Made by a program: the position numbers and the translations under genes. A stretch of 64,000 bases of DNA from Pseudofrankia coriaricola (GTDB lineage: Bacteria; Actinomycetota; Actinomycetes; Frankiales; Frankiaceae). The stretch spans positions 1 to 64,000 of the forward strand of contig NZ_MBLO01000236.1 of the NCBI RefSeq assembly GCF_001854805.1. The letters are read 5' to 3'. This document shows, piece after piece, positions 1-64,000 of the stretch; positions within the stretch are counted from its first letter, which is position 1, and each line of letters starts with the position of its first letter. The notes under the pieces are model-generated. The model was given only the letters and a program-made list of their open reading frames with translations. It was not told the DNA's origin and did no database searches.

Positions 1-217
1 GGCCCGACACCAGCACCACCCGCGGAACGGGGTCAAAATATGGCACTGACTTCTATGGCACGCTGTTGAGTTCTCAAGGAGCGGACGCATGAACCGGATC
101 CACACCCTGCTGGGCACTTCACCGGCGCGTACCGGTTGGAGCCGGTCCCACGCTACCACTAGTTCCCGGCCCGAAGGCCGGAGGTGCTTCCCGCACCCGG
201 CTTCCCGGCTGCGGAAC
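1..217 (-). other. 16S rRNA operon leader (rRNA gene lies beyond left edge)
   Basis: Read on the minus strand, positions about 92 to 30 carry the segment CTTGAGAACTCAACAGCGTG followed shortly by a TTTTGACCCC-like stretch. This arrangement is characteristic of the leader just upstream of 16S rRNA in Streptomyces and other actinomycetes, where it contains the boxA-type antitermination signal. The minus strand runs off the left edge before the mature 16S 5' end, so the rRNA itself is not in the window. The leader also contains a stem with a UUCG loop (166-181). The identification rests on remembered similarity of the leader, not on an alignment. Confidence 0.72.
166..181 (-). other. UUCG tetraloop hairpin in rRNA leader
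   Basis: On the minus strand CCGGCC-TTCG-GGCCGG forms a perfect 6-bp stem closed by a UUCG loop, an exceptionally stable RNA fold. It lies about 45 bp downstream of the rrn promoter inside the leader transcript and may take part in pre-rRNA processing or antitermination. Confidence 0.6.
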
Positions 218-224
218 ATTTCGT

Positions 225-253
225 ACTTTACGGAGCTTCTTAAGGGCTGTCAA
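225..253 (-). promoter_or_regulatory. Strong sigma-70-type rRNA promoter
   Basis: On the minus strand a perfect -35 box TTGACA (248-253) is separated by exactly 17 bp from the -10 box TAAAGT (225-230). This is the best consensus promoter in the window. It points toward the antitermination leader at 92-30, as expected for a housekeeping rRNA promoter. rrn operons of actinomycetes usually have several promoters, and others may lie between 254 and 600, but I could not call them with confidence. Confidence 0.75.
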
Positions 254-599
254 ATCCCGCCGCTGGCTGGATTTGGCACCGCCTCGCCGTGTCCGAGAAC
301 TTACCAGATGGTCTCATCAAGCGAGTCTCGCGACTCTCCCGTGGATTTTTCTGACCTATCACCCGGTACGGCGCCCCGATGTCGGTTCACTCCGGCAAAG
401 CCGGTTGCCCGCCACTTTCGAGGTCTGGAGCACCTTACCCCACCCCGTTTTGTCGGCTTCATCGGGGCCCGATGTCACGGTGCTCCGGCGACGATGCCGA
501 CCCCGGCCGCCGCGGCTCGCGCCGTGGCTGGTGAGGCGAAGGGCAACGTTACACCCCGGCAAACGGAGTTTGTCGGGGGGGTGATGTGACGGTCCGCAC

Positions 600-1393
600 C
601 CGGCACGAGGCATGCACGCGCCGACGCTCCGCCGTCGCTCCATGGACGGCCGTCCCATGGCGGTCGGCCGGTCGGGCGGTCGGGCGGTCGGGCGCCGGCA
701 CGCTCCCGCCGCCCGGCCTCCCGCACACCTGTGTGCGGACCTCCCGCGCGTCCGTCATCCGCGCGATCCGCGCGCCGGTCATCGCGCTTCCTCGGCGCGG
801 TCCGGGAGCTGGTTGGAGCGGATTCCCGCCGGAGCCTCAGCACTCCGCCGCCCAGCGAGGGCGCCGGCGGCGCCCGCGCTGGGCGGGGTCGCAGCTTCAG
901 GCCACCGCGGGCCCCCAGGCAGCGGCACGTGCCGCCACGTCCGCCATGGGCCGCCCGCGATCCGTCGGTCCGCCGCGATTCGTTGCGCCCGCCGTCCAGC
1001 GCGAGGCCCCCGATGCCCTCGCCGGGACGCGGCGGCCTTCGGGCTGACCCAGGGCAGGGCCCCCGGGAGCGCTCGCCTAGAGTCGGCTCCCTGGCTACGG
1101 CGCGCCTCCAGCAACCGACTCGGCCAGATGTCAACCGCCCGCGCTGCGCCGGTACCCCCGTTCCCAGTCGCCATCCATCAAGGGCGCGGTCACGGCACAG
1201 GACGCTGGGCGGTAGGCACTAGGCGCTAGGGCCATGGCGCCGGGCGGCGGCACTGACCGGTGGCCGGCGGCCTCGACCGGGCCATGACACAGTCCGGCGA
1301 CGGTGGGCAATGGCGGGAAAAGAACGTCAACGACGAGCGTCAAAGAAAACATCAGAGCAACGAACGAACGGACGAGCGGCCGGTGACAAGCCG
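600..1393. other. Intergenic region without recognisable gene
   Basis: About 800 bp between the rRNA promoter region and the first protein gene. The open frames here on both strands translate to Arg/Pro/Gly/Ala-rich low-complexity sequence with no recognisable domain, which is what non-coding DNA of this GC content produces. A short run of GGTCGGGC-like repeats sits near 661-690. I see no tRNA or other RNA gene. Confidence 0.5.
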
Positions 1394-2173
1394 ATGAGCG
1401 ACGTCGTGGGTACACACGTGCGCACCAACCGGGAGCGCTGGAACGAGATATCCGACGACTACCAGCGCTTCAACGCCCCCCGGATCCGCGGCCAGGCATT
1501 CACCGGGGACGTCGCCTGGGGGCTGTGGGGGCTGCCCGAGTCGGAGCTGAACATCTTCGGCGACGTCGCCGGGCTCGATGTACTGGAGATGGGCTGCGGC
1601 GGCAGCCAGTGGTCCACGGCGCTCGCCCGCCGCGGCGCCAGCCCCGTCGGCCTGGACCTGTCCGAGCGCCAGCTGCAGCACAGCCTGCGCCTGCAGCGCG
1701 AGACCGGGCTGACATTCCCGCTCGTGCAGGCGAGCGCCGAGGAGGTCCCGTTCGCCGACGGCTCGTTCCACATCGTGTTCGCCGACCACGGCGCGTTCTC
1801 GTTCGCCGACCCGCGCCGCGCGATCCCGGAGGCTGCCCGAATTCTGCGCGTCGGCGGCCTGCTGGCGTTCAGCCACATCAGCCCGCTGTACGAGATCACC
1901 GTCGAGGCGGGCAGCGACCGCGCGGGCCGCAAACTGGCCAGGGACTACTTCGACCTGCGGATGTTCGCCGACGCCGACGGGCTCGTCAGCGCCAACCTCC
2001 CGTATGGCGAGTGGATCAGGCTGTTCCGCTCCTGCGGACTGGCCGTCGAGGACCTTCTGGAAACCCGCCCGAAGGACGATCCGACCCTGAGTGGCCGCCA
2101 ACGCTCGGACAACGAGTGGGCGCGCCGCTGGCCCTCGGAGTGCATCTGGCGCCTCCGCAAGACCACCACCTGA
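1394..2173 (+). CDS. Class I SAM-dependent methyltransferase
   Basis: A soluble methyltransferase of about 259 residues, probably acting on a small molecule that I cannot name. Motif I of the Rossmann fold is visible as LDVLEMGCGG near residue 55, followed by an acidic loop (VGLDLSERQL), the post-motif segment VPFADGSFHIVFADHG, and the ILRVGGLLAFS strand of motif III. This is the UbiE/Methyltransf_11 layout. An upstream in-frame ATG at 1310 would add 28 Lys/Arg/Ser-rich residues. I prefer 1394 because the sequence MSDVVGTHVRTNRERW resembles usual starts of the family. It is convergent with purU, with a hairpin between them. Confidence 0.85.
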   Translation: MSDVVGTHVRTNRERWNEISDDYQRFNAPRIRGQAFTGDVAWGLWGLPESELNIFGDVAGLDVLEMGCGGSQWSTALARRGASPVGLDLSERQLQHSLRLQRETGLTFPLVQASAEEVPFADGSFHIVFADHGAFSFADPRRAIPEAARILRVGGLLAFSHISPLYEITVEAGSDRAGRKLARDYFDLRMFADADGLVSANLPYGEWIRLFRSCGLAVEDLLETRPKDDPTLSGRQRSDNEWARRWPSECIWRLRKTTT

Positions 2174-2184
2174 GACCTCCCACA

Positions 2185-2201
2185 GGCTTGGACGTCAAGC
2201 C
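2185..2201. terminator. Hairpin between convergent genes
   Basis: GGCTTG-gacgt-CAAGCC is a perfect 6-bp stem with a 5-nt loop in the 35 bp between the stop codons of the methyltransferase (+) and purU (-). There is no T-tract, as is common in high-GC actinomycetes. It is probably a bidirectional terminator. Confidence 0.45.
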
Positions 2202-2208
2202 GCGCGCC

Positions 2209-3165
2209 CTATGCGAAGACGATCGTTGTGTTGCTGTGGACGATGACGCGGTCCTGGAGGTGCCAGCCGACGGCGCGCGCGAGCACGGCCCGTTCGACGT
2301 GCCGGCCGATCCGGCGCAGGTCGGCGACTTGGTGGCGATGGTCGACCCGTTCGATGTCCTGCTCGATGATCGGCCCGGCGTCGAGTTCGGCGGTCACGTA
2401 GTGCGCCGTCGCGCCGATCAGTTTCACTCCGCGCCGGGCGGCCGCGCTGTACGGGTCGGCGCCGACGAACGCCGGCAGGAAACTGTGGTGGATGTTGATG
2501 ATCCGGTCGGGGAGCGCCGCGAGGAACCGCGGGGTGAGGACCTGCATGTAGCGGGCGAGCACCACCAGGTCGACCTGGCCCGCGAGCAGTGCCAGCGCCT
2601 GCCGCTCCGCCTCGCCCCGGGTCTGCGGCGTCACGGGAATGTGGTGGTACGGGATTCCCCAGCCCGCCGCGGCATCACCCAGGTCCGGATGGTTGGAGAC
2701 CACCATCCGCACGTCCATCTCCAGCTCGCCCGAGTGGGTCCTCCACAGTAGTTCCTGCAGCGCGTGGTCCGCCTTCGACACGAAGATCGCCACCCGCTGG
2801 CGCACCGCCGGCGTGGCCACCCGCCAGCGCATCGCCGCGCCCGCCGAGAGCCGCGCCAGTCCCTCCTCGATCGCGGGCAGTTCGCCCGCGAGGTCCTCGC
2901 GGTGGAACTCGATCCGCAGGAAGAAGGTGCCGCCGAACGGGTCGGTGGAGTACTGCTGCAGCTCGGTGATGTTCGCGCCGTGCCGGAACAGCAGGCCCGA
3001 GATTGCGGCGACGATGCCGGGCCGGTCCGGGCAGGTGACCAGCACCCGCCCGATGTCCCGGTACCGCTCGGCATGGGCGGCCACAGCCGCCGGCGTCACC
3101 AGCGGCCTCGCGCCGCCGCGCGCGACAGCCCCGCCCCCGCCCCCGCCCGTCGCCCCTCCGGTCAT
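2209..3165 (-). CDS. purU: Formyltetrahydrofolate deformylase
   Basis: Hydrolyses 10-formyl-tetrahydrofolate to tetrahydrofolate and formate, balancing the cytosolic one-carbon pool. The N-terminal ACT-like domain is clear (VLVTCPDRPGIVAAISGLLF, then ITELQQYSTDPFGGTFFLRI). It is followed by a formyltransferase domain with NIHHSFLPAFVGADPY, GATAHYV and DAGPIIEQD, matching the Asn-His-Asp catalytic arrangement of PurU and PurN. The C-terminus HSNTTIVFA is typical. The ATG at 3165 gives 318 residues with a Gly/Ala-rich extension of about 30 residues before the ACT domain, so the true start may be a little further in. It is divergent from the universal stress gene. Confidence 0.93.
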   Translation of the reverse strand: MTGGATGGGGGGAVARGGARPLVTPAAVAAHAERYRDIGRVLVTCPDRPGIVAAISGLLFRHGANITELQQYSTDPFGGTFFLRIEFHREDLAGELPAIEEGLARLSAGAAMRWRVATPAVRQRVAIFVSKADHALQELLWRTHSGELEMDVRMVVSNHPDLGDAAAGWGIPYHHIPVTPQTRGEAERQALALLAGQVDLVVLARYMQVLTPRFLAALPDRIINIHHSFLPAFVGADPYSAAARRGVKLIGATAHYVTAELDAGPIIEQDIERVDHRHQVADLRRIGRHVERAVLARAVGWHLQDRVIVHSNTTIVFA

Positions 3166-3388
3166 TTCCTCATCGTCGCCCTCTCGCCTGCCTCGGCGGG
3201 AGTTCCCACGCCGCCGGTGCGAAGGAGAAACGAAGGAGGAAGGAGGGCTGACGGGTGCCGACGTGCCGCCGCGCACAGGCCAGACGGGCCATGACCAACG
3301 GGCCGTGGTTCCCGGTTTGGCGCGGTCACGGCGGGGCTAGGTGCTCAGTAGACGGAACGTCAGCGTGGCCCGGACCCGGAGGATTCAC

Positions 3389-3856
3389 ATGACCACTGGC
3401 GGCGCGGTAAGCCAGATCGTCGTCGGCATCGACGGCTCGGAGGGCTCGCTCGAGGCCCTGCGCTGGGCGGCCCGCGAGGCCGAGCTGCATGGCGCGGAGC
3501 TGCTCGTGCTGATGGCCTGGCAACTGCCGGTCGTCGGCCCCTACCTGCCTGCCATGCCGCTGGACGCGGGCGTCTGGGAGGAGGGTGCCCGTCAGGGGCT
3601 CGATGGGGCGCTGGCCGCGGTGTTCGGGGACAAGCTGCCCGACGGGGTGCGCGCCGAGCTGCGCCACGGCCTGCCGGCGTCCGTCCTCGTCGAGGCCGGC
3701 AAGCACGCGGACCTGGTGGTCGTCGGCTCGCGCGGGCACGGCGGCTTCGTCAGCGCCCTCCTCGGATCCGTCAGCACGGCGGTCATCCACCATGCGACCG
3801 GTCCGGTTCTCGTCGTCCGACCGCGGCCCGAGCACGACGCGAGCTCCAGTCACTGA
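3389..3856 (+). CDS. Universal stress protein (UspA family)
   Basis: A 155-residue single-domain stress protein. It opens with the beta-strand IVVGIDGSEGSLEALRWAA and ends with the ATP-binding signature GSRGHGGFVSALLGSVS (G-2x-G-9x-G-S) and PVLVVRP. The class with this motif binds ATP and usually acts in dormancy or stress signalling. The ATG at 3389 is chosen because GGAGGA at 3378-3383 is well placed. An in-frame ATG 48 bp upstream lacks a ribosome site. Confidence 0.9.
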   Translation: MTTGGAVSQIVVGIDGSEGSLEALRWAAREAELHGAELLVLMAWQLPVVGPYLPAMPLDAGVWEEGARQGLDGALAAVFGDKLPDGVRAELRHGLPASVLVEAGKHADLVVVGSRGHGGFVSALLGSVSTAVIHHATGPVLVVRPRPEHDASSSH

Positions 3857-4236
3857 CACGACGAACCCCGCGGGCAGCGTCGTGATCCCCGGCCCCTGCA
3901 GCCGCCTGGCAGACATCCCACGGGCTCCGATGTCCAGCAGCGCGGCGGCCCACGACGCCACTCCGGCGACCAGTAAGCGCAACCCAGCCACAACAAGTGA
4001 CGGCGCATCGGCGCAGCACCAGCCCAGCCACATCGACAGCCCGGTCCAGGCCCTACCACCGCCACATGCCAGGGGCCCGGCACCACGCGAGGAGGGCGCC
4101 CAGCGCCCGACACGGGCGAGCGCGTCCAGCGCCTCGCCCGCCACCGGAGCCGGTATTCCGCTTGTGTCCAACCGCCGCATCCCAGCCCATCCGACTGTTA
4201 ATGTGACTGTCGTCACAGTAATGCCAGGGGGTCGCC
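3857..4236. other. Intergenic region between usp and acyl-CoA synthetase gene
   Basis: About 380 bp without a convincing gene on either strand; the overlapping minus-strand frames are Arg/Gly/Ala-rich and have no domain. The only clear element is an inverted repeat close to the downstream start codon. Confidence 0.45.
4202..4217. promoter_or_regulatory. Palindromic operator candidate upstream of acyl-CoA synthetase
   Basis: TGTGAC-tgtc-GTCACA is a perfect 6+6 inverted repeat ending 20 bp before the GTG start of the acyl-CoA synthetase gene. Its size and position suit a TetR or GntR-type dimer that would block transcription. No regulator gene is adjacent, so the cognate protein is unknown. 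Confidence 0.45.
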
Positions 4237-5829
4237 GTGAATCCCGCTATGCACGCCGCCGTCACACCGGGCAGGCCCGCGGTCGTCATGGCCGGCTCGG
4301 GGGCGACGCTGACCTACCGTGAGCTGGACGAGCGCTCGGCCCGGTTCGCGAACGTCCTGGCCGCGGCGGGGCTGCGGCGCGAAGACGGGATCGCGCTGCT
4401 GGCGGAGAACGACCTGCACTGTTTCGAGGTCTACTGGGCCGCCTTACGCAGCGGGCTGTACGTGACCCCCGTCAACTGGCACCTCTCCCCGTCCGAGGTC
4501 GCCTACATCGTCGATGACTGCGAGGCGGCGGCGCTGATCGTCTCCTCGCACCACCGCGAGCTCGCGGCCCGGATCGTCGGGGCGACCCCCCGGGTCCGGC
4601 ACCGCTACATCTTCGCCTCGACGGGCGAGCCGGCCGCCGGCGCCGCCGGCCAGCCGAGCGGCCAGCTCGACGGCCACGAGGACTACGAGCGGGCGGTCGC
4701 GGGCGCGCCGGCCGAGCGCCCCGAGGTCGAGTGGGCCGGCGCCGACATGCTCTACTCGTCCGGCACCACCGGCCGGCCCAAGGGCATCCGCCCGCCGCTC
4801 CCCCAGCACCGCATCGACAGGCCCGGGATGATCCTGCCGCCGATGCTGCAGATGCAGTACGGGATGGGCGCGGACACGGTCTACCTGTCACCGGCGCCGG
4901 CCTACCACGCGGCCCCGCTCCGGTTCGGCGCCGCGGTGCAGGCCCTCGGCGGCACGGTCGTGATGATGGAACGGTTCGAGCCGGCGGCCGCGCTCACGGC
5001 GCTGGAGAAGTACCGGGTGACGCACAGCCAGTGGGTGCCGACGATGTTCGTCCGCATGCTGAAGCTGCCCGCGGCCGAGCGGGAGCGTTCCGGCCTGTCG
5101 GCCCACCGGGCGGCGATCCACGCCGCCGCGCCGTGCCCGCCCGACGTGAAACGGGCGATGATCGACTGGTGGGGGCCGATCCTGCACGAGTACTACGCCG
5201 CCACCGAGGCGTCGGGCATCACGTTCGTCTCGTCCCAGGAGTGGCTGGAGCGGCCGGGAACGGTCGGGCGGTCCGCGCTCGGCGTCGTCCACATCTGCGC
5301 CGAGGACGGCCGGGAGCTGCCGACGGGCGAGGACGGCGTCGTCTACTTCGAGCGTGAGGCCCTGCCGTTCACGTACCACGGCGACCCGGCCGCGACCGCC
5401 GCCGCGCAGCACCCGCGGCACCCGACCTGGACGACGGTCGGCGATGTCGGCCACCTCGACGCGGACGGCTACCTCTACCTCACCGACCGGGCGACGTTCA
5501 TGATCATATCCGGCGGGGTGAACATCTACCCACAGGAGATCGAGAATGTGCTCGCCCTGCATCCGAAGATCCTCGACGTCGCGGTCATCGGCATTCCCGA
5601 CCCGGACCTGGGCGAGCGGGTGCACGCCGTCGTCGAGCCGGCCCCGGGCGTCGAGCCGGGCCCGGGCCTCGCCGACGAGCTGATCGCCTGCGTCCGGGAC
5701 CGGATCGCCCACTACAAGGCTCCGCGCGGCGTCGACTTCGTCGACGAGCTGCCGCGCACGCCGACCGGCAAGCTGCGCAAGAACCTCCTCCGCGAGCACT
5801 ATCGGTCCGCAACCGCGGCCACCGGTTGA
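4237..5829 (+). CDS. AMP-dependent acyl-CoA synthetase/ligase (FadD-like)
   Basis: Activates a carboxylic acid to its acyl-adenylate and then to the CoA thioester. All core motifs of the adenylate-forming superfamily are present in its 530 residues: A3 loop YSSGTTGRPKGI near residue 170, A5 YYAATEASG, A7/A8 VGDVGHLDADGYLYLTDR and ISGGVNIYPQEIE, and the catalytic lysine in PRTPTGKLRKN near the C-terminus. The substrate (fatty, aromatic or other acid) cannot be read from the sequence. The GTG start follows an AGGGGG ribosome site. A perfect inverted repeat just upstream suggests repressor control. Confidence 0.9.
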   Translation: MNPAMHAAVTPGRPAVVMAGSGATLTYRELDERSARFANVLAAAGLRREDGIALLAENDLHCFEVYWAALRSGLYVTPVNWHLSPSEVAYIVDDCEAAALIVSSHHRELAARIVGATPRVRHRYIFASTGEPAAGAAGQPSGQLDGHEDYERAVAGAPAERPEVEWAGADMLYSSGTTGRPKGIRPPLPQHRIDRPGMILPPMLQMQYGMGADTVYLSPAPAYHAAPLRFGAAVQALGGTVVMMERFEPAAALTALEKYRVTHSQWVPTMFVRMLKLPAAERERSGLSAHRAAIHAAAPCPPDVKRAMIDWWGPILHEYYAATEASGITFVSSQEWLERPGTVGRSALGVVHICAEDGRELPTGEDGVVYFEREALPFTYHGDPAATAAAQHPRHPTWTTVGDVGHLDADGYLYLTDRATFMIISGGVNIYPQEIENVLALHPKILDVAVIGIPDPDLGERVHAVVEPAPGVEPGPGLADELIACVRDRIAHYKAPRGVDFVDELPRTPTGKLRKNLLREHYRSATAATG

Positions 5830-5908
5830 GCCAACCAAGTGCCCGTAAGTCGTCGATCGACTACGGTTTAGCCGTCCGGACCGGAGATCAACGACGGGGT
5901 GATGGTGA

Positions 5909-7867
5909 ATGACGTCGGACGGACAGGCCCAGCAGGCACGCAAGACCGTGGCCGAGCCGGCGGTCGGCATCGACTTCGGGACCACCAACTCGGCCGTCGG
6001 CATCTTCGAGCGCGGCCGGGTCCGGCTCGTGCCGAACGCCGAGGGAACGCTGACCACGCCCAGCGTCGTCGCCTTCGTCGCCGACGGGCCGCCGCTGGTC
6101 GGCGCCGCCGCCCTGCGCCAGGCGGTCACCAATCCCAAGCACACGATCCGGTCCGTCAAGCTGCGGCTGGGCAGCGACTGGTCGCACGAGCACGACGGCA
6201 CCCGCTACTCCGCCGAGGAGGTCGCCGCGCTCGTGCTGAGGCGGCTGCACGCGGACGTGCGGGAGTACGCCGGCACGAGCATCGGCACCGCCGTCCTGAC
6301 CGTTCCCGCCTACTTCAGCCACGTGCAGCGCCGCGCCCTGGAGGACGCCGCGCGGATGGCCGACATCGAGGTCGCGAGGATCGTCAGCGAGCCGACCGCC
6401 ACCGCCATCGCCCACGGCCTGCACCGCGCGCAGGAGGAGCGAAGCCTCGTCTTCGACCTCGGCGGCGGCACGTTCGACGTCTCGCTCGTCGAGATCGGCG
6501 CCGGCGTCTGCGAGGTGAAGGCGACAGCCGGGGACAACCACCTCGGCGGCGACAACTGGGACCAGGCCATCGTCGGCCATTTCGTCGCCCTGCTCCGGGA
6601 GCGGCACGGACTGGACATCAGCCAGGACCTGACGGCGCTGGCCCGGCTGCGGGAGGCCGCGGAGACCGCGCGGATCGACCTGTCCGCGGCGACCACGGCG
6701 AATGTCTACCTGCCGCACCTCGCCCGTGCCGGCGACGGCTTCGCGCACGTCGACGTGGCCCTGACCCGGAACGAGCTCGAGACCATCACCCAGTCCACCC
6801 TGGAACGCTGCCGCGGGCCCTTCGAACGGGTGCTGCGCGACGGCGCGTTACGGGCCAGTGAGATCGACCACGTGATTCTGGTGGGCGGCGCCGCCCGGAT
6901 GCCGGCCGTGGGCGGGCTCGTCCAGAAGCTCGCCGGGAAACCGCCGTTCCGCACCATCTCCGAAGGCGTCGTGACGGGCGCCGCCCTTCAGGCGGCCGGC
7001 CTCACCGGGCAGGTCAAGGACCTCCGCCTGCGCGACGTCATCCCGGCGTCGGTGGGCGTCGAACAGGTCGGCGGGCTGTATCTCCCCGTCATCCAGCGCA
7101 ACACGACCGTGCCGACGCGGCGCCATCAGCTGCTCACGACCGCCGTCGACAACCAGACCTCGCTCACCGTGCTGGTCGTGGAGTCCGAGGAGGACCGGGC
7201 CGGCCGGGACGACGCGATTCCCCTCGCCAGGCTCGACGTCACCGGCCTGGCCCCGGCACCGGCGTTCGCGCACCGGATCGACGTCGCCTTCGACGTCGAC
7301 GCGGGCGGCACGCTGCGGGTGACCGCCACCGACCTGGGGACGGGGCGCGCCGAGTCCCGCGTCATCGACCGTGCCAGCGCCCGGGCGGCGACCCGCGCAC
7401 GGCGCCTCAACGGCATCGACGGCGGTCCCGTCTTCGAGAACCTGCCCATCGTCACGACGACCGTCGCCTACCCGCTGGGCGTCGAGATCGCCGGGGGCAG
7501 GTTCCGCGAGGTCATCACGGCCCACAAGTCCGTACCGGTCCGCGAGACGGTCCTCGTGACGAACGCGGCGGACGACCTGGACAGCATCACCGTCCACATC
7601 GTGGAGGACGGCGGCTACTTCGTGCCCGGGGGCACCTTCCGGCGCGTCCGGCAGTTCGAGCTGACGGACCTCACGGCGACCGCGGCGCGAACGGCCCGCG
7701 TCGAGATCGTCCTGGCGGTCGACCGGCGGCGCCAGCTCACCATCCACGCCCGGGACCTGGCGGGCGACAGCGAGCACACCGAGCGCGTCGATCTCGCGAC
7801 GACGTTCCAGGACCCGACCACCCTCGGCCCGACCGGCTCGGCCACCAACCTCCCACTCGTGTTCTAG
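5909..7867 (+). CDS. Hsp70-family protein (DnaK-like, divergent)
   Basis: A 652-residue ATP-dependent chaperone relative. The nucleotide-binding domain is intact: phosphate 1 motif GIDFGTTNSAVG near residue 20, phosphate 2 motif VFDLGGGTFDVS near 185, and the adenosine motif ILVGGAARMP near 325. The region after residue about 380 has the beta-rich substrate-binding pattern but is diverged, and the usual acidic C-terminal tail of housekeeping DnaK is absent (it ends TNLPLVF). No grpE or dnaJ is adjacent, so this is an accessory Hsp70 and not the main dnaK. It may be cotranscribed with the acyl-CoA synthetase 79 bp upstream. Confidence 0.88.
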   Translation: MTSDGQAQQARKTVAEPAVGIDFGTTNSAVGIFERGRVRLVPNAEGTLTTPSVVAFVADGPPLVGAAALRQAVTNPKHTIRSVKLRLGSDWSHEHDGTRYSAEEVAALVLRRLHADVREYAGTSIGTAVLTVPAYFSHVQRRALEDAARMADIEVARIVSEPTATAIAHGLHRAQEERSLVFDLGGGTFDVSLVEIGAGVCEVKATAGDNHLGGDNWDQAIVGHFVALLRERHGLDISQDLTALARLREAAETARIDLSAATTANVYLPHLARAGDGFAHVDVALTRNELETITQSTLERCRGPFERVLRDGALRASEIDHVILVGGAARMPAVGGLVQKLAGKPPFRTISEGVVTGAALQAAGLTGQVKDLRLRDVIPASVGVEQVGGLYLPVIQRNTTVPTRRHQLLTTAVDNQTSLTVLVVESEEDRAGRDDAIPLARLDVTGLAPAPAFAHRIDVAFDVDAGGTLRVTATDLGTGRAESRVIDRASARAATRARRLNGIDGGPVFENLPIVTTTVAYPLGVEIAGGRFREVITAHKSVPVRETVLVTNAADDLDSITVHIVEDGGYFVPGGTFRRVRQFELTDLTATAARTARVEIVLAVDRRRQLTIHARDLAGDSEHTERVDLATTFQDPTTLGPTGSATNLPLVF

Positions 7868-7870
7868 CCC

Positions 7871-7888
7871 GGCGCGCGGCTTCGCGCC
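7871..7888. terminator. GC-rich hairpin between convergent genes
   Basis: GGCGCG-cggctt-CGCGCC is a 6-bp stem with a 6-nt loop, placed exactly in the short gap between the stop codons of the Hsp70 gene (+) and the thioesterase gene (-). It is likely a bidirectional terminator. Confidence 0.45.
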
Positions 7889-7889
7889 T

Positions 7890-8747
7890 CTAGCGCCCGG
7901 GGCGCGGGGCGACGAGCAGGGCCTGGGCGCCGACGCCGACCGGGCCGTCGAGGTCGGACAGCACGGTGGTGGCCAGGCCGGCGCCGCCGGGGCTGATCGC
8001 CGTCGTCGCGTCGACGCAGATCCACTCGCCGACCGGCTCGCGGTGCAGGTGCACGGTGAGCTCCGGGTTGATGAAGTACGTCGTCAGGAAGTCGGTCTCG
8101 CTGGAGATCCCGTTGCCGTTGTCGGCGAGCGCCAGCACGCGCTGCAACGGGCTGGTCTCCTCGCCGGCGACGAGCGGGTAGCTCAGCCGTCCCCACAGCG
8201 CGGCCGGCCCGGGCACGCTCATCCGGCCCCGGCCGGCCGAGCGCCACTCGATCGCGCTCGCGAACCCGCGCATGCGTCCCGGCCCGGGCGCGCGCGGCGG
8301 CGGCGCCTCCGGCAGCGGCGGGGGCGCCGGGTGGCGCGGTGGCGCGCCCGCGCCCTCGGCGCGCCTGACCCGCCAGGCGGTGGCGCGGGCGACGTCCCGG
8401 CCGCCGGCGGTGAGCACCGCCTCGACCAGCTCGACGCTGCGCCCCGGCCGGACCACCTCGGACCGCAGGCTCAGCTCGCCGACGGGCACCGGCCCGAGCA
8501 GCTCGGTGGTGAACCGCGCGATCATCATGTCCGGCCGCGGCGCGGTCCGCTCGACTGCTCGGACGAGCAGCGCGCTCGGCGGCCCGCCGTGCTGGGCGGC
8601 CGGGTCCCAGGGCCCGGCCGTGTGCCCGGTCGCGAGCCAGCGCCCGTCGCCCAGGTCGACATACAGACTCGCGGCCGGTGCCGTGGGCGGCGGACCGCCC
8701 GGCACCACGGAGGGCTCGCTCGTCGTCGACACGCCGCCGTCAGACAC
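7890..8747 (-). CDS. Thioesterase-family (acyl-CoA thioesterase-like) protein
   Basis: A 285-residue double hot-dog protein of the thioesterase-like/TesB-related family. The first hot-dog half contains WDPAAQHGGPPSALLVRAVE and the second half FLTTYFINPELTVHLHREP and WICVDATTAISPGGAGLATT, a pattern typical of actinobacterial acyl-CoA thioesterases. A Pro-rich linker joins the halves. It probably hydrolyses acyl-CoA esters and may belong with the acyl-CoA synthetase two genes away, though they are on opposite strands. The start is a GTG; in-frame alternatives exist a few codons later. Confidence 0.75.
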   Translation of the reverse strand: MSDGGVSTTSEPSVVPGGPPPTAPAASLYVDLGDGRWLATGHTAGPWDPAAQHGGPPSALLVRAVERTAPRPDMMIARFTTELLGPVPVGELSLRSEVVRPGRSVELVEAVLTAGGRDVARATAWRVRRAEGAGAPPRHPAPPPLPEAPPPRAPGPGRMRGFASAIEWRSAGRGRMSVPGPAALWGRLSYPLVAGEETSPLQRVLALADNGNGISSETDFLTTYFINPELTVHLHREPVGEWICVDATTAISPGGAGLATTVLSDLDGPVGVGAQALLVAPRPGR

Positions 8748-8829
8748 GGCCCGACGTTAGGCCGCTTCCGTCCGACCCGCCCAGCCGGGTGATCCGCATC
8801 ACAGCCGACTGGCCGACCGGGCCCGGACG

Positions 8830-9474
8830 CTACTCGTCAGCCATGCCGGTCGCCGTTGAGGCCACGGCAGGGACGGGGACAGGGACCACGGTGGGAGCGG
8901 GCAGCGGCGGCAAGGGCAACGGGAGGGCCGGGAGGCCGTCGATGCTCTGGCCGTTGAAGTCCTTCGCCTCGCAGTACGCGGCGAACTCCTCGTCGGTCTT
9001 GCGTCCGAAGTACTCGCCGTGCAGCGCGCGGTCCCCGACCGGCTCCATCAGTGGCACCTTGTATCCGCAGCTGTCGCTGACCTGCTCGGCCGTCACCACG
9101 ATGACGGCGCGCACCGACGGCTGGTCCCGCAGGGGGAAGCGGGCGAGCAGCGCGCCGAACCGCGGGTCGTCGCGGAACACCACGTCGCCGCGCCCGTGCA
9201 CCCGCACGATCTTCGGCGGCCCCCAGAACGCGCACCACATGAGCGTGATCCGCCCGTTCTCCCGCAGGTGCGCGATCGTCTCGGCGTGGCTGCCGCCCAG
9301 GTCCAGGTAGGCCACCGTGTGCTCGTCGAACACCGCGAACGTGTCCGCCCCGCCCTTCGGGGACAGGTTCACGTGCCCGTCCCCGGACAGCGGCGCCGTG
9401 GCCACGAAGAACACCGGCTGCGCCTCGACGAAGTCCCGCAGCCGCCCGTCGATCCGCTCGTAGACCTTCCCCAT
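8830..9474 (-). CDS. Pyridoxamine 5'-phosphate oxidase-family protein
   Basis: A 214-residue FMN or F420-type split-barrel protein. The segments FFVATAPLSGDGHVNLSPKGG, VAYLDLGGSHAETIAHLREN and RITLMWCAFWGPPKIVRVHG are the hallmark of the PPOX-domain subgroup that is not involved in vitamin B6 synthesis. The last 35 residues form a Pro/Ala/Val-rich tail that is probably disordered. The exact reaction is unknown. The ATG at 9474 has a weak purine-rich stretch upstream. Confidence 0.85.
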   Translation of the reverse strand: MGKVYERIDGRLRDFVEAQPVFFVATAPLSGDGHVNLSPKGGADTFAVFDEHTVAYLDLGGSHAETIAHLRENGRITLMWCAFWGPPKIVRVHGRGDVVFRDDPRFGALLARFPLRDQPSVRAVIVVTAEQVSDSCGYKVPLMEPVGDRALHGEYFGRKTDEEFAAYCEAKDFNGQSIDGLPALPLPLPPLPAPTVVPVPVPAVASTATGMADE

Positions 9475-9668
9475 GCCTCGATCCTCGCTCCGCCGAGCGG
9501 CGCCGTCGCCCGATTTCCGTTGTCGCCGACACCTATGACAGAGCTGTCGTCGTTGTGACGTTCATCGGTGGGCGATGTTGGGCATGGTCAGGTCGCATGG
9601 TCGATCGACCTGGCGCCGACGCGGCGCCAGGGCGCGGCCGGATGGCTCTCGGAAGGGGCGCAGGCGGC

Positions 9669-10028
9669 GTGGACCACGACACCTTCAGCACCGTGGCACT
9701 GGTCATCCTGACCGTGTTTGGTCTGGTCGCCCTCGCCCTCGCGGGCGCAGGCGCGTACGTGCTCGTCAAGTACCGGGTACCGTTGCGCGGCGTCGTCACC
9801 GCCGTCGGCGCCCTCGCCTACCTCGTGTCCCCGGTCGACGCCGTACCGGAGGCACTGTTCGGCCCGTTCGGGCTCGTCGACGACGGCGGTGTCCTGCTCG
9901 CCGCGGCGCTGTATGTCGCCCGGCTGGTCGCCGCCCGGCGCGCGGCGGCGCCGGACTCGGTGATCGACGGCGAGGTCGTCCACGACACGCGCCGGACGCC
10001 TCGCGACCGCCGCCGCATCGGGAGCTGA
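9669..10028 (+). CDS. Small membrane protein, DUF1232 (YkvA family)
   Basis: About 119 residues with an N-terminal transmembrane helix (VALVILTVFGLVALALAGAG) and the DUF1232 signature LAYLVSPVDAVPEALFGPFG, in which the P-x-D-x-(I/V)-P core is conserved. A second hydrophobic segment follows, then a basic C-terminus. Function is unknown. Several in-frame starts exist (9555, 9642, 9669). The GTG at 9669 puts the membrane helix at the usual distance from the N-terminus, but its ribosome site (GGAAGG at 9651) is rather far, so the start is uncertain. Confidence 0.7.
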   Translation: MDHDTFSTVALVILTVFGLVALALAGAGAYVLVKYRVPLRGVVTAVGALAYLVSPVDAVPEALFGPFGLVDDGGVLLAAALYVARLVAARRAAAPDSVIDGEVVHDTRRTPRDRRRIGS

Positions 10029-10072
10029 CCCCCGCTTCGGTCCTTCCGCCTCAGGGACCGGGCGGCCGTGGC

Positions 10073-12427
10073 TCAGGGGCGGGGAGGCCGCGGGCCCGGC
10101 TTGGCGAGGCTAGCCAGGTAGCGGTTGTAGGCCTCGAACTCGTCGTCCTCGCCGCTGTCCATGCGAGCGTCCTTGGCGCGGCCGTGGCGCTCCTCGGTGC
10201 GCGCCCACTGGAAGAACAGGGCGGCGAGCACCGCCAGCGACGGCAGCTCCCCGAAGCTCCACGCCATGCCGCCGCCGACCTGCTGGACGTCGAGCAGCGA
10301 GCCGCCCCACGGCCGGTCGAGCAGCCGGTAGTACGACGCGCCGATCACCTCGTTGGACATCATCAGGATCACGCCGAAGAACGTGTGCACCGCGGAGGCG
10401 AGGAACAGCAGCACGATCCGCGCCGGGTACACCGGCCGGCGCGGCCCCGGGTCAACGCCGATGAGCAGCCAGAAGAACAGGTACCCGACGACGAGGAAGT
10501 GGCACATCATCGCCAGGTGCGCGAGATGGTTGCGAAGCACCCAGCCGTACAGCGGCGTCAGGTACAGCACATACAGCGACACCGAGTACAGGGTGAACGT
10601 CACGACCGGGTGGGAGACGAACGCCAGCCAGCGGCTGTTCACGATCCGCAGCAGCCAGGCCCTGGCGCTGCGGGTGGTACCGGTGACCCCGGTCGGCAGC
10701 GCGCGCAGCGCGAGCGTCACCGGCGCGCCGAGCACCAGCAGCACCGGGGCCAGCATCATCAGCAGCAGGTGCTGGGCCATGTGCACGCTGAACAGCACCC
10801 GGCCGTAGGGGCCGAGCCCGCTGCTGGTCGCGAACGCGATGACGGCGAGCCCCATCAGCCAGCTGACGGTGCGCCCGACAGGCCAGGACGCGCCGGCGCG
10901 GCGCAGGCGGATGACCCCGGTCAGGTACAGCCAGGCGCCCAGCAGGACCACCGTGAGGAACAGCAGGTCGGGACGGGCCCCGGTGACGATCCGGCCCGCG
11001 GTGAACGGCGGCGGCATCGGGTAGCCGAGGAGCGAGACCACCGGGTCGTCGGTCGCCACGCCGTCGGCGCCCGCCGGCGTCGGGGTGCGGGACAGGCCGG
11101 CGCCGAGCGCGATGGCGACACCCATCACGGCGACCTCGGCGGCGCCGAGCCGCAGGAACGGCCGGCGCCGCCCGGGTGAGGCGGCGAGGCGACGGATCGT
11201 GAACCGCCGGTGCGCCGCGCCGAGGCCGGCGAGCACGACGAGCGCGACCGCCTTCGCGATCACCAGGTTGCCGTAGCGACTGTCGAGCAGCGCGCTCCAG
11301 CTGGCCACCCGGACGTACGCGTTGACGACGCCGCTGATGGCGACGACGACGAGGCAGAGCCCCGCGATCCCGCTGTAGCGGGTGACGGCGGTGACCAGCT
11401 CGCGCCCGCCCAGCCGGCGCCCGCCGGCGAGCAGCGCGGCGAGCCCGCCGACCCAGGCCGACACCCCGAGAACGTGCAGCCCGCCGCTGACGGTCGCGAG
11501 ATCATGGCCGCCGGAGCCGTGCGCGTGACCAGTCATCGCGACCGGGAGCAGGGCGCCGAGCGCCAGCACCGCGAGCCACGCCGACGTGTCCAGCCTGCGG
11601 GCCACCCCGGCGCCGATGGCGATCGCGAACGCGAGGCCCGCGACGATCAGCAACGCCCGCGGCTGCGGCACCGCGTCGATGACGTTGCCGACGTTGTGGC
11701 GGCTCAGCGCGCCCGGCAGCGGGCGCCCGATCAGGTCGGAGACGGTGAACGCGAACTGGGCGAGCGAGGCCACGCACCAGACCCAGGCGGCGGCGGACGC
11801 CCAGCGCAGCATCCTCCTGCCGGCCGCCCCCGGCTTCCCGCCGGCCGCCGGGAAGAGGAACGCGGCGGCGAGCAGCGCCCCGACCGTGGCGACGCCGGCC
11901 GTGTCGCACAGCAGCCGGCTGATCGGCAGCCCCCAGCCGGTGAACAGTCCAGGGTCGGCCCCGGCGAGTTCGGCCGGAAGCCGCTTCGGCGCGCCGCCGC
12001 CCGCCTTGAGCACGACGACGAGCGTCACGAGCATCGCGACGGCGCCCGCGGCCACGCCGGCGATCGCCGGCCACCGTCCCGAGCCGCCCTCGGCGCCGCC
12101 GTCGCCCTCGCCTTCTCCGCCCGTCTCCCGGGGCGTGCCGATGGCGGCGGGCGGCGTGGCTGGCGTGCCGGCAGTCGGGTCAACGGGCGGGGCGCCAGCC
12201 GAAGCGGCGACCGTGGTGGGTGTCTCGGTAATCCCGGCCACGGCGGCGTCCGCGTACGCGGCGGGTACGGCGGGAGAGCGGTCCGGCACGGAACCGTCAG
12301 CGGAGATGGCCGTGGCGGCGTCGGCCGGACCGGCGTCCGTCAGACCAGCGTCGACCGCGCCGGCGTCCGTCGGGTCCGTGTCGGCCAGGCCGGTGCCCGC
12401 GGCGGCCGGCGCCTGCTCAGGTCCCAT
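10073..12427 (-). CDS. CopD - cytochrome c oxidase assembly CtaG fusion (copper membrane protein)
   Basis: A large polytopic protein of 784 residues. The first about 130 residues are an Ala/Asp/Gly-rich low-complexity segment. The middle carries a CopD-like copper-import domain (for example GHAHGSGGHDLATVSGGLHVLG and the segment with RYSGIAGLCLVVVAISG). The C-terminal third is a caa3-type CtaG domain (VHMAQHLLLMMLAPVLLVLGAP, then HFLVVGYLFFWLLIG). CopD takes copper across the inner membrane and CtaG helps assemble the copper centre of oxidase, so the fusion links uptake with delivery. It overlaps the copC stop by 11 bp, implying translational coupling in one operon. Confidence 0.88.
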   Translation of the reverse strand: MGPEQAPAAAGTGLADTDPTDAGAVDAGLTDAGPADAATAISADGSVPDRSPAVPAAYADAAVAGITETPTTVAASAGAPPVDPTAGTPATPPAAIGTPRETGGEGEGDGGAEGGSGRWPAIAGVAAGAVAMLVTLVVVLKAGGGAPKRLPAELAGADPGLFTGWGLPISRLLCDTAGVATVGALLAAAFLFPAAGGKPGAAGRRMLRWASAAAWVWCVASLAQFAFTVSDLIGRPLPGALSRHNVGNVIDAVPQPRALLIVAGLAFAIAIGAGVARRLDTSAWLAVLALGALLPVAMTGHAHGSGGHDLATVSGGLHVLGVSAWVGGLAALLAGGRRLGGRELVTAVTRYSGIAGLCLVVVAISGVVNAYVRVASWSALLDSRYGNLVIAKAVALVVLAGLGAAHRRFTIRRLAASPGRRRPFLRLGAAEVAVMGVAIALGAGLSRTPTPAGADGVATDDPVVSLLGYPMPPPFTAGRIVTGARPDLLFLTVVLLGAWLYLTGVIRLRRAGASWPVGRTVSWLMGLAVIAFATSSGLGPYGRVLFSVHMAQHLLLMMLAPVLLVLGAPVTLALRALPTGVTGTTRSARAWLLRIVNSRWLAFVSHPVVTFTLYSVSLYVLYLTPLYGWVLRNHLAHLAMMCHFLVVGYLFFWLLIGVDPGPRRPVYPARIVLLFLASAVHTFFGVILMMSNEVIGASYYRLLDRPWGGSLLDVQQVGGGMAWSFGELPSLAVLAALFFQWARTEERHGRAKDARMDSGEDDEFEAYNRYLASLAKPGPRPPRP

Positions 12428-13130
12428 CGGTACTCCCCTGCCTGCGCCTGGCCAGCACCGCGATGACCGCGCCGCCGGCGGCCAGCACGCCGGCGCCGAC
12501 CGCGACCCCCACGATCAAGCCCGTGGACCATCCGCCGTTCCCGCTCACGTCTTCCCCGGCATTCGTCAGCGTGGTCGTGCCGCTGGTCGGGTCACCGGCC
12601 ACCGCCGGGGTTGCCGTCGGTATCGAGGCCGGGCCGGTGGAGGCGCTCGCGGCGGACGGCCTCGGCGAGGGCTGGCCCGTCGCGGCCGTCGCGGTGAAAG
12701 TGATCTCGCCGCTGACCGGGTGGCCGTCCGCGGAGACCACCCGGTAGGCGAGCCGGTAGGTTCCCGCCGGCCGGTTGGCGGCCAGCGGCTGGGTGACGGT
12801 CGCGCCGTCGAGGACCGCCTCGCCCGCGGCGACGCTGGCGCCGGCGGGCCCCTCGACCGCGACCGCGCCCAGGCCCAGCAGATGCTGGGCGAACAGCAAC
12901 TCGACATGATCGGGCGCGGTCGGGACGGTCTCGCCGTTGGCCGGCGTGCTCGACGTCAGCTGGGTGTGCGCACTCGCGGGCGACGCCCCGGCGAGGATCG
13001 CGAGCGTCGCCAGCCCACCCACCAGGGCGGCGGCGAGGACGGCCGTGCCAGGGGCCCGTCGCCGGTGGGGAGGTCTCACGCCGAGGGCCTCGGCGAGGCT
13101 CCCTCGCCGTCCGGCAACGACTCCGCGCAT
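12417..13130 (-). CDS. copC: Copper-resistance protein CopC, membrane anchored
   Basis: An exported copper-binding protein of 237 residues. A signal sequence ends in ASPASA, and the mature protein would begin HTQLTSSTPANGE, placing a histidine at the N-terminus (H55 of the precursor), as in the Cu(II) site of CopC. The second ligand histidine lies in SADGHPVSGEITF. An Ala/Ser/Thr/Pro linker then leads to a C-terminal transmembrane helix and a basic stop-transfer sequence. The ATG at 13130 is preferred because GGAG is 6 nt away; a GTG at 13211 would add 27 residues. It is the first gene of an operon with the CopD-CtaG fusion and lies below a palindromic operator. Confidence 0.87.
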   Translation of the reverse strand: MRGVVAGRRGSLAEALGVRPPHRRRAPGTAVLAAALVGGLATLAILAGASPASAHTQLTSSTPANGETVPTAPDHVELLFAQHLLGLGAVAVEGPAGASVAAGEAVLDGATVTQPLAANRPAGTYRLAYRVVSADGHPVSGEITFTATAATGQPSPRPSAASASTGPASIPTATPAVAGDPTSGTTTLTNAGEDVSGNGGWSTGLIVGVAVGAGVLAAGGAVIAVLARRRQGSTDGT

Positions 13131-13216
13131 CGGCGACTCCAGCCCCAGCCCCGCCAGGCGCGGCGGCGGCGGGCTCGGCTCCAGGGCCGCACCGCCACCG
13201 TTCACACCCACGCTCG

Positions 13217-13235
13217 CTTCTACGTCACGTCGAAG
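13217..13235 (-). promoter_or_regulatory. Copper-cluster operator 1, upstream of copC
   Basis: CTTCTACG-tca-CGTCGAAG is an 8+8 inverted repeat with one mismatch and a 3-bp centre. It is the same sequence as the operator upstream of the neighbouring membrane-protein gene (13704-13722) apart from that mismatch and the centre. On the minus strand a plausible -10 box TATCTT (13233-13238) overlaps its upstream edge. The half-site CTACG/CGTAG resembles sites of the BlaI/CopY class of repressors (inference). Confidence 0.55.
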
Positions 13236-13260
13236 ATACCTGGCCCGTCGTCGCCCTCCG

Positions 13261-13689
13261 CTACCGCCAGAGGACGGCGATCAGCACGTTGACGAGGGCA
13301 AGGCCGCCGGCCAGGTTCACCGGCGCCCGCAGGTCCACCGCCCGCGCCGCCGGCACGGTGCCGGCGCTCGCGCTCGCGCTGGCGCTGGCAAGCGCGGGCA
13401 GCGCCCGCTCCTCGTCGTCGCGCCGCAGTCCAAGGTAGGCGACGGCGAAGACCGCCAGCGCGACGACCAGCTTCACGCCGATCTTGGCGTTGTCGACGTC
13501 GTGGTCGACCGCGCCCGACGACGCCAGCCCCACCAGCACCGGCCCGCTGATCACCTGGGTGACCGCGCCGTACACGACCACCGCCGGCACTCGCGGCCGG
13601 ACGGCCCCAAGCTGCGTCAGCCACCCCCCGACGACAGCGGCCATCCCGACCAGGTGCACGACCACGATGAGATCCCAGACCGTCTCCAT
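13261..13689 (-). CDS. Four-helix integral membrane protein of the copper cluster
   Basis: A 142-residue protein with about four transmembrane helices (LIVVVHLVGMAAVVGGWLTQ; VVVYGAVTQVISGPVLVGLA; KLVVALAVFAVAYLGL; LAGGLALVNVLIAVLW). A Ser/Ala-rich loop separates the third and fourth. I recognise no named family with certainty. The topology and histidine in helix 1 recall small CopD-like or DUF2269-type proteins. A near-identical operator shared with copC suggests a role in copper handling. The ATG at 13689 may be leaderless, because a -10 box TAGCGT ends 7 nt before it. Confidence 0.72.
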   Translation of the reverse strand: METVWDLIVVVHLVGMAAVVGGWLTQLGAVRPRVPAVVVYGAVTQVISGPVLVGLASSGAVDHDVDNAKIGVKLVVALAVFAVAYLGLRRDDEERALPALASASASASAGTVPAARAVDLRAPVNLAGGLALVNVLIAVLWR

Positions 13690-13703
13690 GCGCGTCACGC
13701 TAT

Positions 13704-13722
13704 CTTCTACGCACCGTAGAAG
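13704..13722 (-). promoter_or_regulatory. Copper-cluster operator 2, overlapping the membrane-protein promoter
   Basis: CTTCTACG-cac-CGTAGAAG is a perfect 8+8 inverted repeat with a 3-bp centre. On the minus strand it sits directly before the -10 box TAGCGT (13697-13702), that is, in the -35/-10 spacer of a likely leaderless promoter for the gene starting at 13689. Bound protein would block RNA polymerase. Its twin is at 13217-13235. Confidence 0.6.
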
Positions 13723-14039
13723 CGACGCCGGCCGCGCGCCGGATGGCTGCCCTCAGGGATGGCCGCGCGAGCGCGGCCGTCACGGCCGCCCAGCAGCGCC
13801 GCGAGCGCCGCGAGCATGGCCCGCAGCGCCGCACCGACGCCAGGATGCCCGCCGTCGGCGCCGGCCGCCCAAGGTCGCGGGGGATGAGTGAGTACGTCGG
13901 CGGGAGGTCCGGCCGGGGCGAGCCGGCGCGGTCATTTCGTCCCGGTGGCGGAAACGATTGCCGCGCTTGGTCTTTTGTAGGGTGGCTCACGGGCCGGGCA
14001 CGGGCGCTCGGACGAGCTCGGTCGCGAGGAGACACGGGT

Positions 14040-15350
14040 GTGGCCAGGCAGAGCGCGGGCGGGGAAGACGACCTCGCGTCCGACCGTGAGTCGGCAACGA
14101 GCGGCGACGTCGCGGGTCGGGCCGATGTCGCCCGGGAGGCGGCCGAGCTCGCCCGCGGTACGGCGCAGATAATTCCCGAAGGCGGCCTGGAAGCCAGGCT
14201 CGCCGAGGCAAGATCGGCACGGCGGCCGCTGCGGGTGAAACTCGGCGTCGATCCGTCAGGGTCGGATCTCACCCTCGGCCACGCCGTGGTGCTCCGCAAG
14301 CTTCGCCAGTTCCAGGACCATGGGCATATCGCGGTTCTGATCGTCGGGGACTTCACCGGACAGATCGGTGATCCGACCGGCCGGACACAGACCCGGAAGG
14401 CGCTCTCCGCGGACCGGACGAGAGCGAACGCACAGACCTACCTCCGGCAGGCTCTGAAGATCCTCCGCGAGGACCAGCTCGAGCTTCGTTACAACTCCGA
14501 CTGGCTCGCCAAGATGAGCCTCGTCGAGGTGCTGGAGACGAGCCGGCTGCTCACGGTCGCCCGCCTGCTGGAGCGGGACGACTTCGCCCGGCGATACCAG
14601 GCCGGACTGCCGATAAGCCTCATGGAGTTCATGTACCCGATGCTCCAGGGAATGGACTCGGTCGCGATCCGGTCCGACATCGAGATAGGCGGCACCGACC
14701 AGACCTACAACAACCTGGTCGGCCGGACCCTGCAGAAGGAAGCCAACCAGAATCCGCAGCTGATCCTGACAATGCCGTTGCTGCGCGGGACCGACGGTGC
14801 CGAGAAGATGGGGAAGTCGCTCGGCAACTGGATTTCGCTGAACGATTCACCGGACGATCAGTATGGCAAGGTCATGTCGATCGCCGATGACCTTCTGACC
14901 CACTATGCCGAGCTGTGCTGCAACTGGGACGCCGGCACCCTGGACACGTTCACCGAGTCGGCTCGCGCGAAGCCGATGGAGGCGAAGCTCGCGCTGGCCC
15001 GAAGGATCGTCGAGCTGTACCACGGTGCCGCTGCCGCGCAGGACACCGCTCGTCGTTTCGACGAGCGGTTCCGCCGCCGCAGGCTGCCGGTCGACGCTCC
15101 GGAGTTCTCCATCGCCCAGTTCGGCGACAAGGTTGACATCGTCGATCTGCTGTGTGCGGCCAACCTTGCCGCGTCGAAGAGCGAGGCTCGCCGCCTGCTC
15201 GCCGCCCAGGCGATCCGGCTTGACGGCGACAAGGTGTCGCCCGAACCCGCGCCACTCACCGTGCAGGCGTTGGACGGGAAGATTCTCCAGCGTGGCAAAC
15301 TACGCGCGGTGCGCCTGCTGGGCGCCGGCTCGGCTCAGGCCGGTCAATAG
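14040..15350 (+). CDS. tyrS: Tyrosyl-tRNA synthetase, TyrZ-like (type 2)
   Basis: Charges tRNA-Tyr with tyrosine. The 436-residue protein has the class I core (LRVKLGVDPSGSDLTLGHAV, VLIVGDFTGQIGDPTGRTQT, MYPMLQGMDSVA, IEIGGTDQTYNNL), a KMGKS loop near residue 256, and a C-terminal S4 RNA-binding domain (AASKSEARRLLAAQAIRLDG). This is the TyrZ/type-2 branch, different from the usual housekeeping actinobacterial enzyme. The HIGH motif reads TLGH and KMSKS reads KMGKS. The GTG start is well supported by GAGGAG at 14026-14031. Codon use is less extreme in GC than in the neighbours, hinting at transfer. A second TyrRS elsewhere in the genome is likely. Confidence 0.9.
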   Translation: MARQSAGGEDDLASDRESATSGDVAGRADVAREAAELARGTAQIIPEGGLEARLAEARSARRPLRVKLGVDPSGSDLTLGHAVVLRKLRQFQDHGHIAVLIVGDFTGQIGDPTGRTQTRKALSADRTRANAQTYLRQALKILREDQLELRYNSDWLAKMSLVEVLETSRLLTVARLLERDDFARRYQAGLPISLMEFMYPMLQGMDSVAIRSDIEIGGTDQTYNNLVGRTLQKEANQNPQLILTMPLLRGTDGAEKMGKSLGNWISLNDSPDDQYGKVMSIADDLLTHYAELCCNWDAGTLDTFTESARAKPMEAKLALARRIVELYHGAAAAQDTARRFDERFRRRRLPVDAPEFSIAQFGDKVDIVDLLCAANLAASKSEARRLLAAQAIRLDGDKVSPEPAPLTVQALDGKILQRGKLRAVRLLGAGSAQAGQ

Positions 15351-15419
15351 CGGCGGCCAGCCCGCCCGCTCCGGGACCTCGCGGTTGGGCCAGTGTTCGC
15401 GAAAGGGGTTCCAGGCCGC

Positions 15420-15630
15420 CGGTTCCCTGGTCGGACAGGATCTGTCGCACAACGCCGAAAAACTGATCCGGATGGGTTTTCGGCAGGAAGTGGCCCCCGG
15501 GAAGCTCGAATATCTCAAAACGAGCCGTTGTCCGTTCCCGCCAGGCGACGACGTCCTCCCGCGACAGGGATGGGTCGGCGCAGCCATGTATCGCGGTGAT
15601 CGGGCAGGGCAGTCCCGGTGCGGACGTGTA
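15420..15630 (-). pseudogene. C-terminal remnant of a type II thioesterase
   Basis: The minus strand contains an open stretch encoding YTSAPGLPCPITAIHG, then a Trp/Thr segment (VVAWRERTTARFEIFEL) and PGGHFLPKTHPDQFFGVV. This is the C-terminal third of a GrsT-type editing thioesterase, including the catalytic histidine of GGHF and the CPITA strand that leads to the catalytic acid. Upstream the homology stops: there is no GHSMGG nucleophile region and no start codon in a plausible place. It is therefore a gene fragment left by a deletion. Such enzymes normally accompany NRPS or PKS clusters, and none is present here. Confidence 0.65.
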
Positions 15631-15812
15631 CCGGTGACGGTTGCGGCCGTTGAGGCCACGACGGTGCAGACCGTGATCACCGATCTGATCGCTGCAGCGC
15701 CATCAGCGGGACTGCCGCAGAGTACTGTTGAGCGTTCCGCCGCACGAGAGCACACATGCACGGGCACGCGAATGTGGGAACGACGACAGTCCCGAAGGAG
15801 ACAGCGCGCCCG

Positions 15813-17276
15813 ATGATCGCGCCGCCCGCGACCACGATGGCGCGGACGCCGTGGGGGGACGCGCGCGGGGTGGATCTGGGCGCGGTGCGGGTGTGGCGCG
15901 GGCTGCCGTATGCGGCGGCGCCGGTCGGGCCGGCGCGGTTCCGGCCGCCGCGGCCGCCCGAGCCGTGGGCGGGCGAACGCGACTGCTCGGCGTTCGGCCC
16001 GACGAGCCCGCAGCTGCGGCTGCCGGGGCTTCGCGGACCGGGACGGCGCGCCCGGGCGCCACGCGGCTCCGAGGACTGCCTCTACCTCAACGTCTGGTCA
16101 CCGGAGCCCGGGCCCGGCGGGCAGCAGCGGCCAGTGCTGGTGTGGATCCACGGCGGCGGCTTCGTCAGCGGCGCCGGCAGCTCGTTCGACGGGGCGCGCC
16201 TGGCCGCCCGCGGCGACGCCGTCGTCATCACGATCAACTACCGGCTCGGCCCGTGGGGCCACCTCGACCTGGCGCCGGACGAGCCGGCGCCGGGCAACGA
16301 GCCGAGGGGTGTCAACCTGGCGCTGCTCGACCAGATCGCCGCGCTGCGCTGGGTGCGCGACGCGGTGGGCGCGTTCGGCGGCGACCCGGGGCGGGTGACC
16401 GTCTTCGGGGAGTCCGCCGGGGCGATCTACATCGGCGGGCTGCTGGCCGCGCCCGCCGCCCGCGGGCTGTTCCACCGGGCGGTGCTCCAGAGCGGCGCGG
16501 CCCATCACGTCCGCGGCCTCGCCGCCGCCCAGGCCGTCCGCCGCCGCCTGGTCGAGCATCTCGGCCGCCCACCGGCCGAGGCGTCGACGGCCGATCTGGT
16601 CCGCGCAGGCGAGGCGCTGCTCGTCACGTCGAACGACCCGTTCCTGCAGACCGTCGACGGCGTGGTGCTGCCCGAGCCGCCGATGGAGGCGATCGCGGGC
16701 GGGTCGTGCCGGGACGTGCCGCTGCTGGTCACGTGGTGCCGCGACGAGATGGAGCTGTTCCTGACGCTCGCCCCGGACGTGGTGCCGGCGGCCGAGGAGG
16801 CGCGGGTACGGGCGGCGCTCGGCGGCGACCAGTGGCGGCGCCTGCTCGCCCGCTACGCCGAGGACCACGGCGCCCGCGCCCGCTCCGCGCTGCTGACCGA
16901 CGCGGCGTTCGCCATGCCGGCGGCGCGCCTCGCCGACGCCGCGCACGCCGCGGGCGGCCGCGTCTGGATGCTGCGCTTCGACCACCTCGACCACCTCGGT
17001 GACCACGTGCGAGTCCCACACGGTGCCGACCTTCCGCTGACCTGGGGGCGGGCCGACGCCGCGAGCCCCGACCCGGCCCGGCGGGCCGCCGCGCTGTGGC
17101 AGGACGCCCTGCTGGCGTTCGCCCGCGCGGGCGACCCGGCCACCCCGGGCCTGCCGCTCTGGCCCCGCCACGACCCCGACCGCCGGCCGGTCCTGCTGCT
17201 GACCACCTCGCCGCGGGTCGTCGACCGCCCCGGCGAGCGCCGCGACGCCGCTTGGACCGGCCTGCCGCTGCCCTAG
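15813..17276 (+). CDS. Carboxylesterase (type B)
   Basis: Alpha/beta-hydrolase of 487 residues that hydrolyses carboxylic esters. The family signature is complete: RGLPYAAAPVGPARFRPP near the N-terminus, SEDCLYLNVW, the oxyanion hole in VLVWIHGGGF, and the nucleophile elbow FGESAG with Ser about residue 201. A late histidine in VPHGADLPLTWG probably completes the triad. Cytoplasmic, with no signal peptide. The ATG at 15813 is preferred over 15756 because AAGGAG at 15795 precedes it, though the 12-nt spacing is long. Confidence 0.88.
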   Translation: MIAPPATTMARTPWGDARGVDLGAVRVWRGLPYAAAPVGPARFRPPRPPEPWAGERDCSAFGPTSPQLRLPGLRGPGRRARAPRGSEDCLYLNVWSPEPGPGGQQRPVLVWIHGGGFVSGAGSSFDGARLAARGDAVVITINYRLGPWGHLDLAPDEPAPGNEPRGVNLALLDQIAALRWVRDAVGAFGGDPGRVTVFGESAGAIYIGGLLAAPAARGLFHRAVLQSGAAHHVRGLAAAQAVRRRLVEHLGRPPAEASTADLVRAGEALLVTSNDPFLQTVDGVVLPEPPMEAIAGGSCRDVPLLVTWCRDEMELFLTLAPDVVPAAEEARVRAALGGDQWRRLLARYAEDHGARARSALLTDAAFAMPAARLADAAHAAGGRVWMLRFDHLDHLGDHVRVPHGADLPLTWGRADAASPDPARRAAALWQDALLAFARAGDPATPGLPLWPRHDPDRRPVLLLTTSPRVVDRPGERRDAAWTGLPLP

Positions 17277-17530
17277 TCAGCCCCGCGCCGCGAACCGTGG
17301 CCGACGGCAGTGCCCCGCAACATCGAGGGGAAGGGTCCCGGGAGCGGCGAGCGGGAGAGCGGGAAGATGCGCCGGGTCACGGGATCAAGGGGTACGCCGG
17401 GCGGCGGCCTGTTGTTGCTCGTGTGTGACAGGTAGCTCAAGACGCGATAAATCCTGCCGGCCGGGTGAATGGTGCTGGGGCAGCGGACGTTGACGCTGGG
17501 GTCGGTGCGGTCGCGGGTGGAAGGAAGATC

Positions 17531-19501
17531 GTGAGCTCCAGGTATGTGATCATCGGCGCCGGTGCGGTGGGCGCGAGCGTCGCCGCTCAGCTGACCGAGG
17601 CCGGTATCCCGGTGGTGGTGGTCGCGCGCGGCGCGAACCTGACCGCGCTGCGTGAGCACGGGCTGCGCTACCTGCGGCCGGACGGGGAACGGCGGGTGGC
17701 GTTCGACGTCGCGGCCGGCCCGGACGAGGTCCGGCTGCGCGCCGGCGACGTGCTGGTGCTCGCGACCAAGTCGCAGGACGCGGAGGCGCTGCTGGCCACC
17801 TGGGCCTGGCAGCCAGTCGACGGGGCAGAGCCGGGCCCCGGCGCGGCTCCCGGTGAGGCCGCGGTGGCCGCCGAGGTGCTGCCTGTCGTCCTGCCGCAGA
17901 ACGGCATCGACAGTGTCCGCAGCGCCCTGCGCCGGTTCACCACCGTGATCGACACGGTGGTCATCATCCCGGCGATCCATCTGCGCCCAGGGGAGGTCGT
18001 CTCCCCCGGCACGCCGCAGGTCGGCGGGTTCGTCATCGGGCGCGCGCCGCGCGGCGGCGGTCCCGCCTCGACGCTCGCGGGTGACCGGGCGGCGGAGCAG
18101 GTGGCGGCCGACCTGCGGCGCGCCGGGTTCGCCACCACCGTCGTCGACGACATCGGCCGTTACAAGGCCGGCAAGCTGCTCAGCAACCTCGCCTACAACC
18201 TCGACGCGGCCGTCGGCCCCGGCCCGTTGCGCGACGCGGCCGTCGCCGCCGTCGTCGACGAGGCGCGGGCCGCGTTCGCCGCGGCCGGCATCGAGCCCGC
18301 CGAGCCGATCACGGCTCCTGGCCTGGACCTGACCGGCTGGTCGATCAAGGAGATCTCCGGTTACGAACGCTCCGGCAGTTCCACCTGGCAGAGCCTCGCG
18401 CGGGGTGCCTCCGTCGAGTCCGACTACCTCAACGGCGAGATCGTGCTGCTCGCCCGCCTGAACGGGATCGAGGCACCGGTGAACGCGGCGCTCGCCCGCT
18501 GGATCGCCGCCGCGGCCCGCCGCGGCGCGGCCCCGTCGTCGTTCGGCGAGGCGGAGCTGGCGGCCGTGCTCACCGCCGCCGGCCGGCCGCTCCCTTTCTC
18601 CGCCGCCTCGTCCGCCGCCTCGTCGGCGGGCGGCGGCGGCGCGGCTGAAGGCGTCCCGGCTCCCGCGGCCGTCCTGGTCGACCCCAAGCCGCTGCACGAC
18701 GAACTGCTCGCCGCCGACCCGCCGCTGCTGCTCGACGTCCGCTGGGCGCTCGGCGACGCGCGCGGGCGTGAGCACCACCGCGCGGGCCACCTGCCGGGCG
18801 CCGTCTACGTCGACCTGGAGACCGAGCTCGCCGCGCCGGCGGCCGTTCCCGGGGGGCGTCACCCGCTGCCCGACGCGGCGGCGTTGACCGCCGCCGCCCG
18901 CCGCTGGGGCCTGACCGCGGGGCGGCGGGTCGTCGTCTACGACGACAACGGCGGCCAGTCGGCCGCCCGGGCCTGGTGGCTGCTGCGCTGGGCCGGTGTC
19001 GGCGACGTGCGCATCCTCGACGGCGCGCTCGCCGCCTGGCGCGCGGCCGACCTGCCGCTGGAGGACGGAGAGGTCACCCCGGCGCCGGGTGACGTGCTGC
19101 TGCGGGGCGGCGCGCTGCCGACCGTGGACGCCGCCGGGGCGGCGCGGATCACCGTCGAGGGGATCCTGCTCGACGCCCGCGCCGGCGAGCGCTACCGCGG
19201 CGAGCATGAACCCGTCGACCCGCGCGCCGGCCACATCCCGGGGGCCCGCTGCGCGCCGACCGCGGCCAACCTCGACGAGAACGGCCGGTTCCTGCCGCCG
19301 GACGAGCTGCGCGCGCGGTTCGGCGCCCTCGGCGCGGGCGAGGGCAACGGGGTGGTCGGCGTCTACTGCGGCTCCGGCGTCACGGCCGCCCATGAGATCG
19401 CGGCGCTCGCCGTGGCCGGCATCGACGCCGTGCTCTATCCCGGGTCGTGGTCGGACTGGTCGTCCGACTCGGATCGCCCGGTCGCGACCGGCGCCGGCTG
19501 A
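17531..19501 (+). CDS. Ketopantoate reductase-like / tandem rhodanese fusion protein
   Basis: A 656-residue two-part protein. Residues 1 to about 340 form a PanE/ApbA-like NADPH-dependent reductase: IIGAGAVG at 7-14, VLPQNGIDS, and YKAGKLLSNLAYN with the candidate catalytic lysine near 212-215. An Ala/Ser/Gly linker follows. Residues about 380-656 form two rhodanese domains as in 3-mercaptopyruvate sulfurtransferases (LLLDVRWALGD, GHLPGAVYVDLE, then ILLDARAGERYRG and the active loop YCGSGVTA with Cys613). The GTG at 17531 has GGAAGGAAG just upstream; a start at 17465 is possible. The fusion is unusual and suggests a redox step coupled to sulfur transfer; the substrate is unknown. Confidence 0.85.
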   Translation: MSSRYVIIGAGAVGASVAAQLTEAGIPVVVVARGANLTALREHGLRYLRPDGERRVAFDVAAGPDEVRLRAGDVLVLATKSQDAEALLATWAWQPVDGAEPGPGAAPGEAAVAAEVLPVVLPQNGIDSVRSALRRFTTVIDTVVIIPAIHLRPGEVVSPGTPQVGGFVIGRAPRGGGPASTLAGDRAAEQVAADLRRAGFATTVVDDIGRYKAGKLLSNLAYNLDAAVGPGPLRDAAVAAVVDEARAAFAAAGIEPAEPITAPGLDLTGWSIKEISGYERSGSSTWQSLARGASVESDYLNGEIVLLARLNGIEAPVNAALARWIAAAARRGAAPSSFGEAELAAVLTAAGRPLPFSAASSAASSAGGGGAAEGVPAPAAVLVDPKPLHDELLAADPPLLLDVRWALGDARGREHHRAGHLPGAVYVDLETELAAPAAVPGGRHPLPDAAALTAAARRWGLTAGRRVVVYDDNGGQSAARAWWLLRWAGVGDVRILDGALAAWRAADLPLEDGEVTPAPGDVLLRGGALPTVDAAGAARITVEGILLDARAGERYRGEHEPVDPRAGHIPGARCAPTAANLDENGRFLPPDELRARFGALGAGEGNGVVGVYCGSGVTAAHEIAALAVAGIDAVLYPGSWSDWSSDSDRPVATGAG

Positions 19502-19506
19502 CGGGC

Positions 19507-19524
19507 TGCCCGACCGACCGGGCA
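19507..19524 (+). terminator. Hairpin after the reductase-rhodanese gene
   Basis: TGCCCG-accgac-CGGGCA is a 6-bp perfect stem starting 6 bp after the stop codon. It lies before the promoter region of the next gene and has no T-tract. Confidence 0.4.
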
Positions 19525-19621
19525 CGGCCGCCGGGCATGCCTGACCGAGCATGGCTGGCCGGCCCGGTCACCATGCCCGGTCGCGGGTGACGGAAGGAAC
19601 GTGGGCGACGGAAGCGGAAGA

Positions 19622-19665
19622 CGATTCCGGTTGTCGTATTATCCGGAGCGCGATTCCGTTTGTCG
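19622..19665 (+). promoter_or_regulatory. Direct repeats upstream of MFS-TetR pair
   Basis: CGATTCCGGTTGTCG (19622-19636) and CGATTCCGTTTGTCG (19651-19665) match in 14 of 15 positions and lie 29 bp apart, close to three helical turns. A TATTAT hexamer (19637-19642) between them could be a -10 box. They are 33 bp or more upstream of the MFS start and are candidate sites for the TetR encoded in the same operon. Confidence 0.45.
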
Positions 19666-19697
19666 CCCCCTTCTCGTCCGCCCGCGAACGGAGCCCC

Positions 19698-21245
19698 ATG
19701 TCCGCCGAACCCGGCAGCGCCGCGTCATCAAGCCCCGGCGCCGCCACCGGCGACCGCCCGGCCATCGGTGCGCACCCGAATCCGCACACGCCGGGGCGGG
19801 GCAACACGACGGTGATCTTCGTCACGCTCGCGCTCGGCGCATCCGCGTACACGGTGCTGCAGTCGCTGGTCCTGCCGGCGCTGCCCGTGATCCAGCACGA
19901 CCTGCACACCTCGCAGGTGACGGTCTCGTGGCTGCTGACCGCGTTCCTGCTCTCCGCGTCGATCGCCACGCCGATCCTGGGCCGCATCGGCGACCTGTTC
20001 GGCAAGCGGCTGATGCTGATGGTCGTCTTCGCCGCGCTCAGCGTCGGCTCGCTGATCTCGGGGCTGAGCGACTCGATCGGTCTGCTCATCCTCGCCCGGG
20101 TCATCCAGGGAATGGCCGGCGCGATCTTCCCGCTGTCGTTCGGCATCATCCGCGACGAGTTCCCGGCTGCCAAGGTCCCCGCCGCGATCGGCCTGATGTC
20201 CGGCATGCTCGGCATCGGCAGCGGCCTGGGCGTCGTGCTCGCCGGACCGATCGTCGAGTCGCTGGGGTGGCACTGGCTGTTCTGGTTCCCGCTGATGGTG
20301 TCCGGGCTCTCGCTGGTCGCGACGATCTTCTTCATCCCCGAGTCGCCAGTGCGGGCGACCGGCTCGGTGAACCTGCCGGCGGCGGGCGCGCTCGCCGCGT
20401 GGCTGGTGGCGCTGCTGCTCGGCCTGTCCAAGGGCTCCACCTGGGGCTGGGCCTCGGCCGGCACGATCGGTCTGTTCGTCGCCGCGGTCGCGCTGTTCGC
20501 CGTGTGGGTGCTGGTGGAGAGCCGCTCGGCGGTGCCGCTGATCGACCTGCAGGTGATGCGGATCCCGGCGGTGTGGTGGACGAACGCCGCCGCGCTGCTG
20601 CTCGGCATCGGGATGTACGCGACGTTCATCGTCGTGCCGCCGATGATGCAGACACCGAAGAGCGTCGGCTACGGCCTCGGCGCGTCGGTGACGCTCTCGG
20701 GCCTGTACATGCTGCCGGGCACCGTCGCGATGCTCGTCGTCGGCGTCCTGATCGGCCGGATCACCGAACGGTTCGGCTCGAAACTGCCGCTGGTGGTCGG
20801 CTCCGTGGTGGCGGCGGCGGCCTGTGCCCTGCTGGTCGTCGACCACGGCTCGCCGTGGGACTTCATCGTGATGTCGGGCGTGCAGGGCATCGGCATCGGC
20901 CTGGCGTTCTCCTCGATGGCCAACCTGATCATCCAGTCCGTGCCGATCGAGACGACCGGCGCCGCCACCGGCATGAACGCCAACATCCGCACCATCGGCG
21001 GGTCGATCGGCAGCGGGATCGTCGCGAGCGTGCTCGCCTCCGGCGCCCTGCCGAGCGGATACCCGAAGGAGTCCAGCTACGTCACCAGCCTGGTGCTGCT
21101 GGGCGTGGCGACGCTGGCCGCGGCGCTGGCCGGCGCGCTGGTCCCGACCCTGCGGGCCAGGTCGGGTCGGACCGGCGAGACGGCTTCGTCGGCGCCGGCC
21201 GCCGCGGCGGCCGGCGAGGCCGTGGCCGCTCCGGCGGCGAGCTGA
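19698..21245 (+). CDS. MFS multidrug efflux transporter, DHA2-like
   Basis: A 515-residue proton-coupled exporter with about 14 transmembrane helices. Motif A is LGRIGDLFGKRLMLM in the first cytoplasmic loop. The antiporter region follows as ARVIQGMAGAIFPLSFGIIR and GLMSGMLGIGSGLGVVLAGP (motif C). The C-terminus is an Ala-rich soluble tail. The ATG at 19698 (MSAEPGSAASS) is preferred to upstream in-frame starts, which would add non-conserved sequence. It is followed after 27 bp by a TetR regulator on the same strand, a usual self-regulated drug-efflux pair. Confidence 0.9.
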   Translation: MSAEPGSAASSSPGAATGDRPAIGAHPNPHTPGRGNTTVIFVTLALGASAYTVLQSLVLPALPVIQHDLHTSQVTVSWLLTAFLLSASIATPILGRIGDLFGKRLMLMVVFAALSVGSLISGLSDSIGLLILARVIQGMAGAIFPLSFGIIRDEFPAAKVPAAIGLMSGMLGIGSGLGVVLAGPIVESLGWHWLFWFPLMVSGLSLVATIFFIPESPVRATGSVNLPAAGALAAWLVALLLGLSKGSTWGWASAGTIGLFVAAVALFAVWVLVESRSAVPLIDLQVMRIPAVWWTNAAALLLGIGMYATFIVVPPMMQTPKSVGYGLGASVTLSGLYMLPGTVAMLVVGVLIGRITERFGSKLPLVVGSVVAAAACALLVVDHGSPWDFIVMSGVQGIGIGLAFSSMANLIIQSVPIETTGAATGMNANIRTIGGSIGSGIVASVLASGALPSGYPKESSYVTSLVLLGVATLAAALAGALVPTLRARSGRTGETASSAPAAAAAGEAVAAPAAS

Positions 21246-21272
21246 TCAGGTTCTCTGGCCTAGGCTGGTGAC

Positions 21273-21998
21273 ATGACCTCCGTGGCCTCGGCGGCGTCGG
21301 TCTCGGCCGCGCCGGCTTCGGCGGGGCCGGTCCCGGCGTCCGTCGCACCGGCGCGGACGCCGGCGCGCGCCGAGCGGCTGCGCTGCGACGCGGCGCGCAA
21401 CCGGGAGCGGGTGCTGGCCGCCGCGCTGGAGCTCTACCGGGAGCACGGCGGCGCGTTCACCGTCGAGGAGGTCGCGAGCCGCGCCGGCGTCGGGATCGGC
21501 ACCGTCTACCGGCGCTTCCCGACGAAGAACGCGCTGCTCGACGAGCTGGCCCGCCCGTTCTTCGAGCAGCTGCTGACGACCGCCCAGGCCGCCTATGCCC
21601 ACCCGGAGCCGGCCGAGCGCCTCGAGATGTTCATCCGGGCGATGGCCGAGCAGCACGCCACCGACGGTGTCCGCTCGGGCCGGCTGTGGGACACGGCCGT
21701 CGCCCGGCCGCTGCGCGACGAGTACGTGCGCACCCTCGAACTGATCCTCGCCGACGCGAGGGCCTCCGGCCGGGTCCGCGCCGACGTCGGCCCGTACGAC
21801 GTCGGCGTGGTCGTCTGGTCGGTCACCGGCCTGATCGACGCGACCCAGCACGCCGCCCCGGTGATCTGGCGCCGCTACCTGGACCTGCTCGTCGACGGCC
21901 TGCGCCCGGGTGGCGAGCGCCCGCTCGCCACCCGCCCCGTCACGCAGAGCGACTGGGAGCAGCTCGTCTCCGCCAGCCCCGTGCTCCGCCTCGGCTGA
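21273..21998 (+). CDS. TetR-family transcriptional regulator
   Basis: A 241-residue regulator. After an Ala/Pro/Ser-rich leader of about 35 residues comes the TetR DNA-binding domain: NRERVLAAALELYREHG, then TVEEVASRAGVGIGTVYRRF with the recognition helix GIGTVYRRF, and the start of the ligand-binding domain. It is probably cotranscribed with the MFS pump 27 bp upstream and is the obvious candidate to control it. The first residues may be over-called; an internal start near the DNA-binding domain is possible. Confidence 0.9.
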   Translation: MTSVASAASVSAAPASAGPVPASVAPARTPARAERLRCDAARNRERVLAAALELYREHGGAFTVEEVASRAGVGIGTVYRRFPTKNALLDELARPFFEQLLTTAQAAYAHPEPAERLEMFIRAMAEQHATDGVRSGRLWDTAVARPLRDEYVRTLELILADARASGRVRADVGPYDVGVVVWSVTGLIDATQHAAPVIWRRYLDLLVDGLRPGGERPLATRPVTQSDWEQLVSASPVLRLG

Positions 21999-22054
21999 CG
22001 CCGGGCCGCTCCAGCCAGCCAACCTCCGTCAGCCGCTCTCCCCGGCGAGCCGTG

Positions 22055-22429
22055 TCAGGGAGCGGGGACGATCTCCTTGCCGAGCGGGAGGAGCGACACC
22101 GGGATCAGCTTGAAGTTGGCCAGGCCCAGCGGGATGCCGATGATCGTCAGGCACAGCAGGAACCCGGTGACGAGATGGCCGAGCGCCAGCCACCACCCGG
22201 CGAAGACCACCCACAGCACGTTGCCGACGAGCGACGGCGCGCCGGCCTCCGGGTCGTCGACCACCGTCCGGCCGAACGGCCAGAGCGCGTAGTTCGCGAT
22301 CCGCAACGACGCGATCCCGAACGGGATCGTGATGATCAGGATGAAGCAGACCAACGCGGCGACCGTGTAGCCGATCGCCATCCACAGCCCGCAGAGCACC
22401 AGCCAGATCAGGTTCAGCACGAGGCGCAT
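22055..22429 (-). CDS. YccF domain membrane protein
   Basis: A 124-residue inner-membrane protein made of two YccF repeats. Each repeat has a hydrophobic pair followed by an IPFGIASLRIANYALWPFG-type motif; the second copy reads IGIPLGLANFKLIPVSLLPLG. This duplicated pattern is diagnostic of the family (formerly DUF307), whose role is unknown. GAGGAGAGGAGG just upstream supports the ATG at 22429. Confidence 0.9.
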   Translation of the reverse strand: MRLVLNLIWLVLCGLWMAIGYTVAALVCFILIITIPFGIASLRIANYALWPFGRTVVDDPEAGAPSLVGNVLWVVFAGWWLALGHLVTGFLLCLTIIGIPLGLANFKLIPVSLLPLGKEIVPAP

Positions 22430-22660
22430 CGCGTCCTCCTCTCCTCGGCGTTCCCATCGCCGGCGTTCCCCGGCGCTCCCGTCAGCCCGACGCTCTGGTC
22501 AGTCTCGACGCGGCGTCAGTACCGACGCGGCCGTCAGTATTCTGGCCACCGGTCGCGACGTCCACACCGATGTCCGGCATCCGTCAGTGCGCCCGCCTGG
22601 CCAGGGCCCTCGGAACGCCGTCACCCGGTACGCCTGGGCCAACGCGGGTACAGGGGAATC

Positions 22661-23017
22661 ATGAGCGACTCGTTCACCCCGCCGACGGCCGAGCGGGAGT
22701 CGAGAAGCCGCGCCCGGCAGAAGGCCACGCGACCGCGGCGGAGCCCCGCGTCGCGCCCGTCGTGGTGGCTCGCGGACTGGCTGACCTCGCCGGCGGCATC
22801 GCGCGCCCGCCAGGACGCCGACCAGGATCTCGACGCACCGCTGTTCAACGTGACCGAGCCGACGCCGGCCGAGCCGGGCCCGCACCCCGAGCCGGGCCCC
22901 CACCTGCCACCCGACCCTACGCCGCCGGAGCCGCCGCACTTCCGGCCCGCATGTCGGCGCCGTGGTGGCACCCGGTCGGCCCACACCCGGTCGCACGGGA
23001 CGAGGGCCGCCCGGTGA
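22661..23017 (+). CDS. Small hypothetical protein coupled to the FAD monooxygenase
   Basis: A 118-residue protein that I do not recognise. The N-terminus MSDSFTPPTAERESRSRARQ is polar and basic, a Trp-rich segment (PSWWLADWLTSPAAS) follows, and the second half is Pro/His/Arg-rich. The ATG has an AGGGGAATC ribosome site. Its stop codon overlaps the GTG start of the next gene in the sequence GTGA, a classic translational-coupling arrangement that supports both genes being real. It may be a partner or leader protein for the monooxygenase. Confidence 0.55.
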   Translation: MSDSFTPPTAERESRSRARQKATRPRRSPASRPSWWLADWLTSPAASRARQDADQDLDAPLFNVTEPTPAEPGPHPEPGPHLPPDPTPPEPPHFRPACRRRGGTRSAHTRSHGTRAAR

Positions 23018-24357
23018 GCGCCGACGGCTTCACCCGCCGAGGCGCCGACAACCCCGGCTCCTGCGATGTCTGCGTCGTCGGCGCCGGGCCCGCCGGGCTG
23101 CTGGTCGGGCTGCTGCTCGCCCGCGCGGGAGTGCGGGTGACGGTGCTGGAGAAGCATGCCGACTTCCTGCGCGACTTCCGCGGCGACACGGTCCACCCGT
23201 CCACCCTGGACGTGCTCGACGAGCTGGGGCTGGGCGACCGGGTCGACGCCCTGCCGGGCCGGCATGTACACGCGCTAACCGCGACCTTCGCCGACGGCAC
23301 CTTCCGGGTCGCCGACTTCTCCCGGCTGCGCATCGCGCACCCGTACGTGCTCTTCCTGCCGCAGTGGGACCTGCTGGAGATGCTCGCCGCGGCGGCCGCG
23401 GAGTATCCGACCTTCCTGCTGCTGCGGAACCACGAGGCCACCGGCCTGGTCTTCGACACGCCGGGCGGCCCGGCCCGCGGGGTCGTGGCGGCCGCTCCCG
23501 CCGCGCCGTCGGGCATGCCGGGGGCCGCACCCCGCCGGGTCGAGATCCGCGCCCGGCTGGTCATCGGGGCGGACGGGCGGCATTCGACGGTGTGCGCGGC
23601 TCTGGGCGCCGCCGGGCGCGCGCTCACCCGCCAGGAGTTCGGCGCGCCCATGGACGTGCTGTGGTTCCGGCTGCCGCGCTGGCCCGACGACCCGGAAGGG
23701 ATCGCGGCGCAGGTCGGTGCCGGCCGGCTGCTGGTGCTCCTCGACCGCGGCCACTACTGGCAGACGGCATACCTCATTCCGAAGGACGGCAGGGAGGAGA
23801 CGCTCGCGGCCGGGATGGGCGCGCTGCGCGCCGGTATCGCCGCGCTCGCGCCCTGGCTCGCGGGCCGGGTCGGCGCGCTCGCCGACGTCGACGACATCGC
23901 CTTCCTGCCCGTGCGGGTCGACCGGCTGCGCCGCTGGCACGCCCCCGGCGTGCTGCTCATCGGCGACGCGGCGCACGCGATGTCGCCGGTCGGCGGGGTC
24001 GGGATCAACCTGGCGGTACAGGACGCGGTCGCCGCGGCGCGGATGCTCGCCGGCCCGCTGCGTTCCGGTGCCGGGACGGCCGAGGTGACGAGGGTGCTCC
24101 GCGCGTTCCAGCGCCGCCGGTGGTTCCCGACCGCCGGCACCCAGCTGCTGCAGCGCGGGCTCGGCCGCGGCCTGATCGGCCCGGCGCTCGCGGCCGACAC
24201 GCCGGTGCGGGCACCCCTGTCCGTCCGGCTGCTTGACCGCCAGCCCGCCCTGCGGGGCCTCGCCGGCCGCCTGGTCGGCGTCGGCCTGCGCCCCGAGCAC
24301 GTGGACATGCCGGTGACGCGTCACCTGCCGACATCCGTGCCAGCCTCGCCGCGCTAG
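23014..24357 (+). CDS. FAD-dependent monooxygenase (PHBH/UbiH type)
   Basis: A 447-residue flavoprotein hydroxylase or oxidoreductase. It has the dinucleotide-binding motif CVVGAGPAGLLVGLLLARAG near residue 20, the motif VIGADGRHSTVCAALG in the middle, and LLIGDAAHAMSPVGGVGINL, the second FAD-contact motif of the family. No membrane segment. The likely reaction is NAD(P)H-dependent oxygenation of an aromatic or other small substrate. The GTG at 23014 overlaps the upstream stop (GTGA); an ATG at 22951 is a weaker alternative. Confidence 0.88.
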   Translation: MSADGFTRRGADNPGSCDVCVVGAGPAGLLVGLLLARAGVRVTVLEKHADFLRDFRGDTVHPSTLDVLDELGLGDRVDALPGRHVHALTATFADGTFRVADFSRLRIAHPYVLFLPQWDLLEMLAAAAAEYPTFLLLRNHEATGLVFDTPGGPARGVVAAAPAAPSGMPGAAPRRVEIRARLVIGADGRHSTVCAALGAAGRALTRQEFGAPMDVLWFRLPRWPDDPEGIAAQVGAGRLLVLLDRGHYWQTAYLIPKDGREETLAAGMGALRAGIAALAPWLAGRVGALADVDDIAFLPVRVDRLRRWHAPGVLLIGDAAHAMSPVGGVGINLAVQDAVAAARMLAGPLRSGAGTAEVTRVLRAFQRRRWFPTAGTQLLQRGLGRGLIGPALAADTPVRAPLSVRLLDRQPALRGLAGRLVGVGLRPEHVDMPVTRHLPTSVPASPR

Positions 24358-24387
24358 GCCAGGAACGCGGTCAGAGGCCCGGCCTGG

Positions 24388-24403
24388 CCATACATCGGTA
24401 TGG
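24388..24403. terminator. Hairpin between convergent monooxygenase and ligase genes
   Basis: CCATAC-atcg-GTATGG is a perfect 6-bp stem with a tetraloop, located in the 66 bp between the stop codons of the two convergent genes. Confidence 0.5.
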
Positions 24404-24423
24404 GCACCGCCATCGACCCCGGG

Positions 24424-26163
24424 TCACGCCATCGGTCCGGCTTCGCCGATCGGGGAAGGATCCCGGGCGGTGTCGGCGGGAGTCAGGTCATCGCGCAGGC
24501 CCTTGAAGGACGGGTGGCGCATCCGGGCGTCGGGGGTCCAGTGGGCGTACTCGACCTCGGCGACCAGTTCGGGGCGCACCCAGACGGCCTTGCGGGCACG
24601 CTGGGCCGGCACGTCCGGGAACGGCGGGGTGTCCTGCCGCAGCGGCTCCAGCAGGCTGGCGAGCAGGTCGAGGGTGGCATCGGAGAAGCCCGTCCCGACG
24701 TGCCCGGCGTACCGGAACGCGATCCCGCCGCCGACGTCGCCACCGGTCTCGCCACCCTCCGCTCCACCGAGACGCGCCCCACCGAGACGCGGCCCGCCGG
24801 GGTCCGCGACGCCGGGGTCCGCGATGCCGACAAGCAGCGAGCCGATGCGGCCCTCCCGCCGGCCGGCACCCGGTTCCCAGCCGCCGATCACCACGGTCTG
24901 GGTGCGGATGTTCTTCGTCTTCACCCAGTCGGCGGCACGCCGGCCGGGCTGGTAGACCGACGAGCGGCGCTTCGCGATGACGCCCTCCAGGCCCGCGGCG
25001 GCGCTCGCGCGCAGCACCTCCGGCCCGTCGCCCGGCAGCGTGTCCGACAGCGTCAGCCCCGGGAACTGGGCGAGCAGGTCGCGCCGCTCGTCGAACGACA
25101 GGCCGGTCGTGGCGTGCCCCTCGAGGAAGAGCAGGTCGAAGACGAGGTAACTCACCGGGATCTGGCGGGCCAGCCGGCGGGCAGCGCCCGCGTCGGCGAC
25201 GTGGATCCGGTGCGCCAGCAGGGAGAAGTCGGGCCGGCCATCGGGGCCGAAGGCGACGATCTCGCCGTCGAGCACAGCCTGCGTCGCTCCGAGCGCGGCG
25301 CCGACCGGCCTCAGCTCAGGGAACGCGGCCGTCACGTCGCGCCCCGCCCGGCTGCGGGCGCGCACCCGGCCGCCCTCGATGAACGCGAGCACCCGCATCC
25401 CGTCCCACTTGACCTCGTACACCCACTCGGGCCCCGACGGCAGCGGACCGGCGACGGCGTACATCGGCTCCAGCGCCGCCGGCATCGGCTCGCGGGTCGG
25501 GTCCTGGGGCGGGTCCATCCGGTGCACCATCCAGTCGTCCGGCCCGTACGGCGCGCCGCGGCGCCGGCCCGCCGCGCCGGTCGCACCGGTCTCCCGCCCC
25601 GGCCGGCCACCCGCGCGGAAGAAGACGTAACGGCCGCGCACCCGCTCGCCGTGCAGCACGACCTTCACCTTGTCCGCGGTCCAGCTCTCCAGCTCGTAGG
25701 TGCCGCGATCCCAGAGTTTCACGGACCCACCGCCGTACTCACCGCGCGGAATGTCGCCCGCGAAGCCCGCGTACTCGAGCGGGTGGTCCTCGGTCTGTTT
25801 CGCCAGGTGGTTGGTATGCGGGTCCACCGGCAGCCCCTTCGGCACCGCCCAGGAGACGAGCACCCCGTCGCGTTCCAGCCGGACATCCCAGTGCAGCGCC
25901 CGCGCGTGGTGCTCCTGGATGACGAAGGTGTCGCCCCGCCCCGCCTGGTCGTCACCGGTGTGGTCGACCACCCCGCTTTCGCGGTCCCCGCCGCCCGGCG
26001 TCTCACCCGGCGTATCACCCGGCGCCTTCTCCGGTGTTTCCCCCGGCGTCGCCGCCGGTCCGGACGCGTTCTCCGGGTGCGCGGCGGGCACCGGCTCGGG
26101 GGTGCGCGCCTGGTCGCGCCGGGCGCGATAGGCGTCCAGCGGGCTCGGCTCCTCCCCCGTCAT
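24424..26163 (-). CDS. ATP-dependent DNA ligase with 3'-phosphoesterase domain (LigD-like)
   Basis: A 579-residue repair enzyme of bacterial non-homologous end joining. After a low-complexity head, residues about 79-215 form the 3'-phosphoesterase domain (VIQEHHARALHWDVRLERDG, FAGDIPRGEYGGGSVKLWD). A ligase adenylation domain follows with the nucleotide-accepting lysine in YEVKWDGMRV (Lys252), VLDGEIVAFG, LEGVIAKRRSSVYQPG and WVKTKN, and then an OB-fold. The primase-polymerase domain of full LigD is absent and no ku gene lies nearby, so those parts must be encoded elsewhere. AGGAG precedes the ATG closely. Confidence 0.9.
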   Translation of the reverse strand: MTGEEPSPLDAYRARRDQARTPEPVPAAHPENASGPAATPGETPEKAPGDTPGETPGGGDRESGVVDHTGDDQAGRGDTFVIQEHHARALHWDVRLERDGVLVSWAVPKGLPVDPHTNHLAKQTEDHPLEYAGFAGDIPRGEYGGGSVKLWDRGTYELESWTADKVKVVLHGERVRGRYVFFRAGGRPGRETGATGAAGRRRGAPYGPDDWMVHRMDPPQDPTREPMPAALEPMYAVAGPLPSGPEWVYEVKWDGMRVLAFIEGGRVRARSRAGRDVTAAFPELRPVGAALGATQAVLDGEIVAFGPDGRPDFSLLAHRIHVADAGAARRLARQIPVSYLVFDLLFLEGHATTGLSFDERRDLLAQFPGLTLSDTLPGDGPEVLRASAAAGLEGVIAKRRSSVYQPGRRAADWVKTKNIRTQTVVIGGWEPGAGRREGRIGSLLVGIADPGVADPGGPRLGGARLGGAEGGETGGDVGGGIAFRYAGHVGTGFSDATLDLLASLLEPLRQDTPPFPDVPAQRARKAVWVRPELVAEVEYAHWTPDARMRHPSFKGLRDDLTPADTARDPSPIGEAGPMA

Positions 26164-26292
26164 CTCTCCTGCCTACCCCGCCGCGGCGGGGCGCCCGCGG
26201 GTGAACGCCCGCCACCTGATCGGCGCGCGTGGCGGTTCCGGTAGAAATGCGCAGGCCGCTCTTCCTTGCGGCGTATGCGAACGAGGTGTGTC

Positions 26293-27528
26293 ATGCCGGA
26301 CTCCGCCGTTCTGCAGGTGCTCATCGGGCTTGCCCTGGTGTTCGCCGTCTTCAGTGTCGCCGTCTCACGGGTGAACGAGGCCGTGCTCGGCTTTTTCAAC
26401 TATCGGGGACGCCAGCTGGAGGCCGAGCTGCGCCGCCTCGCCTCGGAGGCCGCCCATCCCGCGGCGCCCTCCCAGGACGGCGCCGCGCCGCCGCGGGACA
26501 TCACCGCCGAGCTGATGGACGGGCCGCTGCGGGCCATGCGGACCGGCGGGGGCTCCGGTGTCCCCGCCGTCGCCGCGGTGCCGCCGGCCCGCGGCTGGCT
26601 GGGCGCCGTCCGGCGGGCCCGCGACCTGCGGCTGCCGACCTATGTCTCGTCGACGGCGTTCGCGCGCGCCGTGCTCGAGATGGTCGAGCCGCCGGCGCGG
26701 GCCCTGCTGCACCGCGCCAGCCCAGCCGAGCTCGCCGGGGTCTTCCCGACCGACGTCACCGACGAGCAGCGTGCGGCGTACGCCGCCGCCTACCGCGCCG
26801 CCTACGACGGCCTGACCCCGGCGACCGCCCAGGCGCTGCACACGGCGATGCCCGCCAGCTGCGAGTCCGGCCGCGCGGTCACCACCGCGATCGTGGCGCT
26901 CCTCGCCCAGTCGCCGGACACGGCGATACTGCCGCTGGGAGCGGAGATCGCCCTGTTGCCGGAGTCGCCGCTCAAGACCGCGCTGACCGCGGCCGCGGCC
27001 CGCGTGGGCGCCGACCGGGACAAGCTGGTCGCGGAGCTTGCCCAGTGGTACGACGCCGCGATGGACCGGCTCTCCGGCTGGTACAAACGCCGGGTCGGCA
27101 AGTTCCTGCTCGTCTACGCCGTCGTCCTGACCGTCGCGTTCAACCTGGACGCGATCGGCCTGACGCGGGCGCTCTGGCAGGACAGCGCGCTGCGCGCGGT
27201 CGCCGTCGCGTCCGCCGAGACCCGCGCGCAGACCTCCACTCCCGCCGACGCGGACGGTTCGGCCGGGGAGCGCCCCGACGAGACGAAGGTGTCGGCGGTG
27301 CGCGACATCGGCGCGTTGCAGCTCCCGTTCGGCTGGACCCGCGCCGGCGCGGCCACCGACCCCAGGGCGGTCCCCGACGGCGTCGGGGACTGGGCGCTGA
27401 AGGCGCTCGGATGGCTGGTCACCGTCGCGGCCCTGACCGCCGGGGCGCCGTTCTGGTTCGACCTGCTCGGCCGCCTCGTCAACATGCGCTCGACAGGCCC
27501 CAAGCCGAAGCCCGCCGCCGCGCAGTAG
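26293..27528 (+). CDS. Hypothetical membrane protein (two to three TM segments)
   Basis: A 411-residue protein. It begins with a transmembrane helix (VLIGLALVFAVFSVAVSRVN), followed by a large soluble, mostly helical region with ELAQWYDAAMDRLSGWYKRR just before two closely spaced helices (LLVYAVVLTVAFNLDAIGL and the C-terminal WLVTVAALTAGAPFWFDLLG). The DRLSGWYKR and APFWFDLLGRLVNMRS motifs recur in a widespread bacterial family of unknown function. Start chosen at MPDSAVLQV; an ATG 27 bp upstream is possible. Confidence 0.78.
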   Translation: MPDSAVLQVLIGLALVFAVFSVAVSRVNEAVLGFFNYRGRQLEAELRRLASEAAHPAAPSQDGAAPPRDITAELMDGPLRAMRTGGGSGVPAVAAVPPARGWLGAVRRARDLRLPTYVSSTAFARAVLEMVEPPARALLHRASPAELAGVFPTDVTDEQRAAYAAAYRAAYDGLTPATAQALHTAMPASCESGRAVTTAIVALLAQSPDTAILPLGAEIALLPESPLKTALTAAAARVGADRDKLVAELAQWYDAAMDRLSGWYKRRVGKFLLVYAVVLTVAFNLDAIGLTRALWQDSALRAVAVASAETRAQTSTPADADGSAGERPDETKVSAVRDIGALQLPFGWTRAGAATDPRAVPDGVGDWALKALGWLVTVAALTAGAPFWFDLLGRLVNMRSTGPKPKPAAAQ

Positions 27529-27643
27529 TAGCGGTCGTAGTGGCGAGCGGCGCCGCGCCCCTCAGGAGGCGGTGAAGCTCACGGGAAGCCCGCGCCGCCG
27601 CGCCGGCTCCGCTGGGACGGGGCGCGTGGCTCCGCGACGCCGG

Positions 27644-28891
27644 TCAGGCCGGGGTGAAGACGACGGGCAGGCTCGTCAGGCCCCGGAACCAGATCGACTC
27701 CTCCCAGCGCAGCTCGTCGGCGGGCACGGACAGGCTCAGGTCGGGGAGCCGGTCGAGCAGCACCTCGAGGGCGGTCTCGGCGATGACCTCGGACAGTTCC
27801 TGTGCCGGGAACGGGCAGCGGTGCGGGCCGTGGCCGAACGCCAGGTGCGCCTGGTTGCCGCCGACGCCGGCGGTCTGGTCCGGGCGGATGTGCGGGTCGG
27901 CGTGCGCGGCCGCGATGCCGAGGACCAGCATGTCGCCGGCCCGGATCTGGTGGTTGCCCAGCTGGCAGGCACGGGCGGCCCAGTACGCGCTCAGGTTCGC
28001 CAGCGGCGGCTCCTCCCAGAGGACCTCGCCCATCGCCTGGCCGACGCTGCGCCGCCCGCCGACGAGCGTCGTGGCGAACCGGGTGTCGGTGAGCAGCAGC
28101 CGCAGCGTGTTGCCGATCCAGTACGCCGTCGGCTGCTGCCCGCCGCTGACCACGTACTGCACGTCCTCGACCAGCAGGTCGTCCGATGCCGCCAGCGGGT
28201 GGTGGACCATCCGGGAGGTGACGTCGAACGTGGGCCGCTCGCGCCGCTGCCGGATCAGGTCGCGCATACGGGCGAGCAGCCGCCCGTAGGCGGCCGGCGC
28301 CTCGGCCGTGTAGTCCATCAGGACGATGAGGTCTCGCACCACGGCCGGCGCCTCCGCCAGCGGGATGCCCAGCATCCAGGACACCACGCGCACGGGTATC
28401 TGCAGGGCGAACTGGCTCATCAGCTCCGCCCGGCCGTCGGCGGCGAACTCGTCGATCAGCGCGTCGGCGATCCGCTCGCAGCGCGACCGAAGCTCGAGCT
28501 GGTCGACGGCGGCCAGCGCGTCGTGGAGCACGGTCGAGCGGTGCTCGTGCTCCCGGCCGCTCGACCGCATGACCGACTCGGTGCCGAGGACCCACCGCTG
28601 CGGCCAGTCCGCCGGGACGAGGTCGAGCGCGTTCCACGGCGTCTGCCGGTCGAACAGCTCCGGGCGGGTGAGCACGTAGTGCATCTCCCGGTAGCTGAGC
28701 ACGAGCCAGACCGGGAGGTCGGCCTCCAGAAGGGCCGGGGCCACGGCGCCGTGCCGCGCCCGCAGCGCCCGGTAGAGCCCGGCCGCGTCCCGGTGGAACT
28801 CCTCGCCGTAGAGCCGGGCCGCGCCCACGTGCGCCGGGTAGCGGCTGGCCAAGGCGGCCGCCCGGTCCGGGGCGGTGGTCAGATCAGTCAT
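27644..28891 (-). CDS. Conservon-associated cytochrome P450 without ExxR
   Basis: A 415-residue P450-fold protein. The heme-thiolate loop is FGHGPHRCPFPAQEL with the cysteine near residue 357. The K-helix motif ExxR, nearly universal in P450s, reads EVLW here, and the I-helix acid-threonine pair is replaced by GGQQPTAYW. In Streptomyces conservons the CYP157 family is known to lack ExxR in the same way. It probably binds heme but may not act as a normal monooxygenase. The ATG at 28891 has GGGGGAG 5 nt upstream. It is the last gene of the minus-strand conservon and is closely similar to the P450 before it. Confidence 0.85.
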   Translation of the reverse strand: MTDLTTAPDRAAALASRYPAHVGAARLYGEEFHRDAAGLYRALRARHGAVAPALLEADLPVWLVLSYREMHYVLTRPELFDRQTPWNALDLVPADWPQRWVLGTESVMRSSGREHEHRSTVLHDALAAVDQLELRSRCERIADALIDEFAADGRAELMSQFALQIPVRVVSWMLGIPLAEAPAVVRDLIVLMDYTAEAPAAYGRLLARMRDLIRQRRERPTFDVTSRMVHHPLAASDDLLVEDVQYVVSGGQQPTAYWIGNTLRLLLTDTRFATTLVGGRRSVGQAMGEVLWEEPPLANLSAYWAARACQLGNHQIRAGDMLVLGIAAAHADPHIRPDQTAGVGGNQAHLAFGHGPHRCPFPAQELSEVIAETALEVLLDRLPDLSLSVPADELRWEESIWFRGLTSLPVVFTPA

Positions 28892-29103
28892 CGGGTCTCC
28901 CCCACCATCCACAACCTGTCATCAACCGAGTTCACCAGCCGCCTCTGGGCGGGCGGACGGCCGTGCGCGGACGTCACGGTGGCGCGGACGGGCCTGTGGG
29001 CGCGCCACCTCGCGGGTGTCACAAACGGGTGATGTCCGTCGGGCGGGGCCGACGGACGTCGGGACGCGCCCGACGCCACAGCGCCCGGTCGGTGGCCACG
29101 GCC

Positions 29104-29138
29104 GGCGGGCGGCCCCGGGATCACCCCGGTGGCCCGCC
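29104..29138 (-). terminator. Strong GC hairpin between the two P450 genes
   Basis: GGCGGGC (29104-29110) can pair with GCCCGCC (29132-29138) with additional inner G/C pairing around an ATCA loop. It lies just after the stop of the upstream P450 and 210 bp before the next, so it may partly terminate or attenuate transcription into the last gene of the conservon. Confidence 0.4.
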
Positions 29139-29160
29139 AGCACGCTGTCAGCGGCGGCGG

Positions 29161-30420
29161 TCAGGCCAGCCCGAAGACCACCGGAAGGGCCGTGAGGCCG
29201 CGGATCCAGATCGTCGGCCGCCACACCAGGTCTTCGAGGGGGACCGCCAGGGTCACGTCGGGCAGCCGATCCAGCAGCACCCGGACGGCTGTCTCGGCGA
29301 TGACCTCGCCGATCTCCTGGGCTGGCAGCGGGCAGCGGTGCTCGCCGTGACCGTAGGACAGGTGGGCCTGGTTGCCGGCGGTCTCGACGATCCCCGATCT
29401 CGGGCGGACCCTTGGGTCGGCGTTGGCGGCCGTGACGCTGGGGATCACCATGTCACCGGCCGCCATCTGGTAGCTCCCGAGCTGGCTCGGCCGGGACAGC
29501 CAGCGGCCGGTCAGGCTCTGCGCGGGCGTGTCCTCCCACAGCACCTGCGCCATCGCGTCGCCGACGCTGCGCCGCCCGCCGAACATCGTGGCCGCGAACC
29601 TCGGGTCGCCGAGCATGAGCCGCAGCGAGTTCCCGATCCACGACGAGACCATCTCGTGCGCGAGCGAGAACACGGTCACCATTTCCTCGAGAAGCTCGCC
29701 GTCGGTCAGGGACGCCGGGTGCGTCAACAGGCGCGAGAGCACGTCGAACCCCAGGTTCTCCCGGCGTGCCACCACCTGCCGCTGCAGGCCGGCGCGCCAC
29801 CGGACGAAGGCCTCCTGGGCGTCGGGGGCGCCGTTCACCACGGTGATGACGTCCCGGGTGAACACGCGGCAGTCGGCTGGCGGGATCCCGAGCACCGCGC
29901 CCAAGGCGTGCACCGGCAGGAGCTCCGCGTACTGGCTGATCAGGTCGGCCTCGCCCGTCGGGGCAAACGTGTCGATCAGCTCGTCGGCGATCCGCTCGCA
30001 CCGGGCCCGCAGCTCGAAGGGGTCCACGGTCAGCCCGTCGTGCAGCACGGTGGACCGGCGCTCGTGCGCGAGGCCGCCGAGCCACACCGCGGTGTCGCGG
30101 CCGACGACGATCGGCAGCGCCGGCCAGTCCGACGGGACGAGGTCCCAGGCGTTCCACAGCGTCGAGTCCCGGGTGTACAGCTCGGGGTTCTCCAGGACGT
30201 AGGCGAACTCCCGGTAGCCGAGCACGATCCACGCCGGGATGTCACCGTCCATCAGCACGGGGGCCACCGCGCCGTGGCGCGCCCGCAGCTGGTCGTACAC
30301 CGCCGCCGGGTCGCGGTGGAACTCGTCGCCGTAGAGCCGGGCCGCGCCGACGTGCGCCGGGTAACGGTTCGGCGACGCAGCTGAGCCCGCAGTCTCAAGG
30401 GCGACGTTCGCCTCGGTCAT
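29161..30420 (-). CDS. Conservon-associated cytochrome P450 without ExxR (CvnE-like)
   Basis: A 419-residue P450-fold protein, paralogous to the neighbour at 27644-28891. Shared blocks include NRYPAHVGAARLYGDEFHRD at the N-terminus and the heme loop YGHGEHRCPLPAQEI. The K-helix position reads QVLW, lacking both the Glu and the Arg of ExxR, and the I-helix reads AHEMVSSW. It starts at an ATG with GGAG 6 nt upstream, 63 bp after cvnD. In conservons such P450s act with the G-protein module; the substrate is unknown. Confidence 0.87.
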   Translation of the reverse strand: MTEANVALETAGSAASPNRYPAHVGAARLYGDEFHRDPAAVYDQLRARHGAVAPVLMDGDIPAWIVLGYREFAYVLENPELYTRDSTLWNAWDLVPSDWPALPIVVGRDTAVWLGGLAHERRSTVLHDGLTVDPFELRARCERIADELIDTFAPTGEADLISQYAELLPVHALGAVLGIPPADCRVFTRDVITVVNGAPDAQEAFVRWRAGLQRQVVARRENLGFDVLSRLLTHPASLTDGELLEEMVTVFSLAHEMVSSWIGNSLRLMLGDPRFAATMFGGRRSVGDAMAQVLWEDTPAQSLTGRWLSRPSQLGSYQMAAGDMVIPSVTAANADPRVRPRSGIVETAGNQAHLSYGHGEHRCPLPAQEIGEVIAETAVRVLLDRLPDVTLAVPLEDLVWRPTIWIRGLTALPVVFGLA

Positions 30421-30483
30421 CGCGGTCTCCAGTCTGGGTCGTAGCAGTGGTGATGACGGCCGCTCTCGCCGGGCGACCTCGAT

Positions 30484-31167
30484 TCACTGGGGGTGCCCCG
30501 CCATCGCGCCGTAGGCGGCGGTGGACAGCGTCAGCACGTGGTTGACCAGCTCGATCAGCACCGTCTTGCTCGACTCGCGGGCGCGGGCGTCGCAGTCGAG
30601 TAGCGGCACCTCGGGACTGAGCGACAGCGCGTCGCGCACCTCGTCGAGCGAGTGCGTCGGCGGGCCGAAGTTGTTGCGGGCGACGACGAACGGCACCTTC
30701 TGGTGCTCCAGCCGGTCGATCGCGTACCAGGAGTCCTGGACCCGGCGGGTGTCGACCAGCACGACGGCGCCGAGCGTGCCGGCGAACAGCCGGTCCCACA
30801 GGAACCAGAACCGCTCCTGGCCGGGCGCGCCGAACAGGTAGAGCACCAGGTGGTCGTCGAGGCTGATCCGGCCGAAGTCGAAGGCGACCGTCGTCGTGCT
30901 CTTCCCGCGCAGCCCGGCGGTGTCGTCGATGCCGACCCCCGCCTCGGTCATGACCTCCTCGGTGGACAGCGGGCGGATCTCGCTGACCGCGCGCACCATC
31001 GTGGTCTTGCCGACGCCGAACCCACCGACGACGACGATCTTCATGCCTTCGCGGACGGTGTCGCGCAGCGGGGCGAGCATCTGCGGCATGCCAGGGTCGA
31101 CGCGCCCCGAGAGGCGGGCCAGCCCGGCCAGCGGCGGCGCGGCGATCCTAGAGCCGGCGGAGTCCAA
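30484..31167 (-). CDS. CvnD: conservon GTP-binding protein
   Basis: A 227-residue small GTPase-like protein of the bacterial MglA/conservon class. G1 is VVGGFGVGKTTMVRAVSEI, the switch region follows (EVMTEAGVGIDDTAGLRGK), and G3 is FGAPGQERFWFLWD. The guanine-specificity motif is degenerate (ARNNFG in place of NKxD), as usual in conservons. TTG at 31167 is taken as the start because AGAGG lies 6 nt before it. It overlaps cvnC by 20 bp. It probably forms a complex with CvnA, B and C at the membrane. Confidence 0.92.
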   Translation of the reverse strand: MDSAGSRIAAPPLAGLARLSGRVDPGMPQMLAPLRDTVREGMKIVVVGGFGVGKTTMVRAVSEIRPLSTEEVMTEAGVGIDDTAGLRGKSTTTVAFDFGRISLDDHLVLYLFGAPGQERFWFLWDRLFAGTLGAVVLVDTRRVQDSWYAIDRLEHQKVPFVVARNNFGPPTHSLDEVRDALSLSPEVPLLDCDARARESSKTVLIELVNHVLTLSTAAYGAMAGHPQ

Positions 31168-31522
31168 CGAGCACCTCTCTCAGCAGCTCTGGGTGGGCGT
31201 AAGGGAGTTCGACCGCCGAGCGGCGCGGCGCGGACCTGGCCGGCTGGCGGACGACGATGCGGCCGGCGTCCAGCAGGTCGCACAGCAGGATCCGGGTGAC
31301 GCTGATCGGCAGGCGCAGGTGGGCGGCGATCTCCACGACGGCGCGCGCGGAGCGGCAGAACCGCAGGATCCCGACGTGCTCCGACTGCATCCCCGGGCTG
31401 GGGTCGCACTCCGCGACGACGAGCGTGACCAGGTCGAAGACGTCGGCGTCGGCGCGGCTGCGCCCACCGGTGATCGTGTAGAGCCGGTCCGGGTTCTCCC
31501 GGTCGATGTGGCCGCGGGTCAC
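31148..31522 (-). CDS. CvnC: DUF742 protein
   Basis: A 124-residue protein of the DUF742 family, the third conservon component. It shows the typical RLYTITGGRSRADADVFDLV opening and a winged-helix-like middle (SEHVGILRFCRSARAVVEIA, HLRLPISVTRILLCDLLDAG). Its GTG start overlaps the cvnB stop in GTGA, indicating translational coupling. Role in the conservon: presumed adaptor between CvnB and CvnD. Confidence 0.92.
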   Translation of the reverse strand: MTRGHIDRENPDRLYTITGGRSRADADVFDLVTLVVAECDPSPGMQSEHVGILRFCRSARAVVEIAAHLRLPISVTRILLCDLLDAGRIVVRQPARSAPRRSAVELPYAHPELLREVLVGLRRL

Positions 31523-31941
31523 GCCGGAGCCGCCGTGGCCCTCAGGTCACGCGCTGGCGCGCTGAGATACTCGCCGATCTGCTCGACCAGCTCGTTCATG
31601 TTGTGGCCGATCACGCCCGCGTCCGCGTCCTCGGTGGCGATGACGGCGAGGTGGGCGCCCTCGCCGGCCTCGACGATGAACAGCAGGCCCCCGTGGAACT
31701 CGGTCATGGACTGACGGACCCCGCCGTTGCCGTCACCGAACTCGACGGACGCGCCGTGCGCGAGGCTCTGGATGCCCGACGCGATGGCCGCCAACTGGTC
31801 TGCCTGGTCGACGGTGAGCCCGGACGTGCGGCACATCCTCAGACCGTCCCGCGACAGCACCAGCGCGTGCCGGGCACCCGGGGTGCGCTCGAGGAGGCTC
31901 TCGAGCAGCCAGTCGAGGTCGCGCTCGTTGGTCTTCATCAT
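31519..31941 (-). CDS. CvnB: roadblock/LC7 protein
   Basis: A 140-residue roadblock/LC7-fold protein, the second conservon component. It begins LDWLLESLLERTPGARHALV and contains the characteristic HGASVEFGDGNGGVRQSMTE and GLLFIVEAGEGAHLAVIA segments. In related systems roadblock proteins act as GTPase-activating partners of the MglA/CvnD protein. Two adjacent ATGs (31941 and 31938) can serve as the start. Confidence 0.93.
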   Translation of the reverse strand: MMKTNERDLDWLLESLLERTPGARHALVLSRDGLRMCRTSGLTVDQADQLAAIASGIQSLAHGASVEFGDGNGGVRQSMTEFHGGLLFIVEAGEGAHLAVIATEDADAGVIGHNMNELVEQIGEYLSAPARDLRATAAPA

Positions 31942-31955
31942 CGGGTGTAAGGGCC

Positions 31956-31978
31956 GCCGCGGGACCGCTGCCCGCGGC
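31956..31978 (-). terminator. Hairpin between cvnA and cvnB
   Basis: GCCGCGGG-accgctg-CCCGCGGC is a perfect 8-bp stem in the 207-bp gap after the cvnA stop and 15 bp before the cvnB start. It could attenuate readthrough or stabilise the downstream mRNA. Confidence 0.4.
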
Positions 31979-32148
31979 CGGTCGGCCCCTGCCTCCTATC
32001 TGGCTGTCTGGTCCGGGAACTCGAAGGCCCGGTTCGCCTCCTGGCTGGCGACGGGCGGGGCGTGGGCGTCTGGCGAGCCGGGCGCCGCGTCAGCGCCCGC
32101 CTGGTGGCCATGGGCCTTGCCTGACCCGGCCCGCCGGTCTCCCGGACG

Positions 32149-33753
32149 TCATGGCGCCGCTTCACGGGAGTCGGTGGCGTTGATGGCGTCAGCGGCACCA
32201 GCGGCGTCGGTGTCGCCCGCCGGCTGCTGGCCGGCGCTGCCGGTCGGCCCGGTCTCGCCGGACCGGGCACGCGCGCGCGATTGCTGGAACGCGCCGAACC
32301 GCTCGCCTGGTGACACCGCGGGAGCGGCCGGGCGGCCGTCCTGACCCGCAGGCGGGCCGCCAGGGGACGTCGCGAGCGCCGCCGCCCGCGCGGCGCCCGC
32401 GAGCGTCTCGCCCCGGCCCCGCTTGGGCAGCGGCTCGGGCGTACCCGCCGGGTGCGCCGCGTCCCGCGACGGAGGTGCCGCCGGCGCGGGCTCACCGGGC
32501 CGCTCCGCCACTGCCTGCCGGCCGCCGCGCCCGCCGGCCGGCACGCCCGGTGCCGCCGTGACATGTGCCCCGGGCAGCGGCGCACCGTCCGGCCGCGGCT
32601 GGGTGATGAGCTGGCGGGGGATGATGACGATCACGCCGGTGCCGCCCCGGGAGGAGGGGCGGAAGGAGACGGTGAGCCCGTACTTGCGGGCGAGCACGCC
32701 GACGACGGCCAGGCCGAGGCGTGTGCCGGACAGCGTGGTCAGGTCGAGCGCCTCGGCCGAGACGGCCCGTTCCGCCCGGCGCAGCGCCGCCGGGCCCATG
32801 ACGAGCCCGCCGTCCTCGACGGTGACGACGAGGCCGGCCTGGACCTCCTCGACGTAGACGTGCACCTCCTCCGACGGCGGGGAGAAGCTGGTGGCGTTGT
32901 CCATCAGCTCGGCCAGCGCGTGCATGACGCCCTCGGCCGCGTAGCCGGCGACGGCGGCCGTGCTGGTCGAGTGCAGCCGGACCCGCTGGTAGGCGCTGAT
33001 CCGGCCGAGCGCGCCGCGCAGGATGCTCTCCATCACGATCGGCTTGGTCCAGCGCCGGCCGGAGCGGGCCCCGGTGAGCACCGCGATGGAGTCGGCGAGC
33101 CGGCCGGCCTGGGAGACGCTGTGGTCGAGGCGCAGCAGGTCGCCGAGGACCTCCTCGCTGTGCCGGTCCTCCATGTCGCGCAGGTCGGCGAGCATGCTGG
33201 TGGCCAGTGCCTGGACCCGGCCGGCGGCGTTCGCGCAGGCGGCCATCGCGGCGGCGCGCATGCGCTCGCCGCGGCCGACCTCCTCGGCGAGGGTGCGCAG
33301 GATTCGCTGCTCGGCGGGGTCGGCCGGCGGTGGCCCGCCCGCCATGGCCTCCTCGGCCGAGACACCGTCGCGGAGCTGGGCGACGATCTTCGGCAGGGTG
33401 TCGTCAGCCAGCTGGGCAAGGCCGGCGGCCCGCCGCTCCGTCAGGGCGTCGAGGGCCGCCAACCGCTCGACGAGCCGCGCCGTGCCGTCCGCCTGGCGGA
33501 TCGCGAGGACCACGATCACGGCCGCGGCGGCCAGGCCCACGAGCACCGCGACTCCGACGGAGACCCGCGCGGACGACGGGGCCGTCGCGACCGCGCACAG
33601 CGCGGCGACGGCGACGACCAGCAGCGCGGACAGCAACACGGTGCGGTTCGCGCCGAGGACGGGCTGGCGGCGCGTGGACGTGCCGGCCGGGGTGGACGTG
33701 CCGGCCGGGAAGGTGTCGGCCCGCCCGCGAGCGGGCTCGAGTACACGTGGCAT
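32149..33753 (-). CDS. CvnA: conservon sensor (histidine-kinase-like ATPase)
   Basis: A 534-residue membrane protein heading the conservon. Two transmembrane helices (TVLLSALLVVAVAALCAVA and VGVAVLVGLAAAAVIVVLAI) flank a very short external loop. A coiled helical segment follows, then a GHKL ATPase domain with the N-box LAELMDNATSFSPP, a G1-like VEDGGLVMGP, and GLAVVGVLARKYGLTVSF. The usual phospho-accepting histidine region is not obvious. The last about 140 residues are a Pro/Ala/Gly-rich tail. ATG at 33753 with GAGGA upstream is preferred; a TTG at 33774 is possible. Confidence 0.9.
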   Translation of the reverse strand: MPRVLEPARGRADTFPAGTSTPAGTSTRRQPVLGANRTVLLSALLVVAVAALCAVATAPSSARVSVGVAVLVGLAAAAVIVVLAIRQADGTARLVERLAALDALTERRAAGLAQLADDTLPKIVAQLRDGVSAEEAMAGGPPPADPAEQRILRTLAEEVGRGERMRAAAMAACANAAGRVQALATSMLADLRDMEDRHSEEVLGDLLRLDHSVSQAGRLADSIAVLTGARSGRRWTKPIVMESILRGALGRISAYQRVRLHSTSTAAVAGYAAEGVMHALAELMDNATSFSPPSEEVHVYVEEVQAGLVVTVEDGGLVMGPAALRRAERAVSAEALDLTTLSGTRLGLAVVGVLARKYGLTVSFRPSSRGGTGVIVIIPRQLITQPRPDGAPLPGAHVTAAPGVPAGGRGGRQAVAERPGEPAPAAPPSRDAAHPAGTPEPLPKRGRGETLAGAARAAALATSPGGPPAGQDGRPAAPAVSPGERFGAFQQSRARARSGETGPTGSAGQQPAGDTDAAGAADAINATDSREAAP

Positions 33754-34748
33754 CGCGATCAGTTCCTCGTCCAACTCGTCGTCACGGCAGCCCGGGCGGC
33801 CGCGGCCACGCCGACGGCGCGGGACCGGGCCGGCGCGGCAAAGAAACCGTCCAACAAAAGCTCAGGATTCGCCGGCGGGCGCGGTGGCCGCGCGGGCCGG
33901 CGCTGAATGCGCGGCAAAGGCGCGCCGTGCCTCGCAGGCTTCCCCCACACCGCGACCACTCCTCGGCCATCCGCCGGCCACGCGATGGAGCCGGCCGGCC
34001 GCGTGGGCGTCGCCCATATGCCGGCCGTCACCCGATGCTAGGGAGACCACGCGCACCGGCCGCATGCAGCTGGCGCCGCCACCGGCCACCCGGCCACGGC
34101 CGAGTGAGTGACATGTGTTCACGTTGTCACGCCGATGGACACTGGGTATTGGCGCGCACCCGTTGGGCGGCCCGGATTGGCCACCGGTGATAATCGGGTG
34201 GTCACTCTGAACATCAGAGCCAAACTGTTCCGGAATCGCTGTCAGAGACAGGCCCTCTCACGCATCCGGACATTTCGACGGAACCGACGCGGTGCGCCGG
34301 CACTTAGAACTGGACAAATCGGGATCTTCAGCCTTGAGGGGCGTCCCCCTGCATCGGCCGCGCTGACCCGCGCCGCCTCGGCACATTCGTCACAGGCCGC
34401 GACCGCCGGCGGCGCGGCCCATGGCTGCGCGCGAACGGGCACGGCCCGCGCCACAACACGGATGCCTACAGTGGAGACACGTCCGGAGTGTCGACGTTTT
34501 CTCGTCGTTGCGTCGGCGGCCAACCGTCGTGCCGGGGCGTTCCCCGGCGCGGCCGGGCGCCCGAGATGCCTCGCGGGCACCTGCCCGGACGAGCGGGCGC
34601 GCCACGCGACCTCGGTGACGGTGAGTTCGGAGGCGGTGAGCTCGCGAGCGGTTCGAGCCGTCCGAGCGGCACCGGCGGGGCGAGCGGGCGCGGCGGGCCG
34701 AGCACCCGCGGCGGGCCGGCGGTCAGGGACCGGCGACGGCGTCCGGCG
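33754..34748. other. About 1 kb intergenic region upstream of the conservon
   Basis: No convincing gene. The open frames are Arg/Ala/Pro-rich and carry no domains. The region has lower GC around 34100-34330 and must hold the conservon promoter (reading left) and the end of galK (reading left, stop at 34749). Visible elements are GTGACA-11 bp-TGTCAC (34108-34130), an inverted repeat that could be an operator, and a small stem CTGTC-aga-GACAG at 34239-34251. Confidence 0.45.
34108..34130. promoter_or_regulatory. Inverted repeat upstream of the conservon
   Basis: GTGACA and TGTCAC are perfect 6-bp arms separated by 11 bp, about 355 bp upstream of the cvnA start in a locally less GC-rich stretch. 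A dimeric regulator site is possible, but the distance is large and the evidence is only symmetry. Confidence 0.3.
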
Positions 34749-36071
34749 TCAGCGGGGCAGCAGGCGGCCGGGGCCACCTGGGGCGACGCGCATGGCCTCG
34801 GCTGGTAGGCGCCTGCCCGGAGGGAAGAGCGCGAGGACCGACCCGCCGAACCCGCCGCCGACCATGCGCGCGCCGGCAGCGCCGAGGGCCCGCAGGCGCG
34901 CCGCCGTCGCCTCCACCTCGGGCACCGACACCTCGTAGAGGTCGCGCAGGCTGGCGTGCGACGCGTCGAGCACCCGGCCGAGCTCGGGCAGGTCGCCGGC
35001 CCGCAGCGCCGCCACCGCGAGGCGGACCCGCTCGTTCTCCGCCAGCACGTGGCGCACCCGGCGGCCCAGCGGCTCGGGCAGCCGGCCGGGCGCGTCCTGG
35101 TCGGCGTCGCGCAGCGAACCGATCCCGAGCAGCTCGCAGGCGCGGGCGCACTCGGCCCGGCGGGTGTTGTAGCCGGACGCCGCGATGGCGTGCCGGACCC
35201 CGGAGTCAACCGTCACCAGCCGCCACCGGCCCAGGTCGAGACGCACCGGCTCGATGCCCGTCGCCGCCGGCTCGGCACCCGGAGTCGCCCGCCCGCCGTC
35301 CGCGCCGCTCGCCCGGGCGGCCGACGCGGGCGGCGCGGGCAGCGGGCCGGGAGCGGGAACGCCGCCGGGCGCCTGGCCGGGGGCGGGGATGGCGCCGAGG
35401 GCCCGGACGTCCAGACACAGCGCGTGGCCGGGACGGCCGAACAGCGAGGCGGTCTGGTCCAGCAGGCCGGTACGCGCGCCGACCCACTCGTTCTCCACCC
35501 GGGACAGCAGCCCGGCGAGCTGGCGACGGTCCGGCTCGCCGTGCCCGCTGTGCGCCAGCAGCGCGAGCGCCAGCGCGACCTCGAGCGCCGCCGACGACGA
35601 CAGGCCCGCGCCCCGGGGCAGTGTGCCGGTGATCGTCAGGCGCGCGGGACGGATGGAGTACCCGGCCTCGGTAAGCAAGGCGACCACCCCGCGGGCGAAC
35701 GAGCGCCAGCCCTCGACGCGCGGGGGCGCGACGGCGGGGAACACGTCGTGCGAGCCGATGTCGACGGCGTGCATCCGCATCAGGCCGTCCAGCGAGGGCC
35801 GCGCCCGTACCGTGACACCGAGCTCGATCGCGAACGGCAGGCACAGGCCGTCGTTGTAGTCGGTGTGCTCCCCGACGAGGTTGACCCGCCCCGGCCCGAA
35901 GGCGACCGCCGTAACCGGCCCCCGTCCGGCGGGCCGGCCGCGACGCATCCTGGAACGGCGTGGCCCGCCCGCCGGCTCGCCAGGCTCTCCGGGACGGGGC
36001 GGGACGGAACTGTCCAGCGCGACCTCCGCACTCCTGGCGCCACCACCCCCGGCGGCCTGGCCGTCCGTCAT
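34749..36071 (-). CDS. galK: Galactokinase
   Basis: Phosphorylates alpha-D-galactose to galactose 1-phosphate in the Leloir pathway. The galactose signature GPGRVNLVGEHTDYNDG, the GHMP ATP-binding motif GTLPRGAGLSSSAALEVALA and the third motif RMVGGGFGGSVLAL are intact. An insert rich in Pro/Gly/Ala (around residues 240-275) enlarges the protein to about 440 residues compared with the usual 380-390. ATG at 36071 is one of several possible starts (36125, 36071, 35948); none has a strong ribosome site. It is the last gene of the operon after galT. Confidence 0.93.
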   Translation of the reverse strand: MTDGQAAGGGGARSAEVALDSSVPPRPGEPGEPAGGPRRSRMRRGRPAGRGPVTAVAFGPGRVNLVGEHTDYNDGLCLPFAIELGVTVRARPSLDGLMRMHAVDIGSHDVFPAVAPPRVEGWRSFARGVVALLTEAGYSIRPARLTITGTLPRGAGLSSSAALEVALALALLAHSGHGEPDRRQLAGLLSRVENEWVGARTGLLDQTASLFGRPGHALCLDVRALGAIPAPGQAPGGVPAPGPLPAPPASAARASGADGGRATPGAEPAATGIEPVRLDLGRWRLVTVDSGVRHAIAASGYNTRRAECARACELLGIGSLRDADQDAPGRLPEPLGRRVRHVLAENERVRLAVAALRAGDLPELGRVLDASHASLRDLYEVSVPEVEATAARLRALGAAGARMVGGGFGGSVLALFPPGRRLPAEAMRVAPGGPGRLLPR

Positions 36072-36251
36072 GTCTACGCAACGCCCGACGTTGGCGGGAC
36101 GATCCACACCCCCACCTGTGGGCACCCCGCCGCGCCCCGACCCGGAACCAGGTGCAGAGCAGGGTCCCTGCCGGATCCGGGGTTCCTGCCGGATCGACGG
36201 AGCTTGCGGAGTCGATCTGGGAGGTCCGGAAGCCGATCTGGGAGGTTAGGC

Positions 36252-37409
36252 TCAGCACGCGGCGGCGCGCAGCAGGGACGCGGCGTGCTCGGGCTCGATG
36301 TCGTTGACGTAGACCCCCATCGCGGACTCGCTGCCGGCGAGGTACTTGAGTCTGTCCGGGGCACGCCGGTTGGAGAACACGCGCAGGCGCAGGTGCGCCC
36401 AGCGCCGGCCGGCCCGGACGGGGGCCTGCTCCCAGGCGGCGATGTAGGGCATCTTCACGCCGAGCACCCGGTCGAAGCGGCGCAGGACGTCCAGGTAGAG
36501 CGACGGGAACTCGGCCCGCTCGTCCTCGTCGAGCGCGGGCAGGTCGGGCACGTGCCGGCGCGGGTAGATCGACACCTCGAACGGCCAGCGGGCGGCGTAT
36601 GGCACGAACGCGACCCAGGCGTCCGTCGAGGCGACGAGGCGGGCACCGGCCGCCTCCTCGGCGGCGACGGCCTCGCAGTGCTGGCAGCGGCCGAGGCGAC
36701 GCGCGACGCGGATCATCGCGGACAGCGGCGTCGGGACGAACGGGTAGGCGTAGATCTGGCCGTGCGGGTGGCCGAGCGTCACCCCGATCTCCTCGCCGCG
36801 GTTCTCGAAGACGAACACGCTCGCCACGGCGGGCAGGCGGCCCAGTACCGCGGTGCGGTCGGTCCAGGCCGCGAGCACCGTGGCGGCCCGGCGTGGCGTG
36901 AGCGCCGCGAACGAGGCGTCGTGGTCGGCGGTGAAGCAGACGACCTCGCAGCGCCCGTCACCGGGCTGGCCGGCGAACGGTCCGGCCCGGTCCCCCCGCC
37001 GGGCCTGCCCCGACGCGGACGGGCCGCCCTCGCCGGGGCCGGTCAGGCCCACCGCCGGAAGGCCGACCGCCGGCACGCCGAGGGCGGGGAAACGGTTCTC
37101 GAAGACGGCGACGTCGTAGTCCTCGGGGACCTCGGTCTCCCGGGCCGGCCCGCTGGGGCACAGCGGGCAGTCGGCGACCGCCGGCAGATGGGTCCGCCCC
37201 TGGCGGTGCGCGGCGATGACCACCCACTCGTCGGTCAGCCGGTCGTGGCGCAGCTGGGACGGCGGCCGGGCCACCGGCGCGAGGCCGCGCCTGTCGGGCT
37301 CTCCGCGGCGGCGGCCCGGCTCGTCGTCGAAGTAGATGAGCTCCCGGCCGTCGGACAGCAGCACCGCCGTCCGGGTCGCGCCGGGCGCGGCCGCGTCAGC
37401 CGCCGTCAC
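36252..37409 (-). CDS. galT: Galactose-1-phosphate uridylyltransferase
   Basis: Transfers UMP from UDP-glucose to galactose 1-phosphate. The active-site motif is TLGHPHGQIYAYPFVP, with the nucleophilic histidine in HPHGQ. Zn ligands are suggested by CPLCPSG and CQHC. It has 385 residues, slightly longer than E. coli GalT, partly through a Gly/Pro-rich insert. It starts at a GTG 37 bp after the mannosyltransferase stop codon and precedes galK by 180 bp, giving a mannosyltransferase-galT-galK operon without galE. Confidence 0.93.
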   Translation of the reverse strand: MTAADAAAPGATRTAVLLSDGRELIYFDDEPGRRRGEPDRRGLAPVARPPSQLRHDRLTDEWVVIAAHRQGRTHLPAVADCPLCPSGPARETEVPEDYDVAVFENRFPALGVPAVGLPAVGLTGPGEGGPSASGQARRGDRAGPFAGQPGDGRCEVVCFTADHDASFAALTPRRAATVLAAWTDRTAVLGRLPAVASVFVFENRGEEIGVTLGHPHGQIYAYPFVPTPLSAMIRVARRLGRCQHCEAVAAEEAAGARLVASTDAWVAFVPYAARWPFEVSIYPRRHVPDLPALDEDERAEFPSLYLDVLRRFDRVLGVKMPYIAAWEQAPVRAGRRWAHLRLRVFSNRRAPDRLKYLAGSESAMGVYVNDIEPEHAASLLRAAAC

Positions 37410-37446
37410 GCCGTCGTCACGGGCTAGACGCTACCGGGACGCCCGA

Positions 37447-39459
37447 TCACATCGACCGGTAGACCTCGGCGCGGGTACCGCTGACCAGCCTGCGCCGGGC
37501 GATCAGCCCGACGCCCGCGCACACCAGCAGGACAATCAGGACTACCGGGCCTTCCCGCGCGAACCACGACGTCACCTCCGGCTCGCCGACGAAGAGCACC
37601 TCGGGATGCGGCACCGACAGAAACGCCCCGGCGGCGCCGACAGCCATGAGCACCCGGCGGCGCGGCACGCCTCTGGCCATGACCAGCGGGACCATGCCCC
37701 AGACGAGGTACCACGGGTAGAGCACCGGCCCGAGCAGGGCGAGGCTGAGCAGCGCGAGGCCGCAGGTGGCCGGGACGTCCCGGCGGCGAACCGTGATGAG
37801 CAGCCAGCCGATCAGCAGCGCGGCCCCGGCCATCCCGGCGGCGCGGGCGAGGCCGAGAAGGTCGCTGCCCGGCAGCGCGGGGCCCGGTGTGTCGGTCACG
37901 ATGGCGAGCAGGTTGGCGAGCGCAGACACGGGCGAGTAGAGACTCAGCCCGTGCGACGGTGTCGACGTGGCACGTACCCAGCCCAGCCCGTCGGGCACGA
38001 GCAGCAGCGACAGCACGGTCGCCGTCGCGGCGATCACGGCGAGGTCACGGATCATGGCCGTGAGCACCCGCGCCACGGGTCCCCTCGTCGACGGGCCGGG
38101 CAGGGCCCAGCGCCGGTCCGTACCGCCGCCGCCGACCCAGCGCACCGGCGCCGAGGCGGTGATCGCCGCGGCGAGCCGCCGGCCGAGGGCGAGCCCGCGC
38201 CCGGCCAGGCTCCCGGTCGCCGTCCGTGTCCTGACGGGGGCACCCGGCGATGGCCCATCCGCGGGGTTCGGCGCCGATTCCGGCTCTGGCTCCGGCTCCG
38301 CCGCGGCGGCCGGGCCGACCGCGAGATCGGCCCAGCGGCGGGCCAGCAGCACGACCATGATCATTGCGGCCGGCCACTTGGTCAGGGCGGCGGCGGTGAG
38401 CAGGGCGAGGCCGAGCCCGACCCGCCCGCGCAGCGCGGCCAGCAGCCCGGCCGCGGCCAGCGCCATCATCACCGCCTCGAGGTGGACGGCGCCGAGCAGT
38501 TCCAGCAGCACGACCGGCCCGCCGACGCCGGCGGCGAGCGCCCACGGGCGGCGGTGCGCGGGCACCGCGCGGACCAGGCACCAGGCCAGCGCCGCGACCG
38601 CGACGGTGGTCACGACCCGCAGCAGGATGACCGACCGGACGACCCGGCCACCCGTCAGCGCGGTGACCGCGTGGAAGAGCCCCAGGCCGACGGGGCCATA
38701 CGGCGACGGGGTGTCCTGCCAGATCGGGTCGGCGGCCAGCGCCGCCGGGTGGCTGCCGAGCAGCGCGGGCCCCGCCGCATAGGGGTCGAGCCCGGCGGAA
38801 AGCATCGCCCCCTGGGCCACGTAGCTGTAGACGTCGAGGCTGAGGATCGGCGGGCCGAACAGCGGCGCGGCCGACCAGCAGCAGATCAGCGCCGCGACGC
38901 CGCGCAGGGACAACTCGCCGCGCTGGCTGCGCCGGCACGCCCACCACCAGGCGCCGACGAGCAGGGTCGCGCCAAGGAGCAGCACCACCGGCAGCAGCGA
39001 CGGCTTGTCAGTCGCGACGGGGTCGAGCAGCCCGAACCAGGCCGTCGGCGGGCGCACCACGGGGCCGAGCGCGAGGCGCCCGCCGGTGATGACGACGAGG
39101 GTGGCACCCAGGGCGCCGACCGCCCCGGCGAGCACGAGCGCACCGAGGTGCCGCGCCCGGCGCCCACGCGCGCTCGCCCCGTCGCCCCGCGCCCCGCCGG
39201 TCGGCGCGCCGTCGCCCCGCGCGCTGTGGGTCGGCGCGCTGTCGGTCGGCGCGCTGTCGGTCGGCGCGCTGTCGGTCGGCACGCTGTGGGTCGGTGCGCT
39301 GTCGGTCGGCGCGCTGCCGGTGACCGTTGGCGCGCTGCCGGAGCCGATCGGCGCGTCGCCGGTGACAGGCCACGCGCCGTCGGCCCCGGTTCCGCCGGCG
39401 TTCGCCACGTCACGGACGTCGCGACCCCTGGTCTGCCTGTCCGGCCTGGTATCTCCCAT
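37447..39459 (-). CDS. Polytopic mannosyltransferase, MptB-like (GT-C fold)
   Basis: A membrane glycosyltransferase of about 670 residues with roughly 12 hydrophobic segments. The diagnostic stretch is ILSLDVYSYVAQGAMLSAGL followed by DPYAAGPALLG, with the Asp of the GT-C external loop, then DTPSPYGPVGLGLF and LLELLGAVHLEAVMM. MptB uses polyprenyl-phosphate mannose to add alpha-1,6 mannose to lipoglycans. The N-terminus contains pentapeptide repeats (APTDS-like) encoded by a 15-bp tandem repeat. Starts at 39573, 39483 or 39459 are all possible; none has a clear ribosome site. Confidence 0.82.
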   Translation of the reverse strand: MGDTRPDRQTRGRDVRDVANAGGTGADGAWPVTGDAPIGSGSAPTVTGSAPTDSAPTHSVPTDSAPTDSAPTDSAPTHSARGDGAPTGGARGDGASARGRRARHLGALVLAGAVGALGATLVVITGGRLALGPVVRPPTAWFGLLDPVATDKPSLLPVVLLLGATLLVGAWWWACRRSQRGELSLRGVAALICCWSAAPLFGPPILSLDVYSYVAQGAMLSAGLDPYAAGPALLGSHPAALAADPIWQDTPSPYGPVGLGLFHAVTALTGGRVVRSVILLRVVTTVAVAALAWCLVRAVPAHRRPWALAAGVGGPVVLLELLGAVHLEAVMMALAAAGLLAALRGRVGLGLALLTAAALTKWPAAMIMVVLLARRWADLAVGPAAAAEPEPEPESAPNPADGPSPGAPVRTRTATGSLAGRGLALGRRLAAAITASAPVRWVGGGGTDRRWALPGPSTRGPVARVLTAMIRDLAVIAATATVLSLLLVPDGLGWVRATSTPSHGLSLYSPVSALANLLAIVTDTPGPALPGSDLLGLARAAGMAGAALLIGWLLITVRRRDVPATCGLALLSLALLGPVLYPWYLVWGMVPLVMARGVPRRRVLMAVGAAGAFLSVPHPEVLFVGEPEVTSWFAREGPVVLIVLLVCAGVGLIARRRLVSGTRAEVYRSM
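39221..39318. repeat. 15-bp tandem repeat in the mannosyltransferase 5' end
   Basis: About six copies of a unit close to GCGCTGTCGGTCGGC in tandem. On the coding (minus) strand it gives pentapeptides such as APTDS and APTHS, so changes in copy number keep the reading frame. The segment is before the first membrane helix and is likely a flexible cytoplasmic tail. Confidence 0.8.
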
Positions 39460-39691
39460 CGCGACGAGAACGCTGCCAGCCATGCCGCACGCCCAGACGG
39501 CGCCGGAGCGGACCCGGAATGAACAGACCGGAACCGGAGAGGTCACCACCATCGTCGACGTGATACCCGTCACCTTGACCGCGAGGCCACGAGCATCGGG
39601 TCACAGCTCGACCACGGATCGCGCGAATCTCGCCGCACGGGTGAAGCCAGCGACACGGAGCGCGATATCGACGCCCAGTCCCTCCTCTAAC

Positions 39692-39731
39692 CTCGGTGAT
39701 GGACGTCGAGACTCGGTGATGGACGTCGAGA
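39692..39731. repeat. Exact 20-bp tandem duplication
   Basis: CTCGGTGATGGACGTCGAGA occurs twice back to back (39692-39711 and 39712-39731). It lies 47 bp upstream of the GTG of the DUF2236 gene, in the divergent intergenic region. It contains the small palindrome GACGTC. It could be a duplicated regulatory site or a recent slippage event. Confidence 0.75.
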
Positions 39732-39777
39732 ACTGGTCGACGCGCCCGCCTGCGCGCAGGGCGAAAGGAGACGCCAC

Positions 39778-40863
39778 GTGACGAGGGCCCCGGCTGCCGC
39801 GGGGGACATCCCGGCCCCCAGGGCGGCGCCCGCCACCGTCATCCCGCCCGGCGACGTGTCATCCGCGTCCGCCGCCGCACTCGCCGCCGCCACGGCCGTC
39901 GGCGCGGCGAGCCCCACGGTGGACGTCCTCGACCCGGCGGTCCTCGACCCGGCTGTCCTCGACCCGGCCATCCCCGGCCCCGCCCGTCCCGGCGCGGCCG
40001 ACGCCGACGCCGACGCCGACGCGGCCCGTCCCCGCGTGCTCGGTCCCGATCCGGCCGGTTTCGACGTGCGTGAGTACCTCGACGGCCTCGGTGCGTTCCT
40101 CGCCGGTGTCGCGAACGTCGTCATGCAGCTGAGCTGGGCGCCCGTCGGCCACGGCGTGGTGGAGAGCCGGGTGGCCGGCGGCCGGCTGACCCACCACCCG
40201 GTGAAGCGCTTCCGCACCACGCTGACCTACGTCGCCGTCTCCATGCTCGGCAGCGACGAGGAGCGGGCCCGCTACCGGGACGCGGTCAACGCGGCGCACC
40301 GGCAGGTCCGCTCCACCTCGGCGAGCTCCGTCCGCTACAACGCGCTGTGGCCGGAACTGCAGCTCTGGGTCGCGGCGTGCATGTACCAGGGCGCGGTCGA
40401 CGTCCACACCCGGCTGCACGGCCCGATCGAGCCGCCGGCGGCGGACGCGTTCTACCGGCACGCCGCCCGCTTCGGCACGACCCTGCAGGTGCGCCAGCCG
40501 ATGTGGCCCACCGACCGGGTCGCGTTCGACCTGTACTGGGAGGAGGCGCTCGGCCGGGTCGCGATGGACCCGACCGTCCGCGCCTACCTGCACGGCCTGG
40601 TGACCGGCCGTGGGATGCGCTGGCCGTTCAGCCTGGGCCCGCGGCGCCTCGTGGTGTTCGTGACGACCGGTTTCCTGCCGCCCAGGTTCCGCGAGGAGAT
40701 GGGGCTGGCCTGGTCGGCGGCCGACCAGGCCAGGTTCGACCGGACGCTGCGCCGGCTAGGCGCCGTCCAGCGCCGCCTGCCCCGGTTCGCCCGCCTCTTC
40801 CCCTACAACGTGCTGCTCCTGGACATGCGCCTGCGCCGCCGGCTTGGCCAGCGGCTGGTCTGA
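39778..40863 (+). CDS. DUF2236 / MpaB-type oxygenase-family protein
   Basis: A 361-residue protein whose C-terminal about 270 residues belong to the DUF2236 family related to fungal MpaB and bacterial latex-clearing oxygenases. Typical pieces are HGVVESRVAGGRLTHHPVKR, TTLTYVAVSMLGSDEERARY and HRQVRSTSASSVRYNALWPE, and later LQVRQPMWPTDRVAFDLYWE. Conserved histidines may bind heme or iron. The first 90 residues are Ala/Pro/Asp-rich with VLDPA and AD repeats. GTG at 39778 is secured by AAAGGAG. The substrate is unknown. Confidence 0.83.
   Translation: MTRAPAAAGDIPAPRAAPATVIPPGDVSSASAAALAAATAVGAASPTVDVLDPAVLDPAVLDPAIPGPARPGAADADADADAARPRVLGPDPAGFDVREYLDGLGAFLAGVANVVMQLSWAPVGHGVVESRVAGGRLTHHPVKRFRTTLTYVAVSMLGSDEERARYRDAVNAAHRQVRSTSASSVRYNALWPELQLWVAACMYQGAVDVHTRLHGPIEPPAADAFYRHAARFGTTLQVRQPMWPTDRVAFDLYWEEALGRVAMDPTVRAYLHGLVTGRGMRWPFSLGPRRLVVFVTTGFLPPRFREEMGLAWSAADQARFDRTLRRLGAVQRRLPRFARLFPYNVLLLDMRLRRRLGQRLV
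39925..39969 (+). repeat. 15-bp tandem repeat (VLDPA) in the DUF2236 gene
   Basis: Three units of GTCCTCGACCCGGCN in tandem, encoding Val-Leu-Asp-Pro-Ala three times in the disordered N-terminus. A GCCGAC hexanucleotide run (Ala-Asp repeats) follows near 40000-40024. Confidence 0.8.
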
Positions 40864-40919
40864 CTGCCCCAGCCGCTGGCCGTTCGCCGCATGGCCGTTC
40901 AGCTACGCCGCGGAGCCGC

Positions 40920-42512
40920 TCAGCCCGCGTGGACGGGGGCGCCGGCGGCGGCCACGTCCGACTTCCGCGCCTTGACCAGGATCACGACGGTGACCAGCGC
41001 GGCCGCCATCAGCACGGCGCTCCAGAGGAATGCCGTGGTGTAGCCCTCGATCTGGGACTGCGCCTGCGCGGCCGGGCCGATGCCGTGGCTGCCCAGGTAG
41101 TTCGTCACGACGGTCGCGTAGACGGTGTTGAGCAGCGCGATGCCGAGCGAGCCACCGACCTGCTGGGTCGTGTTGACCAGGGCGCTCGCGACGCCGGCGT
41201 CGTGGTCCGCCACGCCGATCAGCGACAGGCTCGACATCGGGACGAACGCCATGCCCATGCCGAGGCTGATCAGGAGCTCCGCCGGCAGGACGTGGGAGGC
41301 GTAGCCGGTGTGCAGCCCGACCTGGGTGAGCAGCAGCAGGCCGACCACCGCCATCACGCCGCCCACGACCATGGGCGACTTCGGGCCGACGCGCGGCAGC
41401 AGCTGGCTCGCGATGGCCGCCCCGAAGATGATCCCACCGCTGAACGGCAGGAAGGCGAACCCGCTGCGCAGCGCGCTGTAGCCGAGCGTCTGCTGGAAGT
41501 AGAACGTCATGAACAGGAACATCGCCAGCAGCGCCGCGCCGAAGAACAGCGACGCGAGGAAGGAGCCGCCGCGGTTGCGCTCGAGCACGACCCGCATCGG
41601 CAGCAGCGGCTTCGCCGTGCGCAGCTCGATCACGACGAACGCCGCGCACAGCACGACCGCCGCCACCAGCAGGGAGACGGTCACCGCCGAGCCCCAGCCG
41701 TCGTCGGCCGCCTTGGTGAACCCGTACACCAGGGCGACCAGGCCGAGGGTGATCGTCGTCGCGCCCGGGATGTCGTAGCTCGGCTTGCCCTCGGCGCGGC
41801 TCTCGCGCACGACCGAGATCGCGGCGACGGCCGTGACCACCGCGATCGGGACGTTGACGAACAGGCACCAGCGCCAGGAGGTGTACTCGGTGAGCAGGCC
41901 GCCGACGATCAGGCCGATCGCGGCGCCGCCGCCGGAGATGCCGCCGTAGACGCCGAACGCGCGGGCGCGCTCCTTGCCGTCGGTGAACGTCACCGTGATG
42001 AGCGAGAGCGCGGCCGGCGCGAGCACCGCTGCGCAGGCGCCCTGCAGGGCGCGGGCGGCGAACAGCATCGCCGCGTTCGGGGCGAACCCGCCGAGCGCGG
42101 AGGCGGCGGCGAAGCCGAACAGGCCCCAGATGAAGGCCCGCTTGCGCCCGGCGAAGTCGGCGATCCGCCCGCCGAGCAGCAGCAGGCCGCCGAAGGCGAG
42201 CGTGTAGGCGGTCATGACCCACTGCCGGTTGGCGGTGGAGATGTCCAGCGCGGCCTGCGCGTGCGGGAGCGCGAGCGTCACGATCGAGCCGTCGAGCACG
42301 ACCATGAGCTGGGCGACGGCGATGACGGCGAGCGCGATCCAGCGGCGTGGGTCGGGCTCGCCGGCCGCCCCATGGGCGGACGCCTCGGCGACCGGCGCCG
42401 CGGCGGCGGTGACCGCCGCGGCCGCAGCGGCGGGCTGGGCCGGGATCACCGGCGCGCCGGTCCTCTGATCGCCGCCGTCGCCCGACGATGTGACGTCGGT
42501 GGTTGTGGTCAC
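40920..42512 (-). CDS. MFS drug efflux transporter, DHA2 (EmrB/QacA type)
   Basis: A 530-residue exporter with 14 predicted helices. Typical features are WIALAVIAVAQLMVVLDGSI in helix 1, motif A LGGRIADFAGRKRAF, and the antiporter segment ARALQGACAAVLAPAALSLI with GVYGGISGGGAAIGLIVGGL. The start is a GTG at 42512 with GGAG 5 nt before it; starts further upstream would add non-conserved sequence. It is divergent from a MarR regulator, the usual arrangement for an inducible multidrug pump. Confidence 0.92.
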   Translation of the reverse strand: MTTTTDVTSSGDGGDQRTGAPVIPAQPAAAAAAVTAAAAPVAEASAHGAAGEPDPRRWIALAVIAVAQLMVVLDGSIVTLALPHAQAALDISTANRQWVMTAYTLAFGGLLLLGGRIADFAGRKRAFIWGLFGFAAASALGGFAPNAAMLFAARALQGACAAVLAPAALSLITVTFTDGKERARAFGVYGGISGGGAAIGLIVGGLLTEYTSWRWCLFVNVPIAVVTAVAAISVVRESRAEGKPSYDIPGATTITLGLVALVYGFTKAADDGWGSAVTVSLLVAAVVLCAAFVVIELRTAKPLLPMRVVLERNRGGSFLASLFFGAALLAMFLFMTFYFQQTLGYSALRSGFAFLPFSGGIIFGAAIASQLLPRVGPKSPMVVGGVMAVVGLLLLTQVGLHTGYASHVLPAELLISLGMGMAFVPMSSLSLIGVADHDAGVASALVNTTQQVGGSLGIALLNTVYATVVTNYLGSHGIGPAAQAQSQIEGYTTAFLWSAVLMAAALVTVVILVKARKSDVAAAGAPVHAG

Positions 42513-42834
42513 TGTGTCTCCGTGTCTTCTGGAGAGGGCTCCGGAGGCGCGAGGGAGAGCATCGTCGCGTCTTCTCGGCCGGGGGCGAAGGTCTTCTCCT
42601 GCGGACCGGGGTGTCTCCGGCACGCGGGGCTGCCCGGGTGGGGCCGTCTCGAGCGAGGTCCGCGGTCGCGCGGCCCTCCCGTGAACACGCCGCCCGCGTC
42701 GGCCTGGGTGGCCGGGCGTTCGGCGCGCGGCAGGGGACTGGAATGCCGCCGTGGACGTCGGTGGTTGGCAGTGGTCGGAGCGAACGCCCGGCTACGGGCC
42801 GCCAGTGGGTCAGACCGACGGTAGTTCGCTTCCA

Positions 42835-42887
42835 GATAGTACGGCATCGAACAGAGCTGGCATCAAACTATCGTGATCAACTACACT
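42835..42887 (+). promoter_or_regulatory. MarR/MFS divergent control region
   Basis: Inverted repeat GATAGT (42835-42840) and ACTATC (42867-42872). The right half overlaps the direct repeats ATCAAACTA (42862-42870) and ATCAACTA (42876-42883). A -10 box TACACT (42882-42887) ends 6 nt before the ATG at 42894, so the marR mRNA may be leaderless. Binding of the MarR product here would control its own promoter and possibly the pump on the other strand. Confidence 0.45.
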
Positions 42888-42893
42888 CACGTC

Positions 42894-43559
42894 ATGAAGG
42901 CCCGCACCCACGGCGCCGACGCGGGCACGCGCACCGACGACGCCCCGCTCACCGGCTACGGCCCGGACACCAGCGCCATGGCCAGCACCGACATGGCCTC
43001 CCTGGACGACGTGCCGGAGCCCGAGGACTTCTGCATCGCCCCGGAAGGCGCCGCACCAGAGGTTGGACCGGACCAGGTCGACGAATTCATCGAAGCCTGG
43101 CGCCTGGAACGCCCGGACCTCGACCTCGGCACCCTCGGCGCCCTCGGCTGCTTCGCCCGGATGAAGTGGCTGACCAAGAACCTCGCGGCGATGGCCGAGC
43201 AGGTCATGCGCCGGCACGGGCTGAACGCCGGCGAGTTCGACGTGCTCGCGGCGCTGCGCCGTTCCGGACCGCGGTGCACGCTCATCCCGTCGCAGTTGTC
43301 GGCGCTGCTGATGATGTCACGCGCCGGCATGACCAACCGGCTGGACCGGCTGGAGGCGGCGGGCCTGGTCGAGCGGGCCCTGGACCCCGCCGACCGGCGC
43401 AGCTTCCGGGTCCGGCTCACCGACAAGGGCCGCGCCGTCATCGACGCGGCGGTCACCGAACACGCCCAGCTCGTCAACCGGTTGGACGCGGTGCTCTCCC
43501 CCGACCAGCGCGCCAGCCTCGACGAGGCCCTGCGGGCGCTGCTACGCGCCTTCCCGTAG
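42894..43559 (+). CDS. MarR-family transcriptional regulator
   Basis: About 221 residues. After a 60-residue polar leader comes the winged-helix domain: NAGEFDVLAALRRSGPRCTL, SQLSALLMMSRAGMTNRLDR (recognition helix) and the wing AGLVERALDPADRRSFRVRL, then a dimerisation helix. The GTG at 42873 is an alternative start, but no ribosome site precedes either; the -10 box position favours a leaderless ATG at 42894. It is divergent from the MFS pump and 9 bp upstream of an SDR gene, probably in one operon with it. Confidence 0.9.
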   Translation: MKARTHGADAGTRTDDAPLTGYGPDTSAMASTDMASLDDVPEPEDFCIAPEGAAPEVGPDQVDEFIEAWRLERPDLDLGTLGALGCFARMKWLTKNLAAMAEQVMRRHGLNAGEFDVLAALRRSGPRCTLIPSQLSALLMMSRAGMTNRLDRLEAAGLVERALDPADRRSFRVRLTDKGRAVIDAAVTEHAQLVNRLDAVLSPDQRASLDEALRALLRAFP

Positions 43560-43568
43560 GTTCGGGCG

Positions 43569-44336
43569 ATGGCGGAACGGCTGGACGGCACGGTGGCGCT
43601 CGTGACCGGCGCGAGCAGCGGCATCGGCGAGGCGGCGGCGCGCGAGCTCGCCCGCCAGGGCGCGGCCGTGGCGCTCGTGGCCCGCCGCGGGGACCGGCTG
43701 GACGCCCTCGCCGCCGAGATCGCCGACGCCGGCGGCAGCGCGCTCGCGCTGGTGACCGACATCACCGACCAGGCACGGGCGATCGCCGCCGTCGAACGGA
43801 CCGTCTCCGAGCTCGGCCGGCTCGACACGGTGGTCAACAACGCCGGCGTGATGCTGCTCGGCCCCGCCGTCGGCGCGCCCGTCGAGGAGTGGGACCGGAT
43901 GGTCCGGCTGAACGTGCAGGGCCTGCTCTACGTCGCCCACGCCGCGCTGCCGCACCTGATCGAGGCGGCCGAGAGCGAGCCGCGGCGGGTCGCCGACCTG
44001 GTCAACATCAGCTCGGTCGCGGGCCGCCGCGCCACGGCGTTCTCGGGGGTCTACAACCTGACCAAACATGGCGTGAACGCCTTCACCGAGGCACTACGCC
44101 AGGAGGTCACCGAACGGCACGTGCGGGTGTCGGTCGTCGAGCCGGGCGCCGTCGGGACCGAGCTCACCGACCATCTCCGCCCGGAGATCCGCGAGACCGC
44201 CCGACAGCGGTTCGCGGACGTCGAGATGCTGCACGCCCAGGACATCGCCGACGCGATCGCCTACATCGTCACCAGCCCGCGCCGCGTCGCCGTCAACGAG
44301 ATCCTCATCCGCCCCACCAACCAGCCCGGCCCCTGA
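43569..44336 (+). CDS. Short-chain dehydrogenase/reductase (SDR)
   Basis: A 255-residue classical SDR. Cofactor motif TGASSGIG begins at residue 13, NNAG is in DTVVNNAGVML, and the catalytic Ser-Tyr-Lys set is in LVNISSVAGRR and YNLTKHG. An NADP preference is hinted at by the basic residue in VARRGDRL after beta-2. It is separated from marR by 9 bp and so is probably cotranscribed. The substrate is unknown; it may detoxify the compound sensed by MarR. Confidence 0.9.
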   Translation: MAERLDGTVALVTGASSGIGEAAARELARQGAAVALVARRGDRLDALAAEIADAGGSALALVTDITDQARAIAAVERTVSELGRLDTVVNNAGVMLLGPAVGAPVEEWDRMVRLNVQGLLYVAHAALPHLIEAAESEPRRVADLVNISSVAGRRATAFSGVYNLTKHGVNAFTEALRQEVTERHVRVSVVEPGAVGTELTDHLRPEIRETARQRFADVEMLHAQDIADAIAYIVTSPRRVAVNEILIRPTNQPGP

Positions 44337-44383
44337 CACGCCCCGAGCCCGGCGGTAAAGGCATGGGTAGGTCGACAGATCAC

Positions 44384-44443
44384 GTGGTGGCCCGTGGGAT
44401 CAGGTGGTCGCCCGGGGAATCGAGTGGTGGCTCGGGGGATCGA
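44384..44443. repeat. Three imperfect 20-bp tandem repeats at the kinase 3' end
   Basis: Units GTGGTGGCCCGTGGGATCAG, GTGGTCGCCCGGGGAATCGA and GTGGTGGCTCGGGGGATCGA run in tandem across the stop codon of the kinase-like gene (stop at 44400). They are a slippage-type array that has probably altered the C-terminal tail of that protein. Confidence 0.6.
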
Positions 44444-45428
44444 CCGGTGGGCCGATGTCCCTCGTCGTCTCGGGGTCGAACGGCGCCGGCTCGTCGTCAC
44501 CGGCCGCGTCGACGTCGCCGTCGGGCCCGAGGCCATCAGAGTCGAGGTCGTCAGGGTCGGAGCCGTCGGACTCGGGGTTGGCGGGGTGGGCGTAGCCTTC
44601 CTGGACCAGCCTGAGCGTCAGGTCGTCGACGGCCTCCTGCCCGCCAGCGAGGCGGACGAGGCGGCGACGCAGGTCGTCGACGCTCGGTCGCGCGTCCGGG
44701 TCGACGGCGATCATCGCCGCGAGGGCCTTGACCAGCTCCTCCGGGACGCCGGACAGGTTCGGCGGGTTGTAGGGGTCGACGATGGCCGCGAGCAGCGCGG
44801 ACGCGGCCCGGTCCGGGTAGAGGATGTGCCCGCTGGCCGCGTACACCAGCGTCGCGCCCAGCGCGTAGACGTCAGCCGCCGTCGTGTCGTCCCGGCCGGC
44901 CACCTGCTCGGGCGCCCGGTAGGCCGGCCCGAACGGCTCGGCCAGCACGGCGAGCCCGGCGTCGACGGCCTTCGGCCCGTCCGGACCGAGGATGACGTTG
45001 CGCGGCTTGAGGTCGCGGTGCAGCGATCCGGCTTCATGGAGCTCGCTCAGCGCGTCCGCCAGCATGACTCCGAGGGCGGCGGTCAGCGGCGCGTCCAGTG
45101 GGCCCTCGCGCAGCACGTGCTCACCCAGCGTGCGCCCCGGGACGTACTCAGTCGCGAGCCAGGGCGGGTCGCCGTGCAGGTCCGCGTTGTCGAGCCGGGC
45201 GGCACGCGGGCCCGTGACCCGGTAGAGCGCCCGGACCTCGCCGGCCAGCCGCCAGCGGGCGTCGTCGCTCGCCAGCAGGGCCTGGTTGATCACCCTGAGC
45301 GCGACACGCTTCCCGGACGCCGACCTGGCGAGATAGACCCGCCCCGTCCCGCCGACGCCAAGCCGCGCGTCGAGCCGATACCGGCCAACCGTCTCCGGGT
45401 CGGACGGCAGCAGCGGCTGCGCCACCAT
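44400..45428 (-). CDS. Serine/threonine protein kinase-like protein, probable pseudokinase
   Basis: About 342 residues with a Hanks-type fold. The glycine loop is LGVGGTGRVYLAR and the catalytic loop LHRDLKPRNVIL is intact. The beta-3 lysine is replaced by arginine (RVALRVIN, where VALKVI is expected) and the DFG motif reads DAG. Loss of the ATP-anchoring lysine usually abolishes activity. No membrane helix or PASTA domain. The C-tail is very acidic (Asp/Glu/Ser/Pro). A GGAGGAG sequence abuts ATG 45428 and fits better a GTG three bases later. Confidence 0.82.
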   Translation of the reverse strand: MVAQPLLPSDPETVGRYRLDARLGVGGTGRVYLARSASGKRVALRVINQALLASDDARWRLAGEVRALYRVTGPRAARLDNADLHGDPPWLATEYVPGRTLGEHVLREGPLDAPLTAALGVMLADALSELHEAGSLHRDLKPRNVILGPDGPKAVDAGLAVLAEPFGPAYRAPEQVAGRDDTTAADVYALGATLVYAASGHILYPDRAASALLAAIVDPYNPPNLSGVPEELVKALAAMIAVDPDARPSVDDLRRRLVRLAGGQEAVDDLTLRLVQEGYAHPANPESDGSDPDDLDSDGLGPDGDVDAAGDDEPAPFDPETTRDIGPPVDPPSHHSIPRATT

Positions 45429-45786
45429 CTCCTCCGCCACCGCGGCCCACCGGACCGCCGGACCGCCATGCCAATGATCTGCGCCCCCCACCATGCCACG
45501 GACCCCCGGACGAAGCCGCAAAAAGGGTGCCAAAGACGCCCATGATTACCCGACCTCGCCGCCCGCACCACCACCGCCGCCCGCCAACTACCGGCACATC
45601 CCAATCCCGGCCAACGCCACACCCACCAATGTCGACCACCCATGATCACCCGTGATCACCGCGAACGTGTCCTGGCGGTTGTGACATCGCCGAATCCACG
45701 GCCACGACGACACGTTGGCGACGGTCAACGTGCCGGGACGACACGGCGCGCAACGTGCCAGGACGGCACAGTGTGCCGGGACGGCG
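45429..45786. other. Intergenic region with a perfect palindrome
   Basis: No gene recognised. Contains TGATCAC-cc-GTGATCA (45643-45658) and, near 45730-45785, three imperfect copies of a GTGCCGGGACGGCAC-like unit that could also form small hairpins, possibly related to termination of the DUF1272 gene whose stop is at 45787. Confidence 0.4.
45643..45658. promoter_or_regulatory. 16-bp palindrome upstream of the kinase-like gene
   Basis: TGATCAC-CC-GTGATCA has perfect 7-bp arms. It lies about 215 bp upstream of the minus-strand kinase-like gene and downstream of the DUF1272 gene. It may be an operator or a terminator stem; symmetry is the only evidence. Confidence 0.35.
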
Positions 45787-46095
45787 CTAGCGGTGCGCCG
45801 GCCGGATGTGCGCAAGCCGGTCTGACAGGGCCGCGATCTCCTCGGCGGAGTACGACAGGTGGACCCTGGTCGTGGACGCCGGACGTGTGGCCAGCGACAG
45901 GCCTGGGCGCCACTCGCCGACCGGCCGGATCGGGCGCGGCGTGAAACCGCCACCGCAGTTCGGGCACACGTCGCACAGCCTGCCGACGCAGTCCGCGCAG
46001 AACGTGCACTCGTAGCTGCAGATCATCGCGTCCTGGGCGCCAGCCGGCAGGTCCTTGTCGCAGTACTCGCAGTTCGGGCGCAGTTCGAGTGCCAT
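45787..46095 (-). CDS. DUF1272 zinc-ribbon protein
   Basis: A 102-residue protein. The first 60 residues match the DUF1272 family: MALELRPNCEYCDKDLP, then paired cysteines in CSYECTFCADC and CDVCPNCGGGF, giving nine cysteines suited to one or two zinc sites. The C-terminal 40 residues are not conserved. Function is unknown. ATG at 46095 is the family start; longer frames upstream lack similarity. Confidence 0.88.
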   Translation of the reverse strand: MALELRPNCEYCDKDLPAGAQDAMICSYECTFCADCVGRLCDVCPNCGGGFTPRPIRPVGEWRPGLSLATRPASTTRVHLSYSAEEIAALSDRLAHIRPAHR

Positions 46096-46352
46096 CAACC
46101 AATTCTCACCGACACCCTGACGGTCGCCAAAGCCGCCAGACCCACTCGACGTGGACGCCCTCCTCGTCCTCGCTCCCACCATCGCCGCCGCCAGCGCCAG
46201 CCACCACCGCCAGCACCAGCCCTGACAGCCGGCCGCGCCGCCGCCGGCCAGCCGCGCCCGTGCACACATAAGGGCACGGGACAACGGAAATTCCGCCGGA
46301 GACCGTCGCGATCCCGACTGTCACCCCCCGGCCGGGCGACGACGCTGGAGAC

Positions 46353-47039
46353 ATGCCGCCCGCAACGCAGCCGACGCCATCAGCGCCATCAGCGCCTTCC
46401 AAGCCGCTGCGCGTCGACATCGTCGTGTTCGACGGGGTTGACGAACTGGACGTCGTCGGCCCACTGGAGGTCTTCCGCAACGCCGAGCGCATGGACTGCC
46501 GGCTGACCAGTCGGCTCGTTACCCGTAGGCCGGTCGCCGAGGTGGTCGGGAGCTATGGGCTCCGGTTCCGGCCGGACGCCGTCCTCGAGCCTGGCTGCGA
46601 CGTCCTGGTCGTCCCGGGTGGGAACTGGATCGCCCGGGGCGAGACTGGAGCCTGGGCGGAGGTCCGCGGTGGCGAGCTCCTTGGGCCGCTGCGCGCCGCG
46701 GCCGAGCGGGCGTCGGTGACGGCGGGCGTCTGCACGGGCACCCTCATCCTCGCGGCGGCCGGCCTCGTCGGCGGCCGGCCGGCGGCCACGCATCACGCCG
46801 CCGTGGCGGACCTGGCCGGCTACGGTGCCGCCGTGACCGACGCCCGGGTCGTCGACGACGGCGATCTCGTGACCGCCGGTGGCGTCACCAGCGGCATCGA
46901 CCTGGCTCTCTGGCTCGTCGAACGCTTCTTCGGCGCCCACTACGCGGACGCCGCCGCCGAGCGGATGGAGTATCGCCGTACCCGGGCGGTGACGACCCAC
47001 GGCAAAGGCCCTCGCGATCAGCGCGACCGTCTCGGCTGA
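46353..47039 (+). CDS. DJ-1/PfpI-family protein (isonitrile hydratase-like)
   Basis: A 228-residue protein of the DJ-1/PfpI superfamily. The elbow VTAGVCTGTLILAAAGL carries the nucleophilic cysteine (Cys127), with the conserved acidic residue in FDGVDELDVVGPLEVF near the N-terminus and VPGGNW in between. The pattern resembles isonitrile hydratases and the GATase1 part of AraC-type regulators, but no HTH follows. The substrate is unknown. The ATG at 46353 is followed by a Pro/Ser/Ala leader of 17 residues. Confidence 0.87.
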   Translation: MPPATQPTPSAPSAPSKPLRVDIVVFDGVDELDVVGPLEVFRNAERMDCRLTSRLVTRRPVAEVVGSYGLRFRPDAVLEPGCDVLVVPGGNWIARGETGAWAEVRGGELLGPLRAAAERASVTAGVCTGTLILAAAGLVGGRPAATHHAAVADLAGYGAAVTDARVVDDGDLVTAGGVTSGIDLALWLVERFFGAHYADAAAERMEYRRTRAVTTHGKGPRDQRDRLG

Positions 47040-47553
47040 CCAGCGAAGACCGTGCGAGAGACGGCCCGGCTACCAGCGTCCTCATCTCTCCCACGCCTAC
47101 TCCGCCAGCCCCACCAGCCAGCGTGAGACCACCGCGGATGCCCGGCCGGACGCCCCCCGGGCGAAGCACGGGTACTGGCCGGCCGGCCGGCCCGGCCAGC
47201 AGGTGCGCAGGGCTGCGTGGTGGCCAGGCGGACCATAGAGCGGACCAGCGGAGCAGGAGCGACGCTCACCCTCGACCGAGCGGCTGGGACGCGGGCGGCC
47301 GGCTCCGCGAGCCCGCCCAGACTTCCGTGATTGCGTGGAAGAGAAGAACAGCTCAGATCCGGATCTCGTTGCGGTTCTGTCGGGCGACGCCTAGCGTGCT
47401 GCGCCGAGCGCCGAGGGATCGACTTGCCCGCGGCGCTGGCTCCGAGCTACGCATTCCCAGGCAGCTGAACGACGCGCGGCGCACCGTGCTCACTCCGGAG
47501 GACTCCATGGCCCGCGGCGGCGATCTCCCACCCCACGCCTCGGGTCTCGTGCC
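47040..47553. other. Intergenic region, nothing recognised
   Basis: About 500 bp after the DJ-1 gene. Frames on both strands translate to Arg/Pro/Ala-rich sequence without domains. No hairpin or strong promoter was seen. Confidence 0.4.
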
Positions 47554-47829
47554 GTGACCGGGGAGAAGGAGCGAAACGACGCCGACGACTTCACGGGGGT
47601 CAGCCGCGGCGGAGCGGTCCTTGTCCTGACGGTTGTGGCCCTCGCTCACCCGTGGCAGGCGCTCAGGGAGCTGCTCACGGTGGCCCGTCACCTGGTCCGC
47701 CAGGCGTTCAGGCTCGCCATGACGCCCATCGCGCTGGTGGGCGCAGTCCTGGCGGGGCGCCGGAGAGACCGACGCCCAACCTTCGAGGACTACCTGCACC
47801 GCGCTGGCGACGAAGGGGACCACCCGTGA
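47554..47829 (+). CDS. Small membrane-associated hypothetical protein
   Basis: A 91-residue open frame from a GTG. A polar head (TGEKERNDADDFTGVSRGG) is followed by two hydrophobic stretches (AVLVLTVVALAHPW and AMTPIALVGAVLAG) joined by an amphipathic helix, and a basic then acidic tail. No family is recognised. No clear ribosome site precedes the GTG, so the call is tentative; the amino-acid composition is more gene-like than the surrounding frames. Confidence 0.4.
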   Translation: MTGEKERNDADDFTGVSRGGAVLVLTVVALAHPWQALRELLTVARHLVRQAFRLAMTPIALVGAVLAGRRRDRRPTFEDYLHRAGDEGDHP

Positions 47830-48075
47830 CCGCGTGACTGAGGTCGACGGCCACGGGCGCACGGTCCCGCCAGCCCGGCCGGGCGACTCCCAGCAGGAGT
47901 GAACGTCACTCCCGCCAGCCGAGGCTCCCGGCCGGGCGGAAGCCGAACGGCCGGCCGGTTGTCCGCTGGTTACGCGCCCGTCAGGATGCACGTCAGCCGT
48001 GTGCGTACCGGGCCGGAGGCACTCACGTCCAGACGGCCCAGTTCGAGAAACCGTCGGGCGTGGTCGAGGCGCTCG

Positions 48076-48525
48076 CTACTTCGCGGCCGACCGGAGCGCC
48101 TCCAGCGCCTCGTCCGCATGCCGGTTCATGGCGAACTCGGACTCGATACGTGCCAGCACCACCCCGTCCGCACCGAGGACGAAGGTGGCGCGCTTGTTCG
48201 GGCCCCGCTTACGGCGGACGCCGAACGCGTCGGCGATCATCCGATCCGTGTCGGCGATGAGCGGGAAACCGAGCGAGTGCTTCGCGCTGAAGGCCGCCTG
48301 CTTCTCGACGTCGTCGGCGCTGATCCCGACAAGGCCCGCGCCGACGCCGGCGAACTCGTCGGCCAGGTCACGGAAGTGACAGCTCTCCTTGGTGCATCCG
48401 TAGGTCATCGCCGCCGGGTAGAAGAAGACCACCAACGGTCCCTTGGCCAACAGGTCGGACAGGCGCAGGGTCGCACCCGTCTCGTCCACCCCGGACAGAT
48501 CCTCGATGCGGTCGCCGACGTTCAT
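48076..48525 (-). CDS. Peroxiredoxin (Bcp/AhpC-TSA family)
   Basis: A 149-residue thiol peroxidase. The peroxidatic cysteine is Cys44 in YPAAMTYGCTKESCHFRD and a second cysteine (Cys49) five residues later fits the atypical 2-Cys type of BCP/PrxQ. Thr41 of the conserved P-x3-T-x2-C motif is present, while the usual Pro before Gly-Cys is Tyr. It removes hydrogen peroxide and organic peroxides using thioredoxin-like donors. Cytoplasmic. Confidence 0.92.
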   Translation of the reverse strand: MNVGDRIEDLSGVDETGATLRLSDLLAKGPLVVFFYPAAMTYGCTKESCHFRDLADEFAGVGAGLVGISADDVEKQAAFSAKHSLGFPLIADTDRMIADAFGVRRKRGPNKRATFVLGADGVVLARIESEFAMNRHADEALEALRSAAK

Positions 48526-48776
48526 TTCCGGCCGTTCCTCTCCTCATGTGACCGGCGGCGCAGGCCGCGGGACGCGCACTCCGTACCTGTGCGCCAGTCG
48601 CCGGGTCCAGGCCGAGCCACCGGTCGATATCCTCCACCGCCAGATGCGGTCCCCGCCACGCGCCGGCGCGGCCCGGCACGGCTCCCAGTGCCCACGAATC
48701 AGGCGGCGGGAACGTATCCGTTAGCTCACGGCCTATCAGGTAAGCACCAAGGTGCCGGCGATGTTCCCGAGCCGCC

Positions 48777-49314
48777 TCAGGCAGGTTCGCCCGCGACGAC
48801 GACGCCGTTCTCGTAGGCGAGCACCACGGCCTGGACCCGGTCGCGCAGATTGAGCTTGGTGAGGATGGCGCCCACGTGGCTCTTCACCGTCGCCTCGGTC
48901 ACGACCAGGCGCCCGGCGATCTCGGTGTTCGACAGCCCGCGGGCGACCAGCACCAGGACCTCGCGCTCACGTGGTGTCAGGTCGTCGAGCAGGCCGGGCG
49001 GCGTCGGCGGCCGGGTACGCGCGGCGAACGTCTCGACCAGCCGCCGGGTGATGGCGGGCGACAGCAGCGCGTCGCCAGCGTGCAGGACGCGGATCGCCTC
49101 GATCAGGCGCTCGCGGGAGGCGTCCTTGAGCAGGAAGCCGGCCGCGCCCGCGCGCAGCGCGCCGAACACGTATTCGTCCAGGTCGAAGGTGGTCAGGATG
49201 AGCACGCGCGGCGGTGGGGTGATCCCGCGGGCGGTCAGGTGGGCGGTGGTCTCCACACCGTCCATGCGCGGCATGCGGATGTCGAGCAGGACGACGTCCG
49301 GACGCAGCTCCTGC
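48777..49314 (-). pseudogene. Response regulator (NarL/LuxR type) lacking its N-terminus
   Basis: From [20 protein letters not shown] onward the sequence is a normal NarL-type response regulator: phospho-acceptor Asp in LLDIRMP, the conserved Lys in GFLLKDA, and a C-terminal LuxR HTH ([38 protein letters not shown]). The first about 45 residues of the receiver, including the acidic pair that binds Mg, are missing. Upstream in this frame is only nonsense sequence, because the DNA there is the coding sequence of an ABC ATPase read in another frame. The HTH may still be made from an internal start, but phosphorylation control is lost. Confidence 0.8.
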
Positions 49315-49728
49315 GCGCACCCGCGTCCGGGGCAGCCCGGCCATGGCCGCCAGCGAGCGCAGGTGCGCGCGCGCCGTGCGGCCCGGATGGGCGCCGCAGG
49401 GCTCGGTGAGGACCCCCAGCGTGCGCGCGTCCCGCGCCCGCCCCGCGCGGCCGTGCAGCAGCACCCGCCCGGTGCTCGCCGTGGCCAGTCCACTGATCAC
49501 CTTGAGCGCCGTGGTCTTGCCGGCGCCGTTGGGCCCGAAAAAGCCGGTGATGGCCCCACTGCGCACACCGAAGGACACATCCTCGATCACAGCCCGCCCG
49601 CCGTAACGTTTCGTCAGCCCTTCGGCGGCGATCGCGATGCCGGCCGTCGTGGTGCCTGCGGTGCCTGCGGTGGCCGTGGCTCTGGTGCCTCGGGTGGCCG
49701 CGGCCACCTCCTCCGTTCGTGAAATTCC
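49315..49728 (-). pseudogene. N-terminal fragment of an ABC transporter ATPase
   Basis: The frame encodes the start of an ABC ATP-binding protein: [20 protein letters not shown], Walker [17 protein letters not shown] and [20 protein letters not shown]. It is recognisable up to [11 protein letters not shown] and then changes abruptly into the response-regulator sequence in another frame (junction within 49303-49320). The Q-loop end, signature LSGGQ and Walker B are absent, so no ATPase can form. The rest of this gene, and probably a permease and sensor kinase, were lost in one deletion. Start at MGISRTEEV is uncertain. Confidence 0.8.
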
Positions 49729-50007
49729 CATGGCCGGAAGAATCCGGCCGGCCGATCTCGCGGTCATCGGCATGCGGACCAATCTCTGGACTCGACCGTG
49801 GTCGGAGGCCGGGCGGGCGCCCGTCCGCCCAGGGACGGAGACGGCCCGCCGGCGCGGCGCGGCCGGGGCGAACCGTTCTCACCTCACCCGCGCTGTCAAA
49901 ATCTACACACCTGTGGCAGTTTGCGGGATTGGACGCTCAAGGATAGGAGAAGAGAAGGTAAACGAATTGCCGCGGGACGACGCGGACGACAAAAGGAGCA
50001 CTGCCCT

Positions 50008-51240
50008 ATGCGGCGACACCTGGACGATGGTCGGGCCCGGCCGGACCTGACACCTCTCGAGGAGCCTCGCCGTGGCCCCGCCGCCGGCGGCCCGGCCCGC
50101 CTGGCGCCCATCGCCGGCCGCGTCCCGGCCCGCCCCCAGGTGAGCCCCCGGACTGGTCCCGGGGCCGGCGCGGCCGGAGTCGATGCCGCCGCCACCCTGA
50201 GCACCGTCGACACCGTCGACACAGTCGACACAGTCGACACAGTCGACACAGTCGACACAGTCGACACAGTCGACACCGTCGACACCGTCGACACAGTCGA
50301 CACAGTCGACACAGTCGACACAGTCGACACAGTCGACACAGTCGGCGTCGACGACCGCGCCGTGAACCGGGATTTGGACCGGGACCCGGGCCGAGGCCGA
50401 GCGGGCCGCCGGGCCGCTGGCGGGCGCGACGGCGGCCAGCTTCTCGCGATGATCGACGGCGTCCCCGACTACGACTACGTCGCCCACACGGCGACGCTGC
50501 GGGGTGTCGTACGGCAACGTCTCGTCACCAGGGCGCTGCGTGAACATCTGCCGCCCGCGCCCGCCCGGATCGTCGACATCGGCGGCGGGACCGGCGTCCA
50601 GGCGCTCGCGCTGGCCAGGCTCGGCTACGACGTGACGGTCTGCGAACCGGACGAACGCATGGTGGACGAGGCGACGCAGGCGTTCGCCACCGCACCCGAG
50701 GACATCCGGGACCGGATCCGGCTCGTCCAGTGCGGCGCGTTCGACGTGGCCGGCCGGGTGGGCACCGGCTTTGACGCCACCCTCTGCCACGGCGTCATCA
50801 TGTTCGTCCCCGAGCCGGAGGCGCTCCTTCGCGCCCTCGTGCACCTGACCCGCCCCGGCGGCACCATCTCGGTCGTCGGCAAGAACGGGCCCGCCCTCGC
50901 GCTGCGCGCCGGGCTGCAGGGCCGCTGGCGCGACGTGCTGACCCAGCTGGCGGACAGTGGCCGGAGCCGTGCGGACGGAACGCCGCCCGAGCCCGTCGTC
51001 CTCGGCCCGGCTCCGGCCAACAGCGCCGACGACCCCTCCCTCGTCAGGGCCGTGCTGGTCGCCCAGGGAGCCGAGCCGCTCGCCTGGTACGGAATCCGGA
51101 CCTTCACCGACCATCTCGCCGACGAGCCCACCACCGCTGACCTCGACGACATCGTCGAGGCCGAATGGGTCGCGGGCACCCGCGACCCCTACCGGCAGGT
51201 CGCGCGCCTGGTCCACCTGGTCCACCGCCGCCGGCCCTGA
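50008..51240 (+). CDS. SAM-dependent methyltransferase with Val-Asp-Thr repeat
   Basis: A 410-residue protein. The first about 145 residues are low complexity and include 15 consecutive Val-Asp-Thr units. The rest is a class I methyltransferase: RIVDIGGGTGVQALALARLG (motif I), VTVCEPDERMVDEA, ATLCHGVIMFVPEPEALLRA and LTRPGGTISVVGKNG. It resembles SmtA/CmoM-type enzymes; the substrate is unknown. The ATG at 50008 has AAGGAG 9 nt upstream and gives a far better start than frames beginning earlier. Confidence 0.82.
   Translation: MRRHLDDGRARPDLTPLEEPRRGPAAGGPARLAPIAGRVPARPQVSPRTGPGAGAAGVDAAATLSTVDTVDTVDTVDTVDTVDTVDTVDTVDTVDTVDTVDTVDTVDTVDTVGVDDRAVNRDLDRDPGRGRAGRRAAGGRDGGQLLAMIDGVPDYDYVAHTATLRGVVRQRLVTRALREHLPPAPARIVDIGGGTGVQALALARLGYDVTVCEPDERMVDEATQAFATAPEDIRDRIRLVQCGAFDVAGRVGTGFDATLCHGVIMFVPEPEALLRALVHLTRPGGTISVVGKNGPALALRAGLQGRWRDVLTQLADSGRSRADGTPPEPVVLGPAPANSADDPSLVRAVLVAQGAEPLAWYGIRTFTDHLADEPTTADLDDIVEAEWVAGTRDPYRQVARLVHLVHRRRP
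50206..50340 (+). repeat. 9-bp minisatellite, 15 units (GTCGACACM)
   Basis: Fifteen perfect-phase copies of GTCGACACA or GTCGACACC cover 135 bp inside the methyltransferase gene and encode (Val-Asp-Thr)15. Units 1, 8 and 9 end in ACC and the others in ACA, suggesting growth by unequal exchange or slippage. Every unit has a GTCGAC palindrome, so the region can form alternative structures. Copy-number change would lengthen or shorten the linker without breaking the frame. Confidence 0.95.
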
Positions 51241-51463
51241 CAGGGAGACCGCGCCGGCGGCCGGCCCGCCCAAGCCGTGGTGCCCGAGGCTGGTGTCCGA
51301 GGCTGGTGCCCGAGGCCCCGAACCAGCACATGCCGCCGGCCGGAGCGGCGGCGCGGGGAACGGCATGAAGCCGTCGGTAGCGGTTCCCAGCCGGTCGACA
51401 CGTCGATATCAGCATGGTGACAATGCGACTCCGGGCAGCGGACAACGCCTTACGGTCGGCGTT

Positions 51464-52555
51464 GTGGAGCAGCAGAAGGTCATCGTGATCACCGGGGCGA
51501 ACGGCGGCATCGGTGCAGCGGCGGCGCGCGAGCTGGCGCGGCAAGGGCACCGACTGGCACTGGTCGGACTCGAGCGGGCGGACACCGAGCGGATTGCCGC
51601 CGAGCTCGGGGCGACGGCCTATACCGCGGATTTCTCCTCATTCGCGCAGGTGCGCGAGCTGGGCCGGCGGCTGCTGGCCGACCTGCCGCGCATCGACGTC
51701 CTGGTGAACAACGCCGGGATGATGAGCGGCACGCGGCACGCGGTCACCGAGGACGGCAACGAGTGGACGCTGCAGGTCAACCACCTCGCGCCGTTCCTCC
51801 TGACCCAGCTGCTCGCCCCGCGCCTGGCCGAGTGGGATGGCCGCGTGGTCGTCACGGCGAGCCTGATGAGCAGCAGCAGGCTCGCCCGTTTCGACCCCGA
51901 GCGGCTGAGCAACGGCCGCCGTTACCGGGCGCTTGACGCCTATGCCGCCTCAAAGCTGGCGAACATCGCGTTCGCCGCCGAGATGCCCGCCCGAATCGGC
52001 GCGGTCAGGGCTGTGTCGTTTCACCCGGGCATCGTGCGCACGAACTTCGGGGCCGAGGGCCCGATGTTCGTGCGGACGTTCATGCGCTCCCCGTTCCGCG
52101 CGTTCCTGCGCTCGCCCGAGCAGGCCGCCGACACGCTGGTGTGGCTCGCCACCGTCGACGGCACGCGGCTCATCGACGGCGCCTACTACTTCGACCGCCG
52201 CCCGGCCCGACCGAACCCGCTCGTGTACGATGCCCGGTTCCGGCGCACCCTGTGGCGGCGCACATCCGAGCTGGTGAACGCGCCTGGGCTGCACGCGCCG
52301 ATGGTCGAGGCCGCGCCGGCCAACACCACGCAGCTCAACGCCGTGCCGGTCAACGCCATGCCGGCGGCCGCGTCGCTGACCGATGCGGCCCGGTTGGAGG
52401 CCACCCGGTTGGAGGCCACCCGGTTGGAGGCCGTCCGGGTGGACGCCGCCCGGCTGGAGGCCGCTCGGCTGGAGGCCGTATGCGCGGCGCTGGCCGCCGT
52501 TCGGCAGCGAGCCGGCGAGCCCGCTTCGCTCACCGCGGGAGCTCTCCGAGGATGA
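51464..52555 (+). CDS. SDR oxidoreductase (retinol dehydrogenase-like) with repeat tail
   Basis: A 363-residue protein. The SDR core has TGANGGIGAAAARELARQG at the N-terminus, VLVNNAGMMSG, and the catalytic YAASKLAN; the DGNEWTLQVNHLAPFLLT segment resembles retinol dehydrogenase or light-dependent protochlorophyllide reductase-like SDRs. After residue about 290 the tail is Ala/Leu/Glu/Arg-rich and contains RLEAT-like pentapeptide repeats, probably a long helix. The GTG at 51464 places the Rossmann motif right at the start; an ATG at 51365 would add 33 residues. Confidence 0.85.
   Translation: MEQQKVIVITGANGGIGAAAARELARQGHRLALVGLERADTERIAAELGATAYTADFSSFAQVRELGRRLLADLPRIDVLVNNAGMMSGTRHAVTEDGNEWTLQVNHLAPFLLTQLLAPRLAEWDGRVVVTASLMSSSRLARFDPERLSNGRRYRALDAYAASKLANIAFAAEMPARIGAVRAVSFHPGIVRTNFGAEGPMFVRTFMRSPFRAFLRSPEQAADTLVWLATVDGTRLIDGAYYFDRRPARPNPLVYDARFRRTLWRRTSELVNAPGLHAPMVEAAPANTTQLNAVPVNAMPAAASLTDAARLEATRLEATRLEAVRVDAARLEAARLEAVCAALAAVRQRAGEPASLTAGALRG
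52391..52480 (+). repeat. 15-bp tandem repeat, six units, in the SDR tail
   Basis: Six in-phase units related to CGGTTGGAGGCCACC (52391, 52406, 52421, 52436, 52451, 52466) encode Arg-Leu-Glu-Ala-Thr and variants. The first two are identical, so expansion looks recent. The product would be an amphipathic helix with charged spacing. Confidence 0.85.
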
Positions 52556-52559
52556 CGAA

Positions 52560-52594
52560 GGGCCCGGGGGCGGCTTCCGCCCGCCCCCGGGCCC
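52560..52594. terminator. Strong bidirectional terminator hairpin
   Basis: GGGCCCGGGGGCGG (52560-52573) and CCGCCCCCGGGCCC (52581-52594) are perfect 14-bp arms around a 7-nt loop, located between the convergent stop codons of the SDR (+) and amidohydrolase (-). This is the most stable hairpin I found in the window. Confidence 0.8.
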
Positions 52595-52615
52595 CCGTCT
52601 CGTCCGCTTCGCTGG

Positions 52616-53878
52616 CTACGCGGCCGCGGCGTGCTTCTCGGCGTAGCGACGGGCCCACTCGGCGCGGGGGACGACGTCCGTCTCCACGTCCGTGGCGGTG
52701 GCGCGCAGGGCGCCGACCGTGGTCTTCTCCCTCGGGATCTGCGCGAACGGGTCCCAGTTGAAGAAACGGGAGGCGTTCTCCCAGGTGATCTTGTTGATGT
52801 CCGCGTCGTCGGCGCCGACGTTGTTCAGCTCGTTCAGGACGAACTCGGGAGCGTTCGGCCAGATCGAGTCGGAGTGCGGGTAGTCGCACTCCCAGGCGAT
52901 GTTGTCGATGCCGATCTCGTGACGCAGCTTCAGCGTCGTCGGGTCGGTGACGTAGCAGGCCAGCGTGTGCTCGCGGAAGACCTCGCTCGGCAGCTTTCCG
53001 CCGAAGTCACGGCGCAGCCAGCGCTGGTTCGTGTAGTGGCGGTCGCAGCGGTCCAGGTAGAACGGGATCCAGCCGATCCCGCCCTCGGAGAAGGCGAACT
53101 TCAGGTCCGGGTAGGAGCGCATCGCCGGGCCCCACAGGACGTCCTGTGCGGCCAGCGCCGAGATCTGGCAGGCCAGGATGATCAGGTTGTCGATCGGCGC
53201 GTCCGGCGCGCCCTTGATGGCGCCGAATCCCTGGCCGATATGCAGGCACCAGACCAGGCCGTTGTCGGACATCGCCTGGAACACCGGGCCCCAGTAGTCG
53301 ATGTCGTGGTAGCTCGGCAGGCCTTCCAGGTGCGGCTGCTCGGGCATCGTGACGGCCTTGACGCCCCTGGCCGCGACCCGGCGGATCTCGTTCACCATCA
53401 GCTGGGGGTCCCAGGTCGGCAGCAGCGCGATCGGGATGAACCGGCCCGGATAGACGCCCGCCCAGCCGTCGATGTGCCAGTCGTTGTACGCCTCGATCAT
53501 CGCGACGGTGATCTCGTCCTTGTAATGGGTGAGATGACCGGCGGAGAAGCCCGTGAACGTCGGGAAACACATCGAGGCGAGGATGCCGTTGCGGTCCATG
53601 TCGCGGACGCGGTCGTGGATGTCGTAGACGCCGGGGCGCATCTCGGCGAAGTTCGCCGGGTCGCGGCCCCACTCCTCGGCGGGCCAGGAGACGACGGCGT
53701 TCAGACCGGAGACGCCGGTCGGGCGGCCGCGGTAGATCCACCGCTCGATGCCGTCCTCGCCCTTCATGACGTGCGGCGCGAGGTCCACCCACTTCGCCGG
53801 CACGCGGCCGTCGAACATGTCCGGCGGCTCGACCACATGATCATCGATGCTGACCAGGATCATCTCGTCGATGTTCAT
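52616..53878 (-). CDS. Amidohydrolase-family protein (ACMSD-like)
   Basis: A 420-residue metal-dependent hydrolase or decarboxylase of the amidohydrolase_2 group. It begins MNIDEMILVSIDDHVVEPPD, where DDHVVEP takes the place of the DxHxH-type metal motif. It has WHIDGWAGVYPGRFIPIALL, CLHIGQGFG and FAFSEGGIGWIPFYLDRCDR, and ends with IAWECDYPHSDSIWPN, whose Asp would be the last metal ligand. Proteins of this type are common in actinobacterial catabolism of steroids and aromatics. GGAGG lies about 10 nt before the ATG. It is divergent from an AraC regulator. Confidence 0.88.
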   Translation of the reverse strand: MNIDEMILVSIDDHVVEPPDMFDGRVPAKWVDLAPHVMKGEDGIERWIYRGRPTGVSGLNAVVSWPAEEWGRDPANFAEMRPGVYDIHDRVRDMDRNGILASMCFPTFTGFSAGHLTHYKDEITVAMIEAYNDWHIDGWAGVYPGRFIPIALLPTWDPQLMVNEIRRVAARGVKAVTMPEQPHLEGLPSYHDIDYWGPVFQAMSDNGLVWCLHIGQGFGAIKGAPDAPIDNLIILACQISALAAQDVLWGPAMRSYPDLKFAFSEGGIGWIPFYLDRCDRHYTNQRWLRRDFGGKLPSEVFREHTLACYVTDPTTLKLRHEIGIDNIAWECDYPHSDSIWPNAPEFVLNELNNVGADDADINKITWENASRFFNWDPFAQIPREKTTVGALRATATDVETDVVPRAEWARRYAEKHAAAA

Positions 53879-53983
53879 CTGGCACTTACCTCCTCTGTCG
53901 CGGGGCGACGGGGCCTAACGGTCGGGCGCGGCCAACGACTTCGGCCTGCGTCCGGCCCCCTGCTAGTTGTACGCTTCGTCACC

Positions 53984-55075
53984 ATGTCCGTCTCCGCACG
54001 TTCGGCCAGGAATCCCACCGAAACGGCCACGGACCAGGCTACGGCACCGACCACCGACGCGAGGTGGGCGGCCGAGGGATCCCCGTCGCGGTCCTCGCCG
54101 TCCCCGCCCACCGCCGACCTGGGGCGGATCAACCGCGGCACGGTCGACCTGCGCCAGGGCGGGGCCGCGCTCGGCGGCGGCTACCAGTACGTGGGCGAGC
54201 GGCTGGTCACCGGCTGGCACTCGCACGACCTGCACCAGATCGAGTACGGCGTCTCCGGCGTCGTCGAGGTAGAGACCGCCGCCGGCCACTACCTCCTGCC
54301 ACCACAGCAGGCCGCCTGGATCCCGGCGGGCCTGGAGCACCAGGCGACGATGAACACCGCGGTGCGCACGGTGTCGGTGATGTTCGACCCGCGCATCGTG
54401 CCGCACCCCGGCGACCGGGCCCGTATCCTCGCCGTCTCCCCGCTGATCCGGGAGATGATGCTCTACGCCCTGCGCTGGCCGATCGCCCGGCCGGAGTCCA
54501 ACGAGATCTCCGACGGGTTCTTCCGGACGCTCGCCCACCTGGTCGCCGAGTCGCTCGAGCACGAGGAGCCGCTGAGCCTGCCGACCTCGGCCGACCCGGT
54601 GGTCGCGGCGGCGATGGCCTACACCCGTGAGCACCTCGACACGGTCACCGCGGCCGAGGTCAGCCACGCGACCGGGGTGTCCGAGCGGACGCTGCGGCGG
54701 CAGTTCGCCGCCGAGCTGGGCATGCCGTGGCGCGGCTACCTGCTGCAGGCCCGGCTGCTGCGCGCGATGGCGCTGCTCGCCGAGCCGGGGCCGTCAGTGC
54801 TGGACGTGTCGCTCGCGGTCGGGTTCGACAACGTCAGCGCCTTTGCCCGCGCGTTCGCCCAGCGCTGCGGCGAGACCCCGTCCGCCTATCGCCGCCGCGT
54901 GGCGGCCGGCGGGCCGAACGCGGCCACCCGGCCGGCGGCACCCAGCCAGGCCGACTACCCCGACTACTCCGGCTACCCCGGACCCGCCCACGCCGAGGCG
55001 AACGCCGATCCGCATACCCGGCTCGCGATCTCCAGCCCGGCCCCCGCTCGACGGACGGCCGGCCGACCAGGCTGA
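53984..55075 (+). CDS. AraC-family transcriptional regulator
   Basis: A 363-residue regulator with an N-terminal cupin-like sensor (GWHSHDLHQIEYGVSGVVEV, LLPPQQAAWIPAGLEHQATM) and a C-terminal double HTH: TAAEVSHATGVSERTLRRQF and VLDVSLAVGFDNVSAFARAF, ending in GETPSAYRRR. A -10 box TACGCT (53970-53975) is 8 nt before the ATG and no ribosome site is visible, so the mRNA is probably leaderless. It is divergent from the amidohydrolase gene and likely controls it or the MFS gene that follows convergently. Confidence 0.9.
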   Translation: MSVSARSARNPTETATDQATAPTTDARWAAEGSPSRSSPSPPTADLGRINRGTVDLRQGGAALGGGYQYVGERLVTGWHSHDLHQIEYGVSGVVEVETAAGHYLLPPQQAAWIPAGLEHQATMNTAVRTVSVMFDPRIVPHPGDRARILAVSPLIREMMLYALRWPIARPESNEISDGFFRTLAHLVAESLEHEEPLSLPTSADPVVAAAMAYTREHLDTVTAAEVSHATGVSERTLRRQFAAELGMPWRGYLLQARLLRAMALLAEPGPSVLDVSLAVGFDNVSAFARAFAQRCGETPSAYRRRVAAGGPNAATRPAAPSQADYPDYSGYPGPAHAEANADPHTRLAISSPAPARRTAGRPG

Positions 55076-56377
55076 TCACGGGCCAGGTACGGACAGATGG
55101 ACTCCTGGGCTGTCCGCGATCGCCGGCGCGCTGGTGTCGGCGATCCGGCACGCGACCCGCCACCACAGGGCCAGCTGGACAAGCGCGAGCAGGACGGCGA
55201 ACGGGAACAACGTCCAGGCTCCCGCGACCTGCAGCAGCGTGCCGGCAAGCCACGGCAGCAGGGCACCGCCGACGAGCCCGCCCGCGGTGAGCACCCCGAT
55301 CGCCGTCGGGACGAGGCGCTCGGACGTCAGGCGCGGCGAGACCGCCATGGTCGTCGGGAAGATCGGGCCGAGGAAGAACCCGAGCAGCACGAACGCGGCG
55401 CTCGCCAGGCCCGCCGTGCTCGGCGCCGCCCATGCGAGCACGCCCGCGACCGCCGTCCCGGCCATGCACGCGTACATCAGGCCGGTCTGGGTCAGCCGCA
55501 GCCGGGCGGTGACCGGGGTGATGAGGAACCGGCCGGCGGTGAGGCCGAGCCAGTACCCGCTGGTCGTGTAGCCGGCCAGCAGGCCGGAGACGGACCGTTC
55601 CTCGACCAGGTAGGTGTAGCCCCAGTTGCCGACGGCGATCTCCAGCCCGACATAAACGCCCAGCATGGCCGCGCAGAGCAGCACCACCGGCTGGCGCAGC
55701 ACCGCGGGAAGGGCGGAGGCCGGCCGGCCGTCGCCCGCCGCCGGCCCGCCCGCCGCCGGTGGCGCCGCCAGCAGTGGGTCGGCGGTGCGCGCCGGGAAGG
55801 TGACGGCACAGGCCGCGACCGTCGGCGCGAGGATGACCCCGAGGACCAGCATCGCCGTCGTCCAGCCGGTGAACGTCAGCAGCCAGGCCGCCAGGAGCGG
55901 CCCGAGCAGCGCGCCGACACCGAAGAAGGCGTGCAGCCGGTTGAGCAGCGCGGTCGCCCCAGGCCGGGTGGCGAGGTAGATGTTCAGGACGCAGTCGAGC
56001 GCACCCATCCCGAAGCCACTCAGCAGTGAGAGCAGGACGAACGCGGCGAAGGGCGGCCGCGCCGCGGTGCCGAGCCACGCGCCGAAAAGCAGTGTGCCGG
56101 CGATGAGTAGCGCGTGGCGGGTGCCGAGCCGGCCGACGAGCGCCCCTGACAGGACGCTGGCGACGACATAGCCCGCGGCACTGGTGAAGAACGTGATGCC
56201 GATCGTCGCCTCGTCGACGCCGTAGTCCGTGATCTGAGCCGGCAGCAGCACACCACCTGCGCCGGAGGCGACGCCGATCACCACGAACAGCGCGAACGCG
56301 ACGGCGACCGACCACCGCCCCACCGCTGCCACCGGCGGCGGCTCGTCATCGGCGGCGGCACTCGCGGCGGCCGGCAC
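55076..56377 (-). CDS. MFS permease
   Basis: A 433-residue transporter with about 12 helices. Features are the N-terminal helix WSVAVAFALFVVIGVASGAG, GALVGRLGTRHALLIAGTLL as motif A, and NRLHAFFGVGALLGPLLAAW, a motif of the sugar-type FucP/YfkF group. Helices 6 and 7 are separated by an Ala/Gly/Pro loop. Its TGA stop abuts the TGA stop of the AraC gene back to back (TGATCA), with no spacer and no room for a terminator. The substrate is unknown. Confidence 0.88.
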   Translation of the reverse strand: MPAAASAAADDEPPPVAAVGRWSVAVAFALFVVIGVASGAGGVLLPAQITDYGVDEATIGITFFTSAAGYVVASVLSGALVGRLGTRHALLIAGTLLFGAWLGTAARPPFAAFVLLSLLSGFGMGALDCVLNIYLATRPGATALLNRLHAFFGVGALLGPLLAAWLLTFTGWTTAMLVLGVILAPTVAACAVTFPARTADPLLAAPPAAGGPAAGDGRPASALPAVLRQPVVLLCAAMLGVYVGLEIAVGNWGYTYLVEERSVSGLLAGYTTSGYWLGLTAGRFLITPVTARLRLTQTGLMYACMAGTAVAGVLAWAAPSTAGLASAAFVLLGFFLGPIFPTTMAVSPRLTSERLVPTAIGVLTAGGLVGGALLPWLAGTLLQVAGAWTLFPFAVLLALVQLALWWRVACRIADTSAPAIADSPGVHLSVPGP

Positions 56378-56873
56378 GGTCCCCCTCTCTGCCCCAGCCG
56401 CGGAAATGACGTCCCCCTCGCGCGTCCGGCGGCCGGATCCGGCTGGCGTCGCCGGCCGCGGGAACCCGCCTGTAACGAGTTCACCATCGCGGCCGGACCA
56501 CGTCGCCGGATTCGGCCATGGGCATCGTCAGGACCAACGTTGCCCAGCCGGACGTCCCCGTCCAGCCAACTACCGGGGGGTTGCCGTCGCCGGCCAGGGG
56601 TCGAGGGCCCGCGGGCGCCGCGGGCCCCGCGGGCGCCTGGAGACGCGGATCGGCATCGTGGCGCCATCAGCGCGAGGCCGCGGAACGAGTAGCACAACCG
56701 GGGTGAGCGGAACAAGCATGAAAAACGGAAGTTAGCCGACGCGGGACGGCTTCCGCCCTACCGCTACGCCGAACGCCTGGCCGGCCGCCTCACAACGCCC
56801 ACCCCCTGACCGTGCTTTCGGAACGCTGCCGGCGGGCGTGCCACGGCAAATACACACTGGATTCGGGGCGAGA
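56378..56873. other. Intergenic region upstream of the GH3 gene
   Basis: About 500 bp between the divergent MFS and GH3 genes. A G/C run near 56590-56640 (CGCGGG/GCGCCG repeats) could form stems. No gene is supported on either strand and no consensus promoter is clear. Confidence 0.4.
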
Positions 56874-58829
56874 ATGACCGTTACCTGGTTGAATTCCTTC
56901 GTGCCGTCAGCCGGGCCGGCAAGGCCATCGACCAGACGGGCCAGACGCCGCCTGGTCACGCTCGCCGTCGCCGCGCTCGTCGCGCCCGCCGTTGCAGTGG
57001 GATGCTCGAAAGAGAAGGCGCACGCGGCTTTTCCCTATCTCGATCCGGCGCTGCCGGTCGACCGGCGCGTTTCCGACCTGCTCGGCCGGATGACACTGGA
57101 GGAGAAGGTCGGCCAGATGACGCAGCCCGACCGCGGCGCCGTCGCCAAGGACCCATCTATGATCACGTCGCTCGGGCTTGGCTCGGTGCTGTCCGGTCCG
57201 GCCCTGGTGCCCACCCACGACACCCCGTCCGACTGGGCCAACCTGGTCGACGGCCTCCAGTCACGCGCACTCACCACCAGGCTGCGGATCCCGCTGCTGT
57301 ACGGCACCGACTCGGTGCACGGGGACAACAACCTCATCGGCGCCACGATCTTCCCGCACAACATCGCGATGGGCGCGACCCGAGACCCGGGCCTCGTCCG
57401 CGAGGCGGCGCGGGTCACCGCCACCGAGACGAGGGCGACCGGCCCTCAGTGGGTCTTCGCGCCCTGCCTGTGCGTCTCCCGTGACCTGCGCTGGGGCCGC
57501 ACCTACGAGAGCTTCGGTGAGGACCCGAACCTCGTGATCCAGATGGAGACGATCCTGGAAGGGCTCCAGGGCAAGGGCGCCCAGGATCTCGCCGGCCCGA
57601 CGCACGTTCTCGCCACCGCCAAACACTTCGCGGGTGACGGCGACACCACCTACGGGACGTCCACCAGTTTCGCCTACACGGTCGACCAGGGCGTCATGGT
57701 CACCGACCGCTCCCACTTCGACGAGGTCGACCTCGCACCCTACGTGACGGCCGTCGGGAAGTATCACGTCGGCAGCATCATGCCGTCGTACTCCAGCGTC
57801 GACTGGACAGAGGACGGCGTCGGCAACCCGGTGCGGATGAGCGCGAACAAGGAGCTGCTCACCGACGTGCTCAAGAAGAAGCTCGGGTTCGACGGGTTCC
57901 TCATCAGCGACCTGAAGGCGATCCAGCAGCTCCCCGGCGACTACGCCGCGCAGGTCCGCGCCGGCGTCAGCGCCGGGATCGACATGTTCATGGAACCCGA
58001 CAGCGCGCCGCGGTTCGCGCGGACGCTGCTGGACGAGGTGCGGGCGGGGCGGGTCCCGGTGCCGCGCATCGACGACGCGGTCGGCCGGATCCTGAAGGCC
58101 AAGTTCGAGCTGGGCCTTTTCGAGCATCCCTTCACCAACCGTGGGAACATCGGCACGGTCGGCTCGCCCGAGCACCGCGCCCTTGCCCGCCGCGCCGTCG
58201 CCGAGTCACAGGTTCTCCTGAAGAACGACGGCGACACGCTGCCGCTGCGGTCCTCCCAGCGCCTCTATGTGGCCGGGGTGAACGCGAGCGACCTCGGCAA
58301 CCAGGCGGGCGGCTGGACCACTACCTGGCAGGGAGCCTCCGGGGACATCATCCCCGGGACCACGATCCTGCAGGGTATTCAGCGCCACGCCGCCGACGTG
58401 ACCTACAGCGCCGACGCGTCCGCGCCGACCGCGGGCCACGACGTCGGTGTCGTCGTCATCGGCGAGACCCCGTACGCGGAGGGCCTGGGCGACGTCGGCA
58501 ACGGCCACACGCTGAACCTGTCCGACACTGACCGCGCGAACATCGACAAGGTGTGCGGCGCCATCAGCGCCTGCGTCGTCCTGGACGTCGCCGGCCGGCC
58601 GCAGATCGTCACCGACAAGCTCGCGAAGATGGACGCGTTCGTCATGTCCTGGCTGCCCGGCAGCGAGGGCGCCGGCGTCGCCGACACCTTGTTCGGCGAC
58701 CGCTCCTACACCGGCCGCCTCCCGGTCACCTGGCCCCGCGCCGAATCCCAGGAGCCCATCAACATCGGCGACAAGAACTACGACCCGCTTTTCCCCTACG
58801 ACTACGGCCTGACGACCTCCCGCCGCTGA
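56874..58829 (+). CDS. Glycoside hydrolase family 3 beta-glucosidase/exo-glucanase, lipoprotein
   Basis: A 651-residue exported enzyme that removes beta-glucosyl residues from oligo- or polysaccharides. A basic N-terminus and hydrophobic segment lead to a lipobox-like AVGC with Cys44, so it is likely lipid-anchored outside the membrane. The GH3 TIM barrel contains LLYGTDSVHGDNN, ATAKHFAGDGDTTYG and the catalytic nucleophile Asp346 in FLISDLKAI (more often SDW). The C-terminal alpha/beta sandwich includes SWLPGSEGAGVADTLFGD. It is closest in pattern to barley ExoI-type exo-1,3/1,4-beta-glucanases. ATG at 56874 is preceded by GGGGCGAG. Confidence 0.92.
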   Translation: MTVTWLNSFVPSAGPARPSTRRARRRLVTLAVAALVAPAVAVGCSKEKAHAAFPYLDPALPVDRRVSDLLGRMTLEEKVGQMTQPDRGAVAKDPSMITSLGLGSVLSGPALVPTHDTPSDWANLVDGLQSRALTTRLRIPLLYGTDSVHGDNNLIGATIFPHNIAMGATRDPGLVREAARVTATETRATGPQWVFAPCLCVSRDLRWGRTYESFGEDPNLVIQMETILEGLQGKGAQDLAGPTHVLATAKHFAGDGDTTYGTSTSFAYTVDQGVMVTDRSHFDEVDLAPYVTAVGKYHVGSIMPSYSSVDWTEDGVGNPVRMSANKELLTDVLKKKLGFDGFLISDLKAIQQLPGDYAAQVRAGVSAGIDMFMEPDSAPRFARTLLDEVRAGRVPVPRIDDAVGRILKAKFELGLFEHPFTNRGNIGTVGSPEHRALARRAVAESQVLLKNDGDTLPLRSSQRLYVAGVNASDLGNQAGGWTTTWQGASGDIIPGTTILQGIQRHAADVTYSADASAPTAGHDVGVVVIGETPYAEGLGDVGNGHTLNLSDTDRANIDKVCGAISACVVLDVAGRPQIVTDKLAKMDAFVMSWLPGSEGAGVADTLFGDRSYTGRLPVTWPRAESQEPINIGDKNYDPLFPYDYGLTTSRR

Positions 58830-59076
58830 CCCGGCCGCCCACCCGGGTGGCGCTGGGCCGCCGCCCCACGCGACGCCGACACCCCAGCCAGCTCCCAACC
58901 CTTCACGCATACGCAAAGTAGTCAGCCACACACGGCTGATCCGGCCGCTGGCGGGCCAACGGAACTGGGTTGGAGCGTTTTCGCGGGGCAGCATCAGACC
59001 CGAGACCCAGCCTGGGATTGCGGTTCCACCGCCAGCCCCGAACCGTGTCATCTGGGCCTGTCCATAGACGGGCCAG

Positions 59077-59116
59077 TCCAACACACATGCCCGCCACCGG
59101 ATCGAACTGTGTTGGA
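59077..59116. terminator. Inverted repeat between convergent GH3 and SDR genes
   Basis: TCCAACACA (59077-59085) and TGTGTTGGA (59108-59116) are perfect 9-bp arms around 22 nt. GCCTGTCCAT also occurs twice 72 bp apart nearby (from about 59057). The element sits near the middle of the 335-bp gap between convergent genes, where I see no other content. It may be a terminator or a fragment of a small repeat element. Confidence 0.4.
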
Positions 59117-59163
59117 TCAGCCTGTCCATGAACGTGCCCAAGTGACACGCTCCAGCTCCGGAC

Positions 59164-59919
59164 TCAGTTCGTCGTCGCACCGCCGTTGAGGTTGATGGTC
59201 TGGCCGGTCAGCCAGGATGCCTCCGGGGAGGCGAGGAAGACGACGGCGGCGCCCACGTCCTCGGGGGTGCCGAGCCGCTTCGCCGGGACCGACGCGGCCA
59301 TGTGGGCGGTGACCGAAGCGTCGCCCCGGGCTGAGTTGTTCATCAGGCCGAGCGCGAGGCTGTTCGCCGTCACGCCGTGGGCCGCGACCTCCTGGGAAAG
59401 GTGGCGGATGAAACCCTCGATGCCGCTCTTGCCGGCGCCGTAGACCGCGACGCCGATGTTCAGCCCGGTGCGGCCGGCGCCCGAGGAGATCTGCACGATC
59501 CGTCCCCAGCCGGCCGCGCACATGTCCTCGAGCACGGCATGAATGCAGTGCAGCGAACCGTAGATGTTCAGGTCGATCGGTCCGCGCCACCGGGCCGGGT
59601 CGAGCTGGCGGAACTGGACGGCGCCCATGTCCGGGTGAATGCCGGCGTTGTTCACCAGGATGTCGATGGGCCGGCCCGTCTCGGCCCGGACCCACGCCAC
59701 CGACGCCCGCACCGCGTCGGCATCCAGGACGTCGAACGCGACGGCGATCGCCGTCCCACCGGCCGCCTCGATCTCCTTGCGCGTGGCTTCGGCCCGCTCG
59801 GGAGAGAGATCGTTCACGGCTACCACCGCCCCCTGGGCCGCTAACGCGCGCGCCACGCCCGCGCCCATGTTCTGGCCTGCCCCGGTCACCAGCGCCACGT
59901 GCCCCGCCAGTTCGAACAT
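59164..59919 (-). CDS. Short-chain dehydrogenase/reductase (SDR)
   Basis: A 251-residue classical SDR. The cofactor loop is LVTGAGQNMGAGVARALAAQ (TGxxxxxG with Met before the last Gly), the acidic Asp in VVAVNDLSPERAE points to NAD, ILVNNAGIH follows, and the catalytic Ser/Tyr/Lys are in IVQISSGAGRT and YGAGKSG. It ends with WLTGQTINLNGGA. ATG at 59919 has GGAGG 6 nt upstream. It is divergent from a second, frameshifted SDR with a palindrome between them. Confidence 0.92.
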   Translation of the reverse strand: MFELAGHVALVTGAGQNMGAGVARALAAQGAVVAVNDLSPERAEATRKEIEAAGGTAIAVAFDVLDADAVRASVAWVRAETGRPIDILVNNAGIHPDMGAVQFRQLDPARWRGPIDLNIYGSLHCIHAVLEDMCAAGWGRIVQISSGAGRTGLNIGVAVYGAGKSGIEGFIRHLSQEVAAHGVTANSLALGLMNNSARGDASVTAHMAASVPAKRLGTPEDVGAAVVFLASPEASWLTGQTINLNGGATTN

Positions 59920-60162
59920 TCCGTACCTCCTCTGGCATGCGGGCCGGGATCCCCCAGCCCGCCGGTTGTCACACCGTCCGCCAGCGATCAGGGCGTCGCC
60001 CGCGCTGCGCGGGCGAGCGGCCCCGCGACGCATCCTGCCGAGCCGCGCCGCACCCCGCTGATCCGAACCGACCGGACCCGACCTGGCATGCGGCACGCGA
60101 CGCACGACGCGGCGCACGACGCGGCGCGCGATGCGGCCAGCCGTGATCGACCGGCCTTCACT

Positions 60163-60175
60163 AGAACATTGTTCT
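60163..60175. promoter_or_regulatory. Perfect 13-bp palindrome between divergent SDR genes
   Basis: AGAACA-T-TGTTCT is perfectly symmetric, in a GC-rich region where an A/T-rich palindrome is unlikely by chance. The AAC-3-GTT core resembles TetR-family operators of lipid and steroid catabolism (KstR sites have a 2-bp centre). It lies 68 bp before the plus-strand SDR and about 245 bp before the minus-strand one. Confidence 0.55.
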
Positions 60176-60242
60176 CACTGCCGGCTTCCGGGAAGAGTAC
60201 GGTGCCCCGGCGAGCGGGAGCGAGGAACGGCGGGCCGCGCAG

Positions 60243-61077
60243 GTGCCGCCGATAGAGAACTGGAACCGGCTTCTTGAGGGGCGGGTCGCCGTGGTCACCG
60301 GGGGTGGCGACGGGATCGGCGGCGCCATCGCGCGGCTGTTCGCCGAGCATGGCGCTCTCGTCGAGGCCGCCGAGATCGACCCGGAGCGGGCCGAACGGCT
60401 GCGTGCCGAGGTGACGGACACCGGCGGGACGGTGCGCGCGCACGTACTCGACGTCCGGGTGGAGCAGGACGTGGCGCGGCTCGCGGATGCGGTGCTAGCC
60501 GAGCACGGCCGGGTCGACGTGCTGGTCAACAACGTCGGTGACTACCGGCCGCTCACGCGGTTCCCCCCAGTCGTCGGCCGAGTCGTGGCGACAGATGTAC
60601 GAGATCAACCTGCTGCACGTCTTCGCCGTCACGCGCGCGTTCATCCCGTCGATGATGGAGCGGCGCCGCGGGAGCATTGTCAACATGCACTCGGTGGAGG
60701 GGATGCGCGGATACCCGGGTGACCCGGTGTACGGCGCCATGAAGGCCGGCGCCGCTCATTTCACGACCAGCCTCGCGGTGACCATGGGCCGCCACGGCAT
60801 TCGGGTCAACGGGATCGGTCCCGACCTGACCCAGACGCCGCAGGTCGACTACCTCACGGGCTACGAGGACCACGACGACCTGTGGGGCTCGTGGGCGCCC
60901 GTCGGCCGGCTCGGCTGGCCAGAGGACCAGGCCCGCGTCGCGCTCTTCCTCGCCAGCGACCTCTCGTCGTTCGTCACCGGCCACAACATCCCCGTCGACG
61001 GCGGCACGAAGGCCGGCGGCGGCTGGTTCTACTCACCCAGGGAAGGCCGTTTCGTCAACCGCCCCAGGCACCTCTGA
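60243..61077 (+). pseudogene. SDR oxidoreductase, frameshifted at a six-C run
   Basis: Frame 1 from GTG 60243 gives VAVVTGGGDGIGGAIARLFA and VDVLVNNVGDYRPLTRFP; the rest of the enzyme is in frame 2 (ESWRQMYEINLLHVFAVTRA, NMHSVEGMRGYPGDPVYGAM, catalytic YGAMKAG, and the end TGHNIPVDGG). The switch is at the run of six C at 60563-60568. With five C the protein would be whole, reading LTRFPQSSAESW. Both halves are fully conserved, so this is either a very recent mutation, a sequencing error, or programmed slippage. An intact protein would have about 277 residues. Confidence 0.85.
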
Positions 61078-61225
61078 CCAGGCCGCCAACGTCGTGGCCC
61101 GCCAGCGCCGCGAGCCGCGGGCGCCGCTGGCCGCGGCGGGCGCCGGCGGCACCAGCACGGATCCGGATCCAGTCCCGATTCGGATGATCACAGCGGCGGA
61201 TGCGTCCGCCGCGACGTGGGCCCGC

Positions 61226-62107
61226 CTACTTCTCCGGGGTGCCGGCGGGGGTGAGGTCGCCGGCGCGGGCGGACTCGCGGGCGCGGGCGGCCTGCATGGT
61301 CTGGTCGATGAGGACGGCGATGGTCATGGGGCCGACGCCACCGGGAACCGGGGTGATGTAGGAGGCGCGCTCGGCAGCCGGTTCGTACTCGACATCGCCC
61401 TGGTTGTCGGCGTAGCCGGCGTCGACGACCACGGCGCCGGGCTTGATCCAGTCACCCTTGATCAGGGCCGGACGGCCGACGGCGGCGACGACGACGTCGG
61501 CGCGGGCGACGTGGCCGGCCAGGTCCGCGGTGCGGGAGTGGCAGTAGGTGACGGTGGCGTTGCGCGCGAGCAGGAGCATGCCGACCGGCTTGCCGAGGAT
61601 GGGGCTGCGCCCGATTACGACGGCATGCTTACCGGCCAGCGGAATGTCGTAGGCGTCGATCAACGCCATGATCCCGCCCGGCGTGGCCGACCGGAAGCCG
61701 CCCTCGTCGAACGCCATCATCGCGAACGACGTCCTCGTGACGCCGTCGACGTCCTTCGACGGGGCGATCGCCTCGAAGGCGGCCCGCTCGTCGATCTGGT
61801 CGGGCACCGGGTGCTGCAGCAGGATGCCGTCGACCTCCGGGTCGGTGGACAGCTCCCGGATCGCCTCGATCAGGGTCTCCGTCGAGATCGACGCGTCCAG
61901 CTCGAGGCGGCGCGACTGCATGCCGACCTTGGCGCAGCGGTTCGCCTTCATCCGGACATAGGTGCGGGAGGCCGGATCGTCGCCGACGAGCACCGTCGCC
62001 AGCACCGGGACGCGGCCGTGGGCGGCGACGAACTCGGCCACCTCCCGCTCGACGCGATCAAGGATCGCCGCCGACTGGGCCCTGCCGTCAAGGATCTGCG
62101 CGGTCAT
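61226..62107 (-). CDS. folD: Methylenetetrahydrofolate dehydrogenase/cyclohydrolase
   Basis: Bifunctional one-carbon enzyme: oxidises 5,10-methylene-THF to methenyl-THF and hydrolyses it to 10-formyl-THF. The key motifs are YVRMKANRC with the catalytic lysine Lys54, DGILLQHPVP, the cofactor loop VVIGRSPILGKPVGMLLL, and the C-terminal signature PVPGGVGPMTIAVLI. It has 293 residues, the usual length. Together with purU at the other end of the window it belongs to formyl-THF metabolism, but the two genes are far apart. Confidence 0.96.
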   Translation of the reverse strand: MTAQILDGRAQSAAILDRVEREVAEFVAAHGRVPVLATVLVGDDPASRTYVRMKANRCAKVGMQSRRLELDASISTETLIEAIRELSTDPEVDGILLQHPVPDQIDERAAFEAIAPSKDVDGVTRTSFAMMAFDEGGFRSATPGGIMALIDAYDIPLAGKHAVVIGRSPILGKPVGMLLLARNATVTYCHSRTADLAGHVARADVVVAAVGRPALIKGDWIKPGAVVVDAGYADNQGDVEYEPAAERASYITPVPGGVGPMTIAVLIDQTMQAARARESARAGDLTPAGTPEK

Positions 62108-62187
62108 ACGGTCTCGGTCTCCTGGGAGTCGGTCCTGGCGCTGGACGCGCGCCGATGCGAAAGCCTCGCGCGCCCGACGCCCGATTC

Positions 62188-62277
62188 GGTGTCACGGCCC
62201 GCGGTGTCACGACCTTGGGTGTCACGGTCTTCGATGTCACGGCCTCCGATGTCACGGCCTCCGGTGTCGCGGCACGA
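62188..62277. repeat. 15-bp tandem repeat upstream of folD, six units
   Basis: Six tandem units of the type GRTGTCACGGCCTCC (62188, 62203, 62218, 62233, 62248, 62263), two of them identical, with a seventh partial unit up to about 62294. It is located 80-170 bp upstream of the folD start codon in non-coding DNA. Each unit has GTCAC/GTGTC elements, so it could bind a protein repeatedly, or be a neutral minisatellite. Confidence 0.85.
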
Positions 62278-62429
62278 TGATGTCGCGGCACGACGGTCGA
62301 GCCGCCGTCGCGGAGGACGCGGTGGTCGCAGTGCCAGGCTACGGCGCGGGCGGGCGCCAGGCGCTCCGCGTCGGCGCCCCTGCTCCGCGGCGGTCGTCAG
62401 GACCAGCCTGGCAGCTACTCAGCCGGCCT

Positions 62430-62548
62430 CCGCCGTCACCCACCTGCCCACCCGGTACCGCACGCGGTACCTGAGGACAGCGCGCCGGTACTCGTGGCGG
62501 AGGTCGCCGGCTGCTCACGCCGGTGACGAGCCAGGTGCGTTGTGTCAT
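62430..62548 (-). pseudogene. SDR gene remnant: only the first codons remain
   Basis: From ATG 62546-62548, with GGAGG 5 nt upstream, the sequence reads MTQRTWLVTGVSS, the start of an SDR (expected to continue GFGR...). It then turns into unrelated Arg/Pro-rich sequence. The good ribosome site and placement 29 bp after the stop of the previous gene show it was the third gene of the operon. The rest was deleted. An open frame in another phase just downstream (HEYRRAVLRYR) may be the end of a different lost gene. Confidence 0.55.
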
Positions 62549-62577
62549 CGCGTCCTCCGCGCTGATCCAGGGGTGTG

Positions 62578-63342
62578 TCACCGCCGCGGGCCGGCGGCAA
62601 CCTCGTCCAGGGCACGCACCCCGTTGAGGATGCGGGGATAGCCGATGTAGGGGATGAGCTGGGTGAGGACGTCGAGCAGGCGGGCCCGGTCGTTGCCGAC
62701 GTGCAGGTTCGCCGCGACGTGGCCTTTGACCTGCGGGTCGCAGCCCCCGAGGGCGACGAGCATGGCGAAGGTGAGCAGCTCACGGGTGGGAATGTCGAGG
62801 CCGGTGCGGGTGTAGTGGTCACCGAAGCAGTTGGCTGACAAGAACCGCTGGATGGGCTGCTCGTCCGCGGGTGCACCCGCGTACAGAGCGTCCACGGCAC
62901 CGTTGCCGATGATCTGCTTCTGCACCGCCAGTCCACGCGCGGCGCGGCTTTCCGAGGTCGTGGTGGACTGGCCAGGCAGTGGTAGCCTGACGCCGCGTTC
63001 GGTCAGGACGTCGTTGGTGGCGTGCAGGAAGCCGAACACCTTCGCCATCCCGACGTAGGGCACGGCCTGGTAGACGATCTCCTTGACCTGGACGGGGCTC
63101 ACGCCGGCGGTGAGCGCCGCGCCGAGCATGACCCGGTACTCGGCCAGGGCCTGGCAGGCGATCATCGCCGCGAGCTGGACCATGAGCCGGGTGCGGACAT
63201 CGAGACGGCTCTCGGCGAGGACCTCGTCGAAGGCGAAGTCGTCGAAGTACTCGATGAGCTCGGGGTCGGTCACCGCCAGCGTGGACACGTGACCGGGAAA
63301 CAGCGCGTCATGGTTGCGGCGGGCCTGGTCGGTGGGTGCCAT
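62578..63342 (-). CDS. Carboxymuconolactone decarboxylase-family protein (two CMD domains)
   Basis: A 254-residue protein with two CMD/AhpD-like repeats: RTRLMVQLAAMIACQALAEY with VSPVQVKEIVYQAVPYVGMA, and RELLTFAMLVALGGCDPQVK with LLDVLTQLIPYIGYPRILNG. The histidine in VKGHVAANLHVG is conserved; a CxxC redox pair is lacking, so AhpD-like peroxidase activity is unlikely. ATG at 63342 has AGGAGG 6 nt upstream. It sits between a dehydrogenase and an SDR remnant, a grouping common in catabolic or aldehyde-metabolism operons of actinomycetes. Confidence 0.88.
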   Translation of the reverse strand: MAPTDQARRNHDALFPGHVSTLAVTDPELIEYFDDFAFDEVLAESRLDVRTRLMVQLAAMIACQALAEYRVMLGAALTAGVSPVQVKEIVYQAVPYVGMAKVFGFLHATNDVLTERGVRLPLPGQSTTTSESRAARGLAVQKQIIGNGAVDALYAGAPADEQPIQRFLSANCFGDHYTRTGLDIPTRELLTFAMLVALGGCDPQVKGHVAANLHVGNDRARLLDVLTQLIPYIGYPRILNGVRALDEVAAGPRR

Positions 63343-63426
63343 CGTCGGCCTCCTTCTCATCCGGGCTGAAGCGATGGGGCGACCTGCGCCGCCGGGTCTG
63401 GGACCGCCGGGTCAGGGGCCGCCGGG

Positions 63427-64000
63427 TCAGGGACGGACGACGACCTTCAGGGCCTGCCGGGAGTCCATGGCCTGGTAGGCGTCGGCGACGTGGTCGAGGT
63501 CGACGGTGCGGTCGAAGACCTTGCCGGGCTCGATCCGGCCTTCGAGCACGTCGGGCAGGGCCTGCTCGATGTATGCCCGTACGGGGGCGGGTCCGCCGGT
63601 GAGGGTGGCGTTCTTGCCGAACAGCGACCCGAACCCGACCGGTGCCTGCTCGTACTGGGGCACGCCGACCCGGGAGATGGTGCCGCCGGGCCGCACGATG
63701 CCGTACGCCTGCTCGTAGGCGGGCATGTGTCCGACGGCTTCGAGCACGATGTGGCTGCCCTCGCCGCCGGTGAGTTCCAGGACCTTCGCGATGCCCTCTT
63801 CGCCTCGTTCGGCGACGACGTCGGTGGCTCCGAACTCGCGTCCCAGGTCGGTGCGGTCGGTGTGCCGGCCCATGAGGATGATCCGCTCGGCTCCGAGCCG
63901 CTTCGAGGCGAGGACCGCGGACAGGCCGACCGCGCCGTCGCCGATGACGGTGACGGTCCTGCCCGGAGCCACCCTGCCCATGTGCGCGGCGTGGTAACCG
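63427..64000 (-). CDS. Zinc-type alcohol dehydrogenase family protein (5' end outside window)
   Basis: The C-terminal part of a medium-chain dehydrogenase; the gene enters from the right edge and its start is not included. Visible are GYHAAHMGRVAPGRTVTVIG, the Rossmann loop GDGAVGLSAVLASKRLGA, IVLEAVGHMPAYEQA, RPGGTISRVGVP and the end AYQAMDSRQALKVVVRP. The zinc-binding N-terminal half lies outside, so the metal content cannot be checked. It is probably the first gene of the operon with the CMD-family gene 84 bp downstream. Confidence 0.88.
   Translation of the reverse strand, partial: GYHAAHMGRVAPGRTVTVIGDGAVGLSAVLASKRLGAERIILMGRHTDRTDLGREFGATDVVAERGEEGIAKVLELTGGEGSHIVLEAVGHMPAYEQAYGIVRPGGTISRVGVPQYEQAPVGFGSLFGKNATLTGGPAPVRAYIEQALPDVLEGRIEPGKVFDRTVDLDHVADAYQAMDSRQALKVVVRP

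Follow-up and report, generated by a model that had tools for sequence, protein, structure and literature searches.

Why should an enzyme that resembles ketopantoate reductase be joined, within a single polypeptide, to a sulfurtransferase of the mercaptopyruvate type? The question is raised by one gene in a stretch of 64,000 nucleotides from the actinobacterium Pseudofrankia coriaricola (contig NZ_MBLO01000236.1, positions 1 to 64,000; hereafter, the window). An initial annotation, made from the sequence alone, had described a single uninterrupted frame in which a reductase with a GAGAVG loop and a KAGKLLSN catalytic segment is connected by an Ala/Ser/Gly linker to a two-domain sulfurtransferase with a CGSGVTA active loop. 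All these elements can be located, and the locus is laid out as follows.

15813..17276, forward strand: carboxylesterase-family gene (PF00135), the upstream neighbour, kept in the genus; start from the codon-usage caller, longest open reading frame from 15756.
17519..17527, forward strand: possible ribosome-binding site GGAAGGAAG, suggested by its sequence, before the GTG at 17531.
17531..19501, forward strand: fused gene of 656 aa, PanE/ApbA-like reductase plus tandem rhodanese of the mercaptopyruvate type, in a single frame and with full-length homologues in Frankiaceae.
17531..18580, forward strand: reductase half, residues 1-350 (Pfam, alignments, motif table).
18581..18664, forward strand: linker rich in Ala, Ser, Gly and Pro, residues 351-378, with mostly very low model confidence (sequence, pLDDT).
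18665..19498, forward strand: mercaptopyruvate-sulfurtransferase-like half, residues 379-656 (Pfam, motif, fold).
19698..21245, forward strand: MFS transporter gene downstream; start from the codon-usage caller, longest open reading frame from 19551.
21273..21998, forward strand: TetR-family regulator gene (Pfam).

The frame is open from the GTG at 17531 to the TGA at 19499-19501, with no internal stop; the list of open reading frames gives an in-frame GTG further upstream, at 17465, as the start. In the reductase half, the GAGAVG loop occupies residues 9-14, and QNG, KAGKLLSN and STWQS begin at residues 123, 212 and 284, respectively. The Pfam models ApbA (residues 6-159, 58.8 bits) and ApbA_C (residues 235-326, 36.8 bits) both score above their curated cut-offs of 22.2 and 22.7. 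The Rhodanese model matches two stretches (84.5 bits, curated cut-off 22.2), and CGSGVTA begins at Cys613 (TGC at 19367-19369), so that the hallmarks of a 3-mercaptopyruvate sulfurtransferase, two rhodanese domains and an active-site cysteine in a CGSGVT loop, are both present. The best NCBIfam matches are 2-dehydropantoate 2-reductase (TIGR00745, 118.8 bits, below the cut-off of 141.35) and 3-mercaptopyruvate sulfurtransferase (NF008557, 141.6 bits, below the equivalog cut-off of 250) for the two halves, respectively. A structure model based on a 20-row alignment (mean pLDDT 84.5) consists of two mostly well-predicted parts, the relative placement of which is unreliable at a pTM of 0.55; pLDDT drops below 50 at residues 357-378, within the linker. 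The top PDB match of this model is 4jgt, the human mercaptopyruvate sulfurtransferase; the reductase half is matched by two ketopantoate reductases (3hwr, 5ayv), and the multi-domain rhodaneses YnjE and EanB are also among the matches.

The gene is confirmed as a real, conserved fusion. The initial annotation had advised a joint search of both halves, and the same domain order in one frame appears at least once in 25 of the 35 genomes of the order, all from one family, in a count that scores G015 and G034, which run into contig ends, as lacking the fusion. Because the identical arrangement recurs across these genomes, the join is not an accident of assembly, and a frameshift artefact is ruled out. 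The fusion is present in 7 of the 8 genomes of the window's genus, in 11/13, 3/5 and 4/6 genomes of three other genera, and in none of the three genomes from genera represented by one genome each; two genomes carry two fusions each, which brings the number of fused loci to 27. The nearest named record found for the window genome, which measures 11.2 Mb, is Pseudofrankia asymbiotica (L032, 87% in the best segment). Among the best 80 loci from a collection of 84,980 species, 9 match both halves, all from Frankia, Pseudofrankia or a Frankiales MAG, and in the remaining 71 the match is to the sulfurtransferase half. A class-wide search yielded a reductase match at 1e-50 in 88 of 296 genomes, 25 of these in the family; outside it, none of 20 loci (L200-L219) taken from the 63 matching genomes has a fusion to a sulfurtransferase. 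The plasmid records that cover at least 80% of the fusion at one place (4 of the 167 matching) all come from Ketogulonicigenium vulgare, and in the one examined the two enzymes are separate genes.

Separate ribosome sites for the two halves had been named by the initial annotation as an observation that would count against the fusion. No ATG is found in the linkers of the 33 fused copies scanned (some of them one strain twice); GTG or TTG codons are present in 32 of the 33, some common to close relatives and none family-wide. The window copy has a single such codon in this region, a GTG at residue 345 where the reductase ends, and this codon does have GGAG 10-13 bases upstream. Given that no start codon in the linkers is common to the family, a separate internal start of the second half, including one at the residue-345 GTG, appears unlikely.

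Is the reductase half, then, an ordinary ketopantoate reductase of pantothenate and CoA synthesis that became fused to a sulfurtransferase by chance? Apart from the Pfam scores given above, this reading can claim the retention of the main catalytic residues. K215, S284 and E296 of the window copy correspond to K176, S244 and E256 of Escherichia coli PanE, and equivalents of all three are present in 26 of the 26 fused proteins aligned; in the motif table, the motif used itself required the serine. CGSGVTA is likewise present in all 26. The window copy also has N124 and an equivalent of N180, which correspond to the PanE positions Asn98 and Asn180. The residue at the N184 position is alignment-dependent, Asn when counted from the Lys and Tyr in the alignment. 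N241 of PanE was dropped as a mark of specificity, being variable and, by eye, apparently different in 3hwr as well. The fusions fall into two types according to the distance between the same two markers, which is 31-109 aa in type A and 27 aa in every copy of type B; because the N180 equivalent is absent from type B, the substrate may not be the same for both types.

Other observations weigh against an ordinary PanE. The window genome encodes two further PanE-like proteins that are better ApbA matches (100.6 and 96.9 bits, compared to 60.8 for the fusion), which rules out the fusion as the sole ketopantoate reductase of this organism. In the reductase tree, these two proteins group with E. 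coli PanE, and the fused reductases lie outside that group, albeit with long branches. The fused proteins form one group (28 rows, SH-aLRT 93) that includes two reductases without a sulfurtransferase (L134, L138), and 11 unfused reductases form a second one (99), comprising those of eight proteobacterial clusters, L200, L146 and L148. Together with the recurrence of this reductase branch in organosulfur-type clusters, described below, these relationships make a chance fusion of a pantothenate enzyme very unlikely.

The genes that surround the fusion in its relatives form a recurring module of four families: a GlcD-like FAD-linked hydroxyacid dehydrogenase, an SfnB-like protein of the acyl-CoA-dehydrogenase fold, SsuD/SfnG-like luciferase-family monooxygenases and a TIGR04028-like family-5 binding protein. 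At least one of these is encoded at 18 of the 23 fused loci compared, which are related and non-independent, and include L126 and L137, from which most of the search proteins come and which, accordingly, match themselves; L032, of the window type, and the short loci of G019, G025, G030 and G033 are outside this count. Other frequent neighbours are ABC permeases with an ATPase, a LysR regulator, and either an alpha/beta hydrolase or a thioesterase, and in L126 the last 4 bases of the fusion overlap the GlcD-like gene. We infer the sulfur role of these clusters from the families of their genes. The initial annotation had regarded the two activities as lacking an established common pathway; both co-occur in this module.

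Neither the module genes nor a sulfurtransferase were detected, at the same threshold, beside any of 26 other unfused actinobacterial reductases (L146, L148, L149, L151, L152, L156, L157 and L201-L219), the only resemblances being a general ABC-transporter match at 8 of these loci and a 26% luciferase-family match, at a looser threshold, at L218 and L219. Module genes were not found at L134 and L138, where a type-A reductase stands alone, at the cut-off loci L154 and L155, or at any of the six stand-alone sulfurtransferase loci L150, L153 and L158-L161. Of the 71 loci with a match confined to the sulfurtransferase half, 7 have matches to the SfnB-like, GlcD-like or family-5 binding protein at 24-32% identity, none of which constitutes the module; a generic sulfurtransferase by itself thus carries no context signal. 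At L139, L145 and L147, a sulfurtransferase without a reductase partner stands in an operon with module genes.

Five fused loci, those of the window, L122, L123, L136 and L033, lack module genes. No such genes were found beside the window copy, in the 17 kb between positions 10001 and 27000, and the best homologues in the window genome of the two operon proteins compared are distant, 45% (GlcD-like) and 28% (SfnB-like) identical. A TIGR04028 match at 1e-80 was found in 6 of 396 Actinomycetota genomes, not including that of the window. The esterase neighbour is common to the window, L122, L123, L134, L136 and L032; the window lineage retains the enzyme outside the organosulfur operon, beside a carboxylesterase.

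This setting invites the reading that the halves have no joint function, the fusion being a neutral join of co-expressed neighbours or, in the window lineage, a remnant that has taken on another role next to the carboxylesterase. Absence or loss of the join does occur, as the single halves at L139, L145, L147, L134 and L138 indicate, and the window copy no longer lies in the operon. Compared with L122 and L032, its nearest relatives, the window copy has a dN/dS of 0.19 in both cases in the reductase half, and of 0.23 and 0.26, respectively, in the sulfurtransferase half. The corresponding ranges against L123 and L136 are 0.42-0.45 (reductase) and 0.26-0.30 (sulfurtransferase). From these values, the window copy is kept, with the reductase half evolving faster at greater distance, a drift that fits the absence of a joint function. 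However, both halves are under purifying selection when the window is compared with its nearest relatives, and 25 of the 35 genomes keep the fusion, with variable linkers and conserved domains, so we consider this reading quite unlikely.

The pairing is also encountered without fusion. The initial annotation had suggested a search for the two halves as separate neighbours, and these were found in another actinobacterial family, Ketogulonicigenium and Agrobacterium, the first three of the following clusters.

L200, an actinobacterium of another family: LysR regulator 5151-6029, sulfurtransferase 6026-6871, reductase 6973-8004, SfnB-like gene 8001-9188.
L170, Ketogulonicigenium vulgare plasmid: binding protein, two permeases, ATPase, reductase, LLM, sulfurtransferase.
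L185, Agrobacterium tumefaciens pAt: reductase, TetR, DsbA-type isomerase, sseA, FAD-binding protein/oxidase, molybdopterin oxidoreductase, importer, two LLM, acyl-CoA dehydrogenase.
L187, Neorhizobium: D-2-hydroxyacid dehydrogenase (Pfam), tripartite-transporter TctB gene, isomerase, sseA, D-lactate dehydrogenase, sulfoxide reductase, importer.
L186, Roseinatronobacter: tripartite tricarboxylate transporter genes, then FAD-linked oxidase and sulfurtransferase.

In L200, a hydrolase and a GlcD-like gene diverge from the LysR-sulfurtransferase-reductase-SfnB-like run, and two of the three clusters with unfused pairs (L200 and L185) also encode a GlcD-like or FAD-linked hydroxyacid dehydrogenase. 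The A. tumefaciens sseA product exceeds the NCBIfam mercaptopyruvate sulfurtransferase cut-off (282.8 against 250), and the sulfurtransferase of the Ketogulonicigenium cluster falls below it (203.3). No PanE-type reductase was found within the stretches examined of L187 and L186; the D-2-hydroxyacid dehydrogenase encoded in L187 would fit keto/hydroxy-acid chemistry. Of the 97 plasmid records that match the reductase, 13 neighbourhoods were examined, 8 stronger and 5 weak. All eight stronger loci (L170, L172, L173, L174, L185, L189, L190 and L191) carry module genes, with a sulfurtransferase within the stretch in two of these proteobacterial clusters, and none of the five weak ones does (H203, H206, H207, H211 and H220, one of which adjoins an NtaA/DmoA monooxygenase and one of which is a truncated gene). 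On a Streptomyces plasmid, a sulfurtransferase is accompanied by an importer and an LLM gene in the absence of the reductase.

In the sulfurtransferase tree, which like the reductase tree is quick and lacks bootstraps, the fused halves form one group (27 rows, support 83) in which the L139 row is unfused, and this group nests within actinobacterial sulfurtransferases and one MAG named Acidobacteriaceae. The simplest reading would be a single fusion event in the ancestor of Frankiaceae, with later loss of either half. The sulfurtransferases of Agrobacterium and Ketogulonicigenium are joined to the actinobacterial ones by a long branch, on which the tree was rooted by choice; because of this separation, the pairing looks to have been assembled more than once, and for Proteobacteria the simplest reading is that the two enzymes came together there independently.

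What, then, might the fusion do? Mercaptopyruvate sulfurtransferases convert 3-mercaptopyruvate to pyruvate and a cysteine persulfide, and the presence of a keto/hydroxy-acid oxidoreductase and a GlcD-like neighbour next to such an enzyme points to the 3-mercaptolactate/3-mercaptopyruvate pair. At even confidence, we propose a bifunctional enzyme of organosulfur assimilation around these two compounds, with the substrates, the direction and the coupling inferred from sequence and gene context. The N-terminal half would be an NADP(H)-dependent 2-keto acid/2-hydroxy acid oxidoreductase, from a PanE/ApbA branch that recurs in organosulfur-type clusters, most likely interconverting 3-mercaptolactate and 3-mercaptopyruvate or acting on a close thio-2-oxo acid. 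Cys613 of the C-terminal half would accept the sulfur of 3-mercaptopyruvate, yielding pyruvate and an enzyme persulfide that thiols would discharge. The fusion would keep the reactive keto-thiol on one protein, and since reduction is the favoured direction for keto/hydroxy-acid enzymes of this kind, the reason for it could be that irreversible sulfur transfer pulls an otherwise unfavourable NADP+ oxidation. Alternatively, the reductase half might guard the cell against excess 3-mercaptopyruvate. In most Frankiaceae with the fusion, it would act within an organosulfur operon, along with an importer, flavin monooxygenases, a hydrolase and the FAD-linked hydroxyacid dehydrogenase. The suggestion of the initial annotation that a mercapto-2-oxo acid is handled here is partly supported, by the retained catalytic motifs and the organosulfur-type clusters shared by unfused relatives, but not by the position of the window copy outside the module.

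A different order of steps is conceivable, in which the reductase half acts at least one step earlier, reducing an S-substituted mercaptopyruvate or another thio-2-oxo acid to the hydroxy acid, after which the monooxygenases would strip the S-substituent, the GlcD-like enzyme would re-oxidise mercaptolactate and the sulfurtransferase would act last, so that the two enzymes would share a pathway but not an intermediate. The reductase and the FAD-linked hydroxyacid dehydrogenase do coexist in Frankiaceae operons and in rhizobial clusters, as if one reduced and the other oxidised, and the R31-equivalent arginine, presumably the residue expected for NADPH, is retained in 26 of the 26 fused reductases aligned. 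By itself, this scheme leaves the direct fusion to the sulfurtransferase unexplained, and we regard it as unlikely.

Several observations count against the organosulfur role that we prefer. The window copy lies outside the module, only two of the eight proteobacterial clusters include a sulfurtransferase, and both halves score below the NCBIfam cut-offs. The organosulfur-branch reductases of L146 and L148 are unfused and adjoin no module genes, and the sulfurtransferases of a Pseudomonas plasmid and a second Ketogulonicigenium plasmid (L175, L188) stand without the module. Furthermore, SsuD-type monooxygenases release sulfite, which requires no sulfurtransferase; MsuD is also reported to release sulfite.

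A broader and more tentative scheme, which we consider doubtful, could be drawn: soil bacteria would have assembled, on more than one occasion, an undescribed pathway of sulfur assimilation that leads from thioether or thiol hydroxy acids through 3-mercaptolactate and 3-mercaptopyruvate to sulfane sulfur, and the Frankia fusion would be its committed step, with sulfur transfer pulling the uphill NADP+-linked oxidation on one polypeptide.

As a Rosetta-stone link, the fusion connects mercaptopyruvate sulfurtransferase, and organosulfur-type clusters with TIGR04028-like importers, to one branch of the 'ketopantoate reductases'. That name is probably wrong for the branch, and its revision would also set right the annotation as pantothenate genes of its members in rhizobia and actinobacteria; a concrete substrate guess for the TIGR04028-like importer clusters becomes testable. 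The fusion also hints at a sulfur-scavenging step in Frankia-like soil bacteria that has no description in the literature searched. A protein named PanG, possibly of the fused-reductase branch, is among those reported to increase more than 4-fold when Rhodococcus grows on dibenzothiophene rather than sulfate (PMC8557817), and a proteomics table lists a Frankia sulfurtransferase that may or may not belong to the fusion family (PMC5411423). In the open-licence papers searched, no description of a reductase-rhodanese fusion was found; nor did we find in the open-licence literature a bacterial mercaptolactate system of this kind, the work found on mercaptolactate being mainly mammalian, or any account of TIGR04028, or of this gene set, as a bacterial system. 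The fusion consists of previously known kinds of enzymes in an arrangement for which our searches found no description.

As in the SsuD/MsuD/SfnG-SfnB organosulfur systems, the fusion commonly lies near genes for flavoenzymes related to those of these systems and for a TIGR04028-like binding protein, but none of these neighbours reaches its curated cut-off, and we know of no system of this type that includes a keto-acid reductase and a mercaptopyruvate sulfurtransferase. The multi-domain rhodaneses YnjE and EanB, unlike the fusion, are not known to have a reductase domain. With 3-mercaptopyruvate sulfurtransferase (SseA/MPST, NF008557), the fusion shares the tandem rhodanese, the CGSGVTA loop and the best fold matches, but its sulfurtransferase half falls below the equivalog cut-off and is the C-terminal half of a reductase. 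With PanE/ApbA 2-dehydropantoate 2-reductase (TIGR00745; PF02558 and PF08546), it shares the domains, fold matches, nucleotide loop and K/S/E positions; the fused reductase differs in that it belongs to a branch of its own, has STWQS where E. coli PanE has SMLQD, scores below the TIGR00745 cut-off, has relatives in an organosulfur-type context and is joined to a sulfurtransferase.

The type-A and type-B fusions of Frankiaceae differ in their reductase halves. In the type-B fusions (L124, L135, L137, L143, L144 and L038), the motif table places Ser at the equivalent of N180 of PanE, and the position corresponding to N184, located by counting, is occupied by Ala or Val. Given these residues, the type-B reductase halves may act on a different substrate or be impaired.

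Comparison of gene orders reveals a carboxylesterase-family gene immediately 5' of the type-A gene in the window, at four other loci (L122, L123, L136 and L032) and at L134, which encodes a lone type-A reductase. In the window, this neighbor is:

15813-17276: carboxylesterase-family gene, directly preceding the fusion

Many of the sulfur operons among the compared loci also include a thioesterase or alpha/beta hydrolase, as if a hydrolase were part of the step. On the opposite strand, the ORF list includes one long frame, most likely a by-product of the high G+C content:

17273-19552 (-): 759-aa open frame spanning the entire fused gene antisense

In two genomes with an unfused sulfurtransferase, this gene is separated from the GlcD-like gene by:

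L145, 8019-9230 (also L147): S-adenosylmethionine synthetase gene

Rhizobial clusters (L185, 11294-16564; L187; L190; L172) contain two further genes, one for a DsbA-type protein and one for a molybdopterin oxidoreductase, the latter bearing the annotation biotin/methionine sulfoxide reductase in L187; these genes suggest that sulfoxides are among the substrates.

The Streptomyces relatives of the reductase at L152, L156, L157 and L201, but not at L202, adjoin putative sulfate-assimilation genes, recognized by eye from the sequences and named accordingly cysD/cysN-like, sulfonate-type ABC and cbiX-like at L156, L157 and L201, with the ABC and cbiX-like part alone seen at L152.
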